Origin: Epilithonimonas xixisoli
GTDB taxonomy: Bacteria; Bacteroidota; Bacteroidia; Flavobacteriales; Weeksellaceae
Assembly (NCBI RefSeq): GCF_004365655.1
Contig: NZ_SOEO01000001.1
Location: 1 to 64,000, forward strand
DNA length: 64,000 nucleotides
Direction: 5' to 3'
Shown here: in pieces, positions 1-64,000 of the stretch
How positions within the stretch are numbered: the stretch's first letter is position 1
How the letters are laid out: each line of letters begins with the position of its first letter
Notes under the pieces: model-generated
The model's database searches: none
What the model saw: the letters and a program-made list of their open reading frames with translations, nothing else
Told to the model about the DNA's origin: nothing
Program-made: the position numbers and the translations under genes

Positions 1-53
1 AAGCCCTCTAGCGCCGATGGTACTGCGAAAGCGGGAGAGTAGGTCGCCGCCAG
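1..53 (+). rRNA. rrf: 5S ribosomal RNA, 3' end only
   Basis: The first ~53 bases read as the 3' half of a bacterial 5S rRNA: the helix IV/V segment (GGTACTGCGAAAGCGGGAGAG) is followed by a GTCGCCGCC-type 3' strand that would pair with the missing 5' end. The window therefore begins at the tail of an rRNA operon. The exact 3' end is estimated from family knowledge; a T tract and a strong hairpin follow at once. Confidence 0.85.
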
Positions 54-60
54 TTTTTTT

Positions 61-95
61 AAACGCTCATCATTCACTTGATGAGCGTTTTTTTT
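61..95 (+). terminator. rRNA operon terminator
   Basis: AAACGCTCATC and GATGAGCGTTT form a perfect stem with an 8-nt loop followed by a run of T. It directly follows the 5S rRNA end and is a classic intrinsic terminator for the rRNA operon. The ~250 bp after it (96-349) are A/T-rich with no ORF or repeat that I can support. Confidence 0.9.
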
Positions 96-349
96 GATCT
101 AAACTTAGAGAAAAGCAAATCTACAAGCAATCACATAACGTAATTTGTTAAGACATTTAAGAAAATGAAGGTTTTTTACAAAATCTTTTAATAATTATCA
201 GAGCTTATGGGTTATGTTAATCAAATATAATTTTTAAAACATCCTAGTTATTACTAACTTAATCTATAGGTTCTCATTAATATGACTTAAAATCTGTTAA
301 TCTTATAATAAAAATGTTGATTTCATTTTTTTTCGAATCTTAATTAGAT

Positions 350-357
350 TATTTTTG
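350..357 (+). promoter_or_regulatory. -7 promoter element of the 376 gene
   Basis: TATTTTTG matches the Bacteroidota sigma-A -7 consensus TAnnTTTG and lies 18 bp before the ATG at 376. I see no clear TTTG box at the usual ~19-bp spacing, so this is a single-element prediction. Confidence 0.5.
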
Positions 358-375
358 CACAAATTAATTTTTAAA

Positions 376-1872
376 ATGAAAAAATACTTAGTTCTTCTTT
401 TAATTTCTCTAATGGTAGTTTCTTGCTCCAAAGTTAAAGTAGAAGGAAATGTAAAAGGAGGTTCTCCTTTGGAAAGAATCGAATTTATAGAAGCTTCTGG
501 CGTTGCAACGCTTCCGCTTATCAATATTGGTGTTGATGAGAAAGGTAATTTCAAAGGAGAATTCAAAGCTCCTAAAAACGGAATGTACGCGATGACATAT
601 GCGGGTAAAATGAATTTCATTTATCTTAAAAAAGGTCAGGATTTGAAGATCTCTGGTGATGCTGCAACTTTCCCTGAAATATACAAAATAGAAGGAGATG
701 CTAAAAAGAATAATGATTTCATCACAGCTACTCAAAAATATTTGGAGACGTACAGTTCTAAACTGAATATGCAAATGCTTCAGAAAAAAGAAACGGAGTT
801 CCTTGCAGAAATCAAAAAAATCCATTCCGATCTTGAGAAAAATCTAGATGAAAATGCTGACAAAATTGGTGCAGATAGTGATGTCATTAAGCTTAAAAAA
901 GATGAGTTGACAACCAATATTTTGACTTTCCTAGTTCAGTATCAATCTACTCATGGACAAGTAACTGGAAATCCGACTTTCAAAGTTTCAAAAACTTTTT
1001 CTGATTACGAGAAATCTTTGACAAAAGATAATGATAGAATGGTAGAAAATTTACCTGTTTACAGAAATTACTTGTTAAACAAAGTTGGACAGGATTTCCA
1101 AACATTTGCTGAGAAGCAAACAGATAAAAATACTGCTAGTATGTCTTCTATTTTCGCAAGATACTTGGCTACAAATAAGGATATGTCTCAAAAAACAAAA
1201 GACTATCTTTTGGCTTTTGTAATCGCTAAATTTGATCTAAATCCCTATACAAGCGAAATAGAAAAAGTGAAAAAAGTAAGCGAGGAATATATCAAAGATT
1301 CTGAGGTGAAAAAAGATTTGAACTCTGCTATCAATGCCGTTTTCGGATTGAAAAAAGGTGAAGCTGCTCCGAAGGTTTCTCTTCAAAAATTAGATGGAAA
1401 ATCTGCAAGTTTCGAAGCCAATGGAAAACCAACTTTGGTAATGAGCTATGCGTCTTGGAATCCTTACATTGGACAATCTACAATTCCTGTTTTGAAGGAA
1501 GTCGTTGATTTTTATAAAGCAAAAGTTAACTTTGCATTCGTCAATCTGGATGATACAAAAGAACAATTCACAAAAACGGCTAATGCTATGTTCAAAGGAG
1601 TGCCTGGAACAAGCTACTATGCAGAAGGTGGATTGTCATCTGACTATGCTAAGAAATTCTTCATCTACGGATTCAAAATACCGGGATTTTTCTTGATTGA
1701 TAAAGATGGAAAAGTAGCGAGCCAAACTTTCTATAATTTAGGAGATGCTAAGTTTGTAGAAGAAATGAACAAAATTTCTGGTTTGCAAGCGCCAACTGTT
1801 AACCCGCAAGCACAATTGCAAAACGAATTGTTGCAACAGAATCCAAATGCAGATTCTGCAAATACAAAATAA
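376..1872 (+). CDS. thioredoxin-fold lipoprotein lacking the redox cysteines
   Basis: 498 aa. The ATG at 376 is chosen because it gives a compact lipoprotein signal (KKY, a hydrophobic stretch, VVSC with lipid-accepting Cys17); an upstream TTG at 355 would add seven residues before the signal and overlaps the -7 element. The N-terminal part resembles the DUF4369 domain often fused to TlpA/ResA-like proteins of Bacteroidota. The middle is helical and Lys/Glu-rich. The C-terminal third (from about residue 335) has a TlpA/AhpC-TSA-like fold. Where TlpA proteins carry WCxxC this protein reads W361-N-P-Y-I, so both redox cysteines are absent. It probably sits in the outer membrane or periplasm as a non-catalytic member; its function is unknown. 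rlmD starts 4 bp after the stop, so the two are probably cotranscribed. Confidence 0.75.
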   Translation: MKKYLVLLLISLMVVSCSKVKVEGNVKGGSPLERIEFIEASGVATLPLINIGVDEKGNFKGEFKAPKNGMYAMTYAGKMNFIYLKKGQDLKISGDAATFPEIYKIEGDAKKNNDFITATQKYLETYSSKLNMQMLQKKETEFLAEIKKIHSDLEKNLDENADKIGADSDVIKLKKDELTTNILTFLVQYQSTHGQVTGNPTFKVSKTFSDYEKSLTKDNDRMVENLPVYRNYLLNKVGQDFQTFAEKQTDKNTASMSSIFARYLATNKDMSQKTKDYLLAFVIAKFDLNPYTSEIEKVKKVSEEYIKDSEVKKDLNSAINAVFGLKKGEAAPKVSLQKLDGKSASFEANGKPTLVMSYASWNPYIGQSTIPVLKEVVDFYKAKVNFAFVNLDDTKEQFTKTANAMFKGVPGTSYYAEGGLSSDYAKKFFIYGFKIPGFFLIDKDGKVASQTFYNLGDAKFVEEMNKISGLQAPTVNPQAQLQNELLQQNPNADSANTK

Positions 1873-1875
1873 TAA

Positions 1876-3282
1876 ATGAAGCAAAGAAGAAACAAAATTC
1901 TTGAAAATATCAGACTCCTTTCTGCCGGTGCGAAAGGAGTTTCTGTTGGTAAAACAGAAGATGGGAAAACCGTTTTAGTAAAAGGAGCAGTTCCCGGCGA
2001 CCTTGTGAATGTGAGGGTTCAAAAATCAAAAAGTAATTATTTTGAAGGTGAAGCCGTTGATATTTTAGAATATTCGGAACACAGAGTAGAAGCCAAATGT
2101 ATCCATTTTGGAGTTTGTGGTGGCTGTAAATGGCAGAATATTGCGTATGAAAAACAACTCGATTTCAAACATAATGAAGTTGTCAATAACATCAAAAGAA
2201 TTGGTGGTTTCCCAGAGTTTGAAGAAGTTCCGATTCTTGGTGCGCCAGACCAATATTTCTACCGAAATAAAATGGAATTCTCGTTTTCCAATGCACGTTG
2301 GTTGACGAAGTACGAGATCAGTTCCGAGGAAAATTTTGGCAACAGAGATGCTCTAGGATTTCATATTCCGGGTATGTGGAGCAAAATTTTGGATTTAAAA
2401 GAATGCTATCTGCAAGAAGATCCATCAAACCAAATCAGATTAGCCGTTAAGAAATATGCAGTCGAAAATGGTTTGGAATTTTATGATGTAAAAGAACAAA
2501 AAGGTTTCCTGAGAACTCTGATGCTTCGTCAAAATTCCAAAGGCGATTGGATGGTACTTTTCCAATTGTATAAGGATAATAAACCAGAAAGAATCAAGTT
2601 GTTTGATTTCCTTTTGAGTGAGTTTCCACAGATTACGACTTTGGTTTTTGCCGTTAATCCAAAAGGAAATGACAGTATTTATGATTTAGATATTCAAAAC
2701 TATTTTGGAGAAGGTTTTATCTATGAAGAAATGGATGGACTTAAATTCAAAATCGGACCAAAGTCTTTCTTTCAAACCAACTACAAACAAGCTTTAGAAT
2801 TATACAGAAAGACTTTGGAATTTGCTGATCTTACAGGCGACCAAGTGGTTTATGATCTTTATACAGGAACGGGAACTATTGCCCAGTATGTTGCGCGAAA
2901 TGCAAAACACGTGATTGGGATAGAAGCAGTTCAAGAAGCTATAGATGCTGCTATTGAGCACGCAGAACTGAATGGACTTACCAATACAACTTTCTATTGT
3001 GGCGATATGAAAAATGTTTTCAATGATGAGTTTTTGGCCAATCATCCAAAAGCTGATGTTTTGATTACAGATCCACCAAGAGACGGGATGCATCAAAAAG
3101 TAGTAGAGCAGATTTTGAAACTCGCTCCAGAAAGAATCGTTTACGTAAGTTGTAATTCGGCGACGCAAGCCAGAGATATTGCATTGATGAAAGAGGATTA
3201 CGACTTGGTGAAAATTTTGCCAGTTGATATGTTCCCACAAACGCACCATGTGGAGAATATTGCTTTGTTGATCAAAAAATAA
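1876..3282 (+). CDS. rlmD: 23S rRNA (uracil-5-)-methyltransferase RlmD (RumA family)
   Basis: 468 aa, close to the family's usual length. An N-terminal TRAM-like domain (about residues 1-70) is followed by clustered cysteines (CIHFGVCGGC, about 76-85) matching the iron-sulfur ligands of RumA/RlmD. The SAM-binding motif is DLYTGTGTIAQ (about 332-342). The C-terminal YVSCNSATQARD carries the catalytic-cysteine motif of uridine C5 methyltransferases. The family uses S-adenosylmethionine to make m5U in 23S rRNA; the exact target (U1939-type or another site) cannot be told from sequence. The ATG lies 4 bp after the upstream stop, so it is probably cotranscribed with the 376 gene. Confidence 0.92.
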   Translation: MKQRRNKILENIRLLSAGAKGVSVGKTEDGKTVLVKGAVPGDLVNVRVQKSKSNYFEGEAVDILEYSEHRVEAKCIHFGVCGGCKWQNIAYEKQLDFKHNEVVNNIKRIGGFPEFEEVPILGAPDQYFYRNKMEFSFSNARWLTKYEISSEENFGNRDALGFHIPGMWSKILDLKECYLQEDPSNQIRLAVKKYAVENGLEFYDVKEQKGFLRTLMLRQNSKGDWMVLFQLYKDNKPERIKLFDFLLSEFPQITTLVFAVNPKGNDSIYDLDIQNYFGEGFIYEEMDGLKFKIGPKSFFQTNYKQALELYRKTLEFADLTGDQVVYDLYTGTGTIAQYVARNAKHVIGIEAVQEAIDAAIEHAELNGLTNTTFYCGDMKNVFNDEFLANHPKADVLITDPPRDGMHQKVVEQILKLAPERIVYVSCNSATQARDIALMKEDYDLVKILPVDMFPQTHHVENIALLIKK

Positions 3283-3303
3283 TTATAATTTCCAGCGTAG
3301 ATT

Positions 3304-3774
3304 ATGAAGAATATATTTTGGCTTTTCGGAGTTTTGATGCTGCTCACCAGTTGTGGAGGAGAAGATGATATCTGCCTCAACAGCGATTCTACACCAAGAC
3401 TGAAACTGAAATTCAGAAATGCTAATGACCAGCTCATTCGTATGGATACACTTTATATAGATGTGGATTTTGGAAAAGATTCGTTGAGAAACACCACTAC
3501 TGCCGTCGCTGTAGATTCGGTTTTGGTACCACTGAGGATAGATGATAGTTCTTTCACAGATTTCTATGTCAGAACGAGAAAGGCTGGACCCAGAAGCAAG
3601 ATCAGAGTCAATTATGAGGCAAAATCTATCTACGTTTCTCCCGCTTGCGGTTTCAAAAGAAATTATGAAAATCTAAAGCCAGAACTCAGCCAGCCAGATC
3701 CGGTTCAAAGCATTCAAACCAACGTAACATCATTGACAGATGAGAATAGAATCAATTTTTATCTTCGTTTTTAG
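3304..3774 (+). CDS. DUF6452-like lipoprotein
   Basis: 156 aa with a lipoprotein signal (hydrophobic stretch, LLTSC, Cys17). The body is rich in beta-type sequence with conserved-looking cysteines (DDICLNS, SPACGF). I recognise it as the DUF6452 family of Flavobacteriia, which commonly sits next to a DUF6048 protein and rlmD, as here. It starts 21 bp after rlmD and its 3' end overlaps the next gene by 35 bp, suggesting translational coupling. It is probably an envelope lipoprotein; no molecular function is known to me. Confidence 0.75.
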   Translation: MKNIFWLFGVLMLLTSCGGEDDICLNSDSTPRLKLKFRNANDQLIRMDTLYIDVDFGKDSLRNTTTAVAVDSVLVPLRIDDSSFTDFYVRTRKAGPRSKIRVNYEAKSIYVSPACGFKRNYENLKPELSQPDPVQSIQTNVTSLTDENRINFYLRF

Positions 3775-4408
3775 TCTTTTATCTCTATCCGTGTTTGCTC
3801 AGAACCAAGCGGAAGAGAAAAAACAAGACTCGATAAAATGGAAGTACACGCCCAACTTCACCGTTGGTGTCGATGTTCTGAATATCGGAACAGGATTTTT
3901 TGGAGACAGACAGCTCATTCAGGGATTCGTATCCAGCAGGATCAATAAAAAAGTCCATGCCATTGTAGAAGTGGGTTATGACAAAAATATCTACGAAAAA
4001 AATGGTTACGATGCAAAAGCAGACGGACTCTTTGCCAAGATTGGAGGTTTCTATATGTTGTCGATGGATCCGGAGAATGACCTCAATGGGTTCTATGCTG
4101 GCGCCAAACTGGCAGGAAGTTTCTACAATCAGCAGTACTTTGCCATCCCAATCAAAGGCTCTGGCAGCGAGGGTGTTTCCATAGCTTTTGATCCTTCCAA
4201 GCAGAGTAGTTATTGGCTAGAAGTTGCATTGGGCGCAAGAGTTCAGGTTTTTGATACCAATTTTTTCATCGATGTCAACGCACAACCTCGATATTTGGTT
4301 TACACAACAAAACAAGAGGAGATAGAACCTATGATCATCCCAGGTTTTGGGAAAAGTTCCGGAAGTTTCAATATGGGATTCAGTTGGAGCATCGCTTACA
4401 AATTTTAA
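3740..4408 (+). CDS. DUF6048-like exported beta-barrel-type protein
   Basis: 222 aa with a signal peptide ending in SVFAQ. The rest has alternating beta-strand patterns typical of a small outer-membrane barrel (IGTGFFGDRQ, LEVALGARVQVFD, FNMGFSWSIAYKF) and ends in an aromatic residue, as many outer-membrane beta proteins do. I place it in the DUF6048 family. The start at 3740 lies inside the 3' end of the DUF6452 gene (35-bp overlap, different frame) but begins exactly at a good signal peptide, so the overlap is believable. The pair probably forms an envelope unit. Confidence 0.72.
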   Translation: MRIESIFIFVFSLLSLSVFAQNQAEEKKQDSIKWKYTPNFTVGVDVLNIGTGFFGDRQLIQGFVSSRINKKVHAIVEVGYDKNIYEKNGYDAKADGLFAKIGGFYMLSMDPENDLNGFYAGAKLAGSFYNQQYFAIPIKGSGSEGVSIAFDPSKQSSYWLEVALGARVQVFDTNFFIDVNAQPRYLVYTTKQEEIEPMIIPGFGKSSGSFNMGFSWSIAYKF

Positions 4409-4486
4409 AATACAAAGTCTGCAACTAGCAGGCTTTTCTGTTTTAATACATCGTATTTGAGTCCTGCAGACCATTGTCTTAGGTTT

Positions 4487-4588
4487 GGGCAGCTTTTCCG
4501 CCCTCCGTTCCCGCTTTTTTCTATTGCGCTGCCTCCGCCTCTGCTACGGCAGCACAATAGAAAAAGAGCTCCACTCAGGTCGGGCTGC
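4487..4588 (-). repeat. ~102-bp structured intergenic repeat, copy 1
   Basis: Read on the minus strand this begins GCAGCCCGACCTGAGTGGA and ends GGGCGGAAAAGCTGCCC, sharing both ends with copies at 11964-12066 and 17209-17313. Terminal GCAGC/GCTGC and an inner T-rich/A-rich arm can pair. This copy's apical part is unlike the others: CTATTGTGCTGCC pairs with GGCAGCGCAATAG to extend the stem. It lies between two convergent genes. Confidence 0.8.
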
Positions 4589-4674
4589 GGTGTGAGATCC
4601 AAAACACAATTCCAAATTCATATCAACCAAAGATTTCGACAATAGTTTAGATATGCAGAGATTATTAAAAAGAG

Positions 4675-4754
4675 AAGCTTCCCTCTCATAGTTGGGAAGC
4701 TTCCCATGAGATGATAGCAAGCTTGCTATGATATGAAAGCAGCGCTGCTTTTTT
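4675..4754. repeat. cluster of three perfect palindromes
   Basis: Within 80 bp there are three perfect palindromes: GGGAAGCTTCCC (4694-4705), ATAGCAAGCTTGCTAT (4714-4729) and AAAGCAGCGCTGCTTT (4736-4751). The last runs into a T tract and could terminate plus-strand transcription from 3740-4408. AAGCTTCCC also occurs as a direct repeat at 4675-4683 and 4697-4705. I see no coding sequence in this gap. Confidence 0.7.
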
Positions 4755-4809
4755 TATCAATGTGCAATTAGTATAATTTAATCCGATTAATTAGAAAGAA
4801 TATTTATAA

Positions 4810-4848
4810 AAAAAAGCACAAAACCGAAATTCAGTTTTGTACTTTTTT
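4810..4848 (-). terminator. sppA terminator
   Basis: ACAAAAC and GTTTTGT form a stem with a 9-nt loop, flanked by an A run on the left and a T run on the right. It can act as an intrinsic terminator for sppA on the minus strand (stop at 4871) and also for plus-strand read-through. Confidence 0.75.
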
Positions 4849-4870
4849 GAAATCTAATAATTATAATAAT

Positions 4871-6616
4871 TTAGTTCACTTTGATGCTAAAAGGAGTTTC
4901 CATCATGACAGCCGATTTGGTGTTTGGATCTGTGATGTGTTGGAAGATTTTGAAGTTCTCTTTCCCTATTTTATTTTTAATCACTCGGGTAGAGAAGTCC
5001 TCATCTGTTTCCGCAGAGAAGATCTGTTCAAACTTCGACATTTTTGCAGGATAAGAAGAAACACTGTAATCTTTTACGTTCGCCGATTTTGCAGCAAAGT
5101 TGATTGCATCTTCCAAAGTTCCCAACTCATCTACGAGTCCTATTTCTTTTGCACGCACGCCAGACCAGATTCTTCCACCTCCTACAGCATCTATCTGTTC
5201 AAAGGATTTTTTTCTGTTTTGCGTCACGAAATGGACAAAACGCTGATAGGTAGATTCTACGCTTCTCGTCATAATGTTCAATGTTCCCGGGCTTAGTCCG
5301 TTGATAGCAGAGATCATATTGGAGTTGGCATTGGTAGTGACAGCATCGCTACGGATTCCGTTCTTAGCTGCCAAATCTTTGAAGTAAGGAATAACTCCGA
5401 ATACGCCGATGGATCCTGTAAGCGTATTAGGCTCGGAATAAATTTTGTCTGCACCCATTGCAATGTAATATCCCCCAGACGCTGCGTAATCTCCGAAGGA
5501 AACTACCACAGGCTTTTTGCGTTTCAACTGTTGCATTTCGAAAAGAATTTCATCCGATGCATTGGCACTTCCACCTGGCGAATTGATTCTGAAAACGACC
5601 GCTTTGATGTTGTCATCCTTCTGTAGTTTCTTGATTTCTTTCACAAAGTTTTCTGCATAGATTGCATCGTAACCTTTTCCGTTGTTAATAGCGCCAGATG
5701 CATATAAAACTGCAACCTTGTTTTTATCACTTTTGGAATCTATAGAATTGGCGTATTTGGCAAAAGAAATTTTGTTGATCTTTTTATCATTATCAAGTTT
5801 AAGTTTTTTCTTGATGAGATTATCATACTCCGATTTTTGAATCAGCCCATCAGTCAGTTTGTATTTTAGACTCAAATTTGGAAGATAAGCATACAAGCTG
5901 TCTGTAATGGTTTTGAATTCTGGAGCAGGAATGTTTCTCGAAGTTGCGATTTTGTTGGACGTATTATTCCAAATATCGTTTAGCAAAGTAGAAAGTTGCT
6001 CTTGGTTTTCCGGCGAGATTTCGTCTTTCAAAAATGGCTCTACAGCCGCTTTGAATTTTCCGTGACGGATCACCTGGATTCCGATGCCGTACTTCTCAGC
6101 AAAACTTTTGAAAAAAGTTACTTCCGCGGAAAGGCCTTTCAGTTCAATGCCTCCAGCAGGATTTAGGTAATATTTGTCCGCTACAGAACCTAAATAATAA
6201 GCACCTTGAGAAACCGAATTCCCGTATGCATAAACAAATTTTCCACTCTTCTTGAAATCAATCAAAGCATTTCTGATGTCATCCAACTGTGTAATTCCAG
6301 CGTTGATAAAATCAGATTCTATACTGATTCCTTTGATCTTGTCATCTGTTTTTGCATTTTTGATGGCTTGCAAAACGTCATAAAGGAGAACGGCTTTTTC
6401 TTCCTTGTTAATAGAGAAAAAATCTTCCTGATCTTCCAGAGGACTGTCGATTACTTTTGTTTTTAGGTCCAATGTTAGGACAGAGTCAGATTTTACATCA
6501 CTGGTTTCGGAAATCGAAGATATAGCGATAAACATGATGAAAAAGGCAAAAAAACCTGCGACTACAATGAAAATTGCAGTTAAATTTGCGAGAACTAGTT
6601 TGAAAAAACTTTTCAT
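4871..6616 (-). CDS. sppA: signal peptide peptidase SppA, 67K type
   Basis: 581 aa, the long two-domain form. An N-terminal membrane segment (about residues 7-33) anchors it in the inner membrane. Two tandem S49-like domains follow. The Ser/Lys dyad can be placed: Lys189 in FKAAVEPF, matching the catalytic Lys of E. coli SppA, and Ser350 in INSPGGSANAS. The family degrades cleaved signal peptides in the membrane. The gene is divergent from folK with only 20 bp between the two start codons. It ends near a bidirectional hairpin. Confidence 0.92.
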   Translation of the reverse strand: MKSFFKLVLANLTAIFIVVAGFFAFFIMFIAISSISETSDVKSDSVLTLDLKTKVIDSPLEDQEDFFSINKEEKAVLLYDVLQAIKNAKTDDKIKGISIESDFINAGITQLDDIRNALIDFKKSGKFVYAYGNSVSQGAYYLGSVADKYYLNPAGGIELKGLSAEVTFFKSFAEKYGIGIQVIRHGKFKAAVEPFLKDEISPENQEQLSTLLNDIWNNTSNKIATSRNIPAPEFKTITDSLYAYLPNLSLKYKLTDGLIQKSEYDNLIKKKLKLDNDKKINKISFAKYANSIDSKSDKNKVAVLYASGAINNGKGYDAIYAENFVKEIKKLQKDDNIKAVVFRINSPGGSANASDEILFEMQQLKRKKPVVVSFGDYAASGGYYIAMGADKIYSEPNTLTGSIGVFGVIPYFKDLAAKNGIRSDAVTTNANSNMISAINGLSPGTLNIMTRSVESTYQRFVHFVTQNRKKSFEQIDAVGGGRIWSGVRAKEIGLVDELGTLEDAINFAAKSANVKDYSVSSYPAKMSKFEQIFSAETDEDFSTRVIKNKIGKENFKIFQHITDPNTKSAVMMETPFSIKVN

Positions 6617-6636
6617 TATAAGATAATTTGATAGAT

Positions 6637-7053
6637 ATGTCGTACAACAATGTGGTTTTGTTACTGGGAAGTAATATAAATAATCCAGAAAATAATATTA
6701 AAATTGCTTTGGAAAAAATAGAAGATGTAATAGGTCTAATATTAACAAAATCTGAATTAATCATATCAAAGCCCGTAGAATTTGATAGTTACAATAATTT
6801 TTGTAATATTGCAGTTCGAATTAAAACACAAATTTCGCCTATAAAACTGCTGGGTAAGCTGAAGGAAATAGAAAGAGAAATGGGTCGCACCAAGGATTCT
6901 TCTTATTTCGGAGCTTATCAGGACAGGGTTATAGATATTGATATAATATTATTTAATAGTATAAAGTTCATATCCAAAAAACTTATTATTCCGCATCACA
7001 AGAATCTATTTGAACGGGATTTTGCGATGAGATTAATAAACGAAGTACGATAA
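6637..7053 (+). CDS. folK: 2-amino-4-hydroxy-6-hydroxymethyldihydropteridine diphosphokinase (HPPK)
   Basis: 138 aa, at the short end for HPPK. The ATG at 6637 is preferred over the TTG at 6628. The nucleotide/pterin motifs are recognisable: VLLLGSN near the N-terminus, EREMGR, and YQDRVIDIDIILF with the magnesium-binding aspartates. The C-terminal PHxRxxERxF motif is degenerate (PHHKNLFERDF). It transfers pyrophosphate from ATP to the pterin in folate synthesis. sppA starts 20 bp away on the other strand. An OmpA gene follows 15 bp downstream and may be read through. Confidence 0.9.
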   Translation: MSYNNVVLLLGSNINNPENNIKIALEKIEDVIGLILTKSELIISKPVEFDSYNNFCNIAVRIKTQISPIKLLGKLKEIEREMGRTKDSSYFGAYQDRVIDIDIILFNSIKFISKKLIIPHHKNLFERDFAMRLINEVR

Positions 7054-7068
7054 ATAACGATAACACAA

Positions 7069-8505
7069 ATGATTATGAAGAAAAAACTATTTCTACTTCT
7101 CCTTTTACCAGTTCTAGGTTTGGCTCAAACCAATAATGAGGCTGCTAGTGATACGGAAATCAAAACACAACCTTTTAATAACAAAAGCCGACTTTTCAAA
7201 GATTGGTCTGTCTCTGTTGGTGGTGGTGGCGCTTTTATGTCTCATGCAGATCTTACATCGTTCTATGGAGGTGATATTAACTGGGGATGGCACGGCTATG
7301 TGAGTTTGGACAAACAAATCAGCCATACTTTTGGGATTTCTCTAATGTACACCAAAGGACAAACCAATCAAAAAGCTTATCTTAATGAAGCGGCTGGCGT
7401 AGGACACGGTTATACAAAATTTGACCAGCTTGCATTGCTAGGAGATGTGAATTTCTCCAATATTATGAGAAGAGTAGATAATAAGTCTAACTTCAGATGG
7501 GCATTGCACGGATACGGAGGAATTGGATTTACAGGGTATAAAACTTTCTTGCAAGACAATGCAATTCTTAGCAAATGGCCACTTTATATAGAGCAGAAAA
7601 TGGATATTGCCTCTTTTACCTACATTGGTGGAATTGGATTGAAATATAATATTTCCAGACTATTGGATATTGAGCTTAGAACTTTATATATGTTAAGTGG
7701 AGATGAGGAGTTTGATGGCGGTGGATGGACTAGAGAAGCAAATCCAGGCTATAACGAAATAAATGACACATACTCTGATAATGCTTGGTTGGTAAATCTT
7801 GGTATTTCCTTCAAATTGGGAAAAAACAAAGACCACCTTCGTTGGGTAGATCCCTTACAAATGGCTTATGCTAAAACGGCAGCATTGGAAGATCAGTTCA
7901 AAGATTTCAATGTTTGTGAAAAAGGTGATGGTGACAACGATGGCGTTTGCGACGATTGGGACAGACAACTAGACACGCCTGCCGGAGCGAGAGTAGATGG
8001 AGCTGGTGTTGCACTGGATATTGATTTGGACGGTGTTATCGATCTTAATGATAAGTGTGTAACAGTTCCAGGACCAATATCAAACAATGGTTGTCCAATA
8101 GAAACAACAGCTCAGCCAATTGCTACAAAGCAAGTCGCTATAGATGAAATTAATAAATATTTTAAAGGAATAGAATTTGAATTGAATAAAGATGTTATTC
8201 GATCAAAATCTTTTCAGGATCTAAATCAAGCTGCGGATATAATCAAAACTTTAGGAGCGGGCGATAGTTTCATTGTTGTTGGAGCTACAGACAGTAGAGG
8301 GTCCAGTGCTTATAATAAAAAACTATCTCAGGCAAGAGCTAATGCAGTTCTTAAATATTTAGTTGATAAAGGTGTTTCTTCGTCTGTATTAACTGCAGAA
8401 GGACGAGGTAAAGAAGATTTGAAATATACTGAATGCGATCCAGCTACCAATTGTCCGGAATGGAAAAATGAAGCGAACAGAAGAGTATATTTTGTAGCAA
8501 AATAA
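7069..8505 (+). CDS. OmpA-family outer membrane protein with calcium-binding repeats (copy A)
   Basis: 478 aa. Signal peptide ends in LGLAQ (the ATG at 7075 is an alternative start two residues in). An N-terminal barrel-like region (about 45-265) is followed by an Asp-rich thrombospondin type-3-like linker (DGDNDGVCDDWDRQ ... DIDLDGVIDLNDKC) expected to bind calcium. A C-terminal OmpA domain contains the peptidoglycan-binding signature (TDSRGSSAYNKKLSQARA). It likely links the outer membrane to peptidoglycan. It stands in tandem with a paralogue 25 bp downstream that has the same layout, and the pair is probably cotranscribed. Confidence 0.9.
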   Translation: MIMKKKLFLLLLLPVLGLAQTNNEAASDTEIKTQPFNNKSRLFKDWSVSVGGGGAFMSHADLTSFYGGDINWGWHGYVSLDKQISHTFGISLMYTKGQTNQKAYLNEAAGVGHGYTKFDQLALLGDVNFSNIMRRVDNKSNFRWALHGYGGIGFTGYKTFLQDNAILSKWPLYIEQKMDIASFTYIGGIGLKYNISRLLDIELRTLYMLSGDEEFDGGGWTREANPGYNEINDTYSDNAWLVNLGISFKLGKNKDHLRWVDPLQMAYAKTAALEDQFKDFNVCEKGDGDNDGVCDDWDRQLDTPAGARVDGAGVALDIDLDGVIDLNDKCVTVPGPISNNGCPIETTAQPIATKQVAIDEINKYFKGIEFELNKDVIRSKSFQDLNQAADIIKTLGAGDSFIVVGATDSRGSSAYNKKLSQARANAVLKYLVDKGVSSSVLTAEGRGKEDLKYTECDPATNCPEWKNEANRRVYFVAK

Positions 8506-8530
8506 TTAACTAGAAAAAAAACATTCAAAT

Positions 8531-9964
8531 ATGAAACAAAATTTATTATCATTAGTAGCAGCTAGTTTATTGTTACCTATGAGTTTGGCTGGTCAGGAAG
8601 CGCCTACAAATGCAAATTCCGGCTCCGAAAATGTTTCCCCATTTACACAGTCTTCAAAAAGATTCAATGATTGGTCCGTATCTATCGGTGCGGGTGTACC
8701 TTTGGTGCAGTCTGCGGATATGACTTCTATCAAAAATGGAAATGGAAAAAACCTTTTTGGATATTCCGCTTATTTAAGTGTTGATAAAGCGATTACCCAT
8801 GCTTTTGGACTTAACTTACAGTATGATCGAGGAGAAACAAGACAAGGTTATGCCAACACAAAAGATCACGTCGCTTTACCAGATAGACAAATTGCTGGTA
8901 GAACACAATACAATGCCATTTCAATTTTAGGAGATCTTAATTTCTCAAACCTTCTTAGAAGAGTAGATAACAAATCACCTTTCAGATGGGCCTTGCACGG
9001 ATATGCAGGTATTGGTGTACTATCTTACAAATCATACAGACAAGATCCAGGACCATACAATCAAACACTGAATTTTGAATCTAAGCCATTCAAACTTGGT
9101 TCTATTTTTGGTCAAGCGGGTGCTGGTCTTAAATTTAAAATCAACAACAGAATCGATATCGAAGGAAGAATGATGTACGTCGTAAGTGGCGATGACGAAT
9201 TCGATGGAGCTGGAGTTGGACAAAATGGTTACAACCTAATAGAAGATCAAATCTCCGACAACTTCTTCAATACCACTCTAGGACTTACTTTCAAACTAGG
9301 AAAACACCAGTCTCACTTGATGTGGCACGATCCTTTGCAGGAAATCTATTACAAATTAGATGTTCTTAATGAAAAAACGCAAGATCTTGAAGTTTGTAAA
9401 AAAGGAGATGTTGATAATGACGGTGTTTGTGACGATTGGGACAGACAGCTAGATACGCCTGCTGGAGCTAGAGTAGATGGAGCTGGTGTAGCGTTGGATG
9501 TAGATTTGGACGGTGTTATCGATCTTTATGATAAGTGTGTGACGGTTCCAGGACCAGTAGAAAACCAAGGTTGTCCTTTGACAATGAACAATTCTACAGG
9601 AGTGGTAACAGACGATACAGCGCTTCTTAAAGGAATTGAGTTTGATTTGAATTCTGACAGAATCCTGCCTTCAAACACACCAATCTTGAACAATGCAATT
9701 AATTATATTAATTCATCTAACAGCAATTTCCGCGTAATTGGAGGTACTGATACAAGATCGACGGATGCTTATAACCAAAAACTTTCTGAAAGAAGAGCGA
9801 ACAATGTAAAAGATTATTTGATTCAAAACGGAGCAGATAAAACGAAGATTGAAGCGATTGGAAAAGGAGAGAAAGACCTTCTTTACCCAGAATGTGATCC
9901 AGCTGAGAAATGTCCAGAATGGAAAAACAGAGCAAACAGAAGAGTATATTTTGAAGCTAAATAA
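8531..9964 (+). CDS. OmpA-family outer membrane protein with calcium-binding repeats (copy B)
   Basis: 477 aa. Signal peptide ends in SLAGQ. Same architecture as the upstream gene: barrel-like region, Asp-rich type-3 repeat linker (DVDNDGVCDDWDRQ ... DVDLDGVIDLYDKC), and a C-terminal OmpA domain (TDTRSTDAYNQKLSERRA). Both copies end in an almost identical CPEWKN-ANRRVYF segment with a nearby cysteine pair. The linker is far more similar between the two genes than the barrel. A strong terminator follows, so this is the end of the unit. Confidence 0.9.
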   Translation: MKQNLLSLVAASLLLPMSLAGQEAPTNANSGSENVSPFTQSSKRFNDWSVSIGAGVPLVQSADMTSIKNGNGKNLFGYSAYLSVDKAITHAFGLNLQYDRGETRQGYANTKDHVALPDRQIAGRTQYNAISILGDLNFSNLLRRVDNKSPFRWALHGYAGIGVLSYKSYRQDPGPYNQTLNFESKPFKLGSIFGQAGAGLKFKINNRIDIEGRMMYVVSGDDEFDGAGVGQNGYNLIEDQISDNFFNTTLGLTFKLGKHQSHLMWHDPLQEIYYKLDVLNEKTQDLEVCKKGDVDNDGVCDDWDRQLDTPAGARVDGAGVALDVDLDGVIDLYDKCVTVPGPVENQGCPLTMNNSTGVVTDDTALLKGIEFDLNSDRILPSNTPILNNAINYINSSNSNFRVIGGTDTRSTDAYNQKLSERRANNVKDYLIQNGADKTKIEAIGKGEKDLLYPECDPAEKCPEWKNRANRRVYFEAK

Positions 9965-9985
9965 AATATATTTCTAAATAAACAA

Positions 9986-10019
9986 AAACCGTTTCGTTTT
10001 ATCACGAGACGGTTTTTTT
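9986..10019 (+). terminator. terminator after the OmpA pair
   Basis: ACCGTTTCG and CGAGACGGT form a 9-bp stem with one wobble pair, followed by a run of seven T. It closes the folK/OmpA unit 22 bp after the stop codon at 9964. Confidence 0.9.
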
Positions 10020-10046
10020 ATTTTAAAGAATTGATTAAATTTACAA

Positions 10047-11948
10047 ATGCTTTCTTCCAAAGAATCACAAAATATTTTAATTCATCAGACGCTCAAACAA
10101 TTTTGGGGGTTTGATGAATTTCGTTCTTCGCAGGAACACATAATCCTATCCATCATCAATGGTAAAGATACTTTGGCGCTTTTGCCAACTGGTGGTGGGA
10201 AATCGCTTTGTTACCAATTACCAGCCATAATTCTGGAAGGAACTTGTCTCGTGATTTCGCCTTTATTAGCATTAATGAGAGACCAACTGCAATCATTGCA
10301 AGCTTTAGGAATCGAGGCCGAATTGTTGAGTTCTGATTTGGACGAGTTTGAGGAAGAGACTGTTTACAATCGGTGCAAGGAAGGTTTGACCAAAGTTCTT
10401 TTCGTATCACCCGAGAGATTACAAAATCAATTATTTTTAAGGAATATTCAGGAAATTCATATCTCGTTTATTGCGATAGATGAGGCGCATTGTATTTCGG
10501 AATGGGGACAAGATTTCCGCCCGAGTTATCAGAACATCAAAAAGTTTCGTCAAGATTTCAAAAATGTACCGTGCTTGGCATTAACGGCGACTGCGACCAA
10601 TCAGGTTGTTGATGAGATTTCAATTAAGTTAGGTCTTCATCAGCCTCAGGTTTTCAAACAAAGCTTCCGTAGAGAAAATCTTAATATTATTGTTGCAAAC
10701 ACTGCGGACAAATATAAAAGGATTTTAGAATTTCTGAGACAAAATCAAGCTTCCGGAATCATTTATACCCGAACCAGAAAGGAAGCTGAAGAATTGACAC
10801 ACTATATTAAAAACAATAATTTCCAAAACGTCGATTTCTTCCACGCCGGAATGACTGCTCGTGACAGAGAGAATCTTCAGAAAAAATGGATTACCAGTCA
10901 GTTTCACGTTTTGGTTTCTACCAACGCTTTCGGAATGGGAATTGACAAAGATAATGTCCGATTTGTGATTCACTTTTCGCCTTCTTCGACGCTGGAAAAT
11001 TACTATCAAGAAATCGGAAGAGCGGGAAGAAATGGTGAGGAAGCGATTGTCCTGCTACTTTGGAATGAGCAGGAATTGAAGAACATTGATGATATTTTCA
11101 AAAACCAAATCCCCAATAAAACCGAGTACGAAAAAATCCTGATGTATCTGTATTCCATTTTTCAGATTGGAGATTCGGATTTACCGGAACGGACTTTTCA
11201 GCTGGATATCAACAGAATCAAAAATCTGACTAAATTATCAACCGCAAAAATCAAAAATATTCTGACGTTTCTGAACAATCAGGAACTCATTTATTATAAA
11301 AATTCCATTTCGTCTTCCACACTGCAAAGTTTTATCAATTCTGAGGATTTGGAACAGTTGGCGCCTTCGGATGCTTATTTTATGGAATTGTTGTTCCGTA
11401 ATTTGCCAGGTTTAGCAATCCAAAAAGTTCATTTCAGCGATTTGGCTTTTTGCAAAAAGAATGGATTTGATATCTTGAGTTTCAAAGAAAGGCTGAAACA
11501 ATTGCAAAAAGCCGGACATTTGGAATATCTCGATGGAAGCCAACATTCCATCAAATTCCTAAAACCTCGGAACGACCGGCATCTATCGGGCGAATATTGG
11601 ACGCTTTTCAATCATATCCAAAAAAATAAATTGAAGAAATGGGAAGAAAATAAATTCTTCATCAAAGACACAGACTTCTGCAAAATGAAATTGATTCTAA
11701 GCTATTTCGGAGAACGAGATGCAGAGAATTGTGGAAAATGTTCTATCTGTAGAAAGAAAACAAATACCAAAAGAACCTTGTCCACAGAGATTTTCGAACA
11801 ACTTGCCAAGCGACCGATGGCTTTGGAAGAAGTCGCCGCCAATCTCAATTTCCACTCCAGAGAATCCATTTCCGACACGCTGATTTTCCTTTTGGACATC
11901 GGCAAAGTAAAAATGTTGAACTACAAAACTTATATGCTCAATCAATAA
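10047..11948 (+). CDS. recQ: ATP-dependent DNA helicase, RecQ family
   Basis: 633 aa. Helicase motifs are in order: motif I LPTGGGKSLCYQLP (about residues 49-62), DEAH box AIDEAHCISEWGQDFRPSY, motif III LALTATAT, and motif VI YYQEIGRAGRNGE. A zinc-binding-type cluster (CGKCSIC, about 570) follows near the C-terminus, but there is no clear HRDC domain, as in the shorter RecQ paralogues of Bacteroidota. It unwinds DNA 3'-5' in repair and recombination. It has its own gap after the OmpA terminator. A structured repeat separates it from fmt. Confidence 0.92.
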   Translation: MLSSKESQNILIHQTLKQFWGFDEFRSSQEHIILSIINGKDTLALLPTGGGKSLCYQLPAIILEGTCLVISPLLALMRDQLQSLQALGIEAELLSSDLDEFEEETVYNRCKEGLTKVLFVSPERLQNQLFLRNIQEIHISFIAIDEAHCISEWGQDFRPSYQNIKKFRQDFKNVPCLALTATATNQVVDEISIKLGLHQPQVFKQSFRRENLNIIVANTADKYKRILEFLRQNQASGIIYTRTRKEAEELTHYIKNNNFQNVDFFHAGMTARDRENLQKKWITSQFHVLVSTNAFGMGIDKDNVRFVIHFSPSSTLENYYQEIGRAGRNGEEAIVLLLWNEQELKNIDDIFKNQIPNKTEYEKILMYLYSIFQIGDSDLPERTFQLDINRIKNLTKLSTAKIKNILTFLNNQELIYYKNSISSSTLQSFINSEDLEQLAPSDAYFMELLFRNLPGLAIQKVHFSDLAFCKKNGFDILSFKERLKQLQKAGHLEYLDGSQHSIKFLKPRNDRHLSGEYWTLFNHIQKNKLKKWEENKFFIKDTDFCKMKLILSYFGERDAENCGKCSICRKKTNTKRTLSTEIFEQLAKRPMALEEVAANLNFHSRESISDTLIFLLDIGKVKMLNYKTYMLNQ

Positions 11949-11963
11949 AACGTAGAATCACTC

Positions 11964-12066
11964 GCAGCCCGACTTGAGCGGAAATCCTTTTTTGCTTGTA
12001 CAATGTTTCTATTTATTCTGAAATCGTCTGCAAAAAAGATTGGGAGCGGAAGGCGGAATAGCTGCC
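11964..12066 (+). repeat. ~103-bp structured intergenic repeat, copy 2
   Basis: It starts GCAGCCCGACTTGAGCGGAA and ends GGAAGGCGGAATAGCTGCC. The inner arms ATCCTTTTTTGC and GCAAAAAAGATT are complementary, and the box GAGCGGAA occurs once in each arm. Nearly identical ends are found at 17209-17313 and, inverted, at 4487-4588, while the apical loop differs between copies. It lies between recQ and fmt. Confidence 0.85.
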
Positions 12067-12072
12067 ATAAAA

Positions 12073-12100
12073 ATCAATTATCAACTATCATTTATCAATT
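12073..12100 (+). repeat. four 7-bp units upstream of fmt
   Basis: Four consecutive heptamers: ATCAATT, ATCAACT, ATCATTT, ATCAATT. The array ends 9 bp before the fmt start codon. Equivalent 28-bp arrays in the same gene-relative orientation precede ruvB, ftsY and the deoxynucleoside kinase gene. Confidence 0.8.
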
Positions 12101-12109
12101 ATAAAATCA

Positions 12110-13060
12110 ATGACGAAATCCCTAAATGTCGTTTTTTTCGGAACTCCCGACTTTGCCAAAGTTTCTCTGGAAGCCATTTTCAAATCTCATCATAAAGTGG
12201 TCGGTGTTGTAACAGCAGCCGACAAAGCCAGCGGACGTGGTATGAAACTTACGCCTTCACCAGTCAAAGTTTTTGCAGAAGAAAACGGACTCCATCTTTT
12301 TCAACCCGAAAAATTGAGAAACCCGGAATTTCTAGGAGCGATTCAAAATCTGAATGCCGATGTTTTCGTGGTGGTTGCTTTCAGAATGATGCCTCAGGTC
12401 TTATTCTCGATTCCGAGATTGGGAACTTTCAATCTCCACGCATCATTGTTGCCGGATTATCGTGGCGCGGCACCAATCAATTATGCAGTTATCAACGGCG
12501 AAACCAAAACAGGTGTGACAACATTTTTTATTAATGAAAAAATTGATGAAGGAAGCATTCTTCTTCAAGCCGAAACCGACGTTTTACCAGAAGACAACGC
12601 GGGAACTTTGCACGATAAATTGATGAATATCGGCTCGGAATTAATCATCAAAACTTTGGATGGTTTGGCTGATAATTCAATCCAAGAAAAACCGCAGCCC
12701 GAAAAAGAAAATCCAAAAACGGCTTACAAAATATTCAAAGAAAATCTGAAAATCGATTGGAATCAAACTGCTGAAACCGTTCATAATTTCGTGAGAGGAA
12801 TGTCACCTTATCCAACGGCTTTTACTATTTTGAAAATTGGAGAAGAAGAAAAATCTTTGAAAATATTCAAAGGAAAATTCGAGGTTCAATCACATACTCG
12901 TGAAGCCGGAGATTTTGATATTTCAAAAACGGAATTCAAGTTCTATACAAAAGACGGAATCTATTATCCGGAAGATGTTCAAATCCAAGGGAAGAAAAGA
13001 TTGCCTGTCAAAGATTTTTTGAATGGAATCCAGAATTTTGACGAGTATAAAATGTCTTAG
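12110..13060 (+). CDS. fmt: methionyl-tRNA formyltransferase
   Basis: 316 aa, the normal length. N-terminal formyltransferase domain with VVFFGTPDFA at the start, NLHASLLPDYRGAAPINYAVINGE cut here to its key part SLLPDYRGAAPI (about residues 109-120) covering the folate-binding and catalytic region, and a C-terminal tRNA-binding domain (about 205-316). It formylates initiator Met-tRNA using 10-formyl-tetrahydrofolate. Preceded by a structured repeat and a heptamer array rather than by a visible TAnnTTTG promoter. Confidence 0.95.
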   Translation: MTKSLNVVFFGTPDFAKVSLEAIFKSHHKVVGVVTAADKASGRGMKLTPSPVKVFAEENGLHLFQPEKLRNPEFLGAIQNLNADVFVVVAFRMMPQVLFSIPRLGTFNLHASLLPDYRGAAPINYAVINGETKTGVTTFFINEKIDEGSILLQAETDVLPEDNAGTLHDKLMNIGSELIIKTLDGLADNSIQEKPQPEKENPKTAYKIFKENLKIDWNQTAETVHNFVRGMSPYPTAFTILKIGEEEKSLKIFKGKFEVQSHTREAGDFDISKTEFKFYTKDGIYYPEDVQIQGKKRLPVKDFLNGIQNFDEYKMS

Positions 13061-13083
13061 TATTTCTTTGATGAGTTTTATGT

Positions 13084-13152
13084 CTTTGCGAACTTTAAAA
13101 TATTTTCAATAATTATAAAAAAAACTTTGCGGACTTTGCGTTCAAAATATTT
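13084..13152 (+). repeat. imperfect CTTTGCG repeat pair
   Basis: CTTTGCGaacttt followed by AAAATATTT, and CTTTGCGttc followed by AAAATATTT, occur about 50 bp apart in the fmt/13177 gap, with a third CTTTGCG between them. Short CTTTGCG-type repeats are common in Bacteroidota intergenic DNA from memory; no function is claimed. Confidence 0.4.
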
Positions 13153-13176
13153 CTAACATAATTAATCAATTTAAAA

Positions 13177-14007
13177 ATGAAAAAACTTTTTCTCGTTTTT
13201 TTGTTCACATCAAATCTCTTTTTTGCGCAAGATTTGAAAATGATGACCTACAACATCCGACTGTCATTGGAAAGTGATAAAGAAAACTCGTGGGACAACA
13301 GAAAGGAAGATGCTTTGGCGCTGATGAGCTATTACCATCCGGATTATTTCGGCGTGCAGGAAGCGGTTCCACAGCAAATGATTGACATCAAAACCAAATT
13401 GAAAGATTATGATTATGTCGGCGTTGGTAGAGACGATGGTAAAAATCAAGGCGAATATTCAGCGATTTTCTATGACAGAAATAAATTGGAAGTTTTAAAA
13501 TCAGGAACTTTCTGGCTCAGCGAAACACCAGAGAAACCATCGAAAGGTTGGGACGCCGCTTACAACAGAGTTTGCACTTATGCGTTTTTCAAAATCAAAA
13601 AAAGTGGTAAAAAGTTTTTGGCGATGAATCTCCATTTTGACCACGTCGGCGATATTGCAAGAGTGAATTCTGCAAAGTTAATCCTCGAAAAAATCAAGGA
13701 ACTGAATCCACAAAATCTGCCTTTGACCTTGACTGGCGATTTCAATTTGACGGATGATTCGGAGCCTATCAAAATCATTTCTCAATCTTTGGACAATGTT
13801 TTTTACCATTCGAAGAAACCGCACTACGGACCAAAAGGAACGTTCACAGCATTTGATGTGAACACTGTTCCAAAAGAAAGAATTGATTATATTTTTGTAA
13901 AAGGCTTTGAAGTCCAATCGAACCGAACAATCAACGACAGACTGGAAAATCTCCTTTATCCATCCGACCATTTTCCCATTTTGGCGGAGATTAGTTTTAA
14001 AAAATAA
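13177..14007 (+). CDS. exported endonuclease/exonuclease/phosphatase (EEP) family protein
   Basis: 276 aa. Signal peptide ends in LFFAQ. Mature EEP fold: MTYNIRL at the N-terminus (metal-binding Asn), GVQEA (metal-binding Glu), MNLHFDH (catalytic His), LTGDFNLT (Asp/Asn pair) and the final SDHFPI motif (Asp-His). All catalytic positions are therefore present. Family members hydrolyse phosphodiester or phosphomonoester bonds in nucleic acids, inositol phosphates or lipids; an exported Bacteroidota member is probably a periplasmic phosphatase, but the substrate cannot be read from sequence. A terminator follows at once. Confidence 0.85.
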   Translation: MKKLFLVFLFTSNLFFAQDLKMMTYNIRLSLESDKENSWDNRKEDALALMSYYHPDYFGVQEAVPQQMIDIKTKLKDYDYVGVGRDDGKNQGEYSAIFYDRNKLEVLKSGTFWLSETPEKPSKGWDAAYNRVCTYAFFKIKKSGKKFLAMNLHFDHVGDIARVNSAKLILEKIKELNPQNLPLTLTGDFNLTDDSEPIKIISQSLDNVFYHSKKPHYGPKGTFTAFDVNTVPKERIDYIFVKGFEVQSNRTINDRLENLLYPSDHFPILAEISFKK

Positions 14008-14017
14008 TTATAAAAGC

Positions 14018-14048
14018 AAAATCCTCTTGGTGAAAGAGGATTTTTTGT
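14018..14048. terminator. bidirectional terminator
   Basis: AAATCCTCTT and AAGAGGATTT pair around a 5-nt loop, with A and T runs on the two sides. It lies between convergent genes (stops at 14007 plus and 14062 minus) and can serve both. Confidence 0.85.
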
Positions 14049-14061
14049 TTACTATGAGTGC

Positions 14062-14778
14062 CTATTTTATCCATTCCTGAATAAAACTTGTTTCTTTGTC
14101 GTAATCTTCATTCTCGTAGGTAAATCTTGCAAAATGTTTTTCATCTTTTTGAGGAATAGATTTAGGCTCGATTTTGTACAGATTGTAAAAAATTGTGTCT
14201 TTCAATTCTGCATTTCTTCCGTGAAATGTTTTGCTTAAGTAATAAACGTTATTTTTAATTTTATAGAGATTCATATCGAAACCAGTTCTAAATCTTCCAA
14301 AAGGAAATACTTTATTTGAATTTAAATCGTAGATTAATTGATAATTGACACTACATCCAAGACCTGTACACATATCATTTTCGAGTTGTAGCAACAATAA
14401 GTTTAATGGCTTATAATATTTGACTTCTGATATGTTATTAGCGTAATTAACTGAATCTTTTGAACTCCAAACATCATTGATAGTTAGAAGTTTTTTCACA
14501 TCAATTTTATTGTCGTTTATTCGAATTACAAAACCTTTATTTTTATTAGAACTGCTAATTTTTAGATTTGGATTTAATACTGAAACGGAATCTAAACTTG
14601 TAGAAAATGTTGGTTTAATCTCTGAATTATCCAAAGCAGAAACAAAATCCGATACATCATTTTTAATTTTCTCTGTTGAATCAATTTTATTTATTTTAAT
14701 TTCTGTACTATTTTTTTTACAACTAAATAAAGTGAAACTTAAAATAAGCAAGAATAATATTTGATTTGTGTTTTTCAT
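14062..14778 (-). CDS. hypothetical lipoprotein
   Basis: 238 aa. Lipoprotein signal (LLILSFTLFSCKK, Cys20). The mature part begins with a Ser/Lys/Asp-rich linker followed by beta-rich sequence with a short CTGLGC motif near residue 140. I do not recognise a family. It starts 18 bp after the stop of the beta-glucosidase gene on the same strand, so it is probably cotranscribed with it, but nothing in it suggests sugar binding. Confidence 0.65.
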   Translation of the reverse strand: MKNTNQILFLLILSFTLFSCKKNSTEIKINKIDSTEKIKNDVSDFVSALDNSEIKPTFSTSLDSVSVLNPNLKISSSNKNKGFVIRINDNKIDVKKLLTINDVWSSKDSVNYANNISEVKYYKPLNLLLLQLENDMCTGLGCSVNYQLIYDLNSNKVFPFGRFRTGFDMNLYKIKNNVYYLSKTFHGRNAELKDTIFYNLYKIEPKSIPQKDEKHFARFTYENEDYDKETSFIQEWIK

Positions 14779-14796
14779 AGTTTAAATTTAGAAAAA

Positions 14797-17019
14797 CTAT
14801 TTCTCCCAAACAATCTTCTTCACCATCAAATCACTAGAATTGGTTCCAACCATTATTTCAAATTCGCCGGCTTCCCAATCGTAATTCAGGGCGTCATCGT
14901 AGAATTTCAAATCTTCCGGAGTTAGTTTGAAAGTAACATTTCTGTTTTCGCCTTTCTTCAAAAATATTTTCTGGAAACCTTTCAATTCTTTGATAGGGCG
15001 AACCACTTTCCCGAAAAGGTCGCGAATATAAAGCTGAACCACTTCCTCACCATCAAATTTCCCCGTATTGGCAACATTCACATTGATGGTCAAAGTTTGA
15101 TTGCCTTTCAGATTTTCAGAACTCAAATTGAAGTTGGAGTATTTGAAATCAGTATAGCTCAATCCAAATCCAAACGGGAATTTCGGGTCGTTGTCCAAAT
15201 CGATGTAAGCGGAAACGTAATTTCTGTCCGTGGATTTTCCGGCTGGTCTTCCGGTGTTGTAATGGTTGTAATAGATTGGGATTTGACCTTCTGTTCTTGG
15301 GAAAGTCATTGGCAATTTTCCGCCAGGATTCACATTTCCGAAGATGACATCGGCGATAGAATTTCCGGCTTCCGTTCCCAGCCACCAGCTGTAAACGATG
15401 GTCGAAATATTATCTGCTGCCCAATCAAAAACCAAAGGTCTTCCAGCGTTTATCATCAAAACAATTGGTTTTCCGGTTTTTGCGATTTCTTTCAATAAGT
15501 CTTCTTGAACACCTGAGAAATGTAGGTTGCTTCGGCTTTTCGCTTCGCCACTCATTGCGTGTCCTTCGCCCAAAGTCATAATCACGACATCTGCTTTTTT
15601 CGCAGTTTCGATGGCTTCTGCAAACATCGATTTGTTGTCGTCGTTTTCATTGCAGCCTTTTGCGTAAAGTAAAGTTGAGTTTTTGTCTAATTGATTTTTG
15701 ATACCATCAAATTGAGTCACAATTCTCTGTGCATCATCTTTGAAAGGAACCGACCAAAATCCGTGCATCGCAACTGCTTCTTTTCCGAATGGTCCAATCA
15801 AAGCAACGGTTTTTGTGGATTTTGAAAGGGGAAGGATTTTCTTTTCGTTCTTTAAAAGGACAACACTTTTTGCACCGAATTCTCTTCCGAATTTTCTGTG
15901 TTCGAGATTGTTGGTCTGCTGTTTTTGTCTTTCAGAATTTGAAAATTTGTAAGGGTCGTCAAACAATCCCAGTTCGAATTTTTTGATTAAAATTCTTCTC
16001 ACGGCATCATCCACAAACTTGATATCTACTTTTCCTTCTTTGACCAATTTCGGAAGTTGCTCCATATAGATATTGCTTTCCATATCCATATCTGAACCTG
16101 CGAGAATGGCTTTTTCTCCAGCTTCGGCGTTGTCTTTTGCGTAGCCGTGTTTTATCATTTCGCCGATGCTCCCCCAATCGGAAACCACAAAACCTTGGAA
16201 TTTCCATTGGTCTTTTAGTAAATCTCTCAAGATATATTTATTCGCCGTTGCCGGAATTCCATTAATATCATTGAATGAATTCATAAAAGTTGCAACGCCC
16301 GCTTCAGAAGCTGCTTTGAAAGGTGGAAGATAAGTCTCGTGAAGTTGACGAAGACTCATATCAACAGAGTTGTAATCTCGTCCGCCAACTGCTGCGCCGT
16401 AAGCTGCGAAGTGTTTGGCGCAGGCCATTATTGCGTCGATGTTACCTAAGCCTTTGCCTTGGAAACCTTTGATTCTTGCCAATCCGATTTTGGTTCCGAG
16501 GTAAGTATCTTCGCCGGAGCCTTCCATCACGCGTCCCCATCTTGGGTCTCTGGCAATGTCCACCATTGGTGCAAATGTCCAATGAACACCGAAAGCTGAA
16601 GCTTCTATTGCAGCGATTCTTTCGGATTTTTCTATCCTATCTAAATCCCAGCTTGCGGCCTGACCAAGATTAATCGGGAAAGTCGTTCTGAAACCGTGAA
16701 TTACATCTTGTCCAAAAATCAACGGGATTTTGAGTCGAGATTCTAAGGCTAATTTTTGGAAAGCTTTTGTTTCTTCTGCGCCAGTTACGTTGAGCATAGA
16801 GCCGACTTTTCCACTTTTTATTTCGTCCAAGACTTTTTTGGAATTGGAGTTTTGTGGACCTGTGGCATAATCGAAGCCGCTGTATTGGACGAGTTGTCCG
16901 GCTTTTTCTTCCAAGGTCATTTTGGAAAGGAGTTCGGTGACTTTTTGGTCGATGCTTTTCTGGGCGGAAATACTGATTCCGAAGATTAAAAGCAGGAGCG
17001 AAAGGCTATATTTTTTCAT
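14797..17019 (-). CDS. bglX: exported beta-glucosidase, glycoside hydrolase family 3 (BglX-like)
   Basis: 740 aa from the ATG at 17019, which starts a clean signal peptide (MKKYSLSLLLL ... ISAQ); an in-frame start further upstream would place 23 unlikely residues before it. GH3 N-terminal TIM-barrel with KHFAAYG and the nucleophile motif GFVVSDWG, whose Asp is residue 281. The GH3 C-terminal alpha/beta domain follows (VVLLKNEKKILPL, GEGHAMSGE), then a fibronectin III-like domain at the end (VQLYIRDLFGKVVRPIKELKGF). The protein would hydrolyse terminal beta-linked glucose from oligosaccharides in the periplasm. No SusC/SusD genes are nearby, so it is not in an obvious utilisation locus. Confidence 0.93.
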   Translation of the reverse strand: MKKYSLSLLLLIFGISISAQKSIDQKVTELLSKMTLEEKAGQLVQYSGFDYATGPQNSNSKKVLDEIKSGKVGSMLNVTGAEETKAFQKLALESRLKIPLIFGQDVIHGFRTTFPINLGQAASWDLDRIEKSERIAAIEASAFGVHWTFAPMVDIARDPRWGRVMEGSGEDTYLGTKIGLARIKGFQGKGLGNIDAIMACAKHFAAYGAAVGGRDYNSVDMSLRQLHETYLPPFKAASEAGVATFMNSFNDINGIPATANKYILRDLLKDQWKFQGFVVSDWGSIGEMIKHGYAKDNAEAGEKAILAGSDMDMESNIYMEQLPKLVKEGKVDIKFVDDAVRRILIKKFELGLFDDPYKFSNSERQKQQTNNLEHRKFGREFGAKSVVLLKNEKKILPLSKSTKTVALIGPFGKEAVAMHGFWSVPFKDDAQRIVTQFDGIKNQLDKNSTLLYAKGCNENDDNKSMFAEAIETAKKADVVIMTLGEGHAMSGEAKSRSNLHFSGVQEDLLKEIAKTGKPIVLMINAGRPLVFDWAADNISTIVYSWWLGTEAGNSIADVIFGNVNPGGKLPMTFPRTEGQIPIYYNHYNTGRPAGKSTDRNYVSAYIDLDNDPKFPFGFGLSYTDFKYSNFNLSSENLKGNQTLTINVNVANTGKFDGEEVVQLYIRDLFGKVVRPIKELKGFQKIFLKKGENRNVTFKLTPEDLKFYDDALNYDWEAGEFEIMVGTNSSDLMVKKIVWEK

Positions 17020-17109
17020 TGTAATGTTGTTGTCTCTTTTTGAGAAATTGATTGAGGTAAATGTAATTATTATAAACCACCCCGTCAAAAATTTTTCGAA
17101 TTTTTGAAT

Positions 17110-17126
17110 CCCCTCCAGAGGAGGGG
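17110..17126. repeat. CCCCTCC/GGAGGGG hairpin
   Basis: CCCCTCCAGAGGAGGGG is a 7-bp perfect stem with a 3-nt loop. It is preceded by CACCCCGTCAAAAATTTTTC. From memory, similar CACCCCGTC ... CCCCTCC blocks recur in intergenic DNA of many Bacteroidota. No other copy is seen in this window. Confidence 0.5.
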
Positions 17127-17208
17127 AATTTAGAATTTTGTTTTTTTGTGTTCTGAGAAGTTGACAAACTTGGTAATTATTGCAAATATTTGATTTGTCT
17201 TGGAATCT

Positions 17209-17313
17209 GCAGCCCGACTTGAACGGAAATCCTTTTTTGCGTAATCTTAAGTTCTATTTAAAAGGAAATCGTCTGCAAAAAAGATTGGGAGTGGAAGGCG
17301 GATAAAGCTGCCC
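17209..17313 (+). repeat. ~105-bp structured intergenic repeat, copy 3
   Basis: Starts GCAGCCCGACTTGAACGGAA and ends GGAAGGCGGATAAAGCTGCCC, with the same complementary inner arms as copy 2. Relative to copy 2 the arm boxes read GAACGGAA and GAGTGGAA. It lies between the divergent bglX and M1 peptidase genes, a position that argues against a simple terminator role. Confidence 0.85.
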
Positions 17314-17405
17314 AAATAATAATTCAAATTCTATGATATTGGATAAATGATGCCCAGCGAGGGAATTGGTTTTAATTCTTTATTTTTGAGTTTTAAATTT
17401 TGGAA

Positions 17406-19268
17406 ATGAAAAAACTATTATTGGGATTGATGCTGATGGGAACGGCGATTTCTGCGCAGGAACTGTATGTGCCGAGGAATATCAAGAATGCTTATGCGAA
17501 AGGGACTCGCGATGTTTCCGGAAAGCCGGGGAAAAATTACTGGCAGAACAAAGGTGTTTATGATGTGAATGTGAAAGTGGATGCGGTGACGAAAATGGTT
17601 TCAGGTTCTGAGACGATTCAGTATTCTAATAATAGTCCGGATGAGCTGAAGGTTTTGGCGATTCGATTTGTGAATAATATGACCAAACCACAATCTCCGA
17701 GAGCTGGATATGCGTCAAAAGATGCTTTGACAGATGGATTGAAAATTAAATCTTTCTATATCAACGGTGAAAAATATAACATCAACAGTGAAGACTGGTC
17801 AACAGTTGAGGCTGTTAAATTGACTAAACCATTAGCGTCAAAATCTAAAACCGAAATTAAAATCGAGTGGGAATATCCGTTGGCAAAGGAAAGTGGAAGA
17901 GAAGGGCAGATAGACCCAGAGACTTTTTATGTGGCATATTCTTTCCCACGAGTTTCTGTTTATGATGATTACAATGGCTGGGATATGTTGCAGCACAATG
18001 GCAGACAGGAGTTTTATAATGACTTCAATGATTACTCGTTTGCTATTTCGGCACCAAGGAATTTTGTGGTTTGGTCAACGGGAGATTTTCTGAATCCTGA
18101 GGAAGTTTTGCAACCAGAATATCTGAAACGTTTTAAGGAATCTTTGAAATCTGATAAAATAATCCACGTTGCCAATGAATCTGAAATGAAATCGGGGAAA
18201 GTGACGAAACAGAATGAGTGGAATGTCTGGAAATTCAAAGCGAACCATATTGTAGATTTTTGTTTTGCATTGAGCAATCATTACGTTTGGGATGCGTCGA
18301 GTGTTCAGTTGAAAACGAAAAGAGCGAGCGTTCAGTCCGCTTACAAAGTTGGCGCAAAAGATTTCGAACAATATACAGAATGGATGCGCTACAATTTGAA
18401 ATGGTTTTCGGAAAACTGGCCGGGCGTGGAATATCCGTTCCCTGCGATGACGGCTGTGCAAGGTTACGCCGATATGGAATATCCAATGATGATAAATGAC
18501 ACAAGTATTCCAGACGATTTGCAAGATGCGAGATTGACGGCGGACCACGAGATTGCTCATACTTATTTCCCTTTTTATATGGGAATCAATGAAACGAGAT
18601 ATGCGTTTATGGACGAAGGTTGGGCGACGATGCTGGAATATTTGATTGGAATCTCGGAGAACGGACAAGAATCTGCGGATAAATTTATGAAGAACTTCCG
18701 TGTGAAGCGTTGGATTAATGATGCTTCGACTGAGCAAGACCAACCGATTATCACGATGAGCTCACAGCTTTCGGGCGCTGGATATGGGAACAATGCTTAT
18801 GTGAAATCGGCGTTGTCTTATTTGGCTTTGAAGGATTATTTGGGTGATGATTTATTCAAAAAAGCTTTGCATCATTATATGGACAATTGGAACGGGAAAC
18901 ATCCGATTCCGTGGGATTATTTTAATTCTATGAATGCTGGTTCTGGGAAGAATTTGAATTGGTTTTTCAACAATTGGTTTTACACGAATCATTATATTGA
19001 TTTGAAGATTGCGTCTGTTTCTCAAGATAAAAATCAATTGAATTTGATGGTTGAAAATATTGGTGGATTTGCAGTTCCGTTTGATGCGGTTGTGACTTAC
19101 AATGATAATTCGACGGAGAAAGTTCATTTTACGCCAGCGGTTTGGGAGAAAAATGAGAAACAAACCAACTTGAATTTCGCAGTTAAAAAGAAAGTCAAAT
19201 CTGTGAATTTGGATGGTGGGATTTTTATGGATTATACGCCGGATGATAATTTGAAATTGGTAAATTAG
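17406..19268 (+). CDS. exported M1-family metallopeptidase
   Basis: 620 aa from the ATG at 17406 (MKKLLLGLMLMGTAISAQ signal). The zinc site is clear: HEIAH at residues 381-385 and the third ligand Glu404 in FMDEGWA. The exopeptidase motif GXMEN is present only in degenerate form (YADMEYPMM), placing it among the Bacteroidota exported M1 enzymes rather than classical PepN. An N-terminal beta-sandwich (about 35-250) precedes the catalytic domain; a C-terminal beta segment ends the protein. It likely acts on peptides in the periplasm. The gene is divergent from bglX across a repeat-bearing gap, with a TATTTTTG -7-like element at 17381. Confidence 0.88.
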   Translation: MKKLLLGLMLMGTAISAQELYVPRNIKNAYAKGTRDVSGKPGKNYWQNKGVYDVNVKVDAVTKMVSGSETIQYSNNSPDELKVLAIRFVNNMTKPQSPRAGYASKDALTDGLKIKSFYINGEKYNINSEDWSTVEAVKLTKPLASKSKTEIKIEWEYPLAKESGREGQIDPETFYVAYSFPRVSVYDDYNGWDMLQHNGRQEFYNDFNDYSFAISAPRNFVVWSTGDFLNPEEVLQPEYLKRFKESLKSDKIIHVANESEMKSGKVTKQNEWNVWKFKANHIVDFCFALSNHYVWDASSVQLKTKRASVQSAYKVGAKDFEQYTEWMRYNLKWFSENWPGVEYPFPAMTAVQGYADMEYPMMINDTSIPDDLQDARLTADHEIAHTYFPFYMGINETRYAFMDEGWATMLEYLIGISENGQESADKFMKNFRVKRWINDASTEQDQPIITMSSQLSGAGYGNNAYVKSALSYLALKDYLGDDLFKKALHHYMDNWNGKHPIPWDYFNSMNAGSGKNLNWFFNNWFYTNHYIDLKIASVSQDKNQLNLMVENIGGFAVPFDAVVTYNDNSTEKVHFTPAVWEKNEKQTNLNFAVKKKVKSVNLDGGIFMDYTPDDNLKLVN

Positions 19269-19287
19269 GATTCAAAATTTAACACCA

Positions 19288-20244
19288 ATGAAAAAAGTAT
19301 TTTTATTAATTGTTGCTGTTTCGATGCTGGTTTCCTGCGTTTCCAACAAGACGAAAACACTTCAGCAGAATATCCTGACCTTGCGTGACAGCTATTGCAA
19401 AGCGCCGTTGCAGTACAATTATTCTCAAAAATTACCGTCGTACAACTCAGATTCTATTTTGTTGGCGAACAGTCATTTGAAAACTTATTTTTCTGACCAA
19501 AGTATTCTGATTCTGAATGCATTGAAAAGTATTGATGAAGTGGAAGATATTTTGAAATATAAAAAAGATGGTTCTTTGGAAGCTCAGGTGAAAGTGCTTC
19601 AACTCAAAACAAAAATCAACAGTAAAATCAGTATTTCACTCACGGAATTGGATGCGGTTGCGGCGGAGTTTGATTGCGAAGGCGAACGCGTGGCGCAAAT
19701 GGCGAATTATGTGGATAATATCAATAGCAACAATAACAACAAGCTGATTCTTTTCTCCATCATCACAGGTGCGGTAACTTCGGTTGCGAGCGGGATTATC
19801 AAAAATGACAATGCAGAAAACATAGTGAGTATTGGCGGTGGACTTTTGGGAGCTGGTCTTGGTTTGGCAACTTTCAATCCGAAAGGGAAAAAAGTGGAAT
19901 TCATTCACGAAAGGAATTTGTTGAAGGATATTTGGGAACAGAAATTACAATCTCATAATTTTCCGCCTTTTATTTGGTATATGTACACGGAGAAAAAATT
20001 CACGGGGAATCGGGAACATTCGATTATTCAGAATATGAAGCAGAGATGGATTAATTATCAGTTTGATAATGATGAAGATTCTGCGAACAAATCTGTGAAT
20101 TTTGGAACTGGTGGCTACTATCGCTCATCGGATTTGCAGAATCGTGCCTCGATGTTGAACCAAATGCAATCCGCGACTAGGACCATCAATCAGAATATCA
20201 ATTATCTGCTTTTGGATTTGGATAAGATGATTTCGGAATCTTAG
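19288..20244 (+). CDS. hypothetical lipoprotein with internal hydrophobic hairpin
   Basis: 318 aa. Lipoprotein signal (VAVSMLVSCVS, Cys17). The N-terminal half is helical and coiled-coil-like (about 25-145). A Gly/Ala-rich hydrophobic segment follows (about 150-205, LILFSIITGAVTSVASG and IGGGLLGAGLGLATF), resembling a membrane hairpin or glycine zipper. The C-terminal part is Asn/Gln-rich. I do not recognise a family. It starts 19 bp after the M1 peptidase stop, so the two are probably cotranscribed. Confidence 0.65.
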   Translation: MKKVFLLIVAVSMLVSCVSNKTKTLQQNILTLRDSYCKAPLQYNYSQKLPSYNSDSILLANSHLKTYFSDQSILILNALKSIDEVEDILKYKKDGSLEAQVKVLQLKTKINSKISISLTELDAVAAEFDCEGERVAQMANYVDNINSNNNNKLILFSIITGAVTSVASGIIKNDNAENIVSIGGGLLGAGLGLATFNPKGKKVEFIHERNLLKDIWEQKLQSHNFPPFIWYMYTEKKFTGNREHSIIQNMKQRWINYQFDNDEDSANKSVNFGTGGYYRSSDLQNRASMLNQMQSATRTINQNINYLLLDLDKMISES

Positions 20245-20349
20245 AATTTAATTTGAAAATCTACATTAGAAAAATTCATTCTATCAGGAAAGTTTCTTTT
20301 ATTAATGATAGCTTTGCAGCCATTAATTCATTAATCATAAAATTATAAA

Positions 20350-21060
20350 ATGAAAAGACAAACCATCGCATTGTTTTGCGTAGCCGCGCTCAGTATTATT
20401 TCTTGTGCTAAGGAAGGCGATAAAAAAGACGACAGCAAATACACAGATGAGCAAAAAGCGTCTTATTACATAGGAATGAGTATCGCTCAAAATATGAAAC
20501 AAGAAGGTTTTAAAGTTGATGCAGAACTTCTGGCTCAAGGTATCAAAGAAGAATTGGACAGCACGAAGAAAAAAATGTTGCCAGCAGAAGAGATGAACAG
20601 CTTTATGCAAGATTTTATGATGAAGCAACATCAAAAGAAACAATCTGAGGCAAATGCGCAAGGCTCTGAAAATAAGAAAAAAGGTCTGGAATTCCTTGCG
20701 AAAAATAAAAGCAATCCAAAAGTGAAAACCACAGCCTCAGGCTTGCAGTATGAAGTTCTACAAGAAGGTGACGGTAAAACAAAACCAAAAGCAACAGACG
20801 TTGTTCAAGTAAAATACACCGGAAAACTATTGGACGGAATTGTTTTCGATTCTACCGATAAAAATGGTGGCGCACCAATGGACATCAATCTGGGATCTGT
20901 AATCGCAGGTTGGACAGAAGGAATTCAATTGATGAGCAAAGGTTCCAAATACAGATTTTACATTCCATCCGAATTGGCTTATGGAGACCAAGGCGCTGGA
21001 GATGCAATTCCTGGAGGAGCAACAATTATCTTTGATGTAGAATTGGTGAATATAAAATAA
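20350..21060 (+). CDS. FKBP-type peptidyl-prolyl isomerase lipoprotein (Mip/FkpA-like)
   Basis: 236 aa. Lipoprotein signal (LSIISCAKEGD). An N-terminal helical dimerisation domain of FKBP_N type (about 30-125: YYIGMSIAQNM, then a long charged helix) is followed by the FKBP catalytic domain (about 130-236) with VQVKYTGKLLDGIVFDST, GWTEGIQLM, YRFYIPSELAYG and IIFDVEL. All usual core residues are visible. It catalyses cis-trans isomerisation of prolyl bonds during folding of exported proteins. Its terminator is shared with clpB, which converges from the other side. Confidence 0.92.
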   Translation: MKRQTIALFCVAALSIISCAKEGDKKDDSKYTDEQKASYYIGMSIAQNMKQEGFKVDAELLAQGIKEELDSTKKKMLPAEEMNSFMQDFMMKQHQKKQSEANAQGSENKKKGLEFLAKNKSNPKVKTTASGLQYEVLQEGDGKTKPKATDVVQVKYTGKLLDGIVFDSTDKNGGAPMDINLGSVIAGWTEGIQLMSKGSKYRFYIPSELAYGDQGAGDAIPGGATIIFDVELVNIK

Positions 21061-21084
21061 GGCTTATCAATTCGATAAAAATCA

Positions 21085-21118
21085 AAAACCTCAGCTAAAG
21101 TATAGCTGAGGTTTTCTT
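21085..21118. terminator. bidirectional terminator between FKBP gene and clpB
   Basis: AACCTCAGCT and AGCTGAGGTT pair around a short loop, with A on the left and T on the right. It sits between the convergent FKBP gene (stop at 21060) and clpB (stop at 21160). Confidence 0.9.
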
Positions 21119-21159
21119 GTTTAAAATAGTATTTAATATGAAGAAAAATTTAACTTAAC

Positions 21160-23751
21160 TTATTCCACCGGTCTAAAAACCAAACCTGTCTCTTCAAAAT
21201 AATCCAAGGTAATTCTGTCGCCGTCATTCACGGTTCCTGCAAGGATTTCTTTTGATAATTTGTTTAAAACTTCTTGCTGAATCACTCTTTTCAAAGGTCT
21301 TGCTCCAAAAACAGGGTCATAACCTTTGTTGGTTAAATAATTCAAAGCGTCCTGTGTTGCGGTCATAATGATATTTCTCTTTGCAAGCATATCGTTGAAG
21401 CCTCTCAACTGATACTGAACGATTTTTCCGATTTCTTTTTTTCTTAAAGGCTGGAACAACACCGTTTCATCAATCCTGTTAAGAAATTCCGGACGAAGAG
21501 TCTGTTTCAACAAATCAAAAACCTGAATTTTTGTTTTATCGACAATTTCATCCTGATTTTCCTCGGTAATATTCTCAAAATTCTCCTGAATAATATGCGA
21601 ACCGAGATTCGAAGTCATAATGATAATCGAGTTTTTGAAATTCACCACACGACCTTTATTATCGGTCAATCTTCCGTCATCTAAAACCTGTAATAAGGTG
21701 TTGAAAACATCCGGATGCGCTTTTTCAATTTCATCCAAAAGCACCACTGAGTAAGGTCTTCTTCGCACAGCTTCCGTCAGTTGTCCACCTTCATCGTAAC
21801 CAACATATCCCGGAGGCGCACCGACCAATCTTGAAACGGAATGTCTTTCCTGATATTCACTCATATCAATTCTCATCATGTTGTTTTCGTCGTCGAATAA
21901 AAATTCGGCTAAAGCCTTTGCCAGCTCGGTTTTACCAACTCCGGTTGTTCCTAAGAATAAGAAACTTCCGATTGGTTTTTTCTCATCACTCAAGCCCGCT
22001 CTGTTTCTTCTGATGGCATCTGCAACTGCTTCTATCGCCTCTTCCTGACCCACAACCCTGTGATGAAGTTCGGTTTCCAGATGCAATAATTTTTCTCTTT
22101 CAGATTGAAGCAACTTCGTAACTGGAATTCCCGTCCATTTTCCGATAACTTCTGAGATATTTTCGGCAGTTACTTCTTCCTTAATCAATTCATTCTGATG
22201 GTTTTGCATTTCCAGTTCGAGTTTCTGCAAAGCATCTTCTTTCTCTTTGATTTTTCCGTACTGAATTTCAGCAACTTTGGCGTAATCTCCTGCTCTTGAA
22301 GCTCTTTCAGCTTCGAGTTTTAAGGATTCAATATCTTTTTTAATCTGGGTTAAATCTTCAGATTTTTGTTTTTCTTTCAGCCATTTGGCATTGATTTCAT
22401 TTCTTTCTTCAGAAATTTTTGAAATATCTTCTTTTAAATGGTCGATTTTGGTCTGACTTCCTTCTCTCGAAATGGCCGCCAACTCAATTTCCATCTGCAT
22501 CAGTTTTCTGTCGAGAACGTCCAGTTCTTCAGGTTTTGAATTGATTTCCATTCTCAATTTGGCTGAAGCTTCATCAATCAAATCAATCGCCTTGTCCGGT
22601 AAAAATCGGTCTGAAATATATCGCTGAGACATTTCCACTGCCGCAATAATCGCTTCATCTTTGATTCTAACTTTGTGATGCGCTTCATATTTATCTTTAA
22701 TTCCACGGAGAATAGAAATTGCAGATTCAGTATCTGGTTCTTCCACCATTACTTTTTGGAAGCGTCTTTCTAAGGCTTTATCCTTTTCGAAATATTTTTG
22801 ATATTCATTCAAAGTGGTTGCACCGATTGCTCGCAGTTCGCCTCTTGCCAAGGCTGGTTTTAGGATGTTTGCTGCATCCATCGCACCTTCTCCACCTCCG
22901 GCTCCCACCAAAGTATGGATTTCGTCGATGAAAAGAATGATTTGCCCGTCTGATTTGATTACTTCATTCACGACAGATTTCAAACGTTCTTCGAACTCAC
23001 CTTTGTATTTTGCACCGGCGATCAAAGCTCCCATATCCAAAGAATACAAAGTTTTATCTTGCAGATTTTCAGGAACGTCTCCATTGATGATTCTGTGCGC
23101 AATTCCTTCTGCAATTGCAGTTTTACCAACGCCCGGCTCACCAATCAAAATCGGATTGTTCTTCGTTCTTCTCGAAAGAATCTGCAAAACTCTTCTGATT
23201 TCTTCATCACGCCCGATTACTGGGTCCAATTTCCCTTCTGCAGCAAGTTCGTTGAAATTTTTAGCGTATTTATTTAAGGATTGATACGTTTCTTCCGAAC
23301 TTGCAGAAGTTGCTTTCGAGCCTTTTCTTAATTCTTTGATTCCGCCTTCCAGAAGACTTTTGGTTACACCCATATCTTTCAGCATTTTCGAAACTTCAGA
23401 ATTTGTTTCTAAAAGTGAAAGCCAAAGATGTTCGATGGTTACAAATTCATCACCCATTTTTTTGGCGATGTTTGGAGCGTCCAACAAAACTTTGTTCGCT
23501 GATTGAGAAAGGTAAATATTTCCGCCTTGTACTTTCGGAAGTCTTTCGAGGTTTTCACGATTTCGCTCTCTTACCAAAGTGGAATCTGCTTCCGCTTTTT
23601 TGAGTAAGAAAGGCGATATATTTTCATCCACCTGAAAGATTCCTTCCAGAAGATGTTGAGGTTCTATTTGCTGGTTGCCAAATTCCATTGCCACTTGTTG
23701 CGCGGCTTGGATGGCTTCTTGTGATTTTACTGTATATTGGTTTAAGTTCAT
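21160..23751 (-). CDS. clpB: ATP-dependent disaggregase ClpB
   Basis: 863 aa, the standard length. N-terminal Clp repeat domain (about 1-145), AAA+ domain 1 with Walker A GEPGVGKT (about 203-210) and Walker B ILFIDEIHTL, the long coiled-coil M domain (about 410-525), and AAA+ domain 2 with Walker A GTTGVGKT (about 604-611), Walker B VVLLDEIEKAH and a C-terminal D2-small domain. It works with DnaK to resolubilise aggregated proteins. Its upstream gap shows no inverted repeat that I could call a CIRCE or HrcA site. Confidence 0.97.
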   Translation of the reverse strand: MNLNQYTVKSQEAIQAAQQVAMEFGNQQIEPQHLLEGIFQVDENISPFLLKKAEADSTLVRERNRENLERLPKVQGGNIYLSQSANKVLLDAPNIAKKMGDEFVTIEHLWLSLLETNSEVSKMLKDMGVTKSLLEGGIKELRKGSKATSASSEETYQSLNKYAKNFNELAAEGKLDPVIGRDEEIRRVLQILSRRTKNNPILIGEPGVGKTAIAEGIAHRIINGDVPENLQDKTLYSLDMGALIAGAKYKGEFEERLKSVVNEVIKSDGQIILFIDEIHTLVGAGGGEGAMDAANILKPALARGELRAIGATTLNEYQKYFEKDKALERRFQKVMVEEPDTESAISILRGIKDKYEAHHKVRIKDEAIIAAVEMSQRYISDRFLPDKAIDLIDEASAKLRMEINSKPEELDVLDRKLMQMEIELAAISREGSQTKIDHLKEDISKISEERNEINAKWLKEKQKSEDLTQIKKDIESLKLEAERASRAGDYAKVAEIQYGKIKEKEDALQKLELEMQNHQNELIKEEVTAENISEVIGKWTGIPVTKLLQSEREKLLHLETELHHRVVGQEEAIEAVADAIRRNRAGLSDEKKPIGSFLFLGTTGVGKTELAKALAEFLFDDENNMMRIDMSEYQERHSVSRLVGAPPGYVGYDEGGQLTEAVRRRPYSVVLLDEIEKAHPDVFNTLLQVLDDGRLTDNKGRVVNFKNSIIIMTSNLGSHIIQENFENITEENQDEIVDKTKIQVFDLLKQTLRPEFLNRIDETVLFQPLRKKEIGKIVQYQLRGFNDMLAKRNIIMTATQDALNYLTNKGYDPVFGARPLKRVIQQEVLNKLSKEILAGTVNDGDRITLDYFEETGLVFRPVE

Positions 23752-24097
23752 ATTATTTTGGTATTAAATGATTAAAGAATTATAAGATTAGTTATTAAAA
23801 ATCTGTATCAAATTCTGTTCAATTTTCAGTTTTAAAAAACATTAAGAAAGTAATTTTTGAGGTTGACTCTCTTAATGCTTTATCAATTATTTAATTCGAA
23901 TAGCTTATCGCAAAAAGTATTCTTTTGTTGAATTTTTAAAATTATCAGACAAAATTTCCGAATAATTGAATTTTAATTAAAATCGAAACGACAAAATTTC
24001 CGAAAATTAAATAATTAGATTAAAAATGATTGTCAATTTGGTAATGATTTTTACTCAATCAAATTTTGTTGCCCATTTATTTAGCACTTTTTATTCA
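23752..24097. other. gap between clpB and the AraC-type gene
   Basis: About 350 bp of A/T-rich DNA between two divergent genes. It contains two copies of the short string ACAAAATTTCCGAA (near 23949 and 23990), i.e. a ~40-bp spaced direct repeat, but no ORF, RNA or strong hairpin that I can support. A clpB promoter should lie here; I could not identify one by motif. Confidence 0.4.
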
Positions 24098-24105
24098 TAA
24101 ATTTG
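24098..24105 (+). promoter_or_regulatory. -7 promoter element of the AraC-type gene
   Basis: TAAATTTG matches TAnnTTTG exactly and lies 18 bp before the TTG start at 24124. A TTG box lies 26 bp further upstream, longer than the usual spacing, so only the -7 part is convincing. Confidence 0.5.
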
Positions 24106-24123
24106 AGTTTATAAAATCTGAAA

Positions 24124-25698
24124 TTGACTCGTCTTGTAATTTTTTTGATGACTTTTTGTTCGCTGATATTTTGTTCTGCTCAAAAACAAAATCAAGAAGA
24201 CTTGTCTGGGAATGAAACCTTTGATAAAAATAAAATTTTGCCCGAATTAATTATCGAACAAAGCATCAAGAAATTGGAACAACCCATTTCCGAAGAAGAT
24301 AAATTTGATGTTCGAATGAAAATGGCAGATGCTTATCTGAAAATCAAAAAGCCAGATTTTGCAAAGTCCACCGAAATGCTTTTCAAAGCGAAGGAGATTG
24401 CTGAGAAATTGGATAATCCAAGTTTGATGGCGAAAATCTACGGTTCCATCGCAAATCAGTATTCATTTCTGAATTTCCCTGATAAAATAAAACCATATTT
24501 AGACTTATCAAAACAACAGGTTAATAAGCTACCAAATGGCTACGAAAAGAATTTTCTGACTGCAAGATTGTACATCGAATATGGAAATCTTGAGGCAGAC
24601 AAAGAAAATTTCCTTGTTGCAAAAAAACATTATCAAAAAGCTTTGAAGTTTTTGGGGAATATCGGAAGTCCAAGCAAGAAGAACATTTTTCAATTTCGGA
24701 GAGCGTTTTACAATTTGGGCGTTTCTTACGCTTATCTCAAACAAAATGATTCGGCAGAATATTTTCTTAACAAAGCCTTGATCATTCGGGATAATGAAAA
24801 TAAGGAGTTTAAATATTTTATTTACAACACTTTAGCTAAAGTTTACGCCAATGAAAACCAACATCAAAGGGCAATTGATTCTTTGGAAGTGGTTTTGAAA
24901 GAAGATGCTTTTAAAGATAATCGATTGAAAGCGGATATGTACAAAAAGCTGATTGCGTCCTATAAAACTTTGAACAATCAAGAAAAGTACATCGAGTATT
25001 CTGAAAAACTTTTGGAGCTTGAGCCTGATGTGAAAGATAATAATCTGAAAGCCATCAATACCGCGACAACCATTGAACAAAAAAGTCTTTTGGATAAAAT
25101 TTCTGATAAAGAAGGACATAATCGACTGTTGATTTTTGGTTGTGGATTTTTAATTCTAATTGGTGGAATTTCGATTTTCTTCATCAATCAAAAAAGAAAA
25201 AAAGAGAAACTGATCTATCAAAATTTTATTTTGAATCTTGAAAAAAATGAGATTAAGGAAACTTTTGAACCTCAAGAAATTGTTCAGCCGGAAATTGAAG
25301 AAAAGGAAAAAGTAGCGTTCTCTATTCCGAGTTCTGCGGAAACTATGATTCTTGAAAAATTAAGTAAGTTTGAAGAATCAGCGAAATTCACCAACTCAAA
25401 ACTCACAGTTGCAAGTTTGGCGGTGATGTTCAAAACGAATCCAACGTATCTCTCCGAAACCATTAAAAAAAACAAGGAGAAAAACTTCAATAATTATATC
25501 AATGATCTTCGCATCAATTATATCTGCAAACAGATTCTCGAACGGCCGGAATTCCTTAATTATAAAATAAGTTACTTGGCAGAAGAAGCTGGCTTTTCTT
25601 CTCATAGTTCATTTACGACTGTTTTCAAAAACGTGACTGGCATTTCTCCGTCCGCATTTCTTCGCGAGGCAGACCAAAAACTTAAAAATATTCAATAG
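24124..25698 (+). CDS. membrane-anchored TPR and AraC-type HTH regulator
   Basis: 524 aa if started at TTG 24124 (MTRLVIFLMTFCSLIFCSAQ, a good signal); an ATG at 24148 would leave a shorter signal. An N-terminal periplasmic region of TPR-like helical repeats (about 60-300) is followed by a single membrane segment (LLIFGCGFLILIGGISIFFI, about 340-359), a Lys-rich cytoplasmic stop sequence, and an AraC-type HTH domain at the C-terminus (LAEEAGFSSHSSFTTVFKNVTGISPSAFL). This layout is recurrent in Flavobacteriia: periplasmic sensing and cytoplasmic DNA binding in one chain. The target genes are unknown. The neighbouring T9SS cargo gene downstream is on the same strand with its own leader. Confidence 0.85.
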   Translation: MTRLVIFLMTFCSLIFCSAQKQNQEDLSGNETFDKNKILPELIIEQSIKKLEQPISEEDKFDVRMKMADAYLKIKKPDFAKSTEMLFKAKEIAEKLDNPSLMAKIYGSIANQYSFLNFPDKIKPYLDLSKQQVNKLPNGYEKNFLTARLYIEYGNLEADKENFLVAKKHYQKALKFLGNIGSPSKKNIFQFRRAFYNLGVSYAYLKQNDSAEYFLNKALIIRDNENKEFKYFIYNTLAKVYANENQHQRAIDSLEVVLKEDAFKDNRLKADMYKKLIASYKTLNNQEKYIEYSEKLLELEPDVKDNNLKAINTATTIEQKSLLDKISDKEGHNRLLIFGCGFLILIGGISIFFINQKRKKEKLIYQNFILNLEKNEIKETFEPQEIVQPEIEEKEKVAFSIPSSAETMILEKLSKFEESAKFTNSKLTVASLAVMFKTNPTYLSETIKKNKEKNFNNYINDLRINYICKQILERPEFLNYKISYLAEEAGFSSHSSFTTVFKNVTGISPSAFLREADQKLKNIQ

Positions 25699-25873
25699 CT
25701 TGATTTTCTGATTTTTAATAATGCTTTTTGTCTTGTGAAATATGATATTTCGAAAGACAAACACTATTTTTTGATTCTTAAAGTATATACATTTACTTCA
25801 TCAATAGAATAATTAATGATTCTAATTGATGGTATTATCACAACAAAAATTATTAAATCTTAAAAAATTAATT

Positions 25874-26818
25874 ATGAAGAAAATTGTATTTTTTTTATCG
25901 ACAGTGGGATCTGTAATGATGTATTCGCAAAGCTTGGGTTTCGGGAGATCGTTCTCAGATTCTTCCACAAGAGTTAGTCAGTCCAACAAAACAGCCCAGA
26001 AAGCTGAAACTTGTAACACAGTTGTCATAAATGACACGGACGAAGAAAACGGCGTCTTCATTATCGGAGCTGGCGGACAGAAAGCAGCGGTGGATATTCC
26101 ACTTGCATCAAACCAAACTATTAAAATCAACAGTATTGTCGTGACCTTGGCGAGTAAGGAAGTGCCAACTTTTGTAAATTTTATCTTTTACGACAACATT
26201 CTTTCTACGCCAGAAGATCCGGAAGATCCAAGGAGAAATATTCCCAATCAACAAATCTTAACCGTAACAGACAGCAGTATTGAATCCTTCGAGGAAGTTG
26301 GCTACGAACCTTTGCACGAGTTTGTCATTAGAAAAATAAAAATCAAGCTTCAAAATCCAATTGTTTTGAACGGTACAATGTCTGACGGAAGAATCTGGAT
26401 GAGCACAAAATCTGACGCAAATGCTTGGTCCATTACGGCACATTATCTTACGGGAGAAGGAGTTGTAGGCGAAAGTATTGCGATGGGTGCAGATGCTTAT
26501 GGCTGGTTTCAACTTTTGAATCAGGAAGCATTGTACGAGTTGAATGCAGAATGTGACTTCCTGAATGTTGGTGATGCCAATTTCAAATCGAAAGTTGACA
26601 TTTACCCAAATCCAGCGCAAGCGCATTTCGAGTACAAAAACTTGGAATCGATGAAAATTGTTTCTGTTAATATCTTCGATGCGACTGGGAAATTGGTAAA
26701 AACATTAAACGGAGATCGTTCAAAAGTGGATGTTCAAGATTTGACAAAAGGCGTTTACATCATCAAAACCAAAATGTCTTCCAACATTACCTTAACCAAT
26801 AAGTTAATCAAAAAGTAA
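25874..26818 (+). CDS. T9SS type A cargo protein, unknown function
   Basis: 314 aa from the ATG at 25874, which starts a signal peptide (MKKIVFFLSTVGSVMMYSQ); an upstream in-frame ATG at 25826 would place 16 residues before it. The middle is beta-rich with no catalytic motif that I recognise. The last ~75 residues are a type A sorting domain: VDIYPNPA at its start, then NIFDATGKLVKTL, DLTKGVYIIK and a basic end (KLIKK). It should be exported by Sec, moved across the outer membrane by the type IX system and released or anchored at the surface. Confidence 0.85.
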   Translation: MKKIVFFLSTVGSVMMYSQSLGFGRSFSDSSTRVSQSNKTAQKAETCNTVVINDTDEENGVFIIGAGGQKAAVDIPLASNQTIKINSIVVTLASKEVPTFVNFIFYDNILSTPEDPEDPRRNIPNQQILTVTDSSIESFEEVGYEPLHEFVIRKIKIKLQNPIVLNGTMSDGRIWMSTKSDANAWSITAHYLTGEGVVGESIAMGADAYGWFQLLNQEALYELNAECDFLNVGDANFKSKVDIYPNPAQAHFEYKNLESMKIVSVNIFDATGKLVKTLNGDRSKVDVQDLTKGVYIIKTKMSSNITLTNKLIKK

Positions 26819-26840
26819 TTCATATTTTTAAATTTAATTG

Positions 26841-26876
26841 AACCCGTTTGGTGGATTTTTCATCAGGCGGGTTTTT
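26841..26876 (+). terminator. terminator of the 25874 gene
   Basis: AACCCG and CGGGTT close a longer stem in which TTTGGTG pairs with CATCAGG through wobble pairs, followed by TTTTT. It lies 22 bp after the stop. Confidence 0.75.
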
Positions 26877-26955
26877 GTTGTTATTTTCAGAATAAGAGTT
26901 TCTCCGGCACTTTCAATAAAATACATTAAATTGCATCTAACAATAATTATGTAAA

Positions 26956-27756
26956 ATGAATTACACACAAATAGAAATAGACGCCCAATTCGAAGGAAAA
27001 TTACAATTGATTTATCTCAATCAGCCAGAAAGTTACAACAGTTTGACGAAGGTAATGTTGGGCGAATTGAGAGATGCGGTTCACAAATTCAGCAATGACG
27101 AGAATGTGCGTTGCGTTGCGATTGCCGGCAAAGGAAAAGCGTTTTGTGCTGGACAAAATCTGAAAGAAGCGTTGAGTTTTGGTGAAGACGATGACGACCG
27201 CGCCATACAGCGTTTTGTGATAGAATATTACAATCCTTTGGTTTTGGAAATTGTGAAGTGTAGGAAGCCTGTGATTGCTTTGGTCAATGGTCCTGCTGTT
27301 GGTGCTGGTGCAATGTTGGCTTCGATTTGTGATTTCACTTTGGCGGTTGAAAGCTCTTATTTTTCTTTCGCTTTTGCTAATATCGGTTTGATTCCAGATA
27401 CTGCGGGAACTTACTTTTTACCGAAATTAGTTGGGAAGCAATTGGCGAGTTATCTCTCTTTCACAGGAAAAAAAGTACCTGCACCCGAAGCTAAAAAAAT
27501 GGGCTTGGTTGCCGACGTTTTCCGAGATTCTGAATTCGTGGAAAAATCGATGGAAATTCTTACGCAATTATCTCATTCTGCAACAACAGCACTATATCTT
27601 ACAAAGAAAGCCTTCAACAAATCTTACGATTTTACTTTAAAAGAGCAGTTGGATTTTGAATCCATCATCCAGCAAGATGCGGCTGAGACAGAAGATTTCC
27701 GCGAAGGTGTTACCGCTTTTATCGAAAAACGTTTACCAAATTACAAAGGGAAATAA
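26956..27756 (+). CDS. enoyl-CoA hydratase/isomerase, PaaG-like
   Basis: 266 aa crotonase-fold protein. Oxyanion-hole motifs are GKGKAFCAGQNLKE (about residues 54-67) and NGPAVGAGAMLA (about 115-126). The sequence GLIPDTAGTYFLPKLVG (about 146-162) carries Asp at the position where PaaG-type isomerases have their catalytic Asp and lacks the second hydratase Glu. That favours 1,2-epoxyphenylacetyl-CoA isomerase or a related isomerase over a plain hydratase. A PaaI-like thioesterase gene follows ~100 bp downstream on the same strand, strengthening the phenylacetate reading, but no paaABCDE or paaK genes are in the window. Confidence 0.82.
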   Translation: MNYTQIEIDAQFEGKLQLIYLNQPESYNSLTKVMLGELRDAVHKFSNDENVRCVAIAGKGKAFCAGQNLKEALSFGEDDDDRAIQRFVIEYYNPLVLEIVKCRKPVIALVNGPAVGAGAMLASICDFTLAVESSYFSFAFANIGLIPDTAGTYFLPKLVGKQLASYLSFTGKKVPAPEAKKMGLVADVFRDSEFVEKSMEILTQLSHSATTALYLTKKAFNKSYDFTLKEQLDFESIIQQDAAETEDFREGVTAFIEKRLPNYKGK

Positions 27757-27799
27757 AGAAATTGGAGTTTGAGTGTGGGAGAATTTGAGAGTATTTTTC

Positions 27800-27827
27800 T
27801 CTTCCAGCTTCCATCTCCAAGCTTCCA
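27800..27827 (+). repeat. four 7-bp KCTTCCA units
   Basis: TCTTCCA, GCTTCCA, TCTCCAA, GCTTCCA follow one another with an exact 7-bp step and end 28 bp before the PaaI-like start. It resembles the AACTTCC array at 40345-40372. Confidence 0.65.
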
Positions 27828-27855
27828 TCCTAAATCAATATCATTTATATCTTAT

Positions 27856-28269
27856 ATGACTCCGAAAGAAACTGCCGAATTTATGTTCGGGAAAGACCTG
27901 TTTTCTCAATGGATGGGAATTGAACTCATCGACATCAAAGAAAATTATTGCTTTCTAAAAATGCCTGTAAAACCTGAAATGATTAATGGTTTGGGAACTG
28001 TTCACGGCGGTGTGACGTTCGCTTTTGCAGATTCGGCTTTGGCTTTTTCTTCCAATAATTCTGGCGAAGCAGCGGTTGCGCTCAATTGTTATATTAATTT
28101 CACAAAAGCCGTGCGAGATGGCGATGTTTTGACCGCCGAAAGTATTTTGCTCACAGACACAAGAAAAACAGCGGTCTATGACATCACAATCAAAAATCAA
28201 AATGATGAAGTTGTTGCTGGTTTCCGCGGAACAGTTTATAAAATTGGGAAGAAAGTGACGGAATTATAA
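27856..28269 (+). CDS. PaaI-like hotdog-fold acyl-CoA thioesterase
   Basis: 137 aa from the ATG at 27856; a longer reading frame would start in a repeat array and is rejected. Hotdog fold with the PaaI signature INGLGTVHGGVTFAFADSALAF (key part VHGG and the Asp of FADSA, about residues 52-63). Members hydrolyse phenylacetyl-CoA or ring-hydroxylated derivatives, rescuing CoA. It pairs with the upstream PaaG-like gene. Substrate is inferred only. Confidence 0.82.
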   Translation: MTPKETAEFMFGKDLFSQWMGIELIDIKENYCFLKMPVKPEMINGLGTVHGGVTFAFADSALAFSSNNSGEAAVALNCYINFTKAVRDGDVLTAESILLTDTRKTAVYDITIKNQNDEVVAGFRGTVYKIGKKVTEL

Positions 28270-28280
28270 ATCTTTGGAAT

Positions 28281-28303
28281 CCTTCGAGAGCCTCAGGATG
28301 ACA
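28281..28303 (+). repeat. CCTTCGAGAGCCTCAGGATGACA element
   Basis: A single 23-bp copy of a CCTTCGAnnnnCTCAGGATGAC string that I recall as a frequently dispersed intergenic motif in Bacteroidota and other bacteria. Single copy in this window, so it rests on memory. Confidence 0.35.
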
Positions 28304-28351
28304 ATTTTTTTAAATCTCGATGACAATTATTATGAAAAACTTCAAAATAAA

Positions 28352-28392
28352 TTTTGGAGTTTTAAAATAAATTGTAGCTTTGTAATTCAAAG
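28352..28392 (+). promoter_or_regulatory. promoter with overlapping palindromic operator (28401 gene)
   Basis: TTTTG (28352-28356), 18-bp spacer, then TAGCTTTG (28375-28382), fitting both halves of the Bacteroidota promoter. Overlapping the -7 element is CTTTGTAATTCAAAG (28378-28392), with CTTTG/CAAAG inverted arms. Exactly the same 15 bases sit at 29792-29806 before the metallophosphoesterase gene. Confidence 0.75.
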
Positions 28393-28400
28393 TTCTTTTT

Positions 28401-29018
28401 ATGGAATCGAAAAATTATCAGGAAGAGTTGGCGCACATCCGTCAGATGATGGAACGCAGTTCAAGATTTATTTCATTGAGTGGTTTGTCTGGCGTTATTG
28501 CAGGAATCGTGGCGTTGCTCGGTTCCGTCTATGTTTATTTCGTTTTCCAGAGAGAGGGCATCGATTACTTTGATGGCGAAAGGAATATTTACACGCCATC
28601 ATTAGCAAAGGAGTTATTTTTTGTCGCTTTGGTGATTTTGGTTTTAGCCATTTCTAGTGGATATATTTTCACCGCAAGAAAGAGCAAAAAGAAGAATCTG
28701 AAAATCTGGGATTCTATCACAAAAAAATTATTGGCAAATTTTGCAATTCCTTTGATAGCAGGTGGATTTTTTTGCTTGGCACTTTGGTATCATCACTTTT
28801 TTCCAATGATTGCGCCAGCAATGCTTATTTTTTATGGATTAGCTTTGATTAATGCAGAACGATATACGTTGAGCGACGTCAAATATCTTGGAATTTGCGA
28901 AGTAGTTCTTGGGATTATCGCTTTATTCTGGCTTGGTTGGGGATTGGTATTTTGGGCGATTGGATTTGGATTTTTGCATATTTTTTATGGGATTTTAATG
29001 TATCGGAAATACGATTAA
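28401..29018 (+). CDS. polytopic membrane protein of a winged-helix regulator cluster
   Basis: 205 aa. A short cytoplasmic N-terminus (ELAHIRQMMERSS) is followed by about six hydrophobic segments (near residues 24-50, 70-92, 110-128, 132-150, 160-180 and 180-197). No catalytic motif is seen. In other Flavobacteriia such a protein is, from memory, often found directly before a small winged-helix regulator; here a four-helix-bundle gene intervenes. Its promoter carries the 15-bp palindrome discussed above. It may be the membrane partner or a target of the regulator; function unknown. Confidence 0.7.
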   Translation: MESKNYQEELAHIRQMMERSSRFISLSGLSGVIAGIVALLGSVYVYFVFQREGIDYFDGERNIYTPSLAKELFFVALVILVLAISSGYIFTARKSKKKNLKIWDSITKKLLANFAIPLIAGGFFCLALWYHHFFPMIAPAMLIFYGLALINAERYTLSDVKYLGICEVVLGIIALFWLGWGLVFWAIGFGFLHIFYGILMYRKYD

Positions 29019-29022
29019 TCGT

Positions 29023-29054
29023 TTTTTAGTTTGTCAGTTTTTTAGTTAATTAGT
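29023..29054 (+). repeat. four 8-bp units ending in AGT
   Basis: TTTTTAGT, TTGTCAGT, TTTTTAGT, TAATTAGT step by exactly 8 bp and end 8 bp before the start of the four-helix-bundle gene. The last units contain one arm (29043-29056) of a perfect 14-bp inverted repeat whose other arm is 29439-29452. Confidence 0.75.
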
Positions 29055-29062
29055 TTTTATTT

Positions 29063-29449
29063 ATGGGAATAATATTGTCTTTTAAGGATTTGATAGTATG
29101 GCAGAAATCACACCAGTTTGTTCTTGAGATTTATTCTGTCACAGTTGGTTTTCCTAAAAAAGAAATTTATGCATTGACAAGTCAGATTAGGCGTGCATCA
29201 GTTTCCATTCCTGCTAATATCGCTGAAGGGTTTAAGAAAAAGACTTTACCAAATAAAATTAATTTTCTATCGCATTCCGAAGGTTCATTAGAAGAAGTCA
29301 AATATTATTTAATCTTAGCAAAAGACCTTAATTATATATCTTTAAACAATTTTGATAAACTAACCTCAGATGCTGAAGAAGTAAGTAAACTGATAAATGG
29401 GTATAAAAAATCTATAAATAACTTCCATCAAAATAATCAAACTAATTAA
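29063..29449 (+). CDS. four-helix-bundle protein (23S rRNA intervening-sequence type)
   Basis: 128 aa. The signature motifs of the family are present: FKDLIVWQKSHQFVLEIY near the N-terminus (cut here to DLIVWQKS), IRRASVSIPANIAEGF (about residues 43-58) and SLEEVKYYLILA (about 75-86). These proteins are S23-type helical bundles first found in rRNA intervening sequences and widespread as free-standing genes in Bacteroidota, function unknown. The gene is bracketed by a 14-bp inverted repeat whose right arm contains its stop codon, and it separates two genes that look like partners, so it looks like an inserted cassette. Confidence 0.85.
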   Translation: MGIILSFKDLIVWQKSHQFVLEIYSVTVGFPKKEIYALTSQIRRASVSIPANIAEGFKKKTLPNKINFLSHSEGSLEEVKYYLILAKDLNYISLNNFDKLTSDAEEVSKLINGYKKSINNFHQNNQTN

Positions 29450-29472
29450 CTATCCTACTGGATAACTAGTCA
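29441..29472 (+). repeat. four 8-bp units beginning with ACT
   Basis: ACTAATTA, ACTATCCT, ACTGGATA, ACTAGTCA, with a fifth ACT at 29473, at an exact 8-bp step. The array runs up to 4 bp before the winged-helix regulator start. It is the partial inverse of the array at 29023-29054. Confidence 0.75.
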
Positions 29473-29476
29473 ACTA

Positions 29477-29767
29477 ATGTTAAACATCAATCAACTCAAC
29501 AAAGAATTCGAAAGTCGTGTAAGATTGGGCATTATGTCCGTTCTTATGGTCAACGATTGGGTTGATTTTACTGAAATGAAAAACCTTCTCAGCGCCACCG
29601 ACGGAAATCTCGCCAGCCATAGCACAGCGCTGGAAAAAGCAGAATACATCGAAGTGAAAAAGGAATTCGTCGGCAAAAAACCGCGAACATCCTATCGCGT
29701 GACGCAAAAGGGAAGAGATGCGTTCACAGAACATATCAATAATCTGGAAAAATTGTTGGGACGATAA
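29477..29767 (+). CDS. winged-helix transcriptional regulator
   Basis: 96 aa, a single winged-helix domain: helical SRVRLGIMSVLMVND, a recognition-helix region DGNLASHSTALEKA (about residues 46-59) and a wing (YIEVKKEFVGKKPRTSYRVT, key residues KPRTSY), then a short C-terminal helix for dimerisation. This is the small MarR/PadR-like 'HTH_34-type' regulator with no sensor domain. It probably represses its own neighbourhood; the CTTTGTAATTCAAAG palindromes on the -7 elements of the flanking transcription units are candidate binding sites. Confidence 0.85.
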   Translation: MLNINQLNKEFESRVRLGIMSVLMVNDWVDFTEMKNLLSATDGNLASHSTALEKAEYIEVKKEFVGKKPRTSYRVTQKGRDAFTEHINNLEKLLGR

Positions 29768-29788
29768 CTCCCGATTTTTTTTGAAAAT

Positions 29789-29806
29789 TAACTTTGTAAT
29801 TCAAAG
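29789..29806 (+). promoter_or_regulatory. -7 element with overlapping palindromic operator (metallophosphoesterase unit)
   Basis: TAACTTTG (29789-29796) matches TAnnTTTG; the palindrome CTTTGTAATTCAAAG spans 29792-29806 and is identical to the one at 28378-28392. No clear -33 box. The downstream start codon is at 29825. Confidence 0.7.
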
Positions 29807-29824
29807 AACTTTACAATATAAAAA

Positions 29825-30661
29825 ATGAATCGAAAAGAATTTATAATCAAATCTTTTTTAGCAACGGCAGGATTGTCATTATTCTACAGTTGGCAAGTCG
29901 AGCCGTTTTGGCTGGAGTTTGTTCATCAGGATTTACCAATTAAAAATCTGCCTTCAAAACTTCACAATAAAGTCCTGATGCAGATTTCAGATTTGCACGT
30001 CGGAAATCGTTTCGATTATAATTTCCTGATTGATTCCTTCCAAAAAGCAAAATCTTACAAGCCAGACATTGTGGTTTACACCGGAGATTTTGTTTGTTGG
30101 GAAGATAATCCCGAACAATTTGAACAACTGAAAATCGTAATGAAAGAAGCCGTTCTCGGAACTCTCGGAACAATCGCAATTCTCGGAAACCACGATTATG
30201 GATCGAATTGGAAAGAAGAATATGTCGCCGATGAAATCTCAAAAATACTGACAGATTCCAAAATACAAATGCTTCGAGATGAGAAAGCAGATATTTCCGG
30301 ACTCAATATTTATGGTTTCGAAGAATTATGGGGAATGAATTTCCACCCAGAAAATCTAACCACAACCATCAATCCTGATGAAGCCAATCTCGTCCTTTGT
30401 CACAATCCCGACGTTTGCGATTTGGATGTTTGGAACGGTTACAAAGGTTGGATTCTCTCCGGACATACACACGGAGGACAATGCAAACCGCCATTTCTTC
30501 CGCCATTAATTCTGCCCGTGAAAAACCGAGAATACACTTCCGGAATCATCGATTTGGACGATGGACGGATGCTCTACATCAATCGAGCGTTGGGACATTC
30601 TTACCAAGTCAGATTCAATTGCAGACCGGAGATTACAATTTTTACTATGAAATCTATTTAA
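29825..30661 (+). CDS. membrane-associated metallophosphoesterase (YkuE/YaeI-like)
   Basis: 278 aa. N-terminal Arg-containing hydrophobic signal or anchor (MNRKEFIIKSFLATAGLSLFYS). The calcineurin-like site is complete: ISDLHVGN (Asp-His), YTGDFV (Gly-Asp), ILGNHDYG (Asn-His-Asp), LCHNPD (His) and SGHTHGGQ (His-x-His). Family members of this type hydrolyse phosphodiesters such as UDP-2,3-diacylglucosamine-like lipids or other envelope substrates; the actual substrate is unknown. First gene of a plus-strand run that ends at 33349, with the palindromic operator in front. Confidence 0.85.
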   Translation: MNRKEFIIKSFLATAGLSLFYSWQVEPFWLEFVHQDLPIKNLPSKLHNKVLMQISDLHVGNRFDYNFLIDSFQKAKSYKPDIVVYTGDFVCWEDNPEQFEQLKIVMKEAVLGTLGTIAILGNHDYGSNWKEEYVADEISKILTDSKIQMLRDEKADISGLNIYGFEELWGMNFHPENLTTTINPDEANLVLCHNPDVCDLDVWNGYKGWILSGHTHGGQCKPPFLPPLILPVKNREYTSGIIDLDDGRMLYINRALGHSYQVRFNCRPEITIFTMKSI

Positions 30662-30678
30662 TATTAAAATCAACACTT

Positions 30679-30969
30679 ATGGAAAATTTTAAAATTCTAC
30701 ACATTGGGAAGTTTCTGTTTTGGCTCTCATTTATCTTAGGAAATGTCTGTCTCTTTGGTTACATTTTTTCTCGCGAAGGCGCATTTCAAGTTGGTGGTTT
30801 TTTGCTTTTGATGTATGGGACAATCGTCAATCTTATTGCGTTTTTTGGATTAATCTTATTTGGGGTTTTCGCTCCAAAATATACAACCGAAGCCATTAAA
30901 TCTGCAATGATTTTACTCATCAATATTCCCATTGCCATTCTCTATTTCTACATCGGAATATCAATTTAA
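30679..30969 (+). CDS. small membrane protein
   Basis: 96 aa from the ATG at 30679, 17 bp after the metallophosphoesterase stop. A longer frame starting inside the metallophosphoesterase gene is rejected because its first part is out-of-frame shadow. Three hydrophobic segments are visible (about residues 9-31, 37-60 and 70-94). No family recognised. Spacing suggests cotranscription with its neighbours on both sides. Confidence 0.75.
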   Translation: MENFKILHIGKFLFWLSFILGNVCLFGYIFSREGAFQVGGFLLLMYGTIVNLIAFFGLILFGVFAPKYTTEAIKSAMILLINIPIAILYFYIGISI

Positions 30970-30979
30970 AATAAAAATT

Positions 30980-31465
30980 ATGAAAAAAAATCGCGTTCAA
31001 TTTCTGCTTTTTGTTTATGACAACACACAAAAACTTTACAGGAAATATTTTAAGAAAAAGAAAAGACAATGGGCATTTTCCCAACAACAACTCTTGGATT
31101 TCGAGGAAGATACGCTTGGAAGAAAACTTGGCGAATTCTACAAAAAGCACGGTTTTACGATGATTCCTAAAATGGAAAATCACGATGTTCATCATTTGCT
31201 TACGGATTGTGGAACCAGGTTCGAAGAAGAAGTCGCAATGCAATTCTTACTGCTCGGCAATGGAAAAATGAATGCGCATCTTCTGGCTTCTATCTTTTTG
31301 GGAAGTCTCATTCTTCCGGAATATTTCAAAATTTATATGCAGGCATATAAGAAAGGGAAGTGTATGAGGTCTTTCTACTATTGGGATTTTGAGAAATTGC
31401 TCTCCCACAATTTTGAGAACATCAGAGATTTTGTTTACCAAAAACAAACACCAGTTTTCTATTAG
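30980..31465 (+). CDS. Coq4-like protein
   Basis: 161 aa from the ATG at 30980. Helical protein with HDVHH at residues 68-72 and Glu84, i.e. the HDxxH-x11-E metal-binding signature of the Coq4 family. Coq4 acts in ubiquinone synthesis; Flavobacteriia use menaquinone, so a ubiquinone role is unlikely and this is best called Coq4-like with unknown function. It lies between a small membrane protein gene (10 bp upstream) and a DUF4173-like membrane protein gene (35 bp downstream). Confidence 0.75.
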   Translation: MKKNRVQFLLFVYDNTQKLYRKYFKKKKRQWAFSQQQLLDFEEDTLGRKLGEFYKKHGFTMIPKMENHDVHHLLTDCGTRFEEEVAMQFLLLGNGKMNAHLLASIFLGSLILPEYFKIYMQAYKKGKCMRSFYYWDFEKLLSHNFENIRDFVYQKQTPVFY

Positions 31466-31500
31466 ACTTCACTATTTAAATTAATAAAACATTTATAATT

Positions 31501-32886
31501 ATGAAAAAACATCACTTAATCTTCATCACAGTTTTAGCGGTTATCATTTTATTTTACAAGGAATATATCGCACTCAATCTCGGAATTTTTGGAATATTCC
31601 TGAGCATTTTAACTTTCACTCAAACCAAATCAGATTTGCGTGACAAAACATTTCTGACGCTTTTCGTTACTTCCATTTTTTCATCCTTTGCGTTTGCTTG
31701 GTTTGGCGATGCCATTTCTTTTGTAGCAGTTTTTGTCTCCGTTTTTTTATTGAGGTTCAGAGGAACTTATCCGAGATTGAAACCTTTTCTTTACATCGAA
31801 GTTTTATTAATCAATCTTTTTTCATTTCTGGGAAGAGTTTTCAACACGGAACAATGGTATGAGAAACCCACAGAAGGGAAAAGCTTTGCCAAAAAATTCA
31901 TCACTTTTGTTTTGATTCCCGGATTATTTGTGGCGATTTTCTTCTTTATTTATTCTTTTGGGAGTGACCATTTCGCCAATCTTTTCAGAGATTCTGAGTT
32001 GGATTTTGAACCGTTGACAGTTATTATTCTTTCTGTTATTGGTTTCTATTTTGGTTTTATTTTCTGGAATTTTGGTGTTGACCGATTTATCTTCAAACAA
32101 AATCACCATTTGAAAGACGACTTTTCCGGCATCATCAAATTAGAAAAACCAACTTTTTCTTTCCTCGACATCGATTCCGAAAGAGTGAGCGGATTCATCT
32201 CATTATCAGCACTTAATATTTTGCTTTTAATTTTTATTGTGACTTACAATTATGAACAGTTTTATGAAGTCACAACATCCGCAGACACTTTGAGTGCCGA
32301 AACACGCGACCGCGTGAATGCCGTGATAATGTCTATCATAATGGCAATTCTTGTGATTTTGTTTTACTTTAAAAATGGATTTAATTTTGATGAGAAAGCA
32401 AAAACTTTGAAGATTTCTGCAAAAATTTGGATTGTTTTGAATGGCGTTTTGGTTCTCTCAGCTCTCATCAAAAACGCGGAATATATTTCCGGTTATGGTT
32501 TGACTTACAAACGTTTGGGCGTTTACGCTTTCCTAACAATGGCTTTGATTGGTTTGATTTTTACCTTCATCAAAATTCAAAAAAAGAAGACCAATGCGTT
32601 TCTTTTCAACAAGATGTTTTGGGTGTCGTATGGCTTGATTTTGGTTTGCAGTTACGTGAATTGGGGCGGAATCATTACCTCAAACAACATTCAAAGAAAA
32701 GATTTCGCAGATAATTATCATCTAGTTTCCATTAATTATAATGAAAGAACTTTGTTGGATTATGCTGAGAAATCTGGAAATTCCGAAATGAAAAATAAAC
32801 TCACAGAAAGAATAGAATCTTATCAACAAGAAACTTTCCTCTCAAAAATACTTTATTATGAATCTATTAAAATTGAAAAAGAATAA
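31501..32886 (+). CDS. polytopic membrane protein, DUF4173/DUF4153-like
   Basis: 461 aa. About ten hydrophobic segments, starting with two near the N-terminus and ending with a soluble C-terminal stretch (from about residue 395) containing an FADNYHLVSINYNERTL-type segment. The layout matches the DUF4173/DUF4153 membrane proteins that in Flavobacteriia commonly travel with small winged-helix regulators (recalled, not checked). Its 3' end overlaps the next gene by 29 bp in another frame. Confidence 0.72.
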   Translation: MKKHHLIFITVLAVIILFYKEYIALNLGIFGIFLSILTFTQTKSDLRDKTFLTLFVTSIFSSFAFAWFGDAISFVAVFVSVFLLRFRGTYPRLKPFLYIEVLLINLFSFLGRVFNTEQWYEKPTEGKSFAKKFITFVLIPGLFVAIFFFIYSFGSDHFANLFRDSELDFEPLTVIILSVIGFYFGFIFWNFGVDRFIFKQNHHLKDDFSGIIKLEKPTFSFLDIDSERVSGFISLSALNILLLIFIVTYNYEQFYEVTTSADTLSAETRDRVNAVIMSIIMAILVILFYFKNGFNFDEKAKTLKISAKIWIVLNGVLVLSALIKNAEYISGYGLTYKRLGVYAFLTMALIGLIFTFIKIQKKKTNAFLFNKMFWVSYGLILVCSYVNWGGIITSNNIQRKDFADNYHLVSINYNERTLLDYAEKSGNSEMKNKLTERIESYQQETFLSKILYYESIKIEKE

Positions 32887-33349
32887 TAATTTGAAATATC
32901 TGGCTTTAATTCCATTATTTGTCGTCGCTTGTAAAAAGGAACCGGAAGTGAAAGATGCAAAAGTGGATACAATTACAACGATTGAAAAACCTATCGATTC
33001 GCTTTCCACAATTCTAAAAACAGAGAAAGAATCCAATCAAAATATCATCACAGTTGATGCATCCAAAATGCCAATCAGACTTAATTTGGAAATTACCAAT
33101 CCTAATGATCAAATTATTCTAAGATTGGAAAATGTAAATCAACCTAAAATAAAAGGTTACTTGAAAACAGAAACACCAATGAATGTGAGGTTCAACCAAA
33201 TCAGAATGCCAGATAATTCTTTTGATGGACCATTTGCCCAAACTATAGAATATGATACGAAATTGAAAGGAGAATATTGGCTGATTCTCGCCAAGAATAA
33301 TATGGCAGATGGATCGCCAGTCGGAAAATTCTTTGTCAAAATCGAATAA
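32858..33349 (+). CDS. hypothetical lipoprotein
   Basis: 163 aa. The signal is unusual in having a longer Lys/Asn-rich n-region (MNLLKLKKNNNLKYLALIPL) before FVVACKK (Cys25). The mature part is beta-rich. The first 29 bp overlap the DUF4173-like gene, suggesting translational coupling. Last gene of the cluster, followed at once by a perfect palindromic terminator. Confidence 0.7.
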   Translation: MNLLKLKKNNNLKYLALIPLFVVACKKEPEVKDAKVDTITTIEKPIDSLSTILKTEKESNQNIITVDASKMPIRLNLEITNPNDQIILRLENVNQPKIKGYLKTETPMNVRFNQIRMPDNSFDGPFAQTIEYDTKLKGEYWLILAKNNMADGSPVGKFFVKIE

Positions 33350-33350
33350 T

Positions 33351-33380
33351 AAAAAAGAATCTCAATTGAGATTCTTTTTT
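33351..33380. terminator. bidirectional terminator
   Basis: A perfect 30-bp palindrome of the form A6-GAATCTCAATTGAGATTC-T6. It lies between convergent transcription units (stop at 33349 plus and aroQ stop at 33411 minus) and can terminate both. Confidence 0.92.
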
Positions 33381-33410
33381 ATTATTTATCTAGTTTCTAA
33401 ACGCTAACTT

Positions 33411-33818
33411 CTACTTCAAACTAAGAAGCGCCAATCGATAACCCTTCATCCCAAAACCAGAAATCACAGCATCACAACTTTCCGCAGTCACAGATTTCTT
33501 ACGGAATTCCTCACGTTTGTAGATATTGCTGATGTGAACTTCAACTTTAGGTTTATTGATATTCTTAAGACAATCAGAAATTGCATAAGAATAATGTGTA
33601 AATGCACCAGGATTAATTACTACAGCATCGAAGTTGTCTTCCTGCAGACGGTTAATCAACTCGCCTTCAATATTGGATTGATAATAGAAAATATCATCAC
33701 CACTGAATTCGTCTTTCAAATCCGAAAGATAATCTTCCATAGAAACCGAACCGTAGATTTCTGGCTCACGAGTTCCGAGTAAATTGAGATTTGGTCCGTT
33801 GATGATGAGGATTTTCAT
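33411..33818 (-). CDS. aroQ: 3-dehydroquinate dehydratase, type II
   Basis: 135 aa, slightly short but complete. Type II motifs: INGPNLNLLGTREPEIYG with the catalytic Tyr in EIYG (about residue 22), INPGAFTHYS (about 72-81), the catalytic His in VEVHISN, and a conserved FRKKS region. It removes water from 3-dehydroquinate in the shikimate pathway. TATCTTTG on the minus strand (33834-33841) matches the -7 consensus 15 bp before the start. Confidence 0.93.
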   Translation of the reverse strand: MKILIINGPNLNLLGTREPEIYGSVSMEDYLSDLKDEFSGDDIFYYQSNIEGELINRLQEDNFDAVVINPGAFTHYSYAISDCLKNINKPKVEVHISNIYKREEFRKKSVTAESCDAVISGFGMKGYRLALLSLK

Positions 33819-33845
33819 TCAGAATATTTTTTCAAAGATATAAAA

Positions 33846-34184
33846 TTAAGGCTGATGTTGAAAGCAGTAACCATTTCCAATGCTCGTTTTATGTTTGCAC
33901 CTCGTGCCACTTTTTGTTGTGCCTTTACATTGAACCGTTGCTTCTGTTCCTTGAGTTTTTTTCTTTCCAGAGCTTGATATGCCTAAAGTAGAAACAGGCT
34001 GACATATTTTACAGGCGCTCAATCCTCTTTCCAATACAGAATTAAGGTCTGTTTTGTTGGAAACATTTTTTACCATTCGACAGTTTTCTGTGTGGTATTT
34101 TTGTCCGCTTGGTGTATAATAAACCGTCTGGGAATTTGCAAAAACAAAACTAAACAGAAAGAAAAGAATAGAAATTGATTTCAT
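33846..34184 (-). CDS. small exported cysteine-rich protein, DUF5763-like
   Basis: 112 aa. Signal peptide ends in VFANSQ. Two cysteine-containing modules: an N-terminal YHTENCRMVKN ... ACKIC module and a C-terminal CKGTTKSGTRCKHKT ... YCFQH module. The C-terminal module resembles DUF5763, seen on exported and nuclease-associated Bacteroidota proteins; paired Cys and His suggest metal binding or disulfides. The first module resembles the Ada-like metal-binding repeat found in periplasmic proteins, but I hold that loosely. A terminator of the upstream gene lies between. Confidence 0.7.
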   Translation of the reverse strand: MKSISILFFLFSFVFANSQTVYYTPSGQKYHTENCRMVKNVSNKTDLNSVLERGLSACKICQPVSTLGISSSGKKKTQGTEATVQCKGTTKSGTRCKHKTSIGNGYCFQHQP

Positions 34185-34203
34185 AGAAGGTAATTATAAT
34201 ATA

Positions 34204-34230
34204 AAAATCCTTAGAATTTCTAAGGATTTT
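34204..34230 (-). terminator. terminator of the 34255 gene
   Basis: AAAATCCTTAGAA pairs with TTCTAAGGATTTT in an almost complete palindrome. A near-identical hairpin lies at 35561-35592. Confidence 0.8.
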
Positions 34231-34254
34231 ATAAAGATAGGTATTTACAACAAT

Positions 34255-34854
34255 TTATTTAAAAAGATTATTTAAATCCTTTTGAGCTTTGTCAATCTTT
34301 TCATTTGCCGATTTTTTGGTTTCTTCGGTAGATTTTTTAAAATCCTCTTTTATTTTATCGGCTTCAGCTTTTGCGTCAGATACTTTTTTGTTTGCATCTT
34401 CTACCAATTTAGCTTTTTCAGCATTTACTTTAGCTTTCACTTCGCTCGCCGTATTTTGGATTTCTGCATTTGCTTTTCCCGTAATGATGCTATCGGTTTT
34501 GTTGATTACATTTCCAACAACACCAGAAGCGGTAGTTCCAAGGATTTGCGTAGATGTTGCCAGATTATTTTCATATTCAGCCTTCACTGTTCCGCCTTCT
34601 GCGACATAAACATTTTTGGATTCTACATACTTGTCTTGTGCTTTTTGCAATTCAATTTTCGCTAATTCTATTCTTGCTGGGTCATTGCTGGCAACGGCCT
34701 CTTCGTAATTTTTTTGAGCTGTAGCTAGTGCGAGAGCTGCATCTTCATAAGATTGGGTGAAATCGATTTTCGTTGTAGATTCATCATTTTTTTTGCAACT
34801 GTTGGCCGTCAGTACGATTCCTGCTAGCGCCAATGTTAAAAGTGTTTTTTTCAT
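34255..34854 (-). CDS. coiled-coil lipoprotein
   Basis: 199 aa. Lipoprotein signal (LAGIVLTANSCKK, Cys20). The rest is Ala/Lys/Glu-rich and helical: a heptad-like segment at about 35-80, a less regular Gly/Thr stretch (GTTASGVVGNVINK), then a long coiled coil to the end (VNAEKAKLVEDANKKVSDA...). It may be a spacer or membrane-peptidoglycan linker; no function is known. The upstream gene ends only 4 bp before its start, so the two form one unit. Confidence 0.75.
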   Translation of the reverse strand: MKKTLLTLALAGIVLTANSCKKNDESTTKIDFTQSYEDAALALATAQKNYEEAVASNDPARIELAKIELQKAQDKYVESKNVYVAEGGTVKAEYENNLATSTQILGTTASGVVGNVINKTDSIITGKANAEIQNTASEVKAKVNAEKAKLVEDANKKVSDAKAEADKIKEDFKKSTEETKKSANEKIDKAQKDLNNLFK

Positions 34855-34858
34855 TGTA

Positions 34859-35479
34859 TTATTGATTGTTCATTATTTCTTTTGTTAATTTTTGCAACTC
34901 TTGGTTTTCATCAGACTCAGAGATGTCTCCATTCAGTCTTTTGATTTCAAGTGTATTCACCTGTTTTGCGAGACTGAGATACGCAAAATATTTTTCCAGA
35001 ATCTTTGTTTTCTTCTCTGCACTTGCATTAGCTGCATTGGCGCCTTTTACAAAAGTTTGCAGATTGTCATTACACAAAATATATGCCTGAAATGCATTAG
35101 ACAAAAAATAATCGCTCACCAAAGTATTGGTTTCAAGATTGGTGTAAAGTTTCGGAATTTCTAAAGGAGCGTATTGAATTATTTCTGCTACATCGACCCC
35201 TTTTTTTGCAGGATTAAGATACATTCCTTTGGTTTTCATTTCGCTGTTTTCCAAAGAAAGATTCGTTGCGTCTAGTAGTTTTACGAGATTTTGTTTTTGA
35301 TTAATGTCTGTGAGAATCGTATTAAGGCTCAGTGCAAAAAAGAATCCGATGAAAGTCGAAATAATGGAGATGAAAAATTCCAACGTTCTTCCTCTCTTAG
35401 CTCGGAAACCATCTAGCAAAGAAGTATTGATTAGAAATACGACAAACAGAATCAGTGCAATGACAATTAGTATATACAT
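34859..35479 (-). CDS. hypothetical membrane protein
   Basis: 206 aa. Two N-terminal hydrophobic segments (about residues 2-20 and 34-58) are followed by a helical soluble part that ends in a charged tail. No family recognised. It stands 4 bp upstream of the coiled-coil lipoprotein gene, so the two products may work together across the envelope. Confidence 0.7.
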   Translation of the reverse strand: MYILIVIALILFVVFLINTSLLDGFRAKRGRTLEFFISIISTFIGFFFALSLNTILTDINQKQNLVKLLDATNLSLENSEMKTKGMYLNPAKKGVDVAEIIQYAPLEIPKLYTNLETNTLVSDYFLSNAFQAYILCNDNLQTFVKGANAANASAEKKTKILEKYFAYLSLAKQVNTLEIKRLNGDISESDENQELQKLTKEIMNNQ

Positions 35480-35560
35480 AAGTGTTTTTGTTTTTTTAGT
35501 TCTCTAAAGTCTAATAATTATCAACGAGAGAAGATTAAACTTATTTTGTGTTTAAAGCAA

Positions 35561-35592
35561 AAAAAATCCTTAGAAAATTCTAAGGATTTTTA
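35561..35592 (-). terminator. terminator after tRNA-Glu
   Basis: AAATCCTTAGAA and TTCTAAGGATTT form an 11-12-bp stem with A and T runs on either side. It lies directly downstream of the minus-strand tRNA-Glu and closes the rpsT/tRNA unit. Confidence 0.85.
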
Positions 35593-35594
35593 AG

Positions 35595-35666
35595 TAGCCC
35601 GTAGGGGAGTCGAACCCCTCTTACCAGGATGAAAACCTGAGGTCCTAACCGATAGACGAACGGGCC
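35595..35666 (-). tRNA. tRNA-Glu (anticodon TTC), canonical copy
   Basis: Read on the minus strand: acceptor GGCCCGT pairs with ACGGGCT (G1-T72 wobble) with discriminator A; the anticodon loop TTTTCAT gives TTC. The T stem AGGGG/CCCCT is perfect around TTCGACT. CCA is not encoded. It lies 12 bp downstream of rpsT and is probably cotranscribed with it. Confidence 0.93.
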
Positions 35667-35678
35667 AAGGACTTTATA

Positions 35679-35933
35679 TTAAGCTAAGCTATTTACGTGC
35701 TTAGTTAATTTGCTTTTTAAGTTAGAAGCTTTATTCTTGTGAATAATGTTTCTTTTAGCTAACTTATCAAGTAAAGAGATTACTCTTGGTAATTGCTCTA
35801 CTGCTACTGCTTTGTTTTCTTCTGTTCTAAGTGTCTTCAAAGCTGTTCTTGCAGTCTTGTGGTTATATTTGTTACGAAGTCTTCTTACTTCGTTTTGTCT
35901 AATTCTCTTAAGAGCTGATTTATGATTTGCCAT
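35679..35933 (-). CDS. rpsT: 30S ribosomal protein S20
   Basis: 84 aa from the ATG at 35933 (MANHKSALKRIRQNE, the typical S20 start); an upstream in-frame ATG at 35954 lies inside the promoter and is rejected. Very basic, all helical, binds 16S rRNA. A strong promoter lies 19 bp upstream and a second one further up. A tRNA-Glu gene follows 12 bp downstream. Confidence 0.95.
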   Translation of the reverse strand: MANHKSALKRIRQNEVRRLRNKYNHKTARTALKTLRTEENKAVAVEQLPRVISLLDKLAKRNIIHKNKASNLKSKLTKHVNSLA

Positions 35934-35951
35934 ATCGTTCAAATGTGGGTG

Positions 35952-35982
35952 CAAAGATAAAAACTAATTTTTAATTTGCAAA
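35952..35982 (-). promoter_or_regulatory. rpsT proximal promoter
   Basis: On the minus strand TTTG (35979-35982), a 19-bp spacer, then TATCTTTG (35952-35959). Both boxes and the spacing fit the Bacteroidota consensus. The rpsT start lies 18 bp after the -7 element. Confidence 0.85.
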
Positions 35983-36058
35983 CTTTTTTTTAAATTTTTT
36001 AAAAATTTATTTGTTGCCTTTTTGAAGTAAAACTATGATCGACTTATCTTTTAATTCT

Positions 36059-36074
36059 GAATACTTCTGTATTC
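36059..36074 (-). other. stem-loop in the rpsT leader
   Basis: GAATAC-TTCT-GTATTC is a perfect 6-bp stem with a 4-nt loop, about 20 nt into the transcript expected from the distal promoter. It is not followed by a T tract on the minus strand, so it is not a simple terminator. Confidence 0.5.
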
Positions 36075-36094
36075 GTTTCTCCTTTAAGGCGGTG

Positions 36095-36125
36095 CAAAAG
36101 TAGCATTATTTTTTAATATTCAAAA
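36095..36125 (-). promoter_or_regulatory. rpsT distal promoter
   Basis: On the minus strand TTTTG (36121-36125), an 18-bp spacer, then TACTTTTG (36095-36102). It would give a ~155-nt leader before rpsT. It lies just downstream of the terminator of the second tRNA-Glu. Confidence 0.7.
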
Positions 36126-36164
36126 TTATTTTTCAAAATTATTTTTAACGCTTTGATTTTCAAA

Positions 36165-36204
36165 TAAAAAAAATGAAAGCTGTTTTTTTAGCTTTCATTT
36201 TTTT
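36165..36204 (-). terminator. terminator of the second tRNA-Glu
   Basis: AAATGAAAGC and GCTTTCATTT pair around a T-rich loop, with long A and T runs on the flanks. It lies 11 bp downstream of the tRNA at 36216-36287. Confidence 0.85.
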
Positions 36205-36215
36205 GATCTATTCAG

Positions 36216-36287
36216 TAGCCTATAGGGGAATCGAACCGCTGTTGCAAGAAAGAAAATCTTGAGTCCTAACCACTAGACGAATAGGCC
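36216..36287 (-). tRNA. tRNA-Glu (anticodon TTC), variant with T-stem mismatch
   Basis: Minus strand. Acceptor GGCCTAT pairs with ATAGGCT; anticodon loop TTTTCTT in stem CAAGA/TCTTG gives TTC. The T stem is AGCGG/CCCCT with a C-C mismatch at its middle pair, where the other tRNA-Glu has G-C. All other stems pair and the D and T loops keep their conserved bases. Own terminator downstream; no CCA encoded. Confidence 0.85.
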
Positions 36288-36344
36288 ATCCGTTTAAGGT
36301 CTGCAAAAATAAAGACTTTATCGTCGCTTTGCAAATGTTTTTGT

Positions 36345-37628
36345 CTATTTCAGTTTTTTCTCGATCACAGTATTGATAATGCCTTTTCCTTCCAGCTCTT
36401 TTTGCAGGTTGATAACTTCTTCCATCGATTTGAATTTTCCGTAAGTGTAGTAGAAAACACCATTTTCTTTATTTCTTACAATGTCTGGAAGCGTTTTCAT
36501 AATCATAGACTTCGAATCCAGTTTTTCTTTTCCTGCATAGACTTCCAACGTATAATAGCCAATTCCTAACTTTTGATTTGGGACAAAGCTAATAGCCATT
36601 GCATTTCGGAATCCAGAATCTTTGGCGGTTTTTAAATTATTATCTCTTATAGAAGCGTAATTTGTAGTTCCATAGTAGTATTTATACGTTCCGTTTTCCT
36701 TGATTGGCAGAATGTATTTCAAGCCTTTCAATGCTGGATCGTTTTCGGTGTATTTATTGGGCGTACTCATCAGCAAGATTCTGAAATCATTTTTCAGCGG
36801 TTGCTCCACTGGTTTTTCAGGCTCCGGTTCTTTTACATTTCTATCGACCAATTTTTTATAATTAACAATCGCATTGAAGATACTTTCTGCAATAGCCTGC
36901 TGACCTTCCTCTGTGGAGATGTACTTTGCGTCGTCATAATTATTAACGAAACCAGTTTCTATCAGGATAGATGGCATTGCGTTCATTCTCAACACGTGTA
37001 GGTTGGCTTGCTTTACACCTCTTGAAAGTCGTTTGTCTTTTTTTACAAAGTTATCCTCAATCATTCCACCAATGGTTAAACTGGCTTCCAGATATTTACT
37101 TTGTTGGATTTTAAGGGCGATGAGAGATTCCGGTGAGCTGGGATTGTAGGATGCAAAATTTTCTTTGTCCTTTTCATCCAAAAAGATTACGTCGTTCTCT
37201 GCTTTGGCAACATCCAAGTTGGCTTTGTTTTGATTTGGGCCTTGTACGAAGGTTTCTGTTCCTTGTGCTGTAGCACTTCTGCTGGGCGAGGAGTTGACAT
37301 GGACAGAGATGAAAAGATCTGCTTTGTTGCGGTTGGCAAGATCTGTTCTATAAGTTAATGATGGGTATTCATCTATTTTTCTGGTGTAGATGACTTTGTA
37401 GTCTTTATTTTTCTCCAGCATCCGTCCAAGTTTCAAAACCACAGATAGCGTTACTACTTTTTCCTGTACAGTTCCAATGTCACTGTAGTTTCTGTTGGCT
37501 CCAACATCGCTTCCGCCGTGTCCTGCATCCAATACTACAGTGAATTTCTTCTGCGAATAACAACTGCTAAAACCAATCAAAAAAATTAACAGAAAAAAAA
37601 ATTTATTATAAAGTGTCAGCCTAACCAT
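36345..37628 (-). CDS. N-acetylmuramoyl-L-alanine amidase (AmiC/Amidase_3) with C-terminal SPOR-like region
   Basis: 427 aa. N-terminal signal (FFFLLIFLIGFSSCYSQ). Amidase_3 domain (about 30-250) with zinc-site motifs LDAGHGGSDVGA (His), QEKVV (Glu), SVHVNSS (His) and LIETGFVNN (Glu). A ~75-residue linker is followed by a C-terminal segment (about 330-427) resembling a SPOR-type peptidoglycan-binding domain in length and pattern. It cleaves the amide bond between muramic acid and the stem peptide during cell separation. It is divergent from lptD across 42 bp. Confidence 0.88.
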   Translation of the reverse strand: MVRLTLYNKFFFLLIFLIGFSSCYSQKKFTVVLDAGHGGSDVGANRNYSDIGTVQEKVVTLSVVLKLGRMLEKNKDYKVIYTRKIDEYPSLTYRTDLANRNKADLFISVHVNSSPSRSATAQGTETFVQGPNQNKANLDVAKAENDVIFLDEKDKENFASYNPSSPESLIALKIQQSKYLEASLTIGGMIEDNFVKKDKRLSRGVKQANLHVLRMNAMPSILIETGFVNNYDDAKYISTEEGQQAIAESIFNAIVNYKKLVDRNVKEPEPEKPVEQPLKNDFRILLMSTPNKYTENDPALKGLKYILPIKENGTYKYYYGTTNYASIRDNNLKTAKDSGFRNAMAISFVPNQKLGIGYYTLEVYAGKEKLDSKSMIMKTLPDIVRNKENGVFYYTYGKFKSMEEVINLQKELEGKGIINTVIEKKLK

Positions 37629-37648
37629 TTTAATCTTTAAAATTTAAT

Positions 37649-37656
37649 TAATTTTG
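37649..37656 (+). promoter_or_regulatory. -7 promoter element of lptD
   Basis: TAATTTTG fits TAnnTTTG and lies 14 bp before the lptD start. No clear -33 box; the divergent amidase gene starts 21 bp to the left, so the promoters must overlap or lie in the other gene. Confidence 0.45.
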
Positions 37657-37670
37657 AACCCAATTTCAGA

Positions 37671-40292
37671 ATGACTGCATTGGCTCGAAGTATTTTCAAA
37701 AGTATATTACTAATTTTAAATATCCTAATTTTTAACAATATTTTAGCACAAACTGTGCCTCAAAATATTGATAAGAATAATGATGTTCGAGATTCTATCA
37801 ATATCAACAAAGATTCTTTAAATATAAAGAAAGATACCATCATCCCCAAAGAACAATTGGATGATGTCGTAAAAACCAAAGCTCAAAACAGGAGCAGTTC
37901 TTCCATTTCCAACAAGCAGACTTATCTTAATAAAGAAGCGCAAATCATCTATCAGGATATGCAGATAGATGCCGATTATATCAGGATAGAATGGGAGACA
38001 GGGAAAATCTACGCCCGAGGGGAGCAAGATGAGAAAGGGAGGATTATAAAACCCGCCATCGCAACCCAAGCTGGAAAGAAGTACGAGTACAACGAGGTGA
38101 TTTACAATTTCAAGACAAAACAAGCCATCGCCTTCAACGCCAGAACGGAGGAGAGCGAGGGTGTCATCGTCGCAGAGAAAACAAAGAAATATAATGATTC
38201 GGTTTTCTTTATGAGGAAAGCAATCTATACAACGGATGAATATTTCCTTAAGAAAAAAGACTCACTGCCAGATTATCATATGTCGGCGCCTAACATCAAA
38301 TTATTAAAAGGGAAAGACAATTCTCAGATTGTAACGGGGCCAATCCAGATGTACATCGAGCAAATTCCGACACCGCTGATAATGCCATTTGCAATTCTTC
38401 CTTTTTCGGATAAAAGATCTGCTGGTATTTTGATTCCAAGTTTTGGAGAGCGTCAGGACGTTGGATTCTTCCTCAATGGTTTGGGATATTACCAACCGAT
38501 TGGCGATCACTTTGATTTGAAAATTTTAGCGGATCTCTATACCAAAGGAAGCTGGAACCTGAAGCCGGAACTTAATTATCTCAAAAAATACAGATACTCC
38601 GGAAACTTTGCCGCAGACTATGGTTACACGGTACGCGGAATCAAAGGTTTGGATGACTATTCCAGAACCAAAACGTTCCGGATTGCGTGGCGACATTCGC
38701 AGGATTCCAAGGCTAATCCTTACTTCACCTTCAATGCGAGTGTGGATATTGTGAGTAGTAAGTTCTATAATAATACTGTTAATAACAATTATATCTTCAA
38801 CCAGAATGTACTGAATACGCAGCAGACTTCCAGAGTGAACGTCACCAAGCGTTTCCTGAATCTTCCCGTGACGATAAGTGCGAGTATGGGCTACAACCAG
38901 AATTTTGCAACCGGCGTTACAGATCTCCGCTTGCCGGATATGACGGTAGCGATCAACCAATTCTATCTTTTCAAACCGAGAACAGGCGTGAGAACCGGAC
39001 TTTTGGAGAATATCAACGTGAATACGGGATTGGCACTTAGCAACTATGTGAATACCACAGAAGATAAACTTTTCAAAAAAGAAATGTGGGATGAGTTGAA
39101 AACTGGTGTGAAGAATAATATATCAATGTCCACCAATACAACGGTAGCAAAATATTTCACTTTCAGTTTAGCAGCCAATGCGGATAATGTGCTCACGACC
39201 AAAACGCTGGAAAGAAGTTACAATCCGATTGTAAACCAAGTAGAAGACAAGTTCAACAAAGGAATTGCTGGATACACCACATTTTCCACGAGTGCCAGTT
39301 TGCAGACTGTTTTGTATGGGCAGAAAAACTTTAGCAAAACATCCCCGATTGTCGCCATTCGTCATATGGTGACACCAAGTTTTAGTTTTACTTATTCTCC
39401 TGATTTTGGGGAGAAGAGCTGGGGTTATTTTAGAAATTATGCCAATTCCCGAGGTGAGATGACGCCTTATTCTATCTTCGATGGTGGGATTTATGGCGCT
39501 CCATCGGCTGGGCTTACGCAGAGTTTAGGATTTAATATTAATAATAACCTCGAGATGAAAGTCCGTTCCAAGACTGATTCTACGGGTGTTAAAAAAGTAA
39601 AATTCTTCGAAAACCTGAATATCTCCGGAGGCTACAACTTCGCGGCAGAAAGACACAAATGGTCTGTCTTCTCTGTAAACGGACAATCTTCTTTCTTTAA
39701 TAATAAACTGAATGTCAATACCAGTCTTACGATAGAGCCTTATGAAATTGTGTTCCAAGAGGGAAGCAATACGGGCATCAGAACAGAGAACTTTGGGCAC
39801 TTCAGTCTTCAGGGTTTCAATCTTCAGTTGTCCTATCCTATGAGCGAGGCTATTTTTGGAAAGAAAGAAGAAGGCTCCAAGAAGTATAAGAAGAAAGGCG
39901 AAATCCGGAACGAGAATTATTTCTTTGATGATGACAATTATTCCCACTACTCGCCAACCTGGACTTTGAACATCAATGCCAACTATTCCTACACCAGAGG
40001 CTTGACCCGATTGGGGAACAAAGTTGCCAGTCTGGGGCTGGATGGGAGCATCAAACTGACGCCATATTGGAACATCAACGCTAGTACTAACTATGATATT
40101 GAGAGAAAGGACTTGGGCTACACGCGTCTTGGGTTTGCAAGAGATCAGCGTAGTTTTACCATTACTTTCAACTGGGTGCCGTTTGGACAATACAAGGTTT
40201 ATGACTTCTTTATCGGAATCAAAGCCAACATCCTGAAAGATGCTGTGAAATATAAAGAAAGAAGTTTTACCCAGCCAAATAGTACTTTCTAG
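37671..40292 (+). CDS. lptD: LPS-assembly protein LptD (OstA-like)
   Basis: 873 aa. Signal peptide ends in NILAQ. A short OstA-like beta-jellyroll (about 85-185: AQIIYQDMQIDADYI, key residues DADYI, and IARGEQD-like repeats) precedes the large barrel domain with many aromatic-alternating strands up to the C-terminus (FDFFIGIKANILKDAVKY). It inserts lipopolysaccharide into the outer membrane. Bacteroidota LptD proteins of this type lack the clear inter-domain cysteines; I see no CxC pair here. Divergent from the amidase gene. Confidence 0.85.
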   Translation: MTALARSIFKSILLILNILIFNNILAQTVPQNIDKNNDVRDSININKDSLNIKKDTIIPKEQLDDVVKTKAQNRSSSSISNKQTYLNKEAQIIYQDMQIDADYIRIEWETGKIYARGEQDEKGRIIKPAIATQAGKKYEYNEVIYNFKTKQAIAFNARTEESEGVIVAEKTKKYNDSVFFMRKAIYTTDEYFLKKKDSLPDYHMSAPNIKLLKGKDNSQIVTGPIQMYIEQIPTPLIMPFAILPFSDKRSAGILIPSFGERQDVGFFLNGLGYYQPIGDHFDLKILADLYTKGSWNLKPELNYLKKYRYSGNFAADYGYTVRGIKGLDDYSRTKTFRIAWRHSQDSKANPYFTFNASVDIVSSKFYNNTVNNNYIFNQNVLNTQQTSRVNVTKRFLNLPVTISASMGYNQNFATGVTDLRLPDMTVAINQFYLFKPRTGVRTGLLENINVNTGLALSNYVNTTEDKLFKKEMWDELKTGVKNNISMSTNTTVAKYFTFSLAANADNVLTTKTLERSYNPIVNQVEDKFNKGIAGYTTFSTSASLQTVLYGQKNFSKTSPIVAIRHMVTPSFSFTYSPDFGEKSWGYFRNYANSRGEMTPYSIFDGGIYGAPSAGLTQSLGFNINNNLEMKVRSKTDSTGVKKVKFFENLNISGGYNFAAERHKWSVFSVNGQSSFFNNKLNVNTSLTIEPYEIVFQEGSNTGIRTENFGHFSLQGFNLQLSYPMSEAIFGKKEEGSKKYKKKGEIRNENYFFDDDNYSHYSPTWTLNINANYSYTRGLTRLGNKVASLGLDGSIKLTPYWNINASTNYDIERKDLGYTRLGFARDQRSFTITFNWVPFGQYKVYDFFIGIKANILKDAVKYKERSFTQPNSTF

Positions 40293-40318
40293 AGGACGGA
40301 AGCAGGAAGCCAGAAGCA
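40291..40318 (+). repeat. four 7-bp GGAAGC-like units
   Basis: AGAGGAC, GGAAGCA, GGAAGCC, AGAAGCA follow with an exact 7-bp step, directly after the lptD stop. The next array at 40345-40372 has CTTCC units, so the two can pair as a large imperfect hairpin. Confidence 0.6.
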
Positions 40319-40344
40319 AAGAGGTTCTGAAATATAATCAGAAA

Positions 40345-40372
40345 AACTTCCACCCTCAAACCTCCAACTTCC
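40345..40372 (+). repeat. four 7-bp AACTTCC-like units
   Basis: AACTTCC, ACCCTCA, AACCTCC, AACTTCC step by exactly 7 bp and end 39 bp before ridA. Same unit type as the array at 27800-27827. Confidence 0.65.
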
Positions 40373-40411
40373 ATCTAATTTATATAGTTTTGTAAAAATT
40401 AATAATAAGAA

Positions 40412-40792
40412 ATGAAAAAAATCATTCATACATCAGAAGCTCCGGCTGCAATTGGGCCTTATTCTCAGGCAACTTTGGTTAATGGAACTTTGTACATCTC
40501 TGGTCAGATTCCCGTAGATCCGGAAACTGGTAAGCTGGTAGAAGGCATAGATAAGGAAACACATCAAGTGATGAAAAACCTGAAAGCCATCCTTACGGAA
40601 GCTGGAATGACATTTGATAATGCTGTAAAAGCCTCAATATTTCTGAAGAATATGGACGATTTTGCAGTGGTGAATGAGATCTACGCCTCTTACTTCGACA
40701 GTGGCGTGTACCCAGCCAGAGAAACCGTGCAAGTGTCTTGTCTTCCGAAAAATGTGGATGTAGAAATTTCTATGATTGCCTTCAAAGACTAA
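40412..40792 (+). CDS. ridA: RidA-family enamine/imine deaminase
   Basis: 126 aa, full length. YjgF/RidA signatures: PAAIGPYSQA near the N-terminus, LYISGQIPVDPETG (about residues 28-41), and the C-terminal YPARETVQV with the substrate-binding Arg, then EISMIA. It hydrolyses 2-aminoacrylate-type intermediates released by PLP enzymes, protecting the cell. A small membrane protein gene follows 3 bp after its stop, so they are cotranscribed. Confidence 0.92.
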   Translation: MKKIIHTSEAPAAIGPYSQATLVNGTLYISGQIPVDPETGKLVEGIDKETHQVMKNLKAILTEAGMTFDNAVKASIFLKNMDDFAVVNEIYASYFDSGVYPARETVQVSCLPKNVDVEISMIAFKD

Positions 40793-40795
40793 GAC

Positions 40796-41260
40796 ATGAA
40801 TTTTCTTAGAAATACAATCGGTGTTTTGGCAGGACTTGTGGTTGCCGCTCTCATTATCACATTGGGGATAAAGATAGACTCCGACTGGATTACCTATAGA
40901 GAATTTGCCCCCTTTGAGCATTGGGAAACCCTGCTCCGATCTGTCCACAAGAAGGATTCATTTTTCATTGCCCTTCTCTTTTTCGGCGGTTTGGGTGTTA
41001 CCTTCGGCGGTGTGGTAACAGCGATGATTGTGAAATATGCCAAGGTGGCGTACGCCATTTTAATTGGATTCATCATGCTGTTTATAGCAATGCTGGATAT
41101 CATCATCTATCCGTACCATCCTGTTTTTTATAAGATTTCCATCTTTCTCGTCTTCTTCCCATTTTCCTGGATCGGCGGAAAAATCACCGAAGTCATCTAC
41201 AAAAGAAGAGAAAAACAAAGAAAGCAACTGCTCGCTAAAAATAAAAAACCACAAGCCTAG
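40796..41260 (+). CDS. hypothetical membrane protein
   Basis: 154 aa. Four hydrophobic segments (about residues 5-25, 55-78, 82-104 and 108-132) and a very basic C-terminus (YKRREKQRKQLL). The terminator hairpin lies across its stop codon. No family recognised; the tight link to ridA may be only organisational. Confidence 0.7.
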   Translation: MNFLRNTIGVLAGLVVAALIITLGIKIDSDWITYREFAPFEHWETLLRSVHKKDSFFIALLFFGGLGVTFGGVVTAMIVKYAKVAYAILIGFIMLFIAMLDIIIYPYHPVFYKISIFLVFFPFSWIGGKITEVIYKRREKQRKQLLAKNKKPQA

Positions 41261-41273
41261 ACTTGTGGTTTTT
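41244..41273 (+). terminator. terminator overlapping the 40796 gene's stop codon
   Basis: AAAACCACAAG and CTTGTGGTTTT pair, followed by T's; the stop codon TAG (41258-41260) lies in the loop. It also faces asnB, which converges from the right. Confidence 0.88.
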
Positions 41274-41299
41274 CTTTGTAGTTAGTTTATGTTAATTTA

Positions 41300-42961
41300 T
41301 TAATAAGCTGTCTCGTGAACTTTCACGGCTCTTCCACTTGGATCGTTGGCGTTTTTGAAAGCTTCATCCCATTCCAATGCAACTGGTGTAGAACAAGCCA
41401 CAGATGGAACAGAAGGAACACAACTCGCTGCAGAATCACTTGGAAAATGACTTTCGAAAATCGTTCTGTATCTGTATTCTTCTTTGCTCATAGGTACATT
41501 GATTGGGAATCTGTGTCTTGCATTCGCCATCATCTCGTCTGTCACTTCATCTTCAGCTACTTGTTTCAAAGTATCAATCCACGAGTAGCCAACACCATCA
41601 CTGAACTGCTCTTTCTGTCTCCAGGCAATGCTTTCCGGAAGAATATCTTCAAATGCTTTTCTAAGAACCCATTTTTCCATACGTTCCGGTGTGATCATTT
41701 TATCTTTTGGATTAATGTTCATCGCAATATCCATAAATTCTTTGTCAAGAAAAGGAACTCTACCTTCGATTCCCCAAGCCATCAAAGATTTGTTCGCTCT
41801 AAGACAATCGTAAAGGTGAAGTTTTCCAAGTTTTCTCACCGTTTCTTCGTGGAAAGCCTGTGCAGATGGCGCTTTGTGGAAATACAGGTAACCTCCGAAC
41901 AATTCATCTGAACCCTCGCCAGAAAGTACCATTTTGATTCCCATAGATTTGATGACTCTAGCCAAAAGATACATTGGCGTGGAAGCTCGGATTGTGGTCA
42001 CGTCATAAGTTTCTAAATGATAGATGACATCTTTGATAGCGTCCAAACCTTCCTGAACCGTATATTTGATTTCGTGGTGAACAGATCCGATATGATCCGC
42101 CGCTTTTCTTGCCGCTGCCAAATCCGGAGAACCTTCCAAACCAACTGCAAAACTGTGTAATCTTGGGTACCAAGCTTCCTGAGTGTCGCCACTTTCGATT
42201 CTTTGTCTTGCGTATTTTGCCGTCACAGCAGCGATGATGGATGAATCTAATCCACCTGAGAGTAAAACGCCATAAGGCACATCGCTCATCAATTGTCTGT
42301 GGACTGCATCTTCCAAACCTTTTCTGATGGCTGCGATGTCGGTTTCATTATCTTTTACATTTTCGAAATGTGTCCAATCTCTTTTGTACCATTGTTGAAG
42401 TTCTTGTCCGTCTTTGCTGTAAAGAAAATGTCCTGGCAAGAATTCTTCGATTTTGTTGCAAACGCCTTCCAAAGATTTCAGTTCAGATGCAACGTAGAAA
42501 CTTCCATTTTTGTCCCAACCCATATATAAAGGAACAATTCCCATATGATCTCTGCCGATGAGGTAAGCGTCATTTTCTTCATCATATAAAGCAAAAGCGA
42601 AGATTCCATTTAGTTTTTCGAGGAAGTTTTTTCCGTCTCTTCTGTATAATGCCAAGATTACCTCACAGTCGGATTGTGTCAGGAATTCATAATCTGGAAA
42701 TTCGGATCTTAATTCCTGGTGGTTGTAGATTTCACCATTCACAGCTAGGGCTACTTTTCCATCTTTTGTAAATAAAGGTTGCTTGCCAGAAGTTGGATCT
42801 ACAATTGCCAGTCTCTCGTGAGAAAAAATCACATTGTCGTGTTGGTAGATTCCCGACCAGTCTGGTCCGCGATGTCTTATTTTCTTAGACATTTCTAATA
42901 TCTGAGGTCTTATTACTTCATTTTTTTGTTTAGTGTCAAACACACATACAATTCCGCACAT
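41300..42961 (-). CDS. asnB: asparagine synthase, glutamine-hydrolysing (AsnB)
   Basis: 553 aa. The N-terminal catalytic Cys2 of the class II glutaminase domain is intact (MCGIVCVFD), followed by RGPDWSG, NGEIYNH and the linker. The synthetase domain has the pyrophosphate loop LSGGLDSSIIAA (about residues 233-244) and later SGEGSDELFGGY. It makes asparagine from aspartate, glutamine and ATP. A complete promoter lies ~40 bp upstream. Confidence 0.95.
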   Translation of the reverse strand: MCGIVCVFDTKQKNEVIRPQILEMSKKIRHRGPDWSGIYQHDNVIFSHERLAIVDPTSGKQPLFTKDGKVALAVNGEIYNHQELRSEFPDYEFLTQSDCEVILALYRRDGKNFLEKLNGIFAFALYDEENDAYLIGRDHMGIVPLYMGWDKNGSFYVASELKSLEGVCNKIEEFLPGHFLYSKDGQELQQWYKRDWTHFENVKDNETDIAAIRKGLEDAVHRQLMSDVPYGVLLSGGLDSSIIAAVTAKYARQRIESGDTQEAWYPRLHSFAVGLEGSPDLAAARKAADHIGSVHHEIKYTVQEGLDAIKDVIYHLETYDVTTIRASTPMYLLARVIKSMGIKMVLSGEGSDELFGGYLYFHKAPSAQAFHEETVRKLGKLHLYDCLRANKSLMAWGIEGRVPFLDKEFMDIAMNINPKDKMITPERMEKWVLRKAFEDILPESIAWRQKEQFSDGVGYSWIDTLKQVAEDEVTDEMMANARHRFPINVPMSKEEYRYRTIFESHFPSDSAASCVPSVPSVACSTPVALEWDEAFKNANDPSGRAVKVHETAY

Positions 42962-42999
42962 CTTTTTATAATGTTTTTGTTTTGATTAAAATTATGATG

Positions 43000-43029
43000 C
43001 AAACATAGGTTTATTGAATTAAAATCAAA
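43000..43029 (-). promoter_or_regulatory. asnB promoter
   Basis: On the minus strand TTTTG (43026-43030), an 18-bp spacer, then TATGTTTG (43000-43007). Both boxes fit. The asnB start at 42961 leaves a ~30-nt leader. Confidence 0.82.
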
Positions 43030-43365
43030 ACTAAAATTTTCCATTTGTTTAATTATTTTGTGAATTGTCTGTTTTTGATGTGTAAATTTCTTTTTATTGA
43101 ATCAGAATATTAATTTTCATTGATTTTTTTAAATTAAAATTATATGGAGGAGAAATTCTTTTCCATATACTAATAAGGATGAGTATTTTTCAATCATAAG
43201 TTAATATTGTTCATCTAATATCCTTAAAACGAGGCTAAAGGTATTTTTTTGAAAAAAAACTTGACTTTTATGCTGGGATTTGTAAAAATTGTACGATTTT
43301 TGTAACGAAAATTGTATTGTAGATGCAGCAATGCATTTATAATTTTTTCATCATTTGTGTTTTTG
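43030..43365. other. gap between asnB and purA
   Basis: About 340 bp of A/T-rich DNA between divergent genes. It contains the short AT-rich sequences expected of promoters, and from ~43262 on a stretch ending in a strong plus-strand terminator with no obvious gene before it (see findings). I see no other ORF, RNA or repeat I can support. Confidence 0.4.
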
Positions 43366-43396
43366 CCCTCTTATTCATCGTAAGAGGGTTTTTTAT
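43366..43396 (+). terminator. orphan terminator upstream of purA
   Basis: CCCTCTTA and TAAGAGGG pair around an 7-nt loop, followed by six T's. It lies upstream of the purA promoter but has no gene in front of it on the plus strand, so it must end either a small RNA or antisense transcription. Confidence 0.8.
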
Positions 43397-43406
43397 TTTA
43401 TAGGAT

Positions 43407-43437
43407 TTTGCTAAGCCACTTTTATAATTTAACTTTG
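43407..43437 (+). promoter_or_regulatory. purA promoter
   Basis: TTTG (43407-43410), a 19-bp spacer and TAACTTTG (43430-43437) match the Bacteroidota consensus and spacing. The purA ATG at 43464 lies ~20 bp past the expected transcription start. Confidence 0.87.
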
Positions 43438-43463
43438 TCAATAATCTAAAAAAAGTAAAAAAT

Positions 43464-44750
43464 ATGTCAACTTACGTGGTTGTAGGTCTCCAATATGGAG
43501 ATGAAGGAAAGGGAAAAATCACAGATGTTTTATCCGCAAAATCTGACTATGTTGTCCGTTTCCAGGGCGGCGATAATGCGGGTCACACAGTCTATGTGGG
43601 CGATGAAAAATTCGTGTTGCACCTTTTGCCATCCGGTGTTTTGCAGTGCAAAGGAAAGTGCATCATTGCAAACGGTGTTGTGGTAAATCCAAAAGCGTTC
43701 ATCAAAGAAATTGAACAGATTGAAAGCAAAGGTATGAAGACAGATCACGTTTTCATCAGCAGAAGAGCACACGTCATTATGCCTTACCACATTTTGCTGG
43801 ATACCTACAGAGAAGAGGAACAAGGTGGAACGCAGATTGGAACCACGAAAAAAGGAATCGGACCTTGCTACGAAGACAAGATTGCCAGAATTGGAATCCG
43901 AATGATTGATCTTCTGAACCCAGAAATCCTGCGTGAGAAAATCGAGAAAAACTTAAAAACCAAAAACTCGCTTTTCGAAAAATACTTTGAGAAGCCAACT
44001 TTGGATGTGGAGGAGATCTATCAGGAATTCATTGCTTTGGGCGAGAGATTGAAAGATAGAATTGTTGACACAGAATTGGAAATCAACGAAGCCATCAAAG
44101 ACGGAAAAAATATCCTTTTTGAAGGTGCGCAAGCATTGATGTTGGATATCGATTTCGGAACTTATCCTTATGTGACTTCCTCTTCACCATCTACTGGCGG
44201 TGTTTGTACGGGCGCAGGCGTGCCACCAACAGCTTTGCAAAACTTGATTGGTGTGGCAAAAGCGTATACCACCAGAGTCGGGAACGGACCTTTCCCAACG
44301 GAATTGGACAATGAATTAGGCGAAAACATCAGACAAATCGGAGCCGAGTTTGGCGCTACAACCGGAAGACCTAGAAGAACAGGCTGGTTGGATTTGGTTT
44401 CTTTGAAACACGCTTGTATGATTAATGGAATCAATAATTTAGTCATCACAAAATTAGACGTTCTGACAGGAATTCATCCTTTGAAAATCGCTACTAAATA
44501 TAAAACAGAAGACGGGAAAATCATCGATTATTTCACATCTTCCACTACCAAATTGTACGATTACGAGCCTCAATACGAAGAGTTAGAAGGTTGGGATGAA
44601 GATATCACCAACGCAAGAACTTACGACGAACTTCCGGCAAATGCAAAAAAATATATCGAATTTATTGAAGAGCATTTAGGCATTAATGTTTATTTGGTTT
44701 CAGTGGGGCCAGAGCGTTCGCAAAACATCATTAGAAAAGAACTTTTCTAG
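43464..44750 (+). CDS. purA: adenylosuccinate synthetase
   Basis: 428 aa, the standard length. GLQYGDEGKGK (about residues 8-18) is the N-terminal GTP-binding/catalytic loop with the catalytic Asp; the NAGHTVY region and TTGRPRRTGWLD (about 296-307) are also intact. It joins IMP and aspartate with GTP in AMP synthesis. Own promoter upstream and terminator downstream. Confidence 0.97.
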   Translation: MSTYVVVGLQYGDEGKGKITDVLSAKSDYVVRFQGGDNAGHTVYVGDEKFVLHLLPSGVLQCKGKCIIANGVVVNPKAFIKEIEQIESKGMKTDHVFISRRAHVIMPYHILLDTYREEEQGGTQIGTTKKGIGPCYEDKIARIGIRMIDLLNPEILREKIEKNLKTKNSLFEKYFEKPTLDVEEIYQEFIALGERLKDRIVDTELEINEAIKDGKNILFEGAQALMLDIDFGTYPYVTSSSPSTGGVCTGAGVPPTALQNLIGVAKAYTTRVGNGPFPTELDNELGENIRQIGAEFGATTGRPRRTGWLDLVSLKHACMINGINNLVITKLDVLTGIHPLKIATKYKTEDGKIIDYFTSSTTKLYDYEPQYEELEGWDEDITNARTYDELPANAKKYIEFIEEHLGINVYLVSVGPERSQNIIRKELF

Positions 44751-44770
44751 ATTTTAAAAATATATTTTAC

Positions 44771-44802
44771 AAAGCTTTCTCATCTCGGGAAAGCTTTTTT
44801 GT
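44771..44802 (+). terminator. purA terminator
   Basis: AAAGCTTTC and GAAAGCTTT pair around the loop TCATCTCGG, then TTTTTG. It lies 20 bp after the purA stop. Confidence 0.87.
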
Positions 44803-44976
44803 TTTAACAAACATTAACATCGATTTTATTTTTTGGAATAATAATTGAAAAGACTAACTCAAGTAATTCACTTTTTGTGAAAAAAAATTACAGTTATGAA
44901 ATCGCCGTGATTTGTAAATGTTAATACCAATAACATAAAGCGATTGCATAAGACTTTAATAAAAAAATATCTACTT

Positions 44977-45528
44977 ATGAAAAAGTTATTTTTAACAGGA
45001 TTCGCAGCAACATTGATTTTGACATCTTGTAACAAAGATGAAAAAATCCAGGCTGCTTCTCTTGAACAGCAAAAATTAGATTATCAAGCCAGACAAATTG
45101 ATATAGAAAAACAAAAACTGGCGATTGAAAAGGAGAAAATAAATTTCGAAAGACAAAAAGATAGTCTCAATAAAGTGACGGAAGAAAAAGAAGCAGAACG
45201 AAAAGCGGAAGCCAACCGAGTGGCAAGAAAATCTTCAACTAAAAGAAGTTCTTCTTCATCTTCATCGGGCTCCAGTTCAAATAATAACAATGTAGCTTCC
45301 AATTCTGGTGCATCTAGTTCTACAGGAACCACTGCCAACAAGAAAAAAGGCTGGAGTGGCGCAGCTAAGGGAACTGTAATTGGAACCGTTGGTGGAGCGG
45401 CGGCAGGTGCAATTATTTCTAAGAAAAACCCTGGTTTGGGCGCTGTAATTGGTGGTGTAGCTGGTGGTGCGACTGGATACACAATTGGTAGAGCAGAGGA
45501 TAGAAAATCTGGAAGAGTTCAGAAGTAA
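44977..45528 (+). CDS. glycine-zipper lipoprotein (YMGG-like)
   Basis: 183 aa from the ATG at 44977; a longer in-frame start at 44944 would push the signal away from the N-terminus. Lipoprotein signal (FAATLILTSCNK). The middle is a Gln/Lys/Glu-rich coiled coil (about 25-90) followed by a Ser/Asn-rich linker. The C-terminal part is a glycine zipper (GTVIGTVGGAAAGAIIS, then GLGAVIGGVAGGATG). Such proteins insert in membranes or protect against leakage; the exact job is unknown. Confidence 0.8.
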   Translation: MKKLFLTGFAATLILTSCNKDEKIQAASLEQQKLDYQARQIDIEKQKLAIEKEKINFERQKDSLNKVTEEKEAERKAEANRVARKSSTKRSSSSSSSGSSSNNNNVASNSGASSSTGTTANKKKGWSGAAKGTVIGTVGGAAAGAIISKKNPGLGAVIGGVAGGATGYTIGRAEDRKSGRVQK

Positions 45529-45554
45529 TTTTCTTCATATATACATTAACAACG

Positions 45555-45587
45555 AAAGATTGCTTATTTTTATAGGCAATCTTTTTT
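45555..45587 (+). terminator. terminator abutting the next start codon
   Basis: AAAGATTGC and GCAATCTTT pair around a 12-nt loop, then T's that run directly into the ATG of the next gene (45589). It would stop transcription from 44977. Confidence 0.8.
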
Positions 45588-45588
45588 T

Positions 45589-47202
45589 ATGTTCACGATT
45601 CTACTGTCCATTTTTTGTTTTCTGATTATCATTTTTGGTAACGGATTTTTATGGGCTAAGCTTTTGAAAATCAATGATGATAGTTTTGTTCTGACTTCTT
45701 TTTTAGGAATTGTTGGTATGACTATTTTGCAAACTTTGATTGCTTTTTTTTATCCATTGGATTCTGGGGTAGAAATTTTCTTTATCCTTTTAGGAATTCT
45801 AGGTTTTGCGATTTGTCTGAGAAAGAAAAATTATTCTTATTTTAATTTTAGGAAAAATCTGAATTTTTGGTTTTACTTCTTTGCTATTCTAATTCTTTTT
45901 CTGGCTTCGTTTTCACCAATTTTATACGATCATTTCAGTTATTACATTTCTACGATTTCGTATCTCAAACAATTTGGTTTTGTCAAAGGCATTTCAAGTC
46001 TCGATTTGCTCTTGGGACAAAGTTCATTTTGGCATATTTTCCAAGCTGGATTTTCTCATTTTGTTGACCCTTTTTTGAAAATTAATTCCTATTTATCCGT
46101 ACTTTTTCTAATTTACATTTACGAGCGGAAACAATATTTTTTATTGATTTTTCTTCCCATTTTTTTACTATTTGTCCAGCAAGCAAGTCCGGATTTACCG
46201 ATTTTGATTATCACATTGGTAGTCATTAATGAGTTGATTAACAGGCGAAATAATCCAATCATTCTATACTTGGCAATGTTGGCGTTCTGCATCAAACCCA
46301 TTGTATTTTGGCTGCCACTTTTTGTGATTTTACAAAATATTTTTGATAAGAATATTAGTTTTAAAACCATTATTCCAGTTTCTATTTTAGGGATTCTATT
46401 GCTGATGAAAAACCTTTGGCTGTTTGGATTTCCAATTTTTCCGGTTTCAATTTTAGATTTTAATTTAGCTTGGAAACCAAGTCAGGAGATGCTCACTTAT
46501 TCTTCACAAATTGGTTTGATGAAAACTTATGATATGAAATATTCCTATCAGCAAGTCATAGATTTTAGCTTTTGGGAAAGCATTTATCGCTGGTTTACGA
46601 TAGGCTTCAAATCTGTATTCAATCTTGGAATTCTGATTTGCTTAATGATAATATCTTATTTTTCATTTCGAAAAAAAGATGGGATTTATAAAATATTATT
46701 GATTTGTATTTTAATTAAATTTGTTTTAATATTTTTATTTTCAGCACAATCCAGATTTTTTATAGATGTTTACTTGATTGCGATTTTTCTTGTTTTTAAA
46801 AATATTTCTGAAGAAAAAGCTGTTTTTGCCACTGCGTTTTTATCAGTTTTAATTTCCGTTCTTTTTACATTTCCAGGCTTTCTGCACAATTTTAATATCG
46901 GAAAGCGATTGTCAGGTTTTGCTTGGGTTCAAATTTATAAACCGGTAGAAAATAATTTGATTAATATCAATTCCGAATATAAAATTGGAAATTTAAACTT
47001 CTATGTTCCACAAAATCCATTTGAGAAGCAACATTTTCCTTGGATTAATAGTTATGATTTGAAACTTTATGATTATTACGGTATTTTTCCACAACAAATT
47101 GGAAATGAATACAAAGACGGATTTTACCAAAGAAAATTAACTCCCAAAGAGAAAATTCAATTGAAAAAAATCATTGCCAAAACCGAAAAGTACAAACCAT
47201 AA
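45589..47202 (+). CDS. large polytopic membrane protein, GT-C-like layout
   Basis: 537 aa. About 12 hydrophobic segments from the N-terminus to about residue 440, then a soluble tail of ~95 residues (NFYVPQNPFEKQHFPWINSYD...). The layout resembles polytopic glycosyltransferases or the LIC_10190-type membrane proteins annotated in Bacteroidota; no catalytic Asp motif is convincingly placed, so the class is tentative. The start codon follows the T tract of a terminator, leaving no normal leader. Confidence 0.6.
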   Translation: MFTILLSIFCFLIIIFGNGFLWAKLLKINDDSFVLTSFLGIVGMTILQTLIAFFYPLDSGVEIFFILLGILGFAICLRKKNYSYFNFRKNLNFWFYFFAILILFLASFSPILYDHFSYYISTISYLKQFGFVKGISSLDLLLGQSSFWHIFQAGFSHFVDPFLKINSYLSVLFLIYIYERKQYFLLIFLPIFLLFVQQASPDLPILIITLVVINELINRRNNPIILYLAMLAFCIKPIVFWLPLFVILQNIFDKNISFKTIIPVSILGILLLMKNLWLFGFPIFPVSILDFNLAWKPSQEMLTYSSQIGLMKTYDMKYSYQQVIDFSFWESIYRWFTIGFKSVFNLGILICLMIISYFSFRKKDGIYKILLICILIKFVLIFLFSAQSRFFIDVYLIAIFLVFKNISEEKAVFATAFLSVLISVLFTFPGFLHNFNIGKRLSGFAWVQIYKPVENNLININSEYKIGNLNFYVPQNPFEKQHFPWINSYDLKLYDYYGIFPQQIGNEYKDGFYQRKLTPKEKIQLKKIIAKTEKYKP

Positions 47203-47250
47203 TTCCTTTATTTTTTCTTTATCTTTGATTAATGATAGACGTCAAGAATT

Positions 47251-47278
47251 ATCATTTATCAAACATCATTCATCAATT
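47251..47278 (+). repeat. four 7-bp units upstream of ruvB
   Basis: ATCATTT, ATCAAAC, ATCATTC, ATCAATT, ending 11 bp before the ruvB start codon. Same class and orientation as the arrays before fmt, ftsY and the deoxynucleoside kinase gene. Confidence 0.8.
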
Positions 47279-47289
47279 ACTTACAAACA

Positions 47290-48312
47290 ATGCCCGATTT
47301 TTTACATCCAGACAAAGACAATTATTCCGACGACGATTTGATTCAGGAAGAAAAGATTCGTCCGCAGAGTTTCCAGGATTTTGCTGGGCAGAGGAAAACT
47401 TTGGACAATTTGGAAGTTTTTGTTGCAGCGGCTAAAAATCGTGGTGGTGCGTTGGATCACGTTCTATTGCACGGTCCACCGGGTTTGGGCAAGACAACTT
47501 TGTCTCACATCATTGCCAACGAATTAGGCGTTAATTGCAAAATTACCTCAGGTCCTGTTCTGGATAAACCCGGAAGTTTAGCTGGACTTTTGACCAATCT
47601 TGAAGAGAATGACGTTCTTTTTATTGATGAAATCCATCGTCTTTCACCAATTGTTGAGGAATATCTGTACTCAGCGATGGAAGATTACAAAATTGACATA
47701 ATGCTGGAAACCGGTCCCAATGCACGTTCTGTGCAAATCGGATTGAATCCTTTTACTTTGGTAGGCGCAACGACACGTTCCGGAATGTTGACCAAGCCGA
47801 TGCTCGCAAGATTCGGAATTCAAAGCCGATTAGAATATTATACGATTGAACTTCTCGGAATGATAATCGAAAGAAGTGCGAGAGTTCTCGGGGTAAAGAT
47901 TTACGAAGATGCCGCGCTGGAAATTGCCAGAAGAAGCCGTGGAACACCCAGAATTGCAAATGCATTATTGCGTAGAGTTCGAGATTTTGCCGAAATCAAA
48001 GGAAACGGCGAAATCGAAATCGGAATCACCAAGTTTGCATTGAATTCCCTTAATGTTGACGAATTCGGTTTAGATGATATGGATAATAAAATTATGCGTG
48101 TCATGATTGAAAACTTCCGCGGGAAACCAGTGGGAATTTCTGCTTTGGCAACTTCCATTGGTGAAAATCCGGAAACTTTAGAAGAAGTTTACGAACCGTT
48201 TTTGATTCAGGAAGGTTTTATCATTAGAACGCCGAGAGGAAGAGAAGTGACGGATAAAGCTTACAAGCATTTAGGGATTTCTAGACCAAAAAATTTGGGA
48301 GAATTATTTTAA
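47290..48312 (+). CDS. ruvB: Holliday junction branch migration helicase RuvB
   Basis: 340 aa, the standard length. Walker [14 protein letters not shown] (about residues 57-69), Walker [11 protein letters not shown], sensor 1 [12 protein letters not shown] and the C-terminal winged helix ([17 protein letters not shown] ending). It drives branch migration with RuvA. The preceding membrane protein gene has no visible terminator, so ruvB may depend on read-through or on the heptad-bearing leader. Confidence 0.96.
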
Positions 48313-48536
48313 GCTATTTGTTAAAATTACCATCAATTGATAAGTTTTCTTTCGAAAATCAATCTTATAAAAACAAAAATATATATCAGTCGATAAATGT
48401 TTATTTAATTGATTGTCAAAGGTTTGATAGCAAACTAACTGATGTTGTTATCTAAAATTCCGAATTCTGAATATCTATATTTTTTAATCTGCATTTTCTT
48501 CAGCTAACTTGCTGTCAGATTAAAAATATAAATGTT
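48313..48536. other. gap after ruvB
   Basis: About 220 bp of A/T-rich sequence without an ORF, hairpin or repeat that I can support. It should hold the promoter of the 48537 gene; no TAnnTTTG with correct spacing stood out. Confidence 0.35.
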
Positions 48537-49418
48537 ATGAAAAAAAAATTATTCTTATTAGCAGGTTTTGGTTTTGCACTCACTGCATTTGCTCAGACAA
48601 CTTATTCCACAACTAGAAACGGAAATTGGGATAGCCCCGAACATTGGGTTGGAGGTGTTGTTCCACCGAATACAATCAATGCTAAAGATGTCGTCAATAT
48701 CAATCACATAACGGGACTAATTTCTAAAAATCTGATTAATAATGGAACTATCAATATCAATGCATACGTTCCTTTTGAAGGCGGTACCAAAATTGTAAAT
48801 AATGGCAAGATTATTTTGCTAAGCCAAAATGCAAAGCTTAATAGTAATGACAAGGGCAGTTCGATAACTAATAATTACGCAATCGACAACAATGGATACA
48901 TTACGCACATCAGCGATTTTGTGAATAATGGCTACATCTTTAATCAGGGGAGTATTTTTAATTTCCAAAAATTATTCTATGATGGCGTTACGATGCAATG
49001 TAGTGATTGGGGTAGATTGGTGAATAATAATGTATTGTGTAACAACAATGGAAACGTAGTGAGTAACGACTGCGGAAGTACAACTACAGGCAATCCTTCC
49101 ATCTCAAATTGCGAAACTCTTAAAGCAACAATAATGAATGCAACTCTCGCCGTTGGAGAAACTGCAAAATCTGACGGAATCAAAATGTATCCAAATCCCA
49201 CAACAGGTATTTTCAATATTGGGTTTGAAAATAATGATCTGAGCAATTCAAAAGTTCAAATTTTTGATATGACAGGGAAATCTGTAATCTCAAAGAATAC
49301 TCAGAAAAGTGATAATACTTTGATAGTAGATATTTCAAGCGTGCCAAAAGGAAACTATGTTTTGAAAATAAGAACCACAAACGGTAAAGAGATAACCAGA
49401 AAAATGATGAAAAAATAA
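48537..49418 (+). CDS. T9SS type A cargo protein, repeat-rich
   Basis: 293 aa. Signal peptide ends in AFAQ. The mature part is Asn-rich with beta-turn-like repeats (NNGTINI, NNGKIIL, NNGYIT), suggestive of a right-handed beta helix or a surface adhesin; two cysteine pairs lie near residue 160-190. The C-terminal ~75 residues are a type A sorting domain (MYPNPTTGIFNIGF ... FDMTGKSV ... NGKEITRKMMKK). Secreted by the type IX system; function unknown. Confidence 0.82.
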   Translation: MKKKLFLLAGFGFALTAFAQTTYSTTRNGNWDSPEHWVGGVVPPNTINAKDVVNINHITGLISKNLINNGTININAYVPFEGGTKIVNNGKIILLSQNAKLNSNDKGSSITNNYAIDNNGYITHISDFVNNGYIFNQGSIFNFQKLFYDGVTMQCSDWGRLVNNNVLCNNNGNVVSNDCGSTTTGNPSISNCETLKATIMNATLAVGETAKSDGIKMYPNPTTGIFNIGFENNDLSNSKVQIFDMTGKSVISKNTQKSDNTLIVDISSVPKGNYVLKIRTTNGKEITRKMMKK

Positions 49419-49431
49419 TATTAGACCGAGG

Positions 49432-49463
49432 AGCGGAGATGGATAACATTTCCGCTTTTTTTG
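49432..49463 (+). terminator. terminator of the 48537 gene
   Basis: AGCGGA and TCCGCT pair at the base of a longer hairpin followed by seven T's, 14 bp after the stop. Confidence 0.75.
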
Positions 49464-49567
49464 GCGATTTAAAAATCCTGGACTTTGGTAATTCTACCGA
49501 AGTTTTGTATTTTAGCCAAAAGCGAATTTTCAATATTTGCTAATTAAAAGAATTTTAAAATCTCGTT

Positions 49568-50434
49568 ATGAAGCTATATCCAATCCAGTGTGGAAAATTT
49601 AAATTAGATGGAGGTGCAATGTTTGGCGTGGTTCCAAAAACACTTTGGGAAAAAACCAATCCAGCCGATGAAAGAAATCTGATTGAACTTGGAACACGTT
49701 CTCTTCTCGTGGAAGATGGCAAGAAATTAATATTGATAGATTGTGGACTTGGCGACAAACAAGATGAGAAATTCTTCGGACATTATTCACTTTGGGGCGA
49801 TGATTCTTTGGATAAGAATTTGAAAAAATTCGGTTTTGTAAGAGATGATATTACAGATGTTTTCTTGACGCATCTTCACTTCGATCATTGCGGTGGCGCA
49901 GTAGAATGGAATGATGATAGATCCGGTTACAGACCCGCATTCAAAAATGCACATTTTTGGACGAATGAAAATCATTGGCAATGGGCAACGGAGCCAAACC
50001 CGAGAGAGAAAGCAAGTTTCCTGAAAGAAAATATTCTGCCAATGCACGAAAGTGGGCAACTCAACTTTTTACCTCTGCCAACAACTGGAAATTACGGATT
50101 TGCTCCAGATTTGAAAATGGATGTCATTTTTGTAGATGGACACACGGAAAAACAAATGTTGCCAGTTCTGCAATATCAGGAAAAGACCATTGTATTCGCA
50201 GCGGATCTAATTCCGACTGCAGGTCATATTCCGCAGGTTTATGTGATGGGATATGATACGCGACCGATGTTGACGATGGAAGAAAAAGGAAAGTTTTTGA
50301 AACAATGCGTGGATAATGATTATCTTTTGTTTTTCGAACACGATGCACACAACGAATTGGCGAGTCTGAAGATGACGGAAAGAGGCGTAAAGCTGGATCA
50401 GACTTTTAGTTTTAATGAAGTTTTTGGATATTAA
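49568..50434 (+). CDS. MBL-fold metallohydrolase
   Basis: 288 aa. The metal-binding motif THLHFDHCGG (about residues 99-108) is intact, plus a downstream DGHTEKQ (His), FAADLIPT (Asp) and FFEHDAHNE (His). This is the cytoplasmic glyoxalase-II/quorum-quenching-type MBL fold without a signal peptide. Substrate unknown. coaE follows 3 bp after the stop, so the two are cotranscribed. Confidence 0.82.
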   Translation: MKLYPIQCGKFKLDGGAMFGVVPKTLWEKTNPADERNLIELGTRSLLVEDGKKLILIDCGLGDKQDEKFFGHYSLWGDDSLDKNLKKFGFVRDDITDVFLTHLHFDHCGGAVEWNDDRSGYRPAFKNAHFWTNENHWQWATEPNPREKASFLKENILPMHESGQLNFLPLPTTGNYGFAPDLKMDVIFVDGHTEKQMLPVLQYQEKTIVFAADLIPTAGHIPQVYVMGYDTRPMLTMEEKGKFLKQCVDNDYLLFFEHDAHNELASLKMTERGVKLDQTFSFNEVFGY

Positions 50435-50437
50435 ATT

Positions 50438-51061
50438 ATGGAAATACAAGATATAAATCAAAATCAGGAGGACATTCCTCCTCCCAGGATCATTGGGTTG
50501 ACAGGCGGCATTGGCTCAGGAAAAACTTCCGTTGCAAAATTGCTGGAAAAGAAAGGTTTTCCAGTTTACTATTCGGATGACGAGGCAAAAAATATCGTCA
50601 ACAAAGATTCTGAGTTGAAAGAAAAAATCATAGCACTTCTAGGTGAAGAAGCTTACCAAGATGGGAAATACAACAGAAAGTTTGTTGCGAAGAAAGTCTT
50701 CATCGATTCTGAGGTTTTGAATGAACTCAATCATTTGATTCACCCAGCGGTGAGATTGGATTTTGAAAAATGGGTACGTTCACAAACTTCGGAATTCATC
50801 TTTAAGGAAACGGCTCTTCTATTTGAACTGAATCTGCATGAGCAATGTTACAAATCTCTCTTGGTAACGGCAGATGACAACCTAAGAATCAAAAGAACAA
50901 TGGATCGCGACAGTAAAACCTACCGAGAAATTGAAGCGATAATGTACAAACAAATGCCGGAAAAGGATAAGATTAAACTAGCGGATTATGTCATCTACAA
51001 CAATTCGGATTTGGAAAATCTACAAGCCGAAACCAATGCTTTCCTTACAAAATTGAATTAG
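50438..51061 (+). CDS. coaE: dephospho-CoA kinase
   Basis: 207 aa. P-loop GGIGSGKT at residues 23-30, preceded by an unusual 16-residue acidic N-terminal extension; a DVLFFDVPLLFE-like region is replaced here by FIFKETALLFE. It phosphorylates dephospho-CoA to CoA. A strong bidirectional terminator follows. Confidence 0.9.
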   Translation: MEIQDINQNQEDIPPPRIIGLTGGIGSGKTSVAKLLEKKGFPVYYSDDEAKNIVNKDSELKEKIIALLGEEAYQDGKYNRKFVAKKVFIDSEVLNELNHLIHPAVRLDFEKWVRSQTSEFIFKETALLFELNLHEQCYKSLLVTADDNLRIKRTMDRDSKTYREIEAIMYKQMPEKDKIKLADYVIYNNSDLENLQAETNAFLTKLN

Positions 51062-51084
51062 TTCTAATCATTATATAAAAAAAC

Positions 51085-51118
51085 AAAATCCCCGAAATTA
51101 ATTTCGGGGATTTTTTTA
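51085..51118. terminator. bidirectional terminator
   Basis: AAATCCCCGAAATT and AATTTCGGGGATTT form a nearly perfect stem with A and T runs outside. It lies between coaE and the converging metzincin gene. Confidence 0.9.
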
Positions 51119-51137
51119 TTGAGTTAAAATCTTAATC

Positions 51138-54044
51138 TTAATTCTTGATGAATTTAGTTTGAGATTTTTCACCGTTAGATTCCAAAGATAAGATGTAAAC
51201 ACCTTTTGCTAGTTTAGAAACATTCACTTTTCCGTCAGTTGTTCCTTGGTTTACCAATTGTCCACCTACAGAGTAGATTTCGAATTTAGTTTTAGAAGAA
51301 ACATTAGAAACATTAATGACATCTGTTGCAGGATTTGGATAGATACTGATGTTGTTTTTCTTCACATCAGAAACAGCCAATTCCCCAATGTTCAATGTGT
51401 AATCTTCAACTTGTCCGTATCCAGAGTTGCCACAAGGTGTAGCGTTAGGAGAAAACTGTGTACCACTGTCGTGCAAACGAACTCTCATTGTTGTTTGTCC
51501 CGCTGGAGCTGTTAGAGGAATTGCGATACTTCCTGTCCAAGGAGACATCTTCTTACCAGTAATTAAAACCTGCTCTCCAGCATCTTCGAAATCGCCATCT
51601 TTGTTATAATCAATCCAAACGATAACTTGATCTGATGAATAAGTAGTTCCTGTGTGTGAAGCTGAGAAGTTATAGCTTTGTCCAGGTGTCACATTTCCAA
51701 CTGTAGCCGTGAAATCTTCGTAGCCCGTTGTAGCTGTTGAGTTTTTATTAATATTTGCAAAAGTTACATTAGAAATTCTTTCCAGTGTACCGTTGTTGGA
51801 TCCAGCTGCGCAATATTCAACACCTTTTGTAGTGAAGTTGATGTCTGCATTTGCACCAGGATTTCCGCCACATACCGCTACAACACTTACATTGTAAGCT
51901 GTAGAAAGTGTAAGTCCAGATATGGTGTAAGTATTGGTTTGAAGATTGTTTACCTCTGTCCAAGTTGCATCAGACGATTTTTTATATTTCAAATTATAAG
52001 TTGCGTTTGCAAATGGCTCCCAATCAATTTTTGCTCCTGTTTGAGTAATGCTGTTTGCTACTAATCCTGTAGGGGCAGTGCCGTTGCAAGTTGGCATTTT
52101 AGAAGCAGTTACTTTGCCTACCGCATAGAAAACATTATCAATAGCAGAAACTCGTACTGTAACCTGAGCATTGTCAGCGACATTAGAGAAATCTAAAACT
52201 TCATTTCCATCATTAGCTGTAGAAGCTGCTAAAACATTCCAGGTTGCACCATTATCAGACGTGTAATCTATTTTGACGTTGGATACATTGTAAGGCGCAG
52301 CACTAGTTCCTGCTACATCCCACATAAATTCTCCAGGAATATTGTTATAAACTTTAGTAGAAGTCACTTTGAAAGGACCGTCATTTCCTACAGTGATCTT
52401 TTGATTTCCAAACTGAGTTTGTTGTTTTGTAGGATCTGCATTATTATCTCTTACTGTTACTCGGAAATTCATAGTTCTTGCAACATTGGAAACAGCTTCC
52501 CAGTTTGATGCGCTAGATAGCGTTCCGTTTAGAACACTGCTCAATCTTGGAAAATATCTTGAAGGATCTGTCGTACCTAGCAATGATCTGAATTTTGGTC
52601 CAGTTGTATTGTTTCCTGTAACAGAAGTAAGTGAACTGCTAGCAACATCGTATTGCTCCCAAGTATAAGTCATTGGATCATTCTCAGCATCCGTTGCAGC
52701 TGCTGTCAATACAAAAGCAGTTCCTTTTGGAATGGTTTTGTCTGGCATTACTGCAAGTACAGGAGGATTGTTTGTCGTAATAGGCGTATTGGTACCACAA
52801 CTTTGAGAATTAAGATAGTTGTTAGCTTGCAAGATACTTACCGCATGAAAGTAAGCGTCTGAATGTTGTTGTACATTGGAGCTGGTAATTCCCGCATATC
52901 CCATAATTGTAGATCCGGAACCAGGCTCTAATGCTGCAACATTGGAATGAATAGTAAACGTAAATGAATGCTCCGCACCTACTTGATGACCTAATTCGTG
53001 CGCCACATAGTCGATATCAAAATTATCTCCAAATGGTTTGTTGTCTTCAGCTGGAGACGTAATTCCTGCTCCTTTTGATGTGTCATCATTGTTGTTACTA
53101 GGATTTCTGCAGACATTTCCAATATCACCTGCACTACCTCCGCCGCCTCTGTGACCAAAGAAGTGACCAACATCGTACGCATCATTACCTATCGTACTGG
53201 TTAATGTTCTTTGAACTTCAAGATTCCAAGAGTTTGGTGCACTTCCATTAGCTCCAACACTTGTATAAGGATCTGTAGCGGGATCTGTAAAAATAAGCTG
53301 AGGTAAGTCAAGAACATTTAAATGAATAGCAAAGTCTTTTTCGAAAACACCATTCACTCTCGTCATTGTTGCATTTATCTGAGTAAAGGCTCCAGCCACA
53401 CTTCCAAAAATCTGTGTGTATTCTGCGTTCACAGAGATTGCTAAACGATAAGTTCTATATTTTTTATCACTGGCTTTGTTAAAATTTGTAACGTCGTGAG
53501 TAAAATCTGTAGAATTAGCTAGGTTACTAAGTTGCTCTTTGCTTAGAGGAGTTTCTGTTGTTTTACAAACAAAAGCTTTTCCTTCATTTCCTTTTTGAGT
53601 CTTAGGGAAAACGCCATAAACTGATTTCTCTGTATTCTGAGGCTCAATAAATTCGTATTGTCCATTGCGGAACAACATAGATTGGAAATCATTCGGAGCA
53701 ATACTGAATCTAACATAAGACGTTGGATTATCTATCCCAACTCCTGCATAAGATCCTAATTGGTAACGATCTGCCAAAGATTTTTCTAAAACCGGCAAAC
53801 TGTAAACCGCAAATTTTTCAATTTTCCCGTCCAAAGTTGGCATGCTGATGATTACGGGTTTGCTTCCTTTACCAGTTTCCGGGGCATTCGCCAATTGCGC
53901 TCTGATGGCATTGATGTCTAATGAATAATAATTGGTAACCTTAGTATCACGCAATTTTTCTCCTTTCATAGAAGCAGGACTCCATTGTGCTATTGCAACA
54001 GTCGTCATTCCCAATGAAAGTAGAGTAGTAAATATCTTCTTCAT
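51138..54044 (-). CDS. secreted reprolysin-like zinc metalloproteinase, T9SS type A cargo
   Basis: 968 aa from the ATG at 54044, which starts a signal peptide (KKIFTTLLSLGMTTVAIAQ); an in-frame start upstream would add 8 residues before it. N-terminal pro/leader region, then a metzincin catalytic domain with HELGHQVGAEH (three zinc histidines) and later a Met-turn-like SSN..MG.AG stretch. A fibronectin III-like domain (about 650-740), a GEVED-type domain (IDYNKDGDFEDAGEQV, about 790-870) and a C-terminal type A sorting domain follow (NISIYPNPATDVINV ... YILSLESNGEKSQTKFIKN). It should be exported by the type IX system and act outside the cell. Confidence 0.92.
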   Translation of the reverse strand: MKKIFTTLLSLGMTTVAIAQWSPASMKGEKLRDTKVTNYYSLDINAIRAQLANAPETGKGSKPVIISMPTLDGKIEKFAVYSLPVLEKSLADRYQLGSYAGVGIDNPTSYVRFSIAPNDFQSMLFRNGQYEFIEPQNTEKSVYGVFPKTQKGNEGKAFVCKTTETPLSKEQLSNLANSTDFTHDVTNFNKASDKKYRTYRLAISVNAEYTQIFGSVAGAFTQINATMTRVNGVFEKDFAIHLNVLDLPQLIFTDPATDPYTSVGANGSAPNSWNLEVQRTLTSTIGNDAYDVGHFFGHRGGGGSAGDIGNVCRNPSNNNDDTSKGAGITSPAEDNKPFGDNFDIDYVAHELGHQVGAEHSFTFTIHSNVAALEPGSGSTIMGYAGITSSNVQQHSDAYFHAVSILQANNYLNSQSCGTNTPITTNNPPVLAVMPDKTIPKGTAFVLTAAATDAENDPMTYTWEQYDVASSSLTSVTGNNTTGPKFRSLLGTTDPSRYFPRLSSVLNGTLSSASNWEAVSNVARTMNFRVTVRDNNADPTKQQTQFGNQKITVGNDGPFKVTSTKVYNNIPGEFMWDVAGTSAAPYNVSNVKIDYTSDNGATWNVLAASTANDGNEVLDFSNVADNAQVTVRVSAIDNVFYAVGKVTASKMPTCNGTAPTGLVANSITQTGAKIDWEPFANATYNLKYKKSSDATWTEVNNLQTNTYTISGLTLSTAYNVSVVAVCGGNPGANADINFTTKGVEYCAAGSNNGTLERISNVTFANINKNSTATTGYEDFTATVGNVTPGQSYNFSASHTGTTYSSDQVIVWIDYNKDGDFEDAGEQVLITGKKMSPWTGSIAIPLTAPAGQTTMRVRLHDSGTQFSPNATPCGNSGYGQVEDYTLNIGELAVSDVKKNNISIYPNPATDVINVSNVSSKTKFEIYSVGGQLVNQGTTDGKVNVSKLAKGVYILSLESNGEKSQTKFIKN

Positions 54045-54097
54045 ATATTTAAAATAATTTTTATTCAAATATAAAAGTTTTTAATTACATGATAATA

Positions 54098-54128
54098 AAA
54101 AATGCATTAGATTTCTAATGCATTTTTT
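54098..54128 (-). terminator. terminator of the GlsB-like gene
   Basis: AAAAATGCATTAG pairs with CTAATGCATTTTT around ATTT. It lies 36 bp downstream of the minus-strand gene at 54164-54415. Confidence 0.85.
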
Positions 54129-54163
54129 AATTTATTGGATAAATTATTATAAATAATCTATAA

Positions 54164-54415
54164 TTACTTTTTCGTAATCATACTGTATAAAAATAAGAGC
54201 AGTACAGAACCTCCAATTGCCACAAGGAAACTAGAAAAGTTGAAGCCACTTACATCTACGCCAAAAAGCATTGAACCTAGCCAGCCACCTAACATAGCTC
54301 CCAAGATTCCGATGATAATTGTTACGACCCAACCTCCAGGATCTTTGCCAGGATGAATTGCTTTTGCGATAGCTCCGGCAATAAGACCGAAAATAATCCA
54401 AGTTAAAATACCCAT
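54164..54415 (-). CDS. GlsB/YeaQ/YmgE-family membrane protein
   Basis: 83 aa. Three hydrophobic segments with the family's glycine pattern (GLIAGAIAKAIHPGKDPGGWVVTIIIGILGAMLGGWLG, key parts HPGKDPGG and GGWLG). These small inner-membrane proteins are stress-linked; biochemical role unknown. 35 bp from ftsY on the same strand. Confidence 0.88.
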   Translation of the reverse strand: MGILTWIIFGLIAGAIAKAIHPGKDPGGWVVTIIIGILGAMLGGWLGSMLFGVDVSGFNFSSFLVAIGGSVLLLFLYSMITKK

Positions 54416-54450
54416 AGTTTAAAATTTTTAATGTTAATAGTTAATTTTGT

Positions 54451-55404
54451 TTATCTCTTTCTAAAGAATGAGTTTACAAATTCCATACCATTAAAAATTT
54501 GAAGATCCTGCATTTTTTCGCCAACGCCAATATATTTCACAGGAATTTGGAATTGGTCAGATATACCAATCACAACGCCGCCCTTCGCTGTTCCGTCTAA
54601 CTTGGTAACTGCCAGTGCAGTAACTTCTGTCGCAGCGGTGAATTGTTTTGCTTGTTCAAAAGCGTTTTGTCCTGTAGAACCATCTAAAACCAATAAAACC
54701 TCGTGAGGTGCATCGGGCAAAACTTTTTGCATCACTCGTTTTATTTTCGAAAGTTCGTTCATCAAATTCACTTTGTTGTGAAGTCTTCCCGCCGTATCTA
54801 TGATTACCACGTCGGCATCCTGAGCAACCGCAGACTGCACGGTATCAAATGCCACAGACGCAGGATCAGATCCCATTTCTTGTTTCACAATCGGAACACC
54901 AACTCTCTCGCTCCATATCACCAATTGATCTACAGCTGCCGCACGAAAAGTGTCTGCTGCGCCAAGAACAACTTTCAATCCTTGAGATTTGAATTGATTT
55001 GCCAATTTTCCAATCGTTGTGGTTTTTCCAACACCGTTTACACCTACAACCATTATCACATAAGGTTTTTTGCTTGTATCGATGTTGTCTGTGTCGAGAT
55101 GTGGATTGTCCAATAGAAGCGCGGAGATCTCCTCACGCAGGATATTGTCCAATTCGCTGACGTTGACGTATTTATCTCTTGCAACGCGGTCTTCGATTCT
55201 TTTGATGATTTTGATGGTGGTTTCTGCTCCAACATCAGAAGCGATGAGAACTTCTTCTAGGTCATCCAAAACTTCGTCGTCCACTGTGTTTTTTCCGACA
55301 ACGGCTCTGGATATTTTATCAAAAAAACCTTGGCTGGATTTTTCCAAACCTTTGTCAAGCGTTTCTTTATCTTCTTTTTTGAATATTTTTTTAAACCAAC
55401 TCAT
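54451..55404 (-). CDS. ftsY: signal recognition particle receptor FtsY
   Basis: 317 aa, the short form without a long acidic N-terminus. NG domain: an N-terminal helical bundle, then the GTPase motifs GVNGVGKTTTIGKLA, DTFRAAAVDQL, IDTAGR and TKLDGTAKGG. It is the receptor for SRP-bound ribosomes. Downstream of rpmB-rpmG-DUF4295, as in many Bacteroidota. A 7-bp-repeat array lies 9 bp before its start. Confidence 0.95.
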   Translation of the reverse strand: MSWFKKIFKKEDKETLDKGLEKSSQGFFDKISRAVVGKNTVDDEVLDDLEEVLIASDVGAETTIKIIKRIEDRVARDKYVNVSELDNILREEISALLLDNPHLDTDNIDTSKKPYVIMVVGVNGVGKTTTIGKLANQFKSQGLKVVLGAADTFRAAAVDQLVIWSERVGVPIVKQEMGSDPASVAFDTVQSAVAQDADVVIIDTAGRLHNKVNLMNELSKIKRVMQKVLPDAPHEVLLVLDGSTGQNAFEQAKQFTAATEVTALAVTKLDGTAKGGVVIGISDQFQIPVKYIGVGEKMQDLQIFNGMEFVNSFFRKR

Positions 55405-55413
55405 TTGATATAT

Positions 55414-55441
55414 AAATGATTAATGATAATCTGTAAATGAT
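55414..55441 (-). repeat. four 7-bp units upstream of ftsY
   Basis: On the minus strand the array reads ATCATTT, ACAGATT, ATCATTA, ATCATTT, with one unit degenerate, ending 9 bp before the ftsY start. Same class as the arrays before fmt, ruvB and the kinase gene. Confidence 0.7.
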
Positions 55442-55515
55442 TTTATCGGAAACAAATATAACAAAAAAACTACCCTTAAAAAGAGTAGTTTTCTATATTG
55501 TATTCGGGTGAGGGA

Positions 55516-55671
55516 TTATTTTTTCAAAAATCCTTCAACTTCGTCAGCGTTCATTACTTTTTCTTCAAAAACGTAAGCATCTGATTTAGAAGACTTCACC
55601 ATTTTGATTACTTTCGTCATTTTTTTTGAACCAGCTCCACCTTGAAGTGTTGCTACTACTTTTTTTGCCAT
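55516..55671 (-). CDS. DUF4295-like small protein
   Basis: 51 aa, very basic: MAKKVVATLQGGAGSKKMTK and a C-terminal Glu/Phe-rich end (VMNADEVEGFLKK). I recognise it as the DUF4295 family, which in Bacteroidota sits between rpmG and ftsY, as here; probably ribosome-associated. Too short for ordinary ORF cut-offs. It starts 19 bp after rpmG. Confidence 0.85.
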   Translation of the reverse strand: MAKKVVATLQGGAGSKKMTKVIKMVKSSKSDAYVFEEKVMNADEVEGFLKK

Positions 55672-55690
55672 TGTAAAATATTTTTATAGA

Positions 55691-55873
55691 TTACTTAATT
55701 TCTTTGTGAACAGTATATTTCTTAAGAACTGGATTGAATTTTTTAAGCTCCAATCTCTCTGTAGTGTTCTTTTTATTTTTTGTAGTAATGTATCTTGACA
55801 TTCCTGCTACACCGCTTTCTTTATGCTCAGTACATTCTAGAATTACCTGAACTCTGTTACCTTTTTTAGCCAT
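55691..55873 (-). CDS. rpmG: 50S ribosomal protein L33
   Basis: 60 aa, basic. Typical L33 sequence ([35 protein letters not shown]). It has one Cys only, so it is the non-zinc form. Its start codon overlaps the last base of the rpmB stop. Confidence 0.95.
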
Positions 55874-56121
55874 TACTTAGTAGTGTTTTTAATAAATCCA
55901 TTTCTAGCAGCTCTTTCAAGCGCCTCCTCGATACCAATCTTGTTGATAATTCTCAATCCGTGAGCAGAAACCTTAAGGGTTACTGATTTATCTTGCTCAG
56001 GAAGAAAAAATTTCTTCTCTAGCAAGTTAATTTCAAAACGTCTTTTCGTTTTGTTATTAGCGTGAGAAACATTGTTTCCTACCATTGCACGCTTACCTGT
56101 TATTTGGCAAATTCTTGACAT
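55873..56121 (-). CDS. rpmB: 50S ribosomal protein L28
   Basis: 82 aa. L28 signature ([29 protein letters not shown], key residues GNNVSHANN) and a typical C-terminus. One cysteine only, so the zinc-free form. First gene of the rpmB-rpmG-DUF4295-ftsY run; a promoter lies just upstream. Confidence 0.95.
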
Positions 56122-56159
56122 ATCTCGATGTTCTTTTGACTAATGAATATTTGAGAGTG

Positions 56160-56191
56160 CAAAATAAAGGATTATTTTCCGGATAGGCAAA
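56160..56191 (-). promoter_or_regulatory. rpmB promoter
   Basis: On the minus strand TTTG (56188-56191), a 20-bp spacer, then TTATTTTG (56160-56167), 7 of 8 to the consensus. It lies 38 bp before the rpmB start. Confidence 0.6.
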
Positions 56192-56211
56192 TTATTTTAA
56201 AAATAATTCAT

Positions 56212-56258
56212 AAAAAAACGAACGGGAAATATTTGATAATTAATATCTCACGTTCGTT
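56212..56258 (-). terminator. terminator of the ArsC-like gene
   Basis: AACGAACG and CGTTCGTT pair, and AATATT further inside pairs with AATAT; an A run (T tract on the minus strand) flanks the left arm. It lies 20 bp after the ArsC-like stop. Confidence 0.75.
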
Positions 56259-56278
56259 CCTTACATATATAGAATAAT

Positions 56279-56629
56279 TTAGTTTTCAATGAAGAATTTG
56301 ACATTTTCCAACGGATTTCCCGGCATTGCAATCTTTCCTTTGATGAGGATTGGGCATTGTATCAATTCAGGATTGAGGGCGATTACTTCCAAGGCCTGCT
56401 CATCATTCACAGATTCTGATTCCGAAAAATATTTTTTGAAAAGCTCTGTAGAATGTCTCAGGATTCTGCTTGGATTTTTGTTGAGTTTTTTGAAAAGCGT
56501 TCTCAGTTCAAAAAGGCTCAGTGGGTCTTTTCTAATATCAATGATTTGAAACTTGATATCATTCTCATCCAGATATTCCAAAATGGCCTTGGACTTTGGA
56601 CAGCTGTTGTTGTGAATTACTTTTATCAT
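56279..56629 (-). CDS. ArsC/Spx-like protein
   Basis: 116 aa thioredoxin-fold protein of the ArsC/YffB family: CPKS (C10) near the N-terminus, IIDIRKDPL and the conserved NPxRIL/PILIKGK pattern (PCPILIKGKIAMPGNP). The active-site Arg of arsenate reductases (usually in RP) cannot be placed with confidence. It may be arsenate reductase or a Spx-type redox regulator; the CxxS motif instead of CxxC favours the ArsC-like side. Convergent-free: the next gene on the same strand starts 73 bp upstream. Confidence 0.78.
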   Translation of the reverse strand: MIKVIHNNSCPKSKAILEYLDENDIKFQIIDIRKDPLSLFELRTLFKKLNKNPSRILRHSTELFKKYFSESESVNDEQALEVIALNPELIQCPILIKGKIAMPGNPLENVKFFIEN

Positions 56630-56702
56630 GATACTGAGGCTTTTATTAAACTTTTTGATGGTAATAATTTTACAGATTTGTCAAATTACTCACCAAAATA
56701 AT

Positions 56703-57317
56703 TTAAAACAAACCGTTCAGTTCTGCATCTATTCTTTCCAGAATGTAACCAAAATCTTCTGGTTTTTCTACAAAATCCAAATTGTCCACATCTATTACAA
56801 GAAGCTTGCCTTCTTTGTAATTTTCTATCCAGTTTTGATATTTGTTGTTCAATTTTGTAAGATAATCGATGCTGATTCCTGCTTCATATTCCCGTCCTCT
56901 TTTTGAAATTTGACGTACCAAAGTTGGCACATCTGCTCGGAGATAAATTAGCAAATCTGGTGCCGAAACAAAGTCTTTCATCAATCTAAAAACTGATAAA
57001 TAATTGTTAAAATCTCGCTCGGAAAGAAGATTCATCTCGGCTAGATTTTCTGCAAAAATGTGCGCATCTTCGTAGATTGTTCTGTCCTGAATGACGTTTT
57101 TCCCACTCTCACGGATTTCCTTCACCTGGCGGAATCTACTTCCTAAGAAATAAATCTGCAGTGCAAAACTCCATTTGGACATATCGCCATAGAAATCATC
57201 CAAATAAGGATTGTGATCCACGTCTTCAAACTGAGCTTCCCAATTATAATGTTTTGACAACATTGTAGTTAAGGTTGTTTTTCCGGCTCCGATATTTCCT
57301 GTGACAGCGATGTGCAT
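56703..57317 (-). CDS. deoxynucleoside kinase
   Basis: 204 aa. P-loop GNIGAGKT at residues 7-14, the DRTIYEDAHIFAENL active-site region (about 79-93) and a C-terminal lid segment. Fits the deoxyadenosine/deoxyguanosine kinase group. It salvages deoxynucleosides. A 7-bp-repeat array lies 10 bp before the start. Confidence 0.88.
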   Translation of the reverse strand: MHIAVTGNIGAGKTTLTTMLSKHYNWEAQFEDVDHNPYLDDFYGDMSKWSFALQIYFLGSRFRQVKEIRESGKNVIQDRTIYEDAHIFAENLAEMNLLSERDFNNYLSVFRLMKDFVSAPDLLIYLRADVPTLVRQISKRGREYEAGISIDYLTKLNNKYQNWIENYKEGKLLVIDVDNLDFVEKPEDFGYILERIDAELNGLF

Positions 57318-57327
57318 TTTTAATTAT

Positions 57328-57355
57328 AATTGATAGGTGATAATTGATGAATGAT
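57328..57355 (-). repeat. four 7-bp units upstream of the deoxynucleoside kinase gene
   Basis: On the minus strand ATCATTC, ATCAATT, ATCACCT, ATCAATT, ending 10 bp before the kinase start. Same class as the arrays before fmt, ruvB and ftsY. Confidence 0.8.
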
Positions 57356-57406
57356 AATATTAATAATACGATATTGCAAAATCAGGTATGACTGATCGAT
57401 TATCAT

Positions 57407-58165
57407 TTATTTGGTGTAAAGATAAAGTTTGTCTTTTATGAGTGCCAAAAATCCAGTGTTATTTTTATCCACAATTTTTGCGCTTTCATTTTCGAAGATT
57501 TTAGAGAGATCTTTGCCATCAAATTTGTCGATGGTTTGGCTTCCAAAGATCCAAATGTCATTGTTGATTCTTCGAAGTTTTTTTGCATTGGAAATAGGTG
57601 CGGAATAGAGTAGAGTTGACTTTGTGCTGTAAACCTCGAAGGTGTTTTCGCGCAGAATATAGACTCTATTATTATATACAAGAAAATCTTTGAGCGAAGT
57701 CAGATTAATATTAAAAGGAAAAGAACTGATTTTAGAAGTGCTTCGGAAGTTGTATTGGATCAATGTTTTGTTGCTCTCATCTATCATCCACGCAAACTGA
57801 AGATCCTCAGCATAAACAGCTTTTATAAATCCAAAATGAGAACTGAGATTGATTTTTTGGATTTCATTCATATTTTGATCTATGAATTTGATTTCCTGAG
57901 CGTTTTCCGAAAACATGACTATATTCAACGGATTGTTCACGCTTTGGATTTTGTAGGGAAAAGTCAACATCAATTTCCCAAGCTGATTGCCGACAGAATC
58001 GTACTTTGTAAAACTGAGATCTTTGTTTTTATATAAATATAGATTTCCATAATCGTCTCCCAGCAATTCTTTGGCATCTTTCAACTGCAAAGAATCTACA
58101 TCAATTTTCTTTTGAGAAAAAATATTTAAATAACCAAAAAGTAATATTAATGAGAGAAGTTTCAA
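57407..58165 (-). CDS. hypothetical exported protein, beta-propeller-like
   Basis: 252 aa. Signal peptide ends in NIFSQ. Repeated YKNKDLSFTKYDSVGNQLGKLM-type blade segments suggest a beta-propeller or similar repeat fold. No catalytic residues stand out. It is followed 9 bp upstream (towards 58175) by another exported gene of the same strand, likely one unit. Confidence 0.7.
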   Translation of the reverse strand: MKLLSLILLFGYLNIFSQKKIDVDSLQLKDAKELLGDDYGNLYLYKNKDLSFTKYDSVGNQLGKLMLTFPYKIQSVNNPLNIVMFSENAQEIKFIDQNMNEIQKINLSSHFGFIKAVYAEDLQFAWMIDESNKTLIQYNFRSTSKISSFPFNINLTSLKDFLVYNNRVYILRENTFEVYSTKSTLLYSAPISNAKKLRRINNDIWIFGSQTIDKFDGKDLSKIFENESAKIVDKNNTGFLALIKDKLYLYTK

Positions 58166-58174
58166 TCCGGATTT

Positions 58175-58735
58175 TTATTTTGCTCCCTTGAGAGTGATGA
58201 TGACATCTTTTGTAAAAGCTTTGTTTTGATTGTAAACAGCATCGCAAATAGACGTTGTCACATTATAGCTTCCTTTATCTACCAAAATATAGTTTTGACC
58301 ATTGGCTGGAACGGTGAGATTGTAGAATTTTTTCCCACTTATTTTAATTATAAGATTACATTTGGATTTGTTCACAAACTGTACAATTGCTTCTTTTTTA
58401 TTTGGGTTGTTGCTGAAAAGGCTGGTTAATACAGCTGCTGTATTTTTCGCTTGCTCAGATGGTTCGCCTTTTGCGGCAGTAGTCCCCACGGTGGATGTTT
58501 TTTCAATTTTGTTCTCCGTCATTGTGGTGACAGTTGGTTTTGCGATTTGCGAACTTCCACCATATTTTAGGGAGAGCGCTTTTTTCTTCAATTCAGAAAC
58601 TGCAGGATGTGTGGGATTGTTGCGGATGAATTTTTCGACCACAGCTCTGTCTGTAGTGGATTTTGCTTCGAAAACGCTTTGCGAAAATATGGAAATGGAA
58701 ACTAGGATAAATGAAAGTAAAAATATCTTCTTCAT
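58175..58735 (-). CDS. hypothetical exported protein, DUF6759-like
   Basis: 186 aa. Signal peptide ends in SIFSQ. A short helical N-terminal segment (about 20-50: STTDRAVVEKFIRNNPTHPAVSELKKKA) is followed by a Thr/Lys-rich linker and a beta-rich C-terminal domain with a Cys pair (SKCNLII, TSICDAVY). I tentatively place the C-terminal part in DUF6759, known from Chryseobacterium; this is recognition, not proof. Probably cotranscribed with the propeller-like gene downstream. Confidence 0.62.
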   Translation of the reverse strand: MKKIFLLSFILVSISIFSQSVFEAKSTTDRAVVEKFIRNNPTHPAVSELKKKALSLKYGGSSQIAKPTVTTMTENKIEKTSTVGTTAAKGEPSEQAKNTAAVLTSLFSNNPNKKEAIVQFVNKSKCNLIIKISGKKFYNLTVPANGQNYILVDKGSYNVTTSICDAVYNQNKAFTKDVIITLKGAK

Positions 58736-58912
58736 TATAAATTAAATATCTGTTATCGAATAAGAACGTAAAAATAAATTAATTCTTGTAAAATCATGAG
58801 AAATTATGTGATAAATAATTAATAATTCTATACAACTCAAATTACAAAAGGCTTTGCGGAATTTTTGATAAATTAAGAATATGAAGTTGTTTTATTTTTT
58901 TATAAAAATCAC
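58736..58912. other. gap before tsf
   Basis: Divergent A/T-rich gap; no ORF, RNA or repeat I can support apart from promoter elements. A short ATG frame of 7 codons (near 58934) is inside the tsf leader and is not believed to be a gene. Confidence 0.35.
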
Positions 58913-58920
58913 TATATTTG
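58913..58920 (+). promoter_or_regulatory. -7 promoter element of tsf
   Basis: TATATTTG fits TAnnTTTG; a TTG box lies 23 bp upstream (58887-58889), a slightly long spacing. The tsf start is 58 bp downstream. Confidence 0.6.
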
Positions 58921-58978
58921 CACGCTGAAAAACATGAAGGCGGAAAATCAATATTAAAATTAAAAAATAATCAATATT

Positions 58979-59806
58979 ATGTCTTATACACCAGTAGCTG
59001 CAGATGTGGCAAAACTAAGAAACACCACAGGTGCAGGAATGATGGACTGCAAAAAAGCTTTAGTAGAAGCTGAAGGAGATTTCGAAAAAGCAATCGACAT
59101 CCTTAGAAAAAAAGGACAAAAAGTGGCTGCAAACAGAGCAGACAGAGATTCTTCTGAAGGTGCAGTGATCGCAAGAGTAAACGAGGACAACACACTAGGT
59201 GTGGTAATCTCTTTGAACTGCGAGACTGATTTCGTTGCGAAAAACGAAGCGTTCATCGAGTTGGCTTACGAGATTGCTGAAATGGCAATTTTTGCCGCTA
59301 CGAAAGAAGAATTGTTGGCTACAGATTTCCACGGATTGACTGTTGCTGAGAAATTGATCGAGCAAACTGGCGTTATCGGTGAGAAAATTGAAATCGGAGC
59401 TTTCGAAAGAATCGAAGGTCCTTTCTTGGGAGCTTACATCCACGCTGGAAACAAAATCGCTTCTATCACTTCCCTTTCTGCAAAAGTAGATGGTGCGGAT
59501 GAAGCTGCAAAATCCGTTTCTATGCAAGTTGCTGCGATGAACCCAATCGCTCTAGATGAGACTGCTGTTTCTCAAGAGACTATCGATAAAGAATTGGAAA
59601 TCGAAAGACACAAATTGACAGAAGAAGGAAAACCTGCAAACATCATCGATAATATCTTGAAAGGAAAAATGCAGAGATTCTACAAAGACAACACTTTGGT
59701 ACACCAAGATTTCATCAAGGATTCTAGCGTATCTGTTGCTGACTATGTAAAGTCTGTAAACGGAGATCTAAAAGTTACAGGATTTGTAAGAGTTGCTCTT
59801 GCTTAA
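58979..59806 (+). CDS. tsf: elongation factor Ts
   Basis: 275 aa, full length. N-terminal UBA-like domain with LRNTTGAGMMDCKKALVEAEGD (key part TGAGMMDCKKAL, about residues 16-27), then the EF-Tu-interacting core with the conserved FVARNEAF-like VAKNEAFIEL region. It catalyses GDP release from EF-Tu. Unusually for bacteria, rpsB is not its neighbour; tsf has its own promoter and terminator. Confidence 0.95.
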   Translation: MSYTPVAADVAKLRNTTGAGMMDCKKALVEAEGDFEKAIDILRKKGQKVAANRADRDSSEGAVIARVNEDNTLGVVISLNCETDFVAKNEAFIELAYEIAEMAIFAATKEELLATDFHGLTVAEKLIEQTGVIGEKIEIGAFERIEGPFLGAYIHAGNKIASITSLSAKVDGADEAAKSVSMQVAAMNPIALDETAVSQETIDKELEIERHKLTEEGKPANIIDNILKGKMQRFYKDNTLVHQDFIKDSSVSVADYVKSVNGDLKVTGFVRVALA

Positions 59807-59828
59807 TCTTAAGACTTAAAAATAAATT

Positions 59829-59860
59829 AAATCCTGCTATATTTTATAGCAGGATTTTTT
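59829..59860 (+). terminator. tsf terminator
   Basis: AAATCCTGCTAT and ATAGCAGGATTT pair around ATTTT, then TTTG. 22 bp after the tsf stop. Confidence 0.9.
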
Positions 59861-59868
59861 GTTAACAT

Positions 59869-59896
59869 AATATGGAGTAAATTTGCAGTCCATATT
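59869..59896 (+). promoter_or_regulatory. -7 element bracketed by an inverted repeat
   Basis: TAAATTTG (59878-59885) fits the -7 consensus for the 59903 gene, with a TTTG box 16 bp upstream in the tsf terminator tail. AATATGGA (59869-59876) and TCCATATT (59889-59896) are perfect inverted arms around the element, so it could be a regulator site or a small hairpin. Confidence 0.6.
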
Positions 59897-59902
59897 ATTT
59901 AA

Positions 59903-62254
59903 ATGAACTATTCCAAATTTTTCCAATTTCTTCTGTGCTGTCTTAGTTTGATTTTTATGAATCTGGCTAAAGCGCAATATATTTCCGTTGACAAAAGTTT
60001 GACGGCTCAGCAATTGGTAGAAAAATTCATTGGTGCTCAAAATTCCAGTTGTATCACAATCTCAAATGTTTCTGTTAAAGGTGCTGATTTCGGACGGACA
60101 GATTTAAGCTATGGTTATTTTTACAAAAACGGAAGTACATTTGATATAGATGAAGGGATTATACTTTCTACCGGAAAAGTTTCATTAGCTCCCGGACCCA
60201 ATGACAATCTTCAAAGTGAGTTTGATTCGAATTGGGGTGGAGATCCGGATTTGATAAATGCCCTCGCACTTGCTGGTTTGCCAACAGATAATATACTAAA
60301 TGCGACTTATCTTGAATTTGATTTTCAATCTTTGCAAAGTGACCAGATTAGTTTTGATTATATGTTCCTGTCCGAAGAGTACAGGCTGAGTAATTGCCGA
60401 TATTCTGATGCGTTTGCATTCTTGATTAAAAAAGGGGATAATAGCGAACCGTATAGGAATATTGCACTTGTACCAGGAACCAATATTCCAGTAACTTCAT
60501 TGTCGATAAATGGTGCAGACAACTGTGAAAAAAACTTGGATTATTTTGGTGGTTTTAATGGGACTCAATCGCCGACCAATTTCAATGGACAAACCAAAAT
60601 TCTAAGAGCTATTACAACAGTAGAAATAGGTGTCAAATACCATATCAAATTAGTGATTGCGGATCACGGTGATGCAAGAGGATTGTACGATTCTGCGGTA
60701 TTTCTAAAGGCAGGAAGTTTCACAGGAAATATAGATCTCGGTTCCGATTTAACCTTGGAGAATGCAGATCCACTTTGTGCAGGCAGTTTTCACGATATTA
60801 CAACAGTTTCTGGAGCAAGTTCTTACAGGTGGTTTAGAAATGGAACGCCCATTCCCGGCACAGATGATATTGATACCTACAGAGCAACTCAGGAAGGCGA
60901 TTATCGAGTAGATATTGTTCTCAGTAGCGGATGCAAATTGGAAGGCAACTTAAGAATAGAAGATGCGCCCGTGGCACAAATTGCTACAACTCCAATTATG
61001 ATTTGTGACGATGATTTTGATGGAAAGTTTTCTGCTAAATTGTCTGATTTTGATAGTCAACTTATTAGAGATTACGATCCTGCGGTTTTTACCCGTTCTT
61101 ATTCTCTCACGCCTAGTGGAGCATCCATCAACCCAGATTCGGACTTTGTTTTTACCGGCAGTCCTCAGACTTTGTATTTGAGAGTGGGTGCGTTTTCCTG
61201 TAATCCGGATCCTTATCCAATTCAGTTTTATTTTGGGACACAACTGTCTTTCAATACCGTTCAGGAGATTGATATTTGTGATAGTGATATTAGTGGGAAT
61301 CAGACTTTTGATTTAGCAGATTATATTTCATTGATTACAAATGAAACCGGCGTTACGCCAACCTACTTTTCCACAGAAGCTCAAGCAAAAGTAGGTGGTA
61401 GTTCTACAGTTTCAAGTTCTCCAACCATTGGTGCGGACAGGTCGATTTTCATTCGAATAGAAAAAGATAAATTTTGTCCAAACTATAAAGAAGTCAAATT
61501 CAAATTCAAACAACCAAAAAAATCCACCTTATTGCCCGATGATCCAATCATTATTTGTAAAGGAAAAACAATTGAGTTGGATGCCGGAACGGGTTATGAT
61601 CCAAGTACCAACATGTCTTTTTCTACTTATCAATGGTATAAAGTGACTGAACCATTAATAATCCTTAGTAGAAATCGTAAATCAGGAAATCTTTCTCCGG
61701 GTGATTATATTGTAGAATTGGGCTATAATGGATGTGTTTACAAACAATCTGTAAAAATTTCAGAAGCAGAGGAGCCAATGATTGATAATGTTTTGATAGA
61801 AGGAACTACCATTACTGTTTTGGTCTCTGGTGGAACTTTGCCTTATCAGTTTGCTTTGGATAATGGTGCTTATCAAAATTCAAATATTTTCACTAATGTT
61901 GAGTTGGGAACCCATACGATTTACGTTCAGGGAGCAGATGGATGTGCTGTGATTTCGAAAGATTTTACATTGATCAATTCTCAAAATGTCATTACGCCCA
62001 ATAATGATGGCGTGAATGATGTCATCAATTATTCTTCCCTTTTGCAAAAATTGGAGCCCAAGTTTGAAATCTACGACCGTTTTGGTGTTCAGGTTTTCAA
62101 AGGTGACGTCAATAACCAATTCATCTGGAACGGAACTTCCAATGGCAGACCTTTGCCAACGTCATCCTATTGGTACATCTTGGAATGGAACGAAACGGGA
62201 AATTCGAAAAGAACGCAACTCTCTGGCTGGATATTGCTGAAAAACCGAAATTAA
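59903..62254 (+). CDS. T9SS type B surface protein (gliding-motility-associated C-terminal domain)
   Basis: 783 aa. Signal peptide ends in LAKAQ. N-terminal part (about 30-260) resembles a choice-of-anchor-L or CUB-like domain (DEGIILSTGKVSLAPGPN, DADHGDARGLYDSAVFLKAGSF, key parts GIILSTG and LYDSAVFLK), then three beta-rich repeats with paired cysteines (C..D/C..S pattern). The C-terminus is a type B sorting domain (VITPNNDGVNDVINY ... FEIYDRFGVQVFKGD ... WNGTSNGRPLP), which keeps the protein on the surface. Function: adhesin-like, inferred only. Confidence 0.85.
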   Translation: MNYSKFFQFLLCCLSLIFMNLAKAQYISVDKSLTAQQLVEKFIGAQNSSCITISNVSVKGADFGRTDLSYGYFYKNGSTFDIDEGIILSTGKVSLAPGPNDNLQSEFDSNWGGDPDLINALALAGLPTDNILNATYLEFDFQSLQSDQISFDYMFLSEEYRLSNCRYSDAFAFLIKKGDNSEPYRNIALVPGTNIPVTSLSINGADNCEKNLDYFGGFNGTQSPTNFNGQTKILRAITTVEIGVKYHIKLVIADHGDARGLYDSAVFLKAGSFTGNIDLGSDLTLENADPLCAGSFHDITTVSGASSYRWFRNGTPIPGTDDIDTYRATQEGDYRVDIVLSSGCKLEGNLRIEDAPVAQIATTPIMICDDDFDGKFSAKLSDFDSQLIRDYDPAVFTRSYSLTPSGASINPDSDFVFTGSPQTLYLRVGAFSCNPDPYPIQFYFGTQLSFNTVQEIDICDSDISGNQTFDLADYISLITNETGVTPTYFSTEAQAKVGGSSTVSSSPTIGADRSIFIRIEKDKFCPNYKEVKFKFKQPKKSTLLPDDPIIICKGKTIELDAGTGYDPSTNMSFSTYQWYKVTEPLIILSRNRKSGNLSPGDYIVELGYNGCVYKQSVKISEAEEPMIDNVLIEGTTITVLVSGGTLPYQFALDNGAYQNSNIFTNVELGTHTIYVQGADGCAVISKDFTLINSQNVITPNNDGVNDVINYSSLLQKLEPKFEIYDRFGVQVFKGDVNNQFIWNGTSNGRPLPTSSYWYILEWNETGNSKRTQLSGWILLKNRN

Positions 62255-62260
62255 AACACC

Positions 62261-62282
62261 AAAAGGCAATAAAATCCTTTTT
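62261..62282 (+). terminator. weak terminator after the 59903 gene
   Basis: AAAAGG and CCTTTT pair around CAATAAAAT, then TTC. Short stem, so weak; it lies 7 bp after the stop. Confidence 0.5.
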
Positions 62283-62284
62283 TC

Positions 62285-62292
62285 TACATTTG
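62285..62292 (+). promoter_or_regulatory. -7 element of the last gene
   Basis: TACATTTG fits TAnnTTTG, 24 bp before the ATG at 62317. No clear -33 box is visible. Confidence 0.5.
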
Positions 62293-62316
62293 TAATATAT
62301 TGAACAGGCTATTACA

Positions 62317-64000
62317 ATGAAGAAAATTTTACTATTCCTTTTACTATCTATCTTTTCCAATAATATTTTTGCCCAGCTGGATACAGAGCATTGGTTTGCT
62401 CCGATGTTTGATGGACAGAGCAATTCTAGTCCATATCAGTATTTATACTTGTCGACTGACGAAACCACTCCTTTTACTGTAAATGTTTATAACAATAATA
62501 CGGTTGTTTATAAAGCTACAATAAGCAAAGGTTCTCCACAAAGCATTAATGTAACCAACAGAAATTATATTATAACTAAGAATGAAGCAGATTTGCATCA
62601 AGTTGGGACAAAAGGGTTTTACTTAAAAGGTGATTATCCATTCTTTGCGAGTTTGCGCTTTGGAATGCAAAACCATGCTGAAATCATCACTTCCAAAGGA
62701 GATGATGGGCTTGGAATGGAATTTTATACAGCAACTGTTCCTAATTCATTAAAGAATGGGAGTGGTTTTTCTGATTTGCCTACTTTAGGATTTGGTGCTA
62801 GTTTTTTAGCAACTCAGGATAATACAAAAGTTACAGTCGGGAATTTTAAAAAGCCCTTAAGCTTTACGGGATTTGGAACTGCAACAAGTTTTACATTTAC
62901 CTTAAACAAAGGACAATCCTATATCATAGATGGACGTTCTGATAGTGAAGACAATCAAGACGGATTTATTGGAGCTACGGTAACTGCAGACAAACCTATA
63001 TCAATGTCAAACGGAAGTTTTAATGGTCAGTTTTCAACCATTGCTACCAGCGGGAGCGGATCAGATATTTATATGGATCAGTCGGTTCCTGTGAATAAAT
63101 TAGGAGATGAGTTTGTCATTGTTAAAGGATACGGGTATTTGGGAACTCCACTTATGAATAATGGTAACAAAATGGAAGGCGCAATAATTATTGCGACTAA
63201 AAATAATACCCAAATTTATCTGAATGATTCAACTACTCCAATTGCTACTTTAGCCAGTGCAGGAGACTATTATTCTGTATCGGAAACCAATTATATCGAT
63301 CGAGGGAATTCTCATTACAACTTGCATATTAAAACTACTGAAAATGTTTATGTGTATCAAATGATGGGAGGGGTAGAGTCGTCATCAGAAGGTAATCCTC
63401 TTGCAACTGGAGGAATGAATTATATACCTCCATTGAATTGTTACTTGCCTAGAAAAATAGAGGAGATTGGTAGTATAAATATGATAGGAAATCAATCTTT
63501 TACAACCAAATTAAATATTATTACAGAAAAAGGTGCTAACGTAACGGTAAATGGGGTTGTTCCCAATCCACAATATGGACCCTATGATACTTCTGGAATC
63601 TCGGCAAATCAAAAATGGGTAACTTATTCCATCCCCAATCAAACAGGTAACATAACTGTTGTGTCTGATAAAGCAGTAACTGCAGGATTGTCTGGGGGGA
63701 ATATGTCAGCTGGTTACGGCGGTTACTTTGCTGGTTTTTCTGTTATTCCAGCAATTCCGCAAATGGAAGGATGTTTGCCAGGAGGTGTTGTTTTAAAATT
63801 ATCAGAAGGTTTTAATAGTTACAAATGGATGTTCAGAGACAAAGATGGAAATGTCTCGGTTGTGAAAGATGTTGCAGGGAGTGTTCCAGGTGCTAATATC
63901 ATTAATCCTACAGAAATTGGCTATTATTGGGCGGTTGTACAACAGGGTTCTTGTGATCCTGTCACAACTCCAGAAATGAAAGTGCTGGTCTGTTTTGGTC
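62317..64000 (+). CDS. large surface protein, IgGFc-binding-like, C-terminus outside the window
   Basis: The frame from the ATG at 62317 is open without a stop to the last base, giving at least 561 residues. Signal peptide ends in NNIFAQ. The following ~430 residues resemble the IgGFc-binding N-terminal domain: repeated beta blocks with SDIYMDQSVPVNKLGDEFVIVKG, EGAIIIATKNNTQIYLNDS and GAVTSVVS-like pieces, and a single conserved CYLP near residue 376. A downstream repeat region begins near residue 490 (CLPGGVVLKLSEGF). In Flavobacteriia such proteins usually end in a type B sorting domain; that part is not in the window. Confidence 0.8.
   Translation, partial: MKKILLFLLLSIFSNNIFAQLDTEHWFAPMFDGQSNSSPYQYLYLSTDETTPFTVNVYNNNTVVYKATISKGSPQSINVTNRNYIITKNEADLHQVGTKGFYLKGDYPFFASLRFGMQNHAEIITSKGDDGLGMEFYTATVPNSLKNGSGFSDLPTLGFGASFLATQDNTKVTVGNFKKPLSFTGFGTATSFTFTLNKGQSYIIDGRSDSEDNQDGFIGATVTADKPISMSNGSFNGQFSTIATSGSGSDIYMDQSVPVNKLGDEFVIVKGYGYLGTPLMNNGNKMEGAIIIATKNNTQIYLNDSTTPIATLASAGDYYSVSETNYIDRGNSHYNLHIKTTENVYVYQMMGGVESSSEGNPLATGGMNYIPPLNCYLPRKIEEIGSINMIGNQSFTTKLNIITEKGANVTVNGVVPNPQYGPYDTSGISANQKWVTYSIPNQTGNITVVSDKAVTAGLSGGNMSAGYGGYFAGFSVIPAIPQMEGCLPGGVVLKLSEGFNSYKWMFRDKDGNVSVVKDVAGSVPGANIINPTEIGYYWAVVQQGSCDPVTTPEMKVLVCFG

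What the first reader, a model, noticed from the sequence alone, without database searches (positions are those of the whole stretch)
28378..29806. Identical 15-bp palindrome on two promoters around a winged-helix regulator gene
CTTTGTAATTCAAAG lies at 28378-28392 and 29792-29806, each overlapping a TAnnTTTG -7 element (TAGCTTTG and TAACTTTG). The regulator gene 29477-29767 lies between them. A small winged-helix protein without a sensor domain binding its own flanking promoters would co-control the membrane protein 28401 and the downstream unit 29825-33349 (phosphoesterase, small membrane protein, Coq4-like, DUF4173-like, lipoprotein). I see no other copy in the window. This is the best candidate here for an undescribed regulated system.
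Basis: partly seen in the sequence, partly recalled or inferred. Interest (0 to 1): 0.7.

Follow-up and report, generated by a model that had tools for sequence, protein, structure and literature searches.

The report
Conserved repressor site flanking regulator gene
Two identical short DNA palindromes flank a small regulator gene, and comparison with many related bacteria indicates that they are its docking sites, part of an apparently undescribed control circuit for membrane proteins shared widely among the Bacteroidota.

Summary
CTTTGTAATTCAAAG lies at 28378-28392 and 29792-29806; the genome holds one further exact copy, before an unlinked 96-aa membrane protein gene. The general site is ACTTTG-N5-CAAAGT-n-CTTT, three half-sites. 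It flanks the pair [six-helix membrane protein + PF13601 winged-helix regulator] on both sides in 74 of 80 Bacteroidota loci, the best of 589; the pair is in 80 of 80. In 148 genomes of the order, 39 of 39 with a strong orthologue have the motif, against 1 of 109 without one. In the genus, 3 genomes without the regulator lack the motif; two keep a target gene whose site has decayed. Most likely an autoregulatory repressor with operators over the -7 box and start site, controlling its membrane partner, DUF4153 or CreD, and small membrane proteins. Binding, repression and signal are inferred. Unexplained: site 2 is no standard promoter but has a T-tract at fixed spacing.

The parts
28354..28382 (+). 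Site 1 promoter: -33 TTG (28354-28356), N18, -7 box TAGCTTTG (28375-28382)
   Evidence: read; TTG at spacer 18-20 in 124 of 144 and TAnnTTTG in 116 of 144 distinct site-1 sequences
28378..28398 (+). Operator 1: CTTTG-TAATT-CAAAG palindrome (28378-28392) plus third half-site TTCTTT
   Evidence: conserved here together with site 2 in 74 of 80 named loci
28401..29018 (+). MP: orphan six-helix membrane protein, 205 aa, constant partner of the regulator
   Evidence: 80 of 80 loci; no Pfam family above cut-off; AF2 mean pLDDT 85.2; no PDB fold match at E<=0.001
29063..29449 (+). 23S_rRNA_IVP / four-helix-bundle gene, an insertion between MP and regulator; probably not part of the system
   Evidence: PF05635 E 1.4e-39, TIGR02436; its cluster is in 3 of 49 loci, window included
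29477..29767 (+). Regulator: PF13601 HTH_34 winged helix, 96 aa
   Evidence: 110.8 bits against cut-off 27; AF2 pLDDT 94.7; best PDB match 1ub9
29755..29775 (+). Hairpin across the regulator stop codon, followed by the T-tract; possible terminator in this genus
   Evidence: terminator-like scan; a hairpin at or below -6 kcal/mol next to the tract in 15 of 136 distinct sequences
29775..29782 (+). T-tract at fixed spacing from operator 2
   Evidence: T at positions -11 and -10 in 138 of 138 distinct sequences; five T at -13..-9 in 132 of 136 at site 2 and 5 of 130 at site 1
29792..29812 (+). Operator 2: CTTTG-TAATT-CAAAG palindrome (29792-29806) plus third half-site AACTTT
29825..30661 (+). Metallophosphoesterase, YaeI/LpxG-like
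   Evidence: PF00149; LpxG and YaeI models match below their cut-offs
30679..30969 (+). Small membrane protein, 96 aa (start codon chosen by me)
   Evidence: inside the ORF 30397-30969; no family
30980..31465 (+). Coq4-like protein, 161 aa (start codon chosen by me)
   Evidence: PF05019, 33.2 bits against 22.9
31501..32886 (+). DUF4153 membrane protein, 461 aa
   Evidence: PF13687 E 9e-35; homologue on the same strand within the fetched 6.3 kb in 66 of 80 loci
32858..33349 (+). Lipoprotein-like protein, 163 aa
   Evidence: ORF, no family; homologue in 21 of 80 loci
33344..33387 (+). 20-pair hairpin, terminator-like, closing the downstream unit
   Evidence: terminator-like scan

Best explanation
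The palindromes are the operators of the PF13601 regulator encoded between them. The regulator binds ACTTTG-N5-CAAAGT, which covers the -7 box and the start site of the promoter in front of the MP-regulator operon (site 1), so bound protein would block RNA polymerase: autorepression. A second operator behind the regulator gene (site 2) controls the following unit (here phosphoesterase, small membrane protein, Coq4-like, DUF4153, lipoprotein; CreD in other lineages), and scattered sites control further genes. The regulator has no sensor domain, so the signal most likely enters through its constant partner, the six-helix protein MP, which may hold or release the regulator at the membrane. Given the targets, the signal is probably a state of the cell envelope. 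Shown by comparison: the sites, their conservation, and their co-occurrence, co-loss and decay with the regulator. Inferred: binding, sign of control, role of MP, signal.
For: Both sites in 74 of 80 named Bacteroidota loci, and in most fetched loci of the order down to about 50% regulator identity. Strong orthologue (E at most 1e-20) and motif: 39 of 39 against 1 of 109 genomes, the single exception inside a 364-aa frame (Fisher p 4.6e-35, not corrected for kinship). The 12 genomes with only weak matches to the regulator have no motif. Genus: motif in 20 of 20 genomes with the regulator, 0 of 3 without. Two of those three keep the third target gene, with eroded arms (CTTTG to CTTAG or ATTAG, CAAAG to TAAAG) between flanks that still match relatives. 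Unlinked third target: site before the same small membrane protein in 16 of 20 genus genomes, and the site in the same context in a 17th. Site-1 geometry TTG-N18..20-TAnnTTTG, with the -7 box at -12 to -5 (PMC9723704, passages read), puts the palindrome at about -9 to +6, as for a repressor. MP beside the regulator in 80 of 80.
Against: No binding or expression data. Site 2 lacks a -33 element (TTG at spacer 18-20 in 2 of 138) and mostly lacks TAnnTTTG (40 of 138), so promoter overlap is not shown there. Six of 80 loci lack site 2, one of them also an exact site 1 (L220, L223, L228, L235, L236, L237); none of the six has a near match within 1.4 kb behind the regulator. In the order some loci also miss one exact site (L073/L095, L080/L130, L087/L131, L112), and three loci with 33-39% matches have none (L090-L092). 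The E cut-off was set after seeing the results, though any cut between 1.8e-24 and 8.1e-17 gives the same split. The exception genome G272 is only 68% complete. The three regulator-less genus genomes are two or three loss events, since G006 and G020 share changes. MP-regulator contact is pure inference. The 80 loci lean towards close relatives.
Confidence: 0.8

Rival explanations
1. The regulator binds these sites but activates, or both activates and represses, for example by bending DNA at promoters with a poor -33 element.
For: Site 2 lacks the -33 element that an unaided promoter would have. After loss of the regulator the TTTG of the third target's -7 region decayed too.
Against: At site 1 the operator sits on the -7 box and start site behind a full sigma-A promoter, where activators rarely bind (general knowledge).
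Confidence: 0.12
2. Site 2 is not a promoter operator but acts on read-through from the MP-regulator operon: a U-tract pause with the bound regulator as roadblock, a regulated terminator.
For: T-tract at fixed distance just upstream of the palindrome in 132 of 136 site-2 sequences; a hairpin precedes it in this genus and, by my reading, at four Flavobacterium sites.
Against: 121 of 136 distinct sequences have no hairpin that met the test; the tract stays with the operator when extra sequence lies between it and the regulator gene; some internal sites carry AAAATTT instead.
Confidence: 0.15
3. The palindrome is bound by another, unlinked regulator, or is only a promoter or RNA element; the neighbouring regulator is a bystander.
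For: Direct binding is not tested; arms overlap the -7 consensus.
Against: 39 of 39 against 1 of 109 co-occurrence, decay after loss of the regulator, no Rfam family in the window stretch, the palindrome is kept where TAnnTTTG is not (site 2).
Confidence: 0.06
4. Chance or a duplicated promoter.
For: The two 15-mers are identical in this window.
Against: Same positions across the phylum with different flanks.
Confidence: 0.01

Closest known systems
PF13601 (HTH_34) regulators; solved member PH1061 (1ub9) of Pyrococcus horikoshii
   Same: Profile match far above cut-off; nearest solved structure by sequence and fold.
   Different: The paper searches for PF13601 returned nothing. Here it comes with a defined operator, a constant membrane partner and a regulon.
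PadR family one-component repressors, often paired with a membrane protein gene (pairing recalled)
   Same: Small winged helix next to a membrane protein gene; PadR-type structures 5zi8 (Rv3488) and 5h20 are among the fold matches.
   Different: Below the PF03551 cut-off (21.4 against 27 bits); the operator differs from the ATGT-N8-ACAT type (recalled).
CreBC-CreD envelope system of Proteobacteria
   Same: A CreD gene follows site 2 in some lineages; CreD has a part in envelope integrity in Stenotrophomonas maltophilia (PMC4689548, abstract read).
   Different: Here the neighbour is a one-component regulator; the window's own unit has DUF4153, not CreD. Whether CreBC exists in these genomes was not searched.
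Repressors captured by a membrane protein (Mlc-PtsG type, recalled)
   Same: Sensorless repressor with a constant inner-membrane partner.
   Different: Contact between regulator and MP is only inferred.

Membership tests
PF13601 HTH_34 | profile score above curated cut-off | tested here: met
   110.8 bits against 27
PF13601 HTH_34 | winged-helix fold | tested here: met
   AF2 pLDDT 94.7; 1ub9 TM 0.82/0.79
PF13601 HTH_34 | binds DNA as a dimer | not testable with these tools
   only indirect: palindromic sites that co-occur with the gene
PadR (PF03551) | profile score above curated cut-off | tested here: not met
   21.4 bits against 27
Autoregulated one-component repressor | palindromic site over the promoter of its own operon | tested here: met
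   site 1 geometry; that MP and regulator form one operon is inferred from order and spacing
Autoregulated one-component repressor | represses that promoter | not testable with these tools
   inferred from position only
Bacteroidota sigma-A promoter (TTG, TAnnTTTG) | -33 TTG and -7 TAnnTTTG at site 1 | tested here: met
   TTG at spacer 18-20 in 124 of 144, TAnnTTTG in 116 of 144, both in 104; -7 consensus from PMC9723704 passages, -33 TTG recalled
Bacteroidota sigma-A promoter (TTG, TAnnTTTG) | -33 TTG and -7 TAnnTTTG at site 2 | tested here: not met
   TTG at spacer 18-20 in 2 of 138, TAnnTTTG in 40 of 138, both together in 0
CreBC-CreD system | CreD present and under CreBC control | not tested
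   CreD by homology in 6 of 80 loci; presence of CreBC was not searched

The most novel reading that the evidence does not exclude
A Bacteroidota-wide, undescribed envelope-sensing circuit: the orphan six-helix protein MP captures or releases the sensorless PF13601 repressor at the membrane, taking the place of a two-component system for CreD and DUF4153, and the second operator uses a new kind of control element (T-tract at fixed spacing plus three half-sites) instead of a standard promoter.
Probability: 0.3. Interest if true: 0.78.

Novelty: new member of a known kind. Interest (0 to 1): 0.62.

Why it matters
Few operators are known in Bacteroidota (general knowledge). This gives a precise, testable operator-regulator pair kept across several orders of the phylum (by record titles; placing them in orders is recalled), links it to two membrane protein families, DUF4153 and CreD, and to an orphan membrane protein family (7,652 relatives scored among a capped 8,000 candidates), and offers a natural experiment in species that lost the regulator. 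It turns a set of mostly unannotated membrane genes into one regulon that can be tested in a laboratory Flavobacterium.

Tried and rejected
Loose genome-wide motif test: CTTTGN5CAAAG alone is uninformative (7 hits against 13 for the control); three of the four other hits in the genome lie in long open frames, the fourth (C1:86781) lies in no stop-to-stop frame of 150 aa or more and was not followed. A 3-mismatch search of the window gave 15 hits against 7.85 expected, too loose to use. The extended palindrome with 3 mismatches gave 731 against 767 for the control.

Intrinsic terminator as general meaning of the T-tract: not supported for the phylum (hairpin in 15 of 136), possible in this genus; the window stretch has 12 terminator-like sites against 3.8 in shuffles. 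RNA family: none in Rfam at gathering threshold. Sigma-70 consensus scan: no more hits than shuffles (21 against 19.9). MP by fold: no PDB match at E<=0.001; by Pfam: no family matches more than 3 of 49 members. Extra genus motif hits in G012 (two), G014 (one) and G021 (one) lie in long open frames and are not counted as sites; one in G004 (C28) was not examined. The one motif genome without a regulator match (G272) has it inside a frame.

Literature: searches for PF13601, DUF4153 (25, 49), CreD with flavobacteria or Bacteroidetes, the core letters (47), combined terms (62) and CreBC (63) listed no description of this regulator, operator or regulon; I judged most papers by their listing only, and the library holds open-licence PubMed Central papers only. 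The 15 papers listed (PH1061 or winged) are unrelated. Read: passages of PMC9723704, abstract and outline of PMC4689548, passages of PMC12045153 (nothing relevant); the rest as search listings.

Full report
Observation. CTTTGTAATTCAAAG is exact at 28378-28392 and 29792-29806 and nowhere else in the window. Site 1 carries a good flavobacterial promoter, TTG (28354-28356), N18, TAGCTTTG (28375-28382), and the start codon of the membrane protein gene follows 8 bases after the palindrome. Site 2 has TAACTTTG but no TTG at the right distance. The regulator is PF13601 (HTH_34), 110.8 bits against a cut-off of 27.

Own genome. The genome (3.39 Mb, 11 contigs) has a third exact copy on another contig, 29 bases before the start codon of a 96-aa membrane protein. 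The loose half-site pattern is not enriched (7 against 13 control), so that pattern alone would have misled; CTTTGNAWTTCAAAG gives 3 against 0.

Genus. Of 23 genomes, 20 have the regulator at 94-100% identity. The same 20 have CTTTGNAWTTCAAAG and the other 3 have none; the reversed control matches once in each of 4 genomes. In the fetched stretches 18 of 20 loci show both sites; in one, site 1 is displaced by about 4.6 kb with other ORFs between, and one could not be scored at site 2. Site 3 precedes the same small membrane protein in 16 of 20 genomes; in a 17th (G021) the site has the same context but my script found no ORF within its limits (50 aa, 250 bases). A few further hits lie in coding frames, and one in G004 was not examined.

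Loss as a natural experiment. G006 and G020 lack regulator, MP and DUF4153 but keep the third target at 71-73% identity. Upstream bases still match relatives, but the site reads CTTAGTCCTTTAAAGTTCCTTA or ATTAGTCCTTTAAAGTTCTTTA in place of CTTTGTAATTCAAAGTTCTTTA. In G019 the thioesterase gene is followed by a broken remnant of DUF4153 and the lipoprotein gene, with no detectable MP or regulator, and the third target is missing. G006 and G020 share changes, so these are two or three events.

Order. In 148 genomes, 51 have a regulator match: 39 strong (E at most 1e-20, a cut set after seeing the results; any cut between 1.8e-24 and 8.1e-17 gives the same split) and 12 weak. The strict motif ACTTTGNNNNNCAAAGTNCTTT is in 40: all 39 strong ones, none of the 12 weak ones, and one 68% complete genome without a match (G272), where it lies within a 364-aa frame. 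The reversed control pattern matched once in all 148. Fisher p is 4.6e-35, without correction for kinship. Among loci read in detail most show both exact sites, some only one (L073/L095, L080/L130, L087/L131, L112), and three loci with 33-39% matches none. MP clusters with the pair in 48 of 49 longer loci.

Phylum. Record titles include Chryseobacterium, Elizabethkingia, Flavobacterium, Aquimarina, Niabella, Sediminibacterium, Siphonobacter, Solitalea, Saprospiraceae and Bacteroidales. MP and regulator are together in 80 of 80; both sites are present in 74 of 80. The six exceptions (L220, L223, L228, L235, L236, L237) have no near match within 1.4 kb behind the regulator; L220 also has a one-mismatch site 1. 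L228 has the contig length of G050, whose second site lies 3.3 kb downstream. In L223, L235 and L237 a start codon follows the regulator closely by my reading. Within 6.3 kb on the same strand DUF4153 is found in 66 and CreD in 6 of 80 by homology to my clusters (some contigs end earlier); one CreD cluster member was confirmed with PF06123, and that cluster occurs in 12 of 49 longer loci. Other recurrent members: Coq4-like, YaeI-like phosphoesterase, DUF1361, DUF2809 and small membrane proteins.

Shape of the site. From 144 distinct site-1 and 138 distinct site-2 sequences (collected with CTTTGN5CAAAG, so those ten positions are fixed by the search, and loci without it are not in the count), the free positions show A before (134 and 131), T after (140 and 108), and CTTT two bases on (135 and 133). 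Inside the spacer positions 7 and 9 are usually complementary (69% and 81%), 6 and 10 rarely (7% and 14%). Site 1 is a sigma-A promoter: TAnnTTTG in 116 of 144, TTG at spacer 18-20 in 124, both in 104. Using -12 to -5 for that box (PMC9723704, passages read), the palindrome spans about -9 to +6 and the third half-site about +9 to +12.

Unexplained. Site 2 has neither element as a rule (40 and 2 of 138) but has a run of T at -15 to -9, with T at -11 and -10 in 138 of 138 and almost never T at -8 (2 of 138). Five T at -13 to -9 are found in 132 of 136 at site 2 and 5 of 130 at site 1. The run stays with the operator when extra sequence separates it from the regulator gene; four unlinked Flavobacterium sites have a hairpin (by reading, not folded) plus eight T at the same spacing, and some internal sites have AAAATTT instead.

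Proteins. The regulator model (pLDDT 94.7) is a winged helix with nearest fold 1ub9. MP is predicted with six long helices after a short first one (mean pLDDT 85.2, about 51-60 over the first 30 residues), has no PDB fold match at E<=0.001, no Pfam family and 7,652 relatives among a capped 8,000 candidates; where the 120 listed ones bear a name it is hypothetical or one of several conflicting names. Charge distribution suggests both ends inside (my reading of the sequence).

Mechanism and verdict. The comparison shows a site that follows the regulator, appears at its own operon and at unlinked genes, and erodes when the regulator is gone. The simplest reading is an autorepressor and its operators. 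That the signal passes through MP, and that it concerns the envelope, are inferences from constant linkage and from target types, supported by what is known of CreD in another phylum (PMC4689548, abstract). As a kind it is a known one (small winged-helix autorepressor with palindromic operator); as a regulon the searches listed no description.

Noticed in passing
29063-29449: A four-helix-bundle (23S_rRNA_IVP, TIGR02436) gene sits between MP and regulator here and in two other fetched genus loci (L034, L035); other ORFs occupy the same gap in further loci, so this gap seems a repeated insertion point.
   Followed up: partly
29775-29782 and relatives: T-tract 9 bases before operator 2, at the same place across the phylum, without a -33 element; function unknown.
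   Followed up: partly
L247, L248, L249, L251: Four unlinked Flavobacterium sites before two different gene types (C92 peptidase, Coq4-like) share an almost identical hairpin-like stretch plus eight T in front of the operator, as if a promoter cassette had been copied.
   Followed up: no
L265: G019 lacks MP and regulator between the flanking thioesterase gene and a broken remnant of DUF4153.
   Followed up: partly
L012:2284, L022:2153, L121:5320 and 6192: Some genomes have extra operator copies inside the downstream unit, before the phosphoesterase or Coq4-like gene.
   Followed up: no
33344-33387: A 20-pair hairpin lies between the lipoprotein gene and the convergent AroQ-like gene and could end transcription from both sides (AroQ name recalled).
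   Followed up: no
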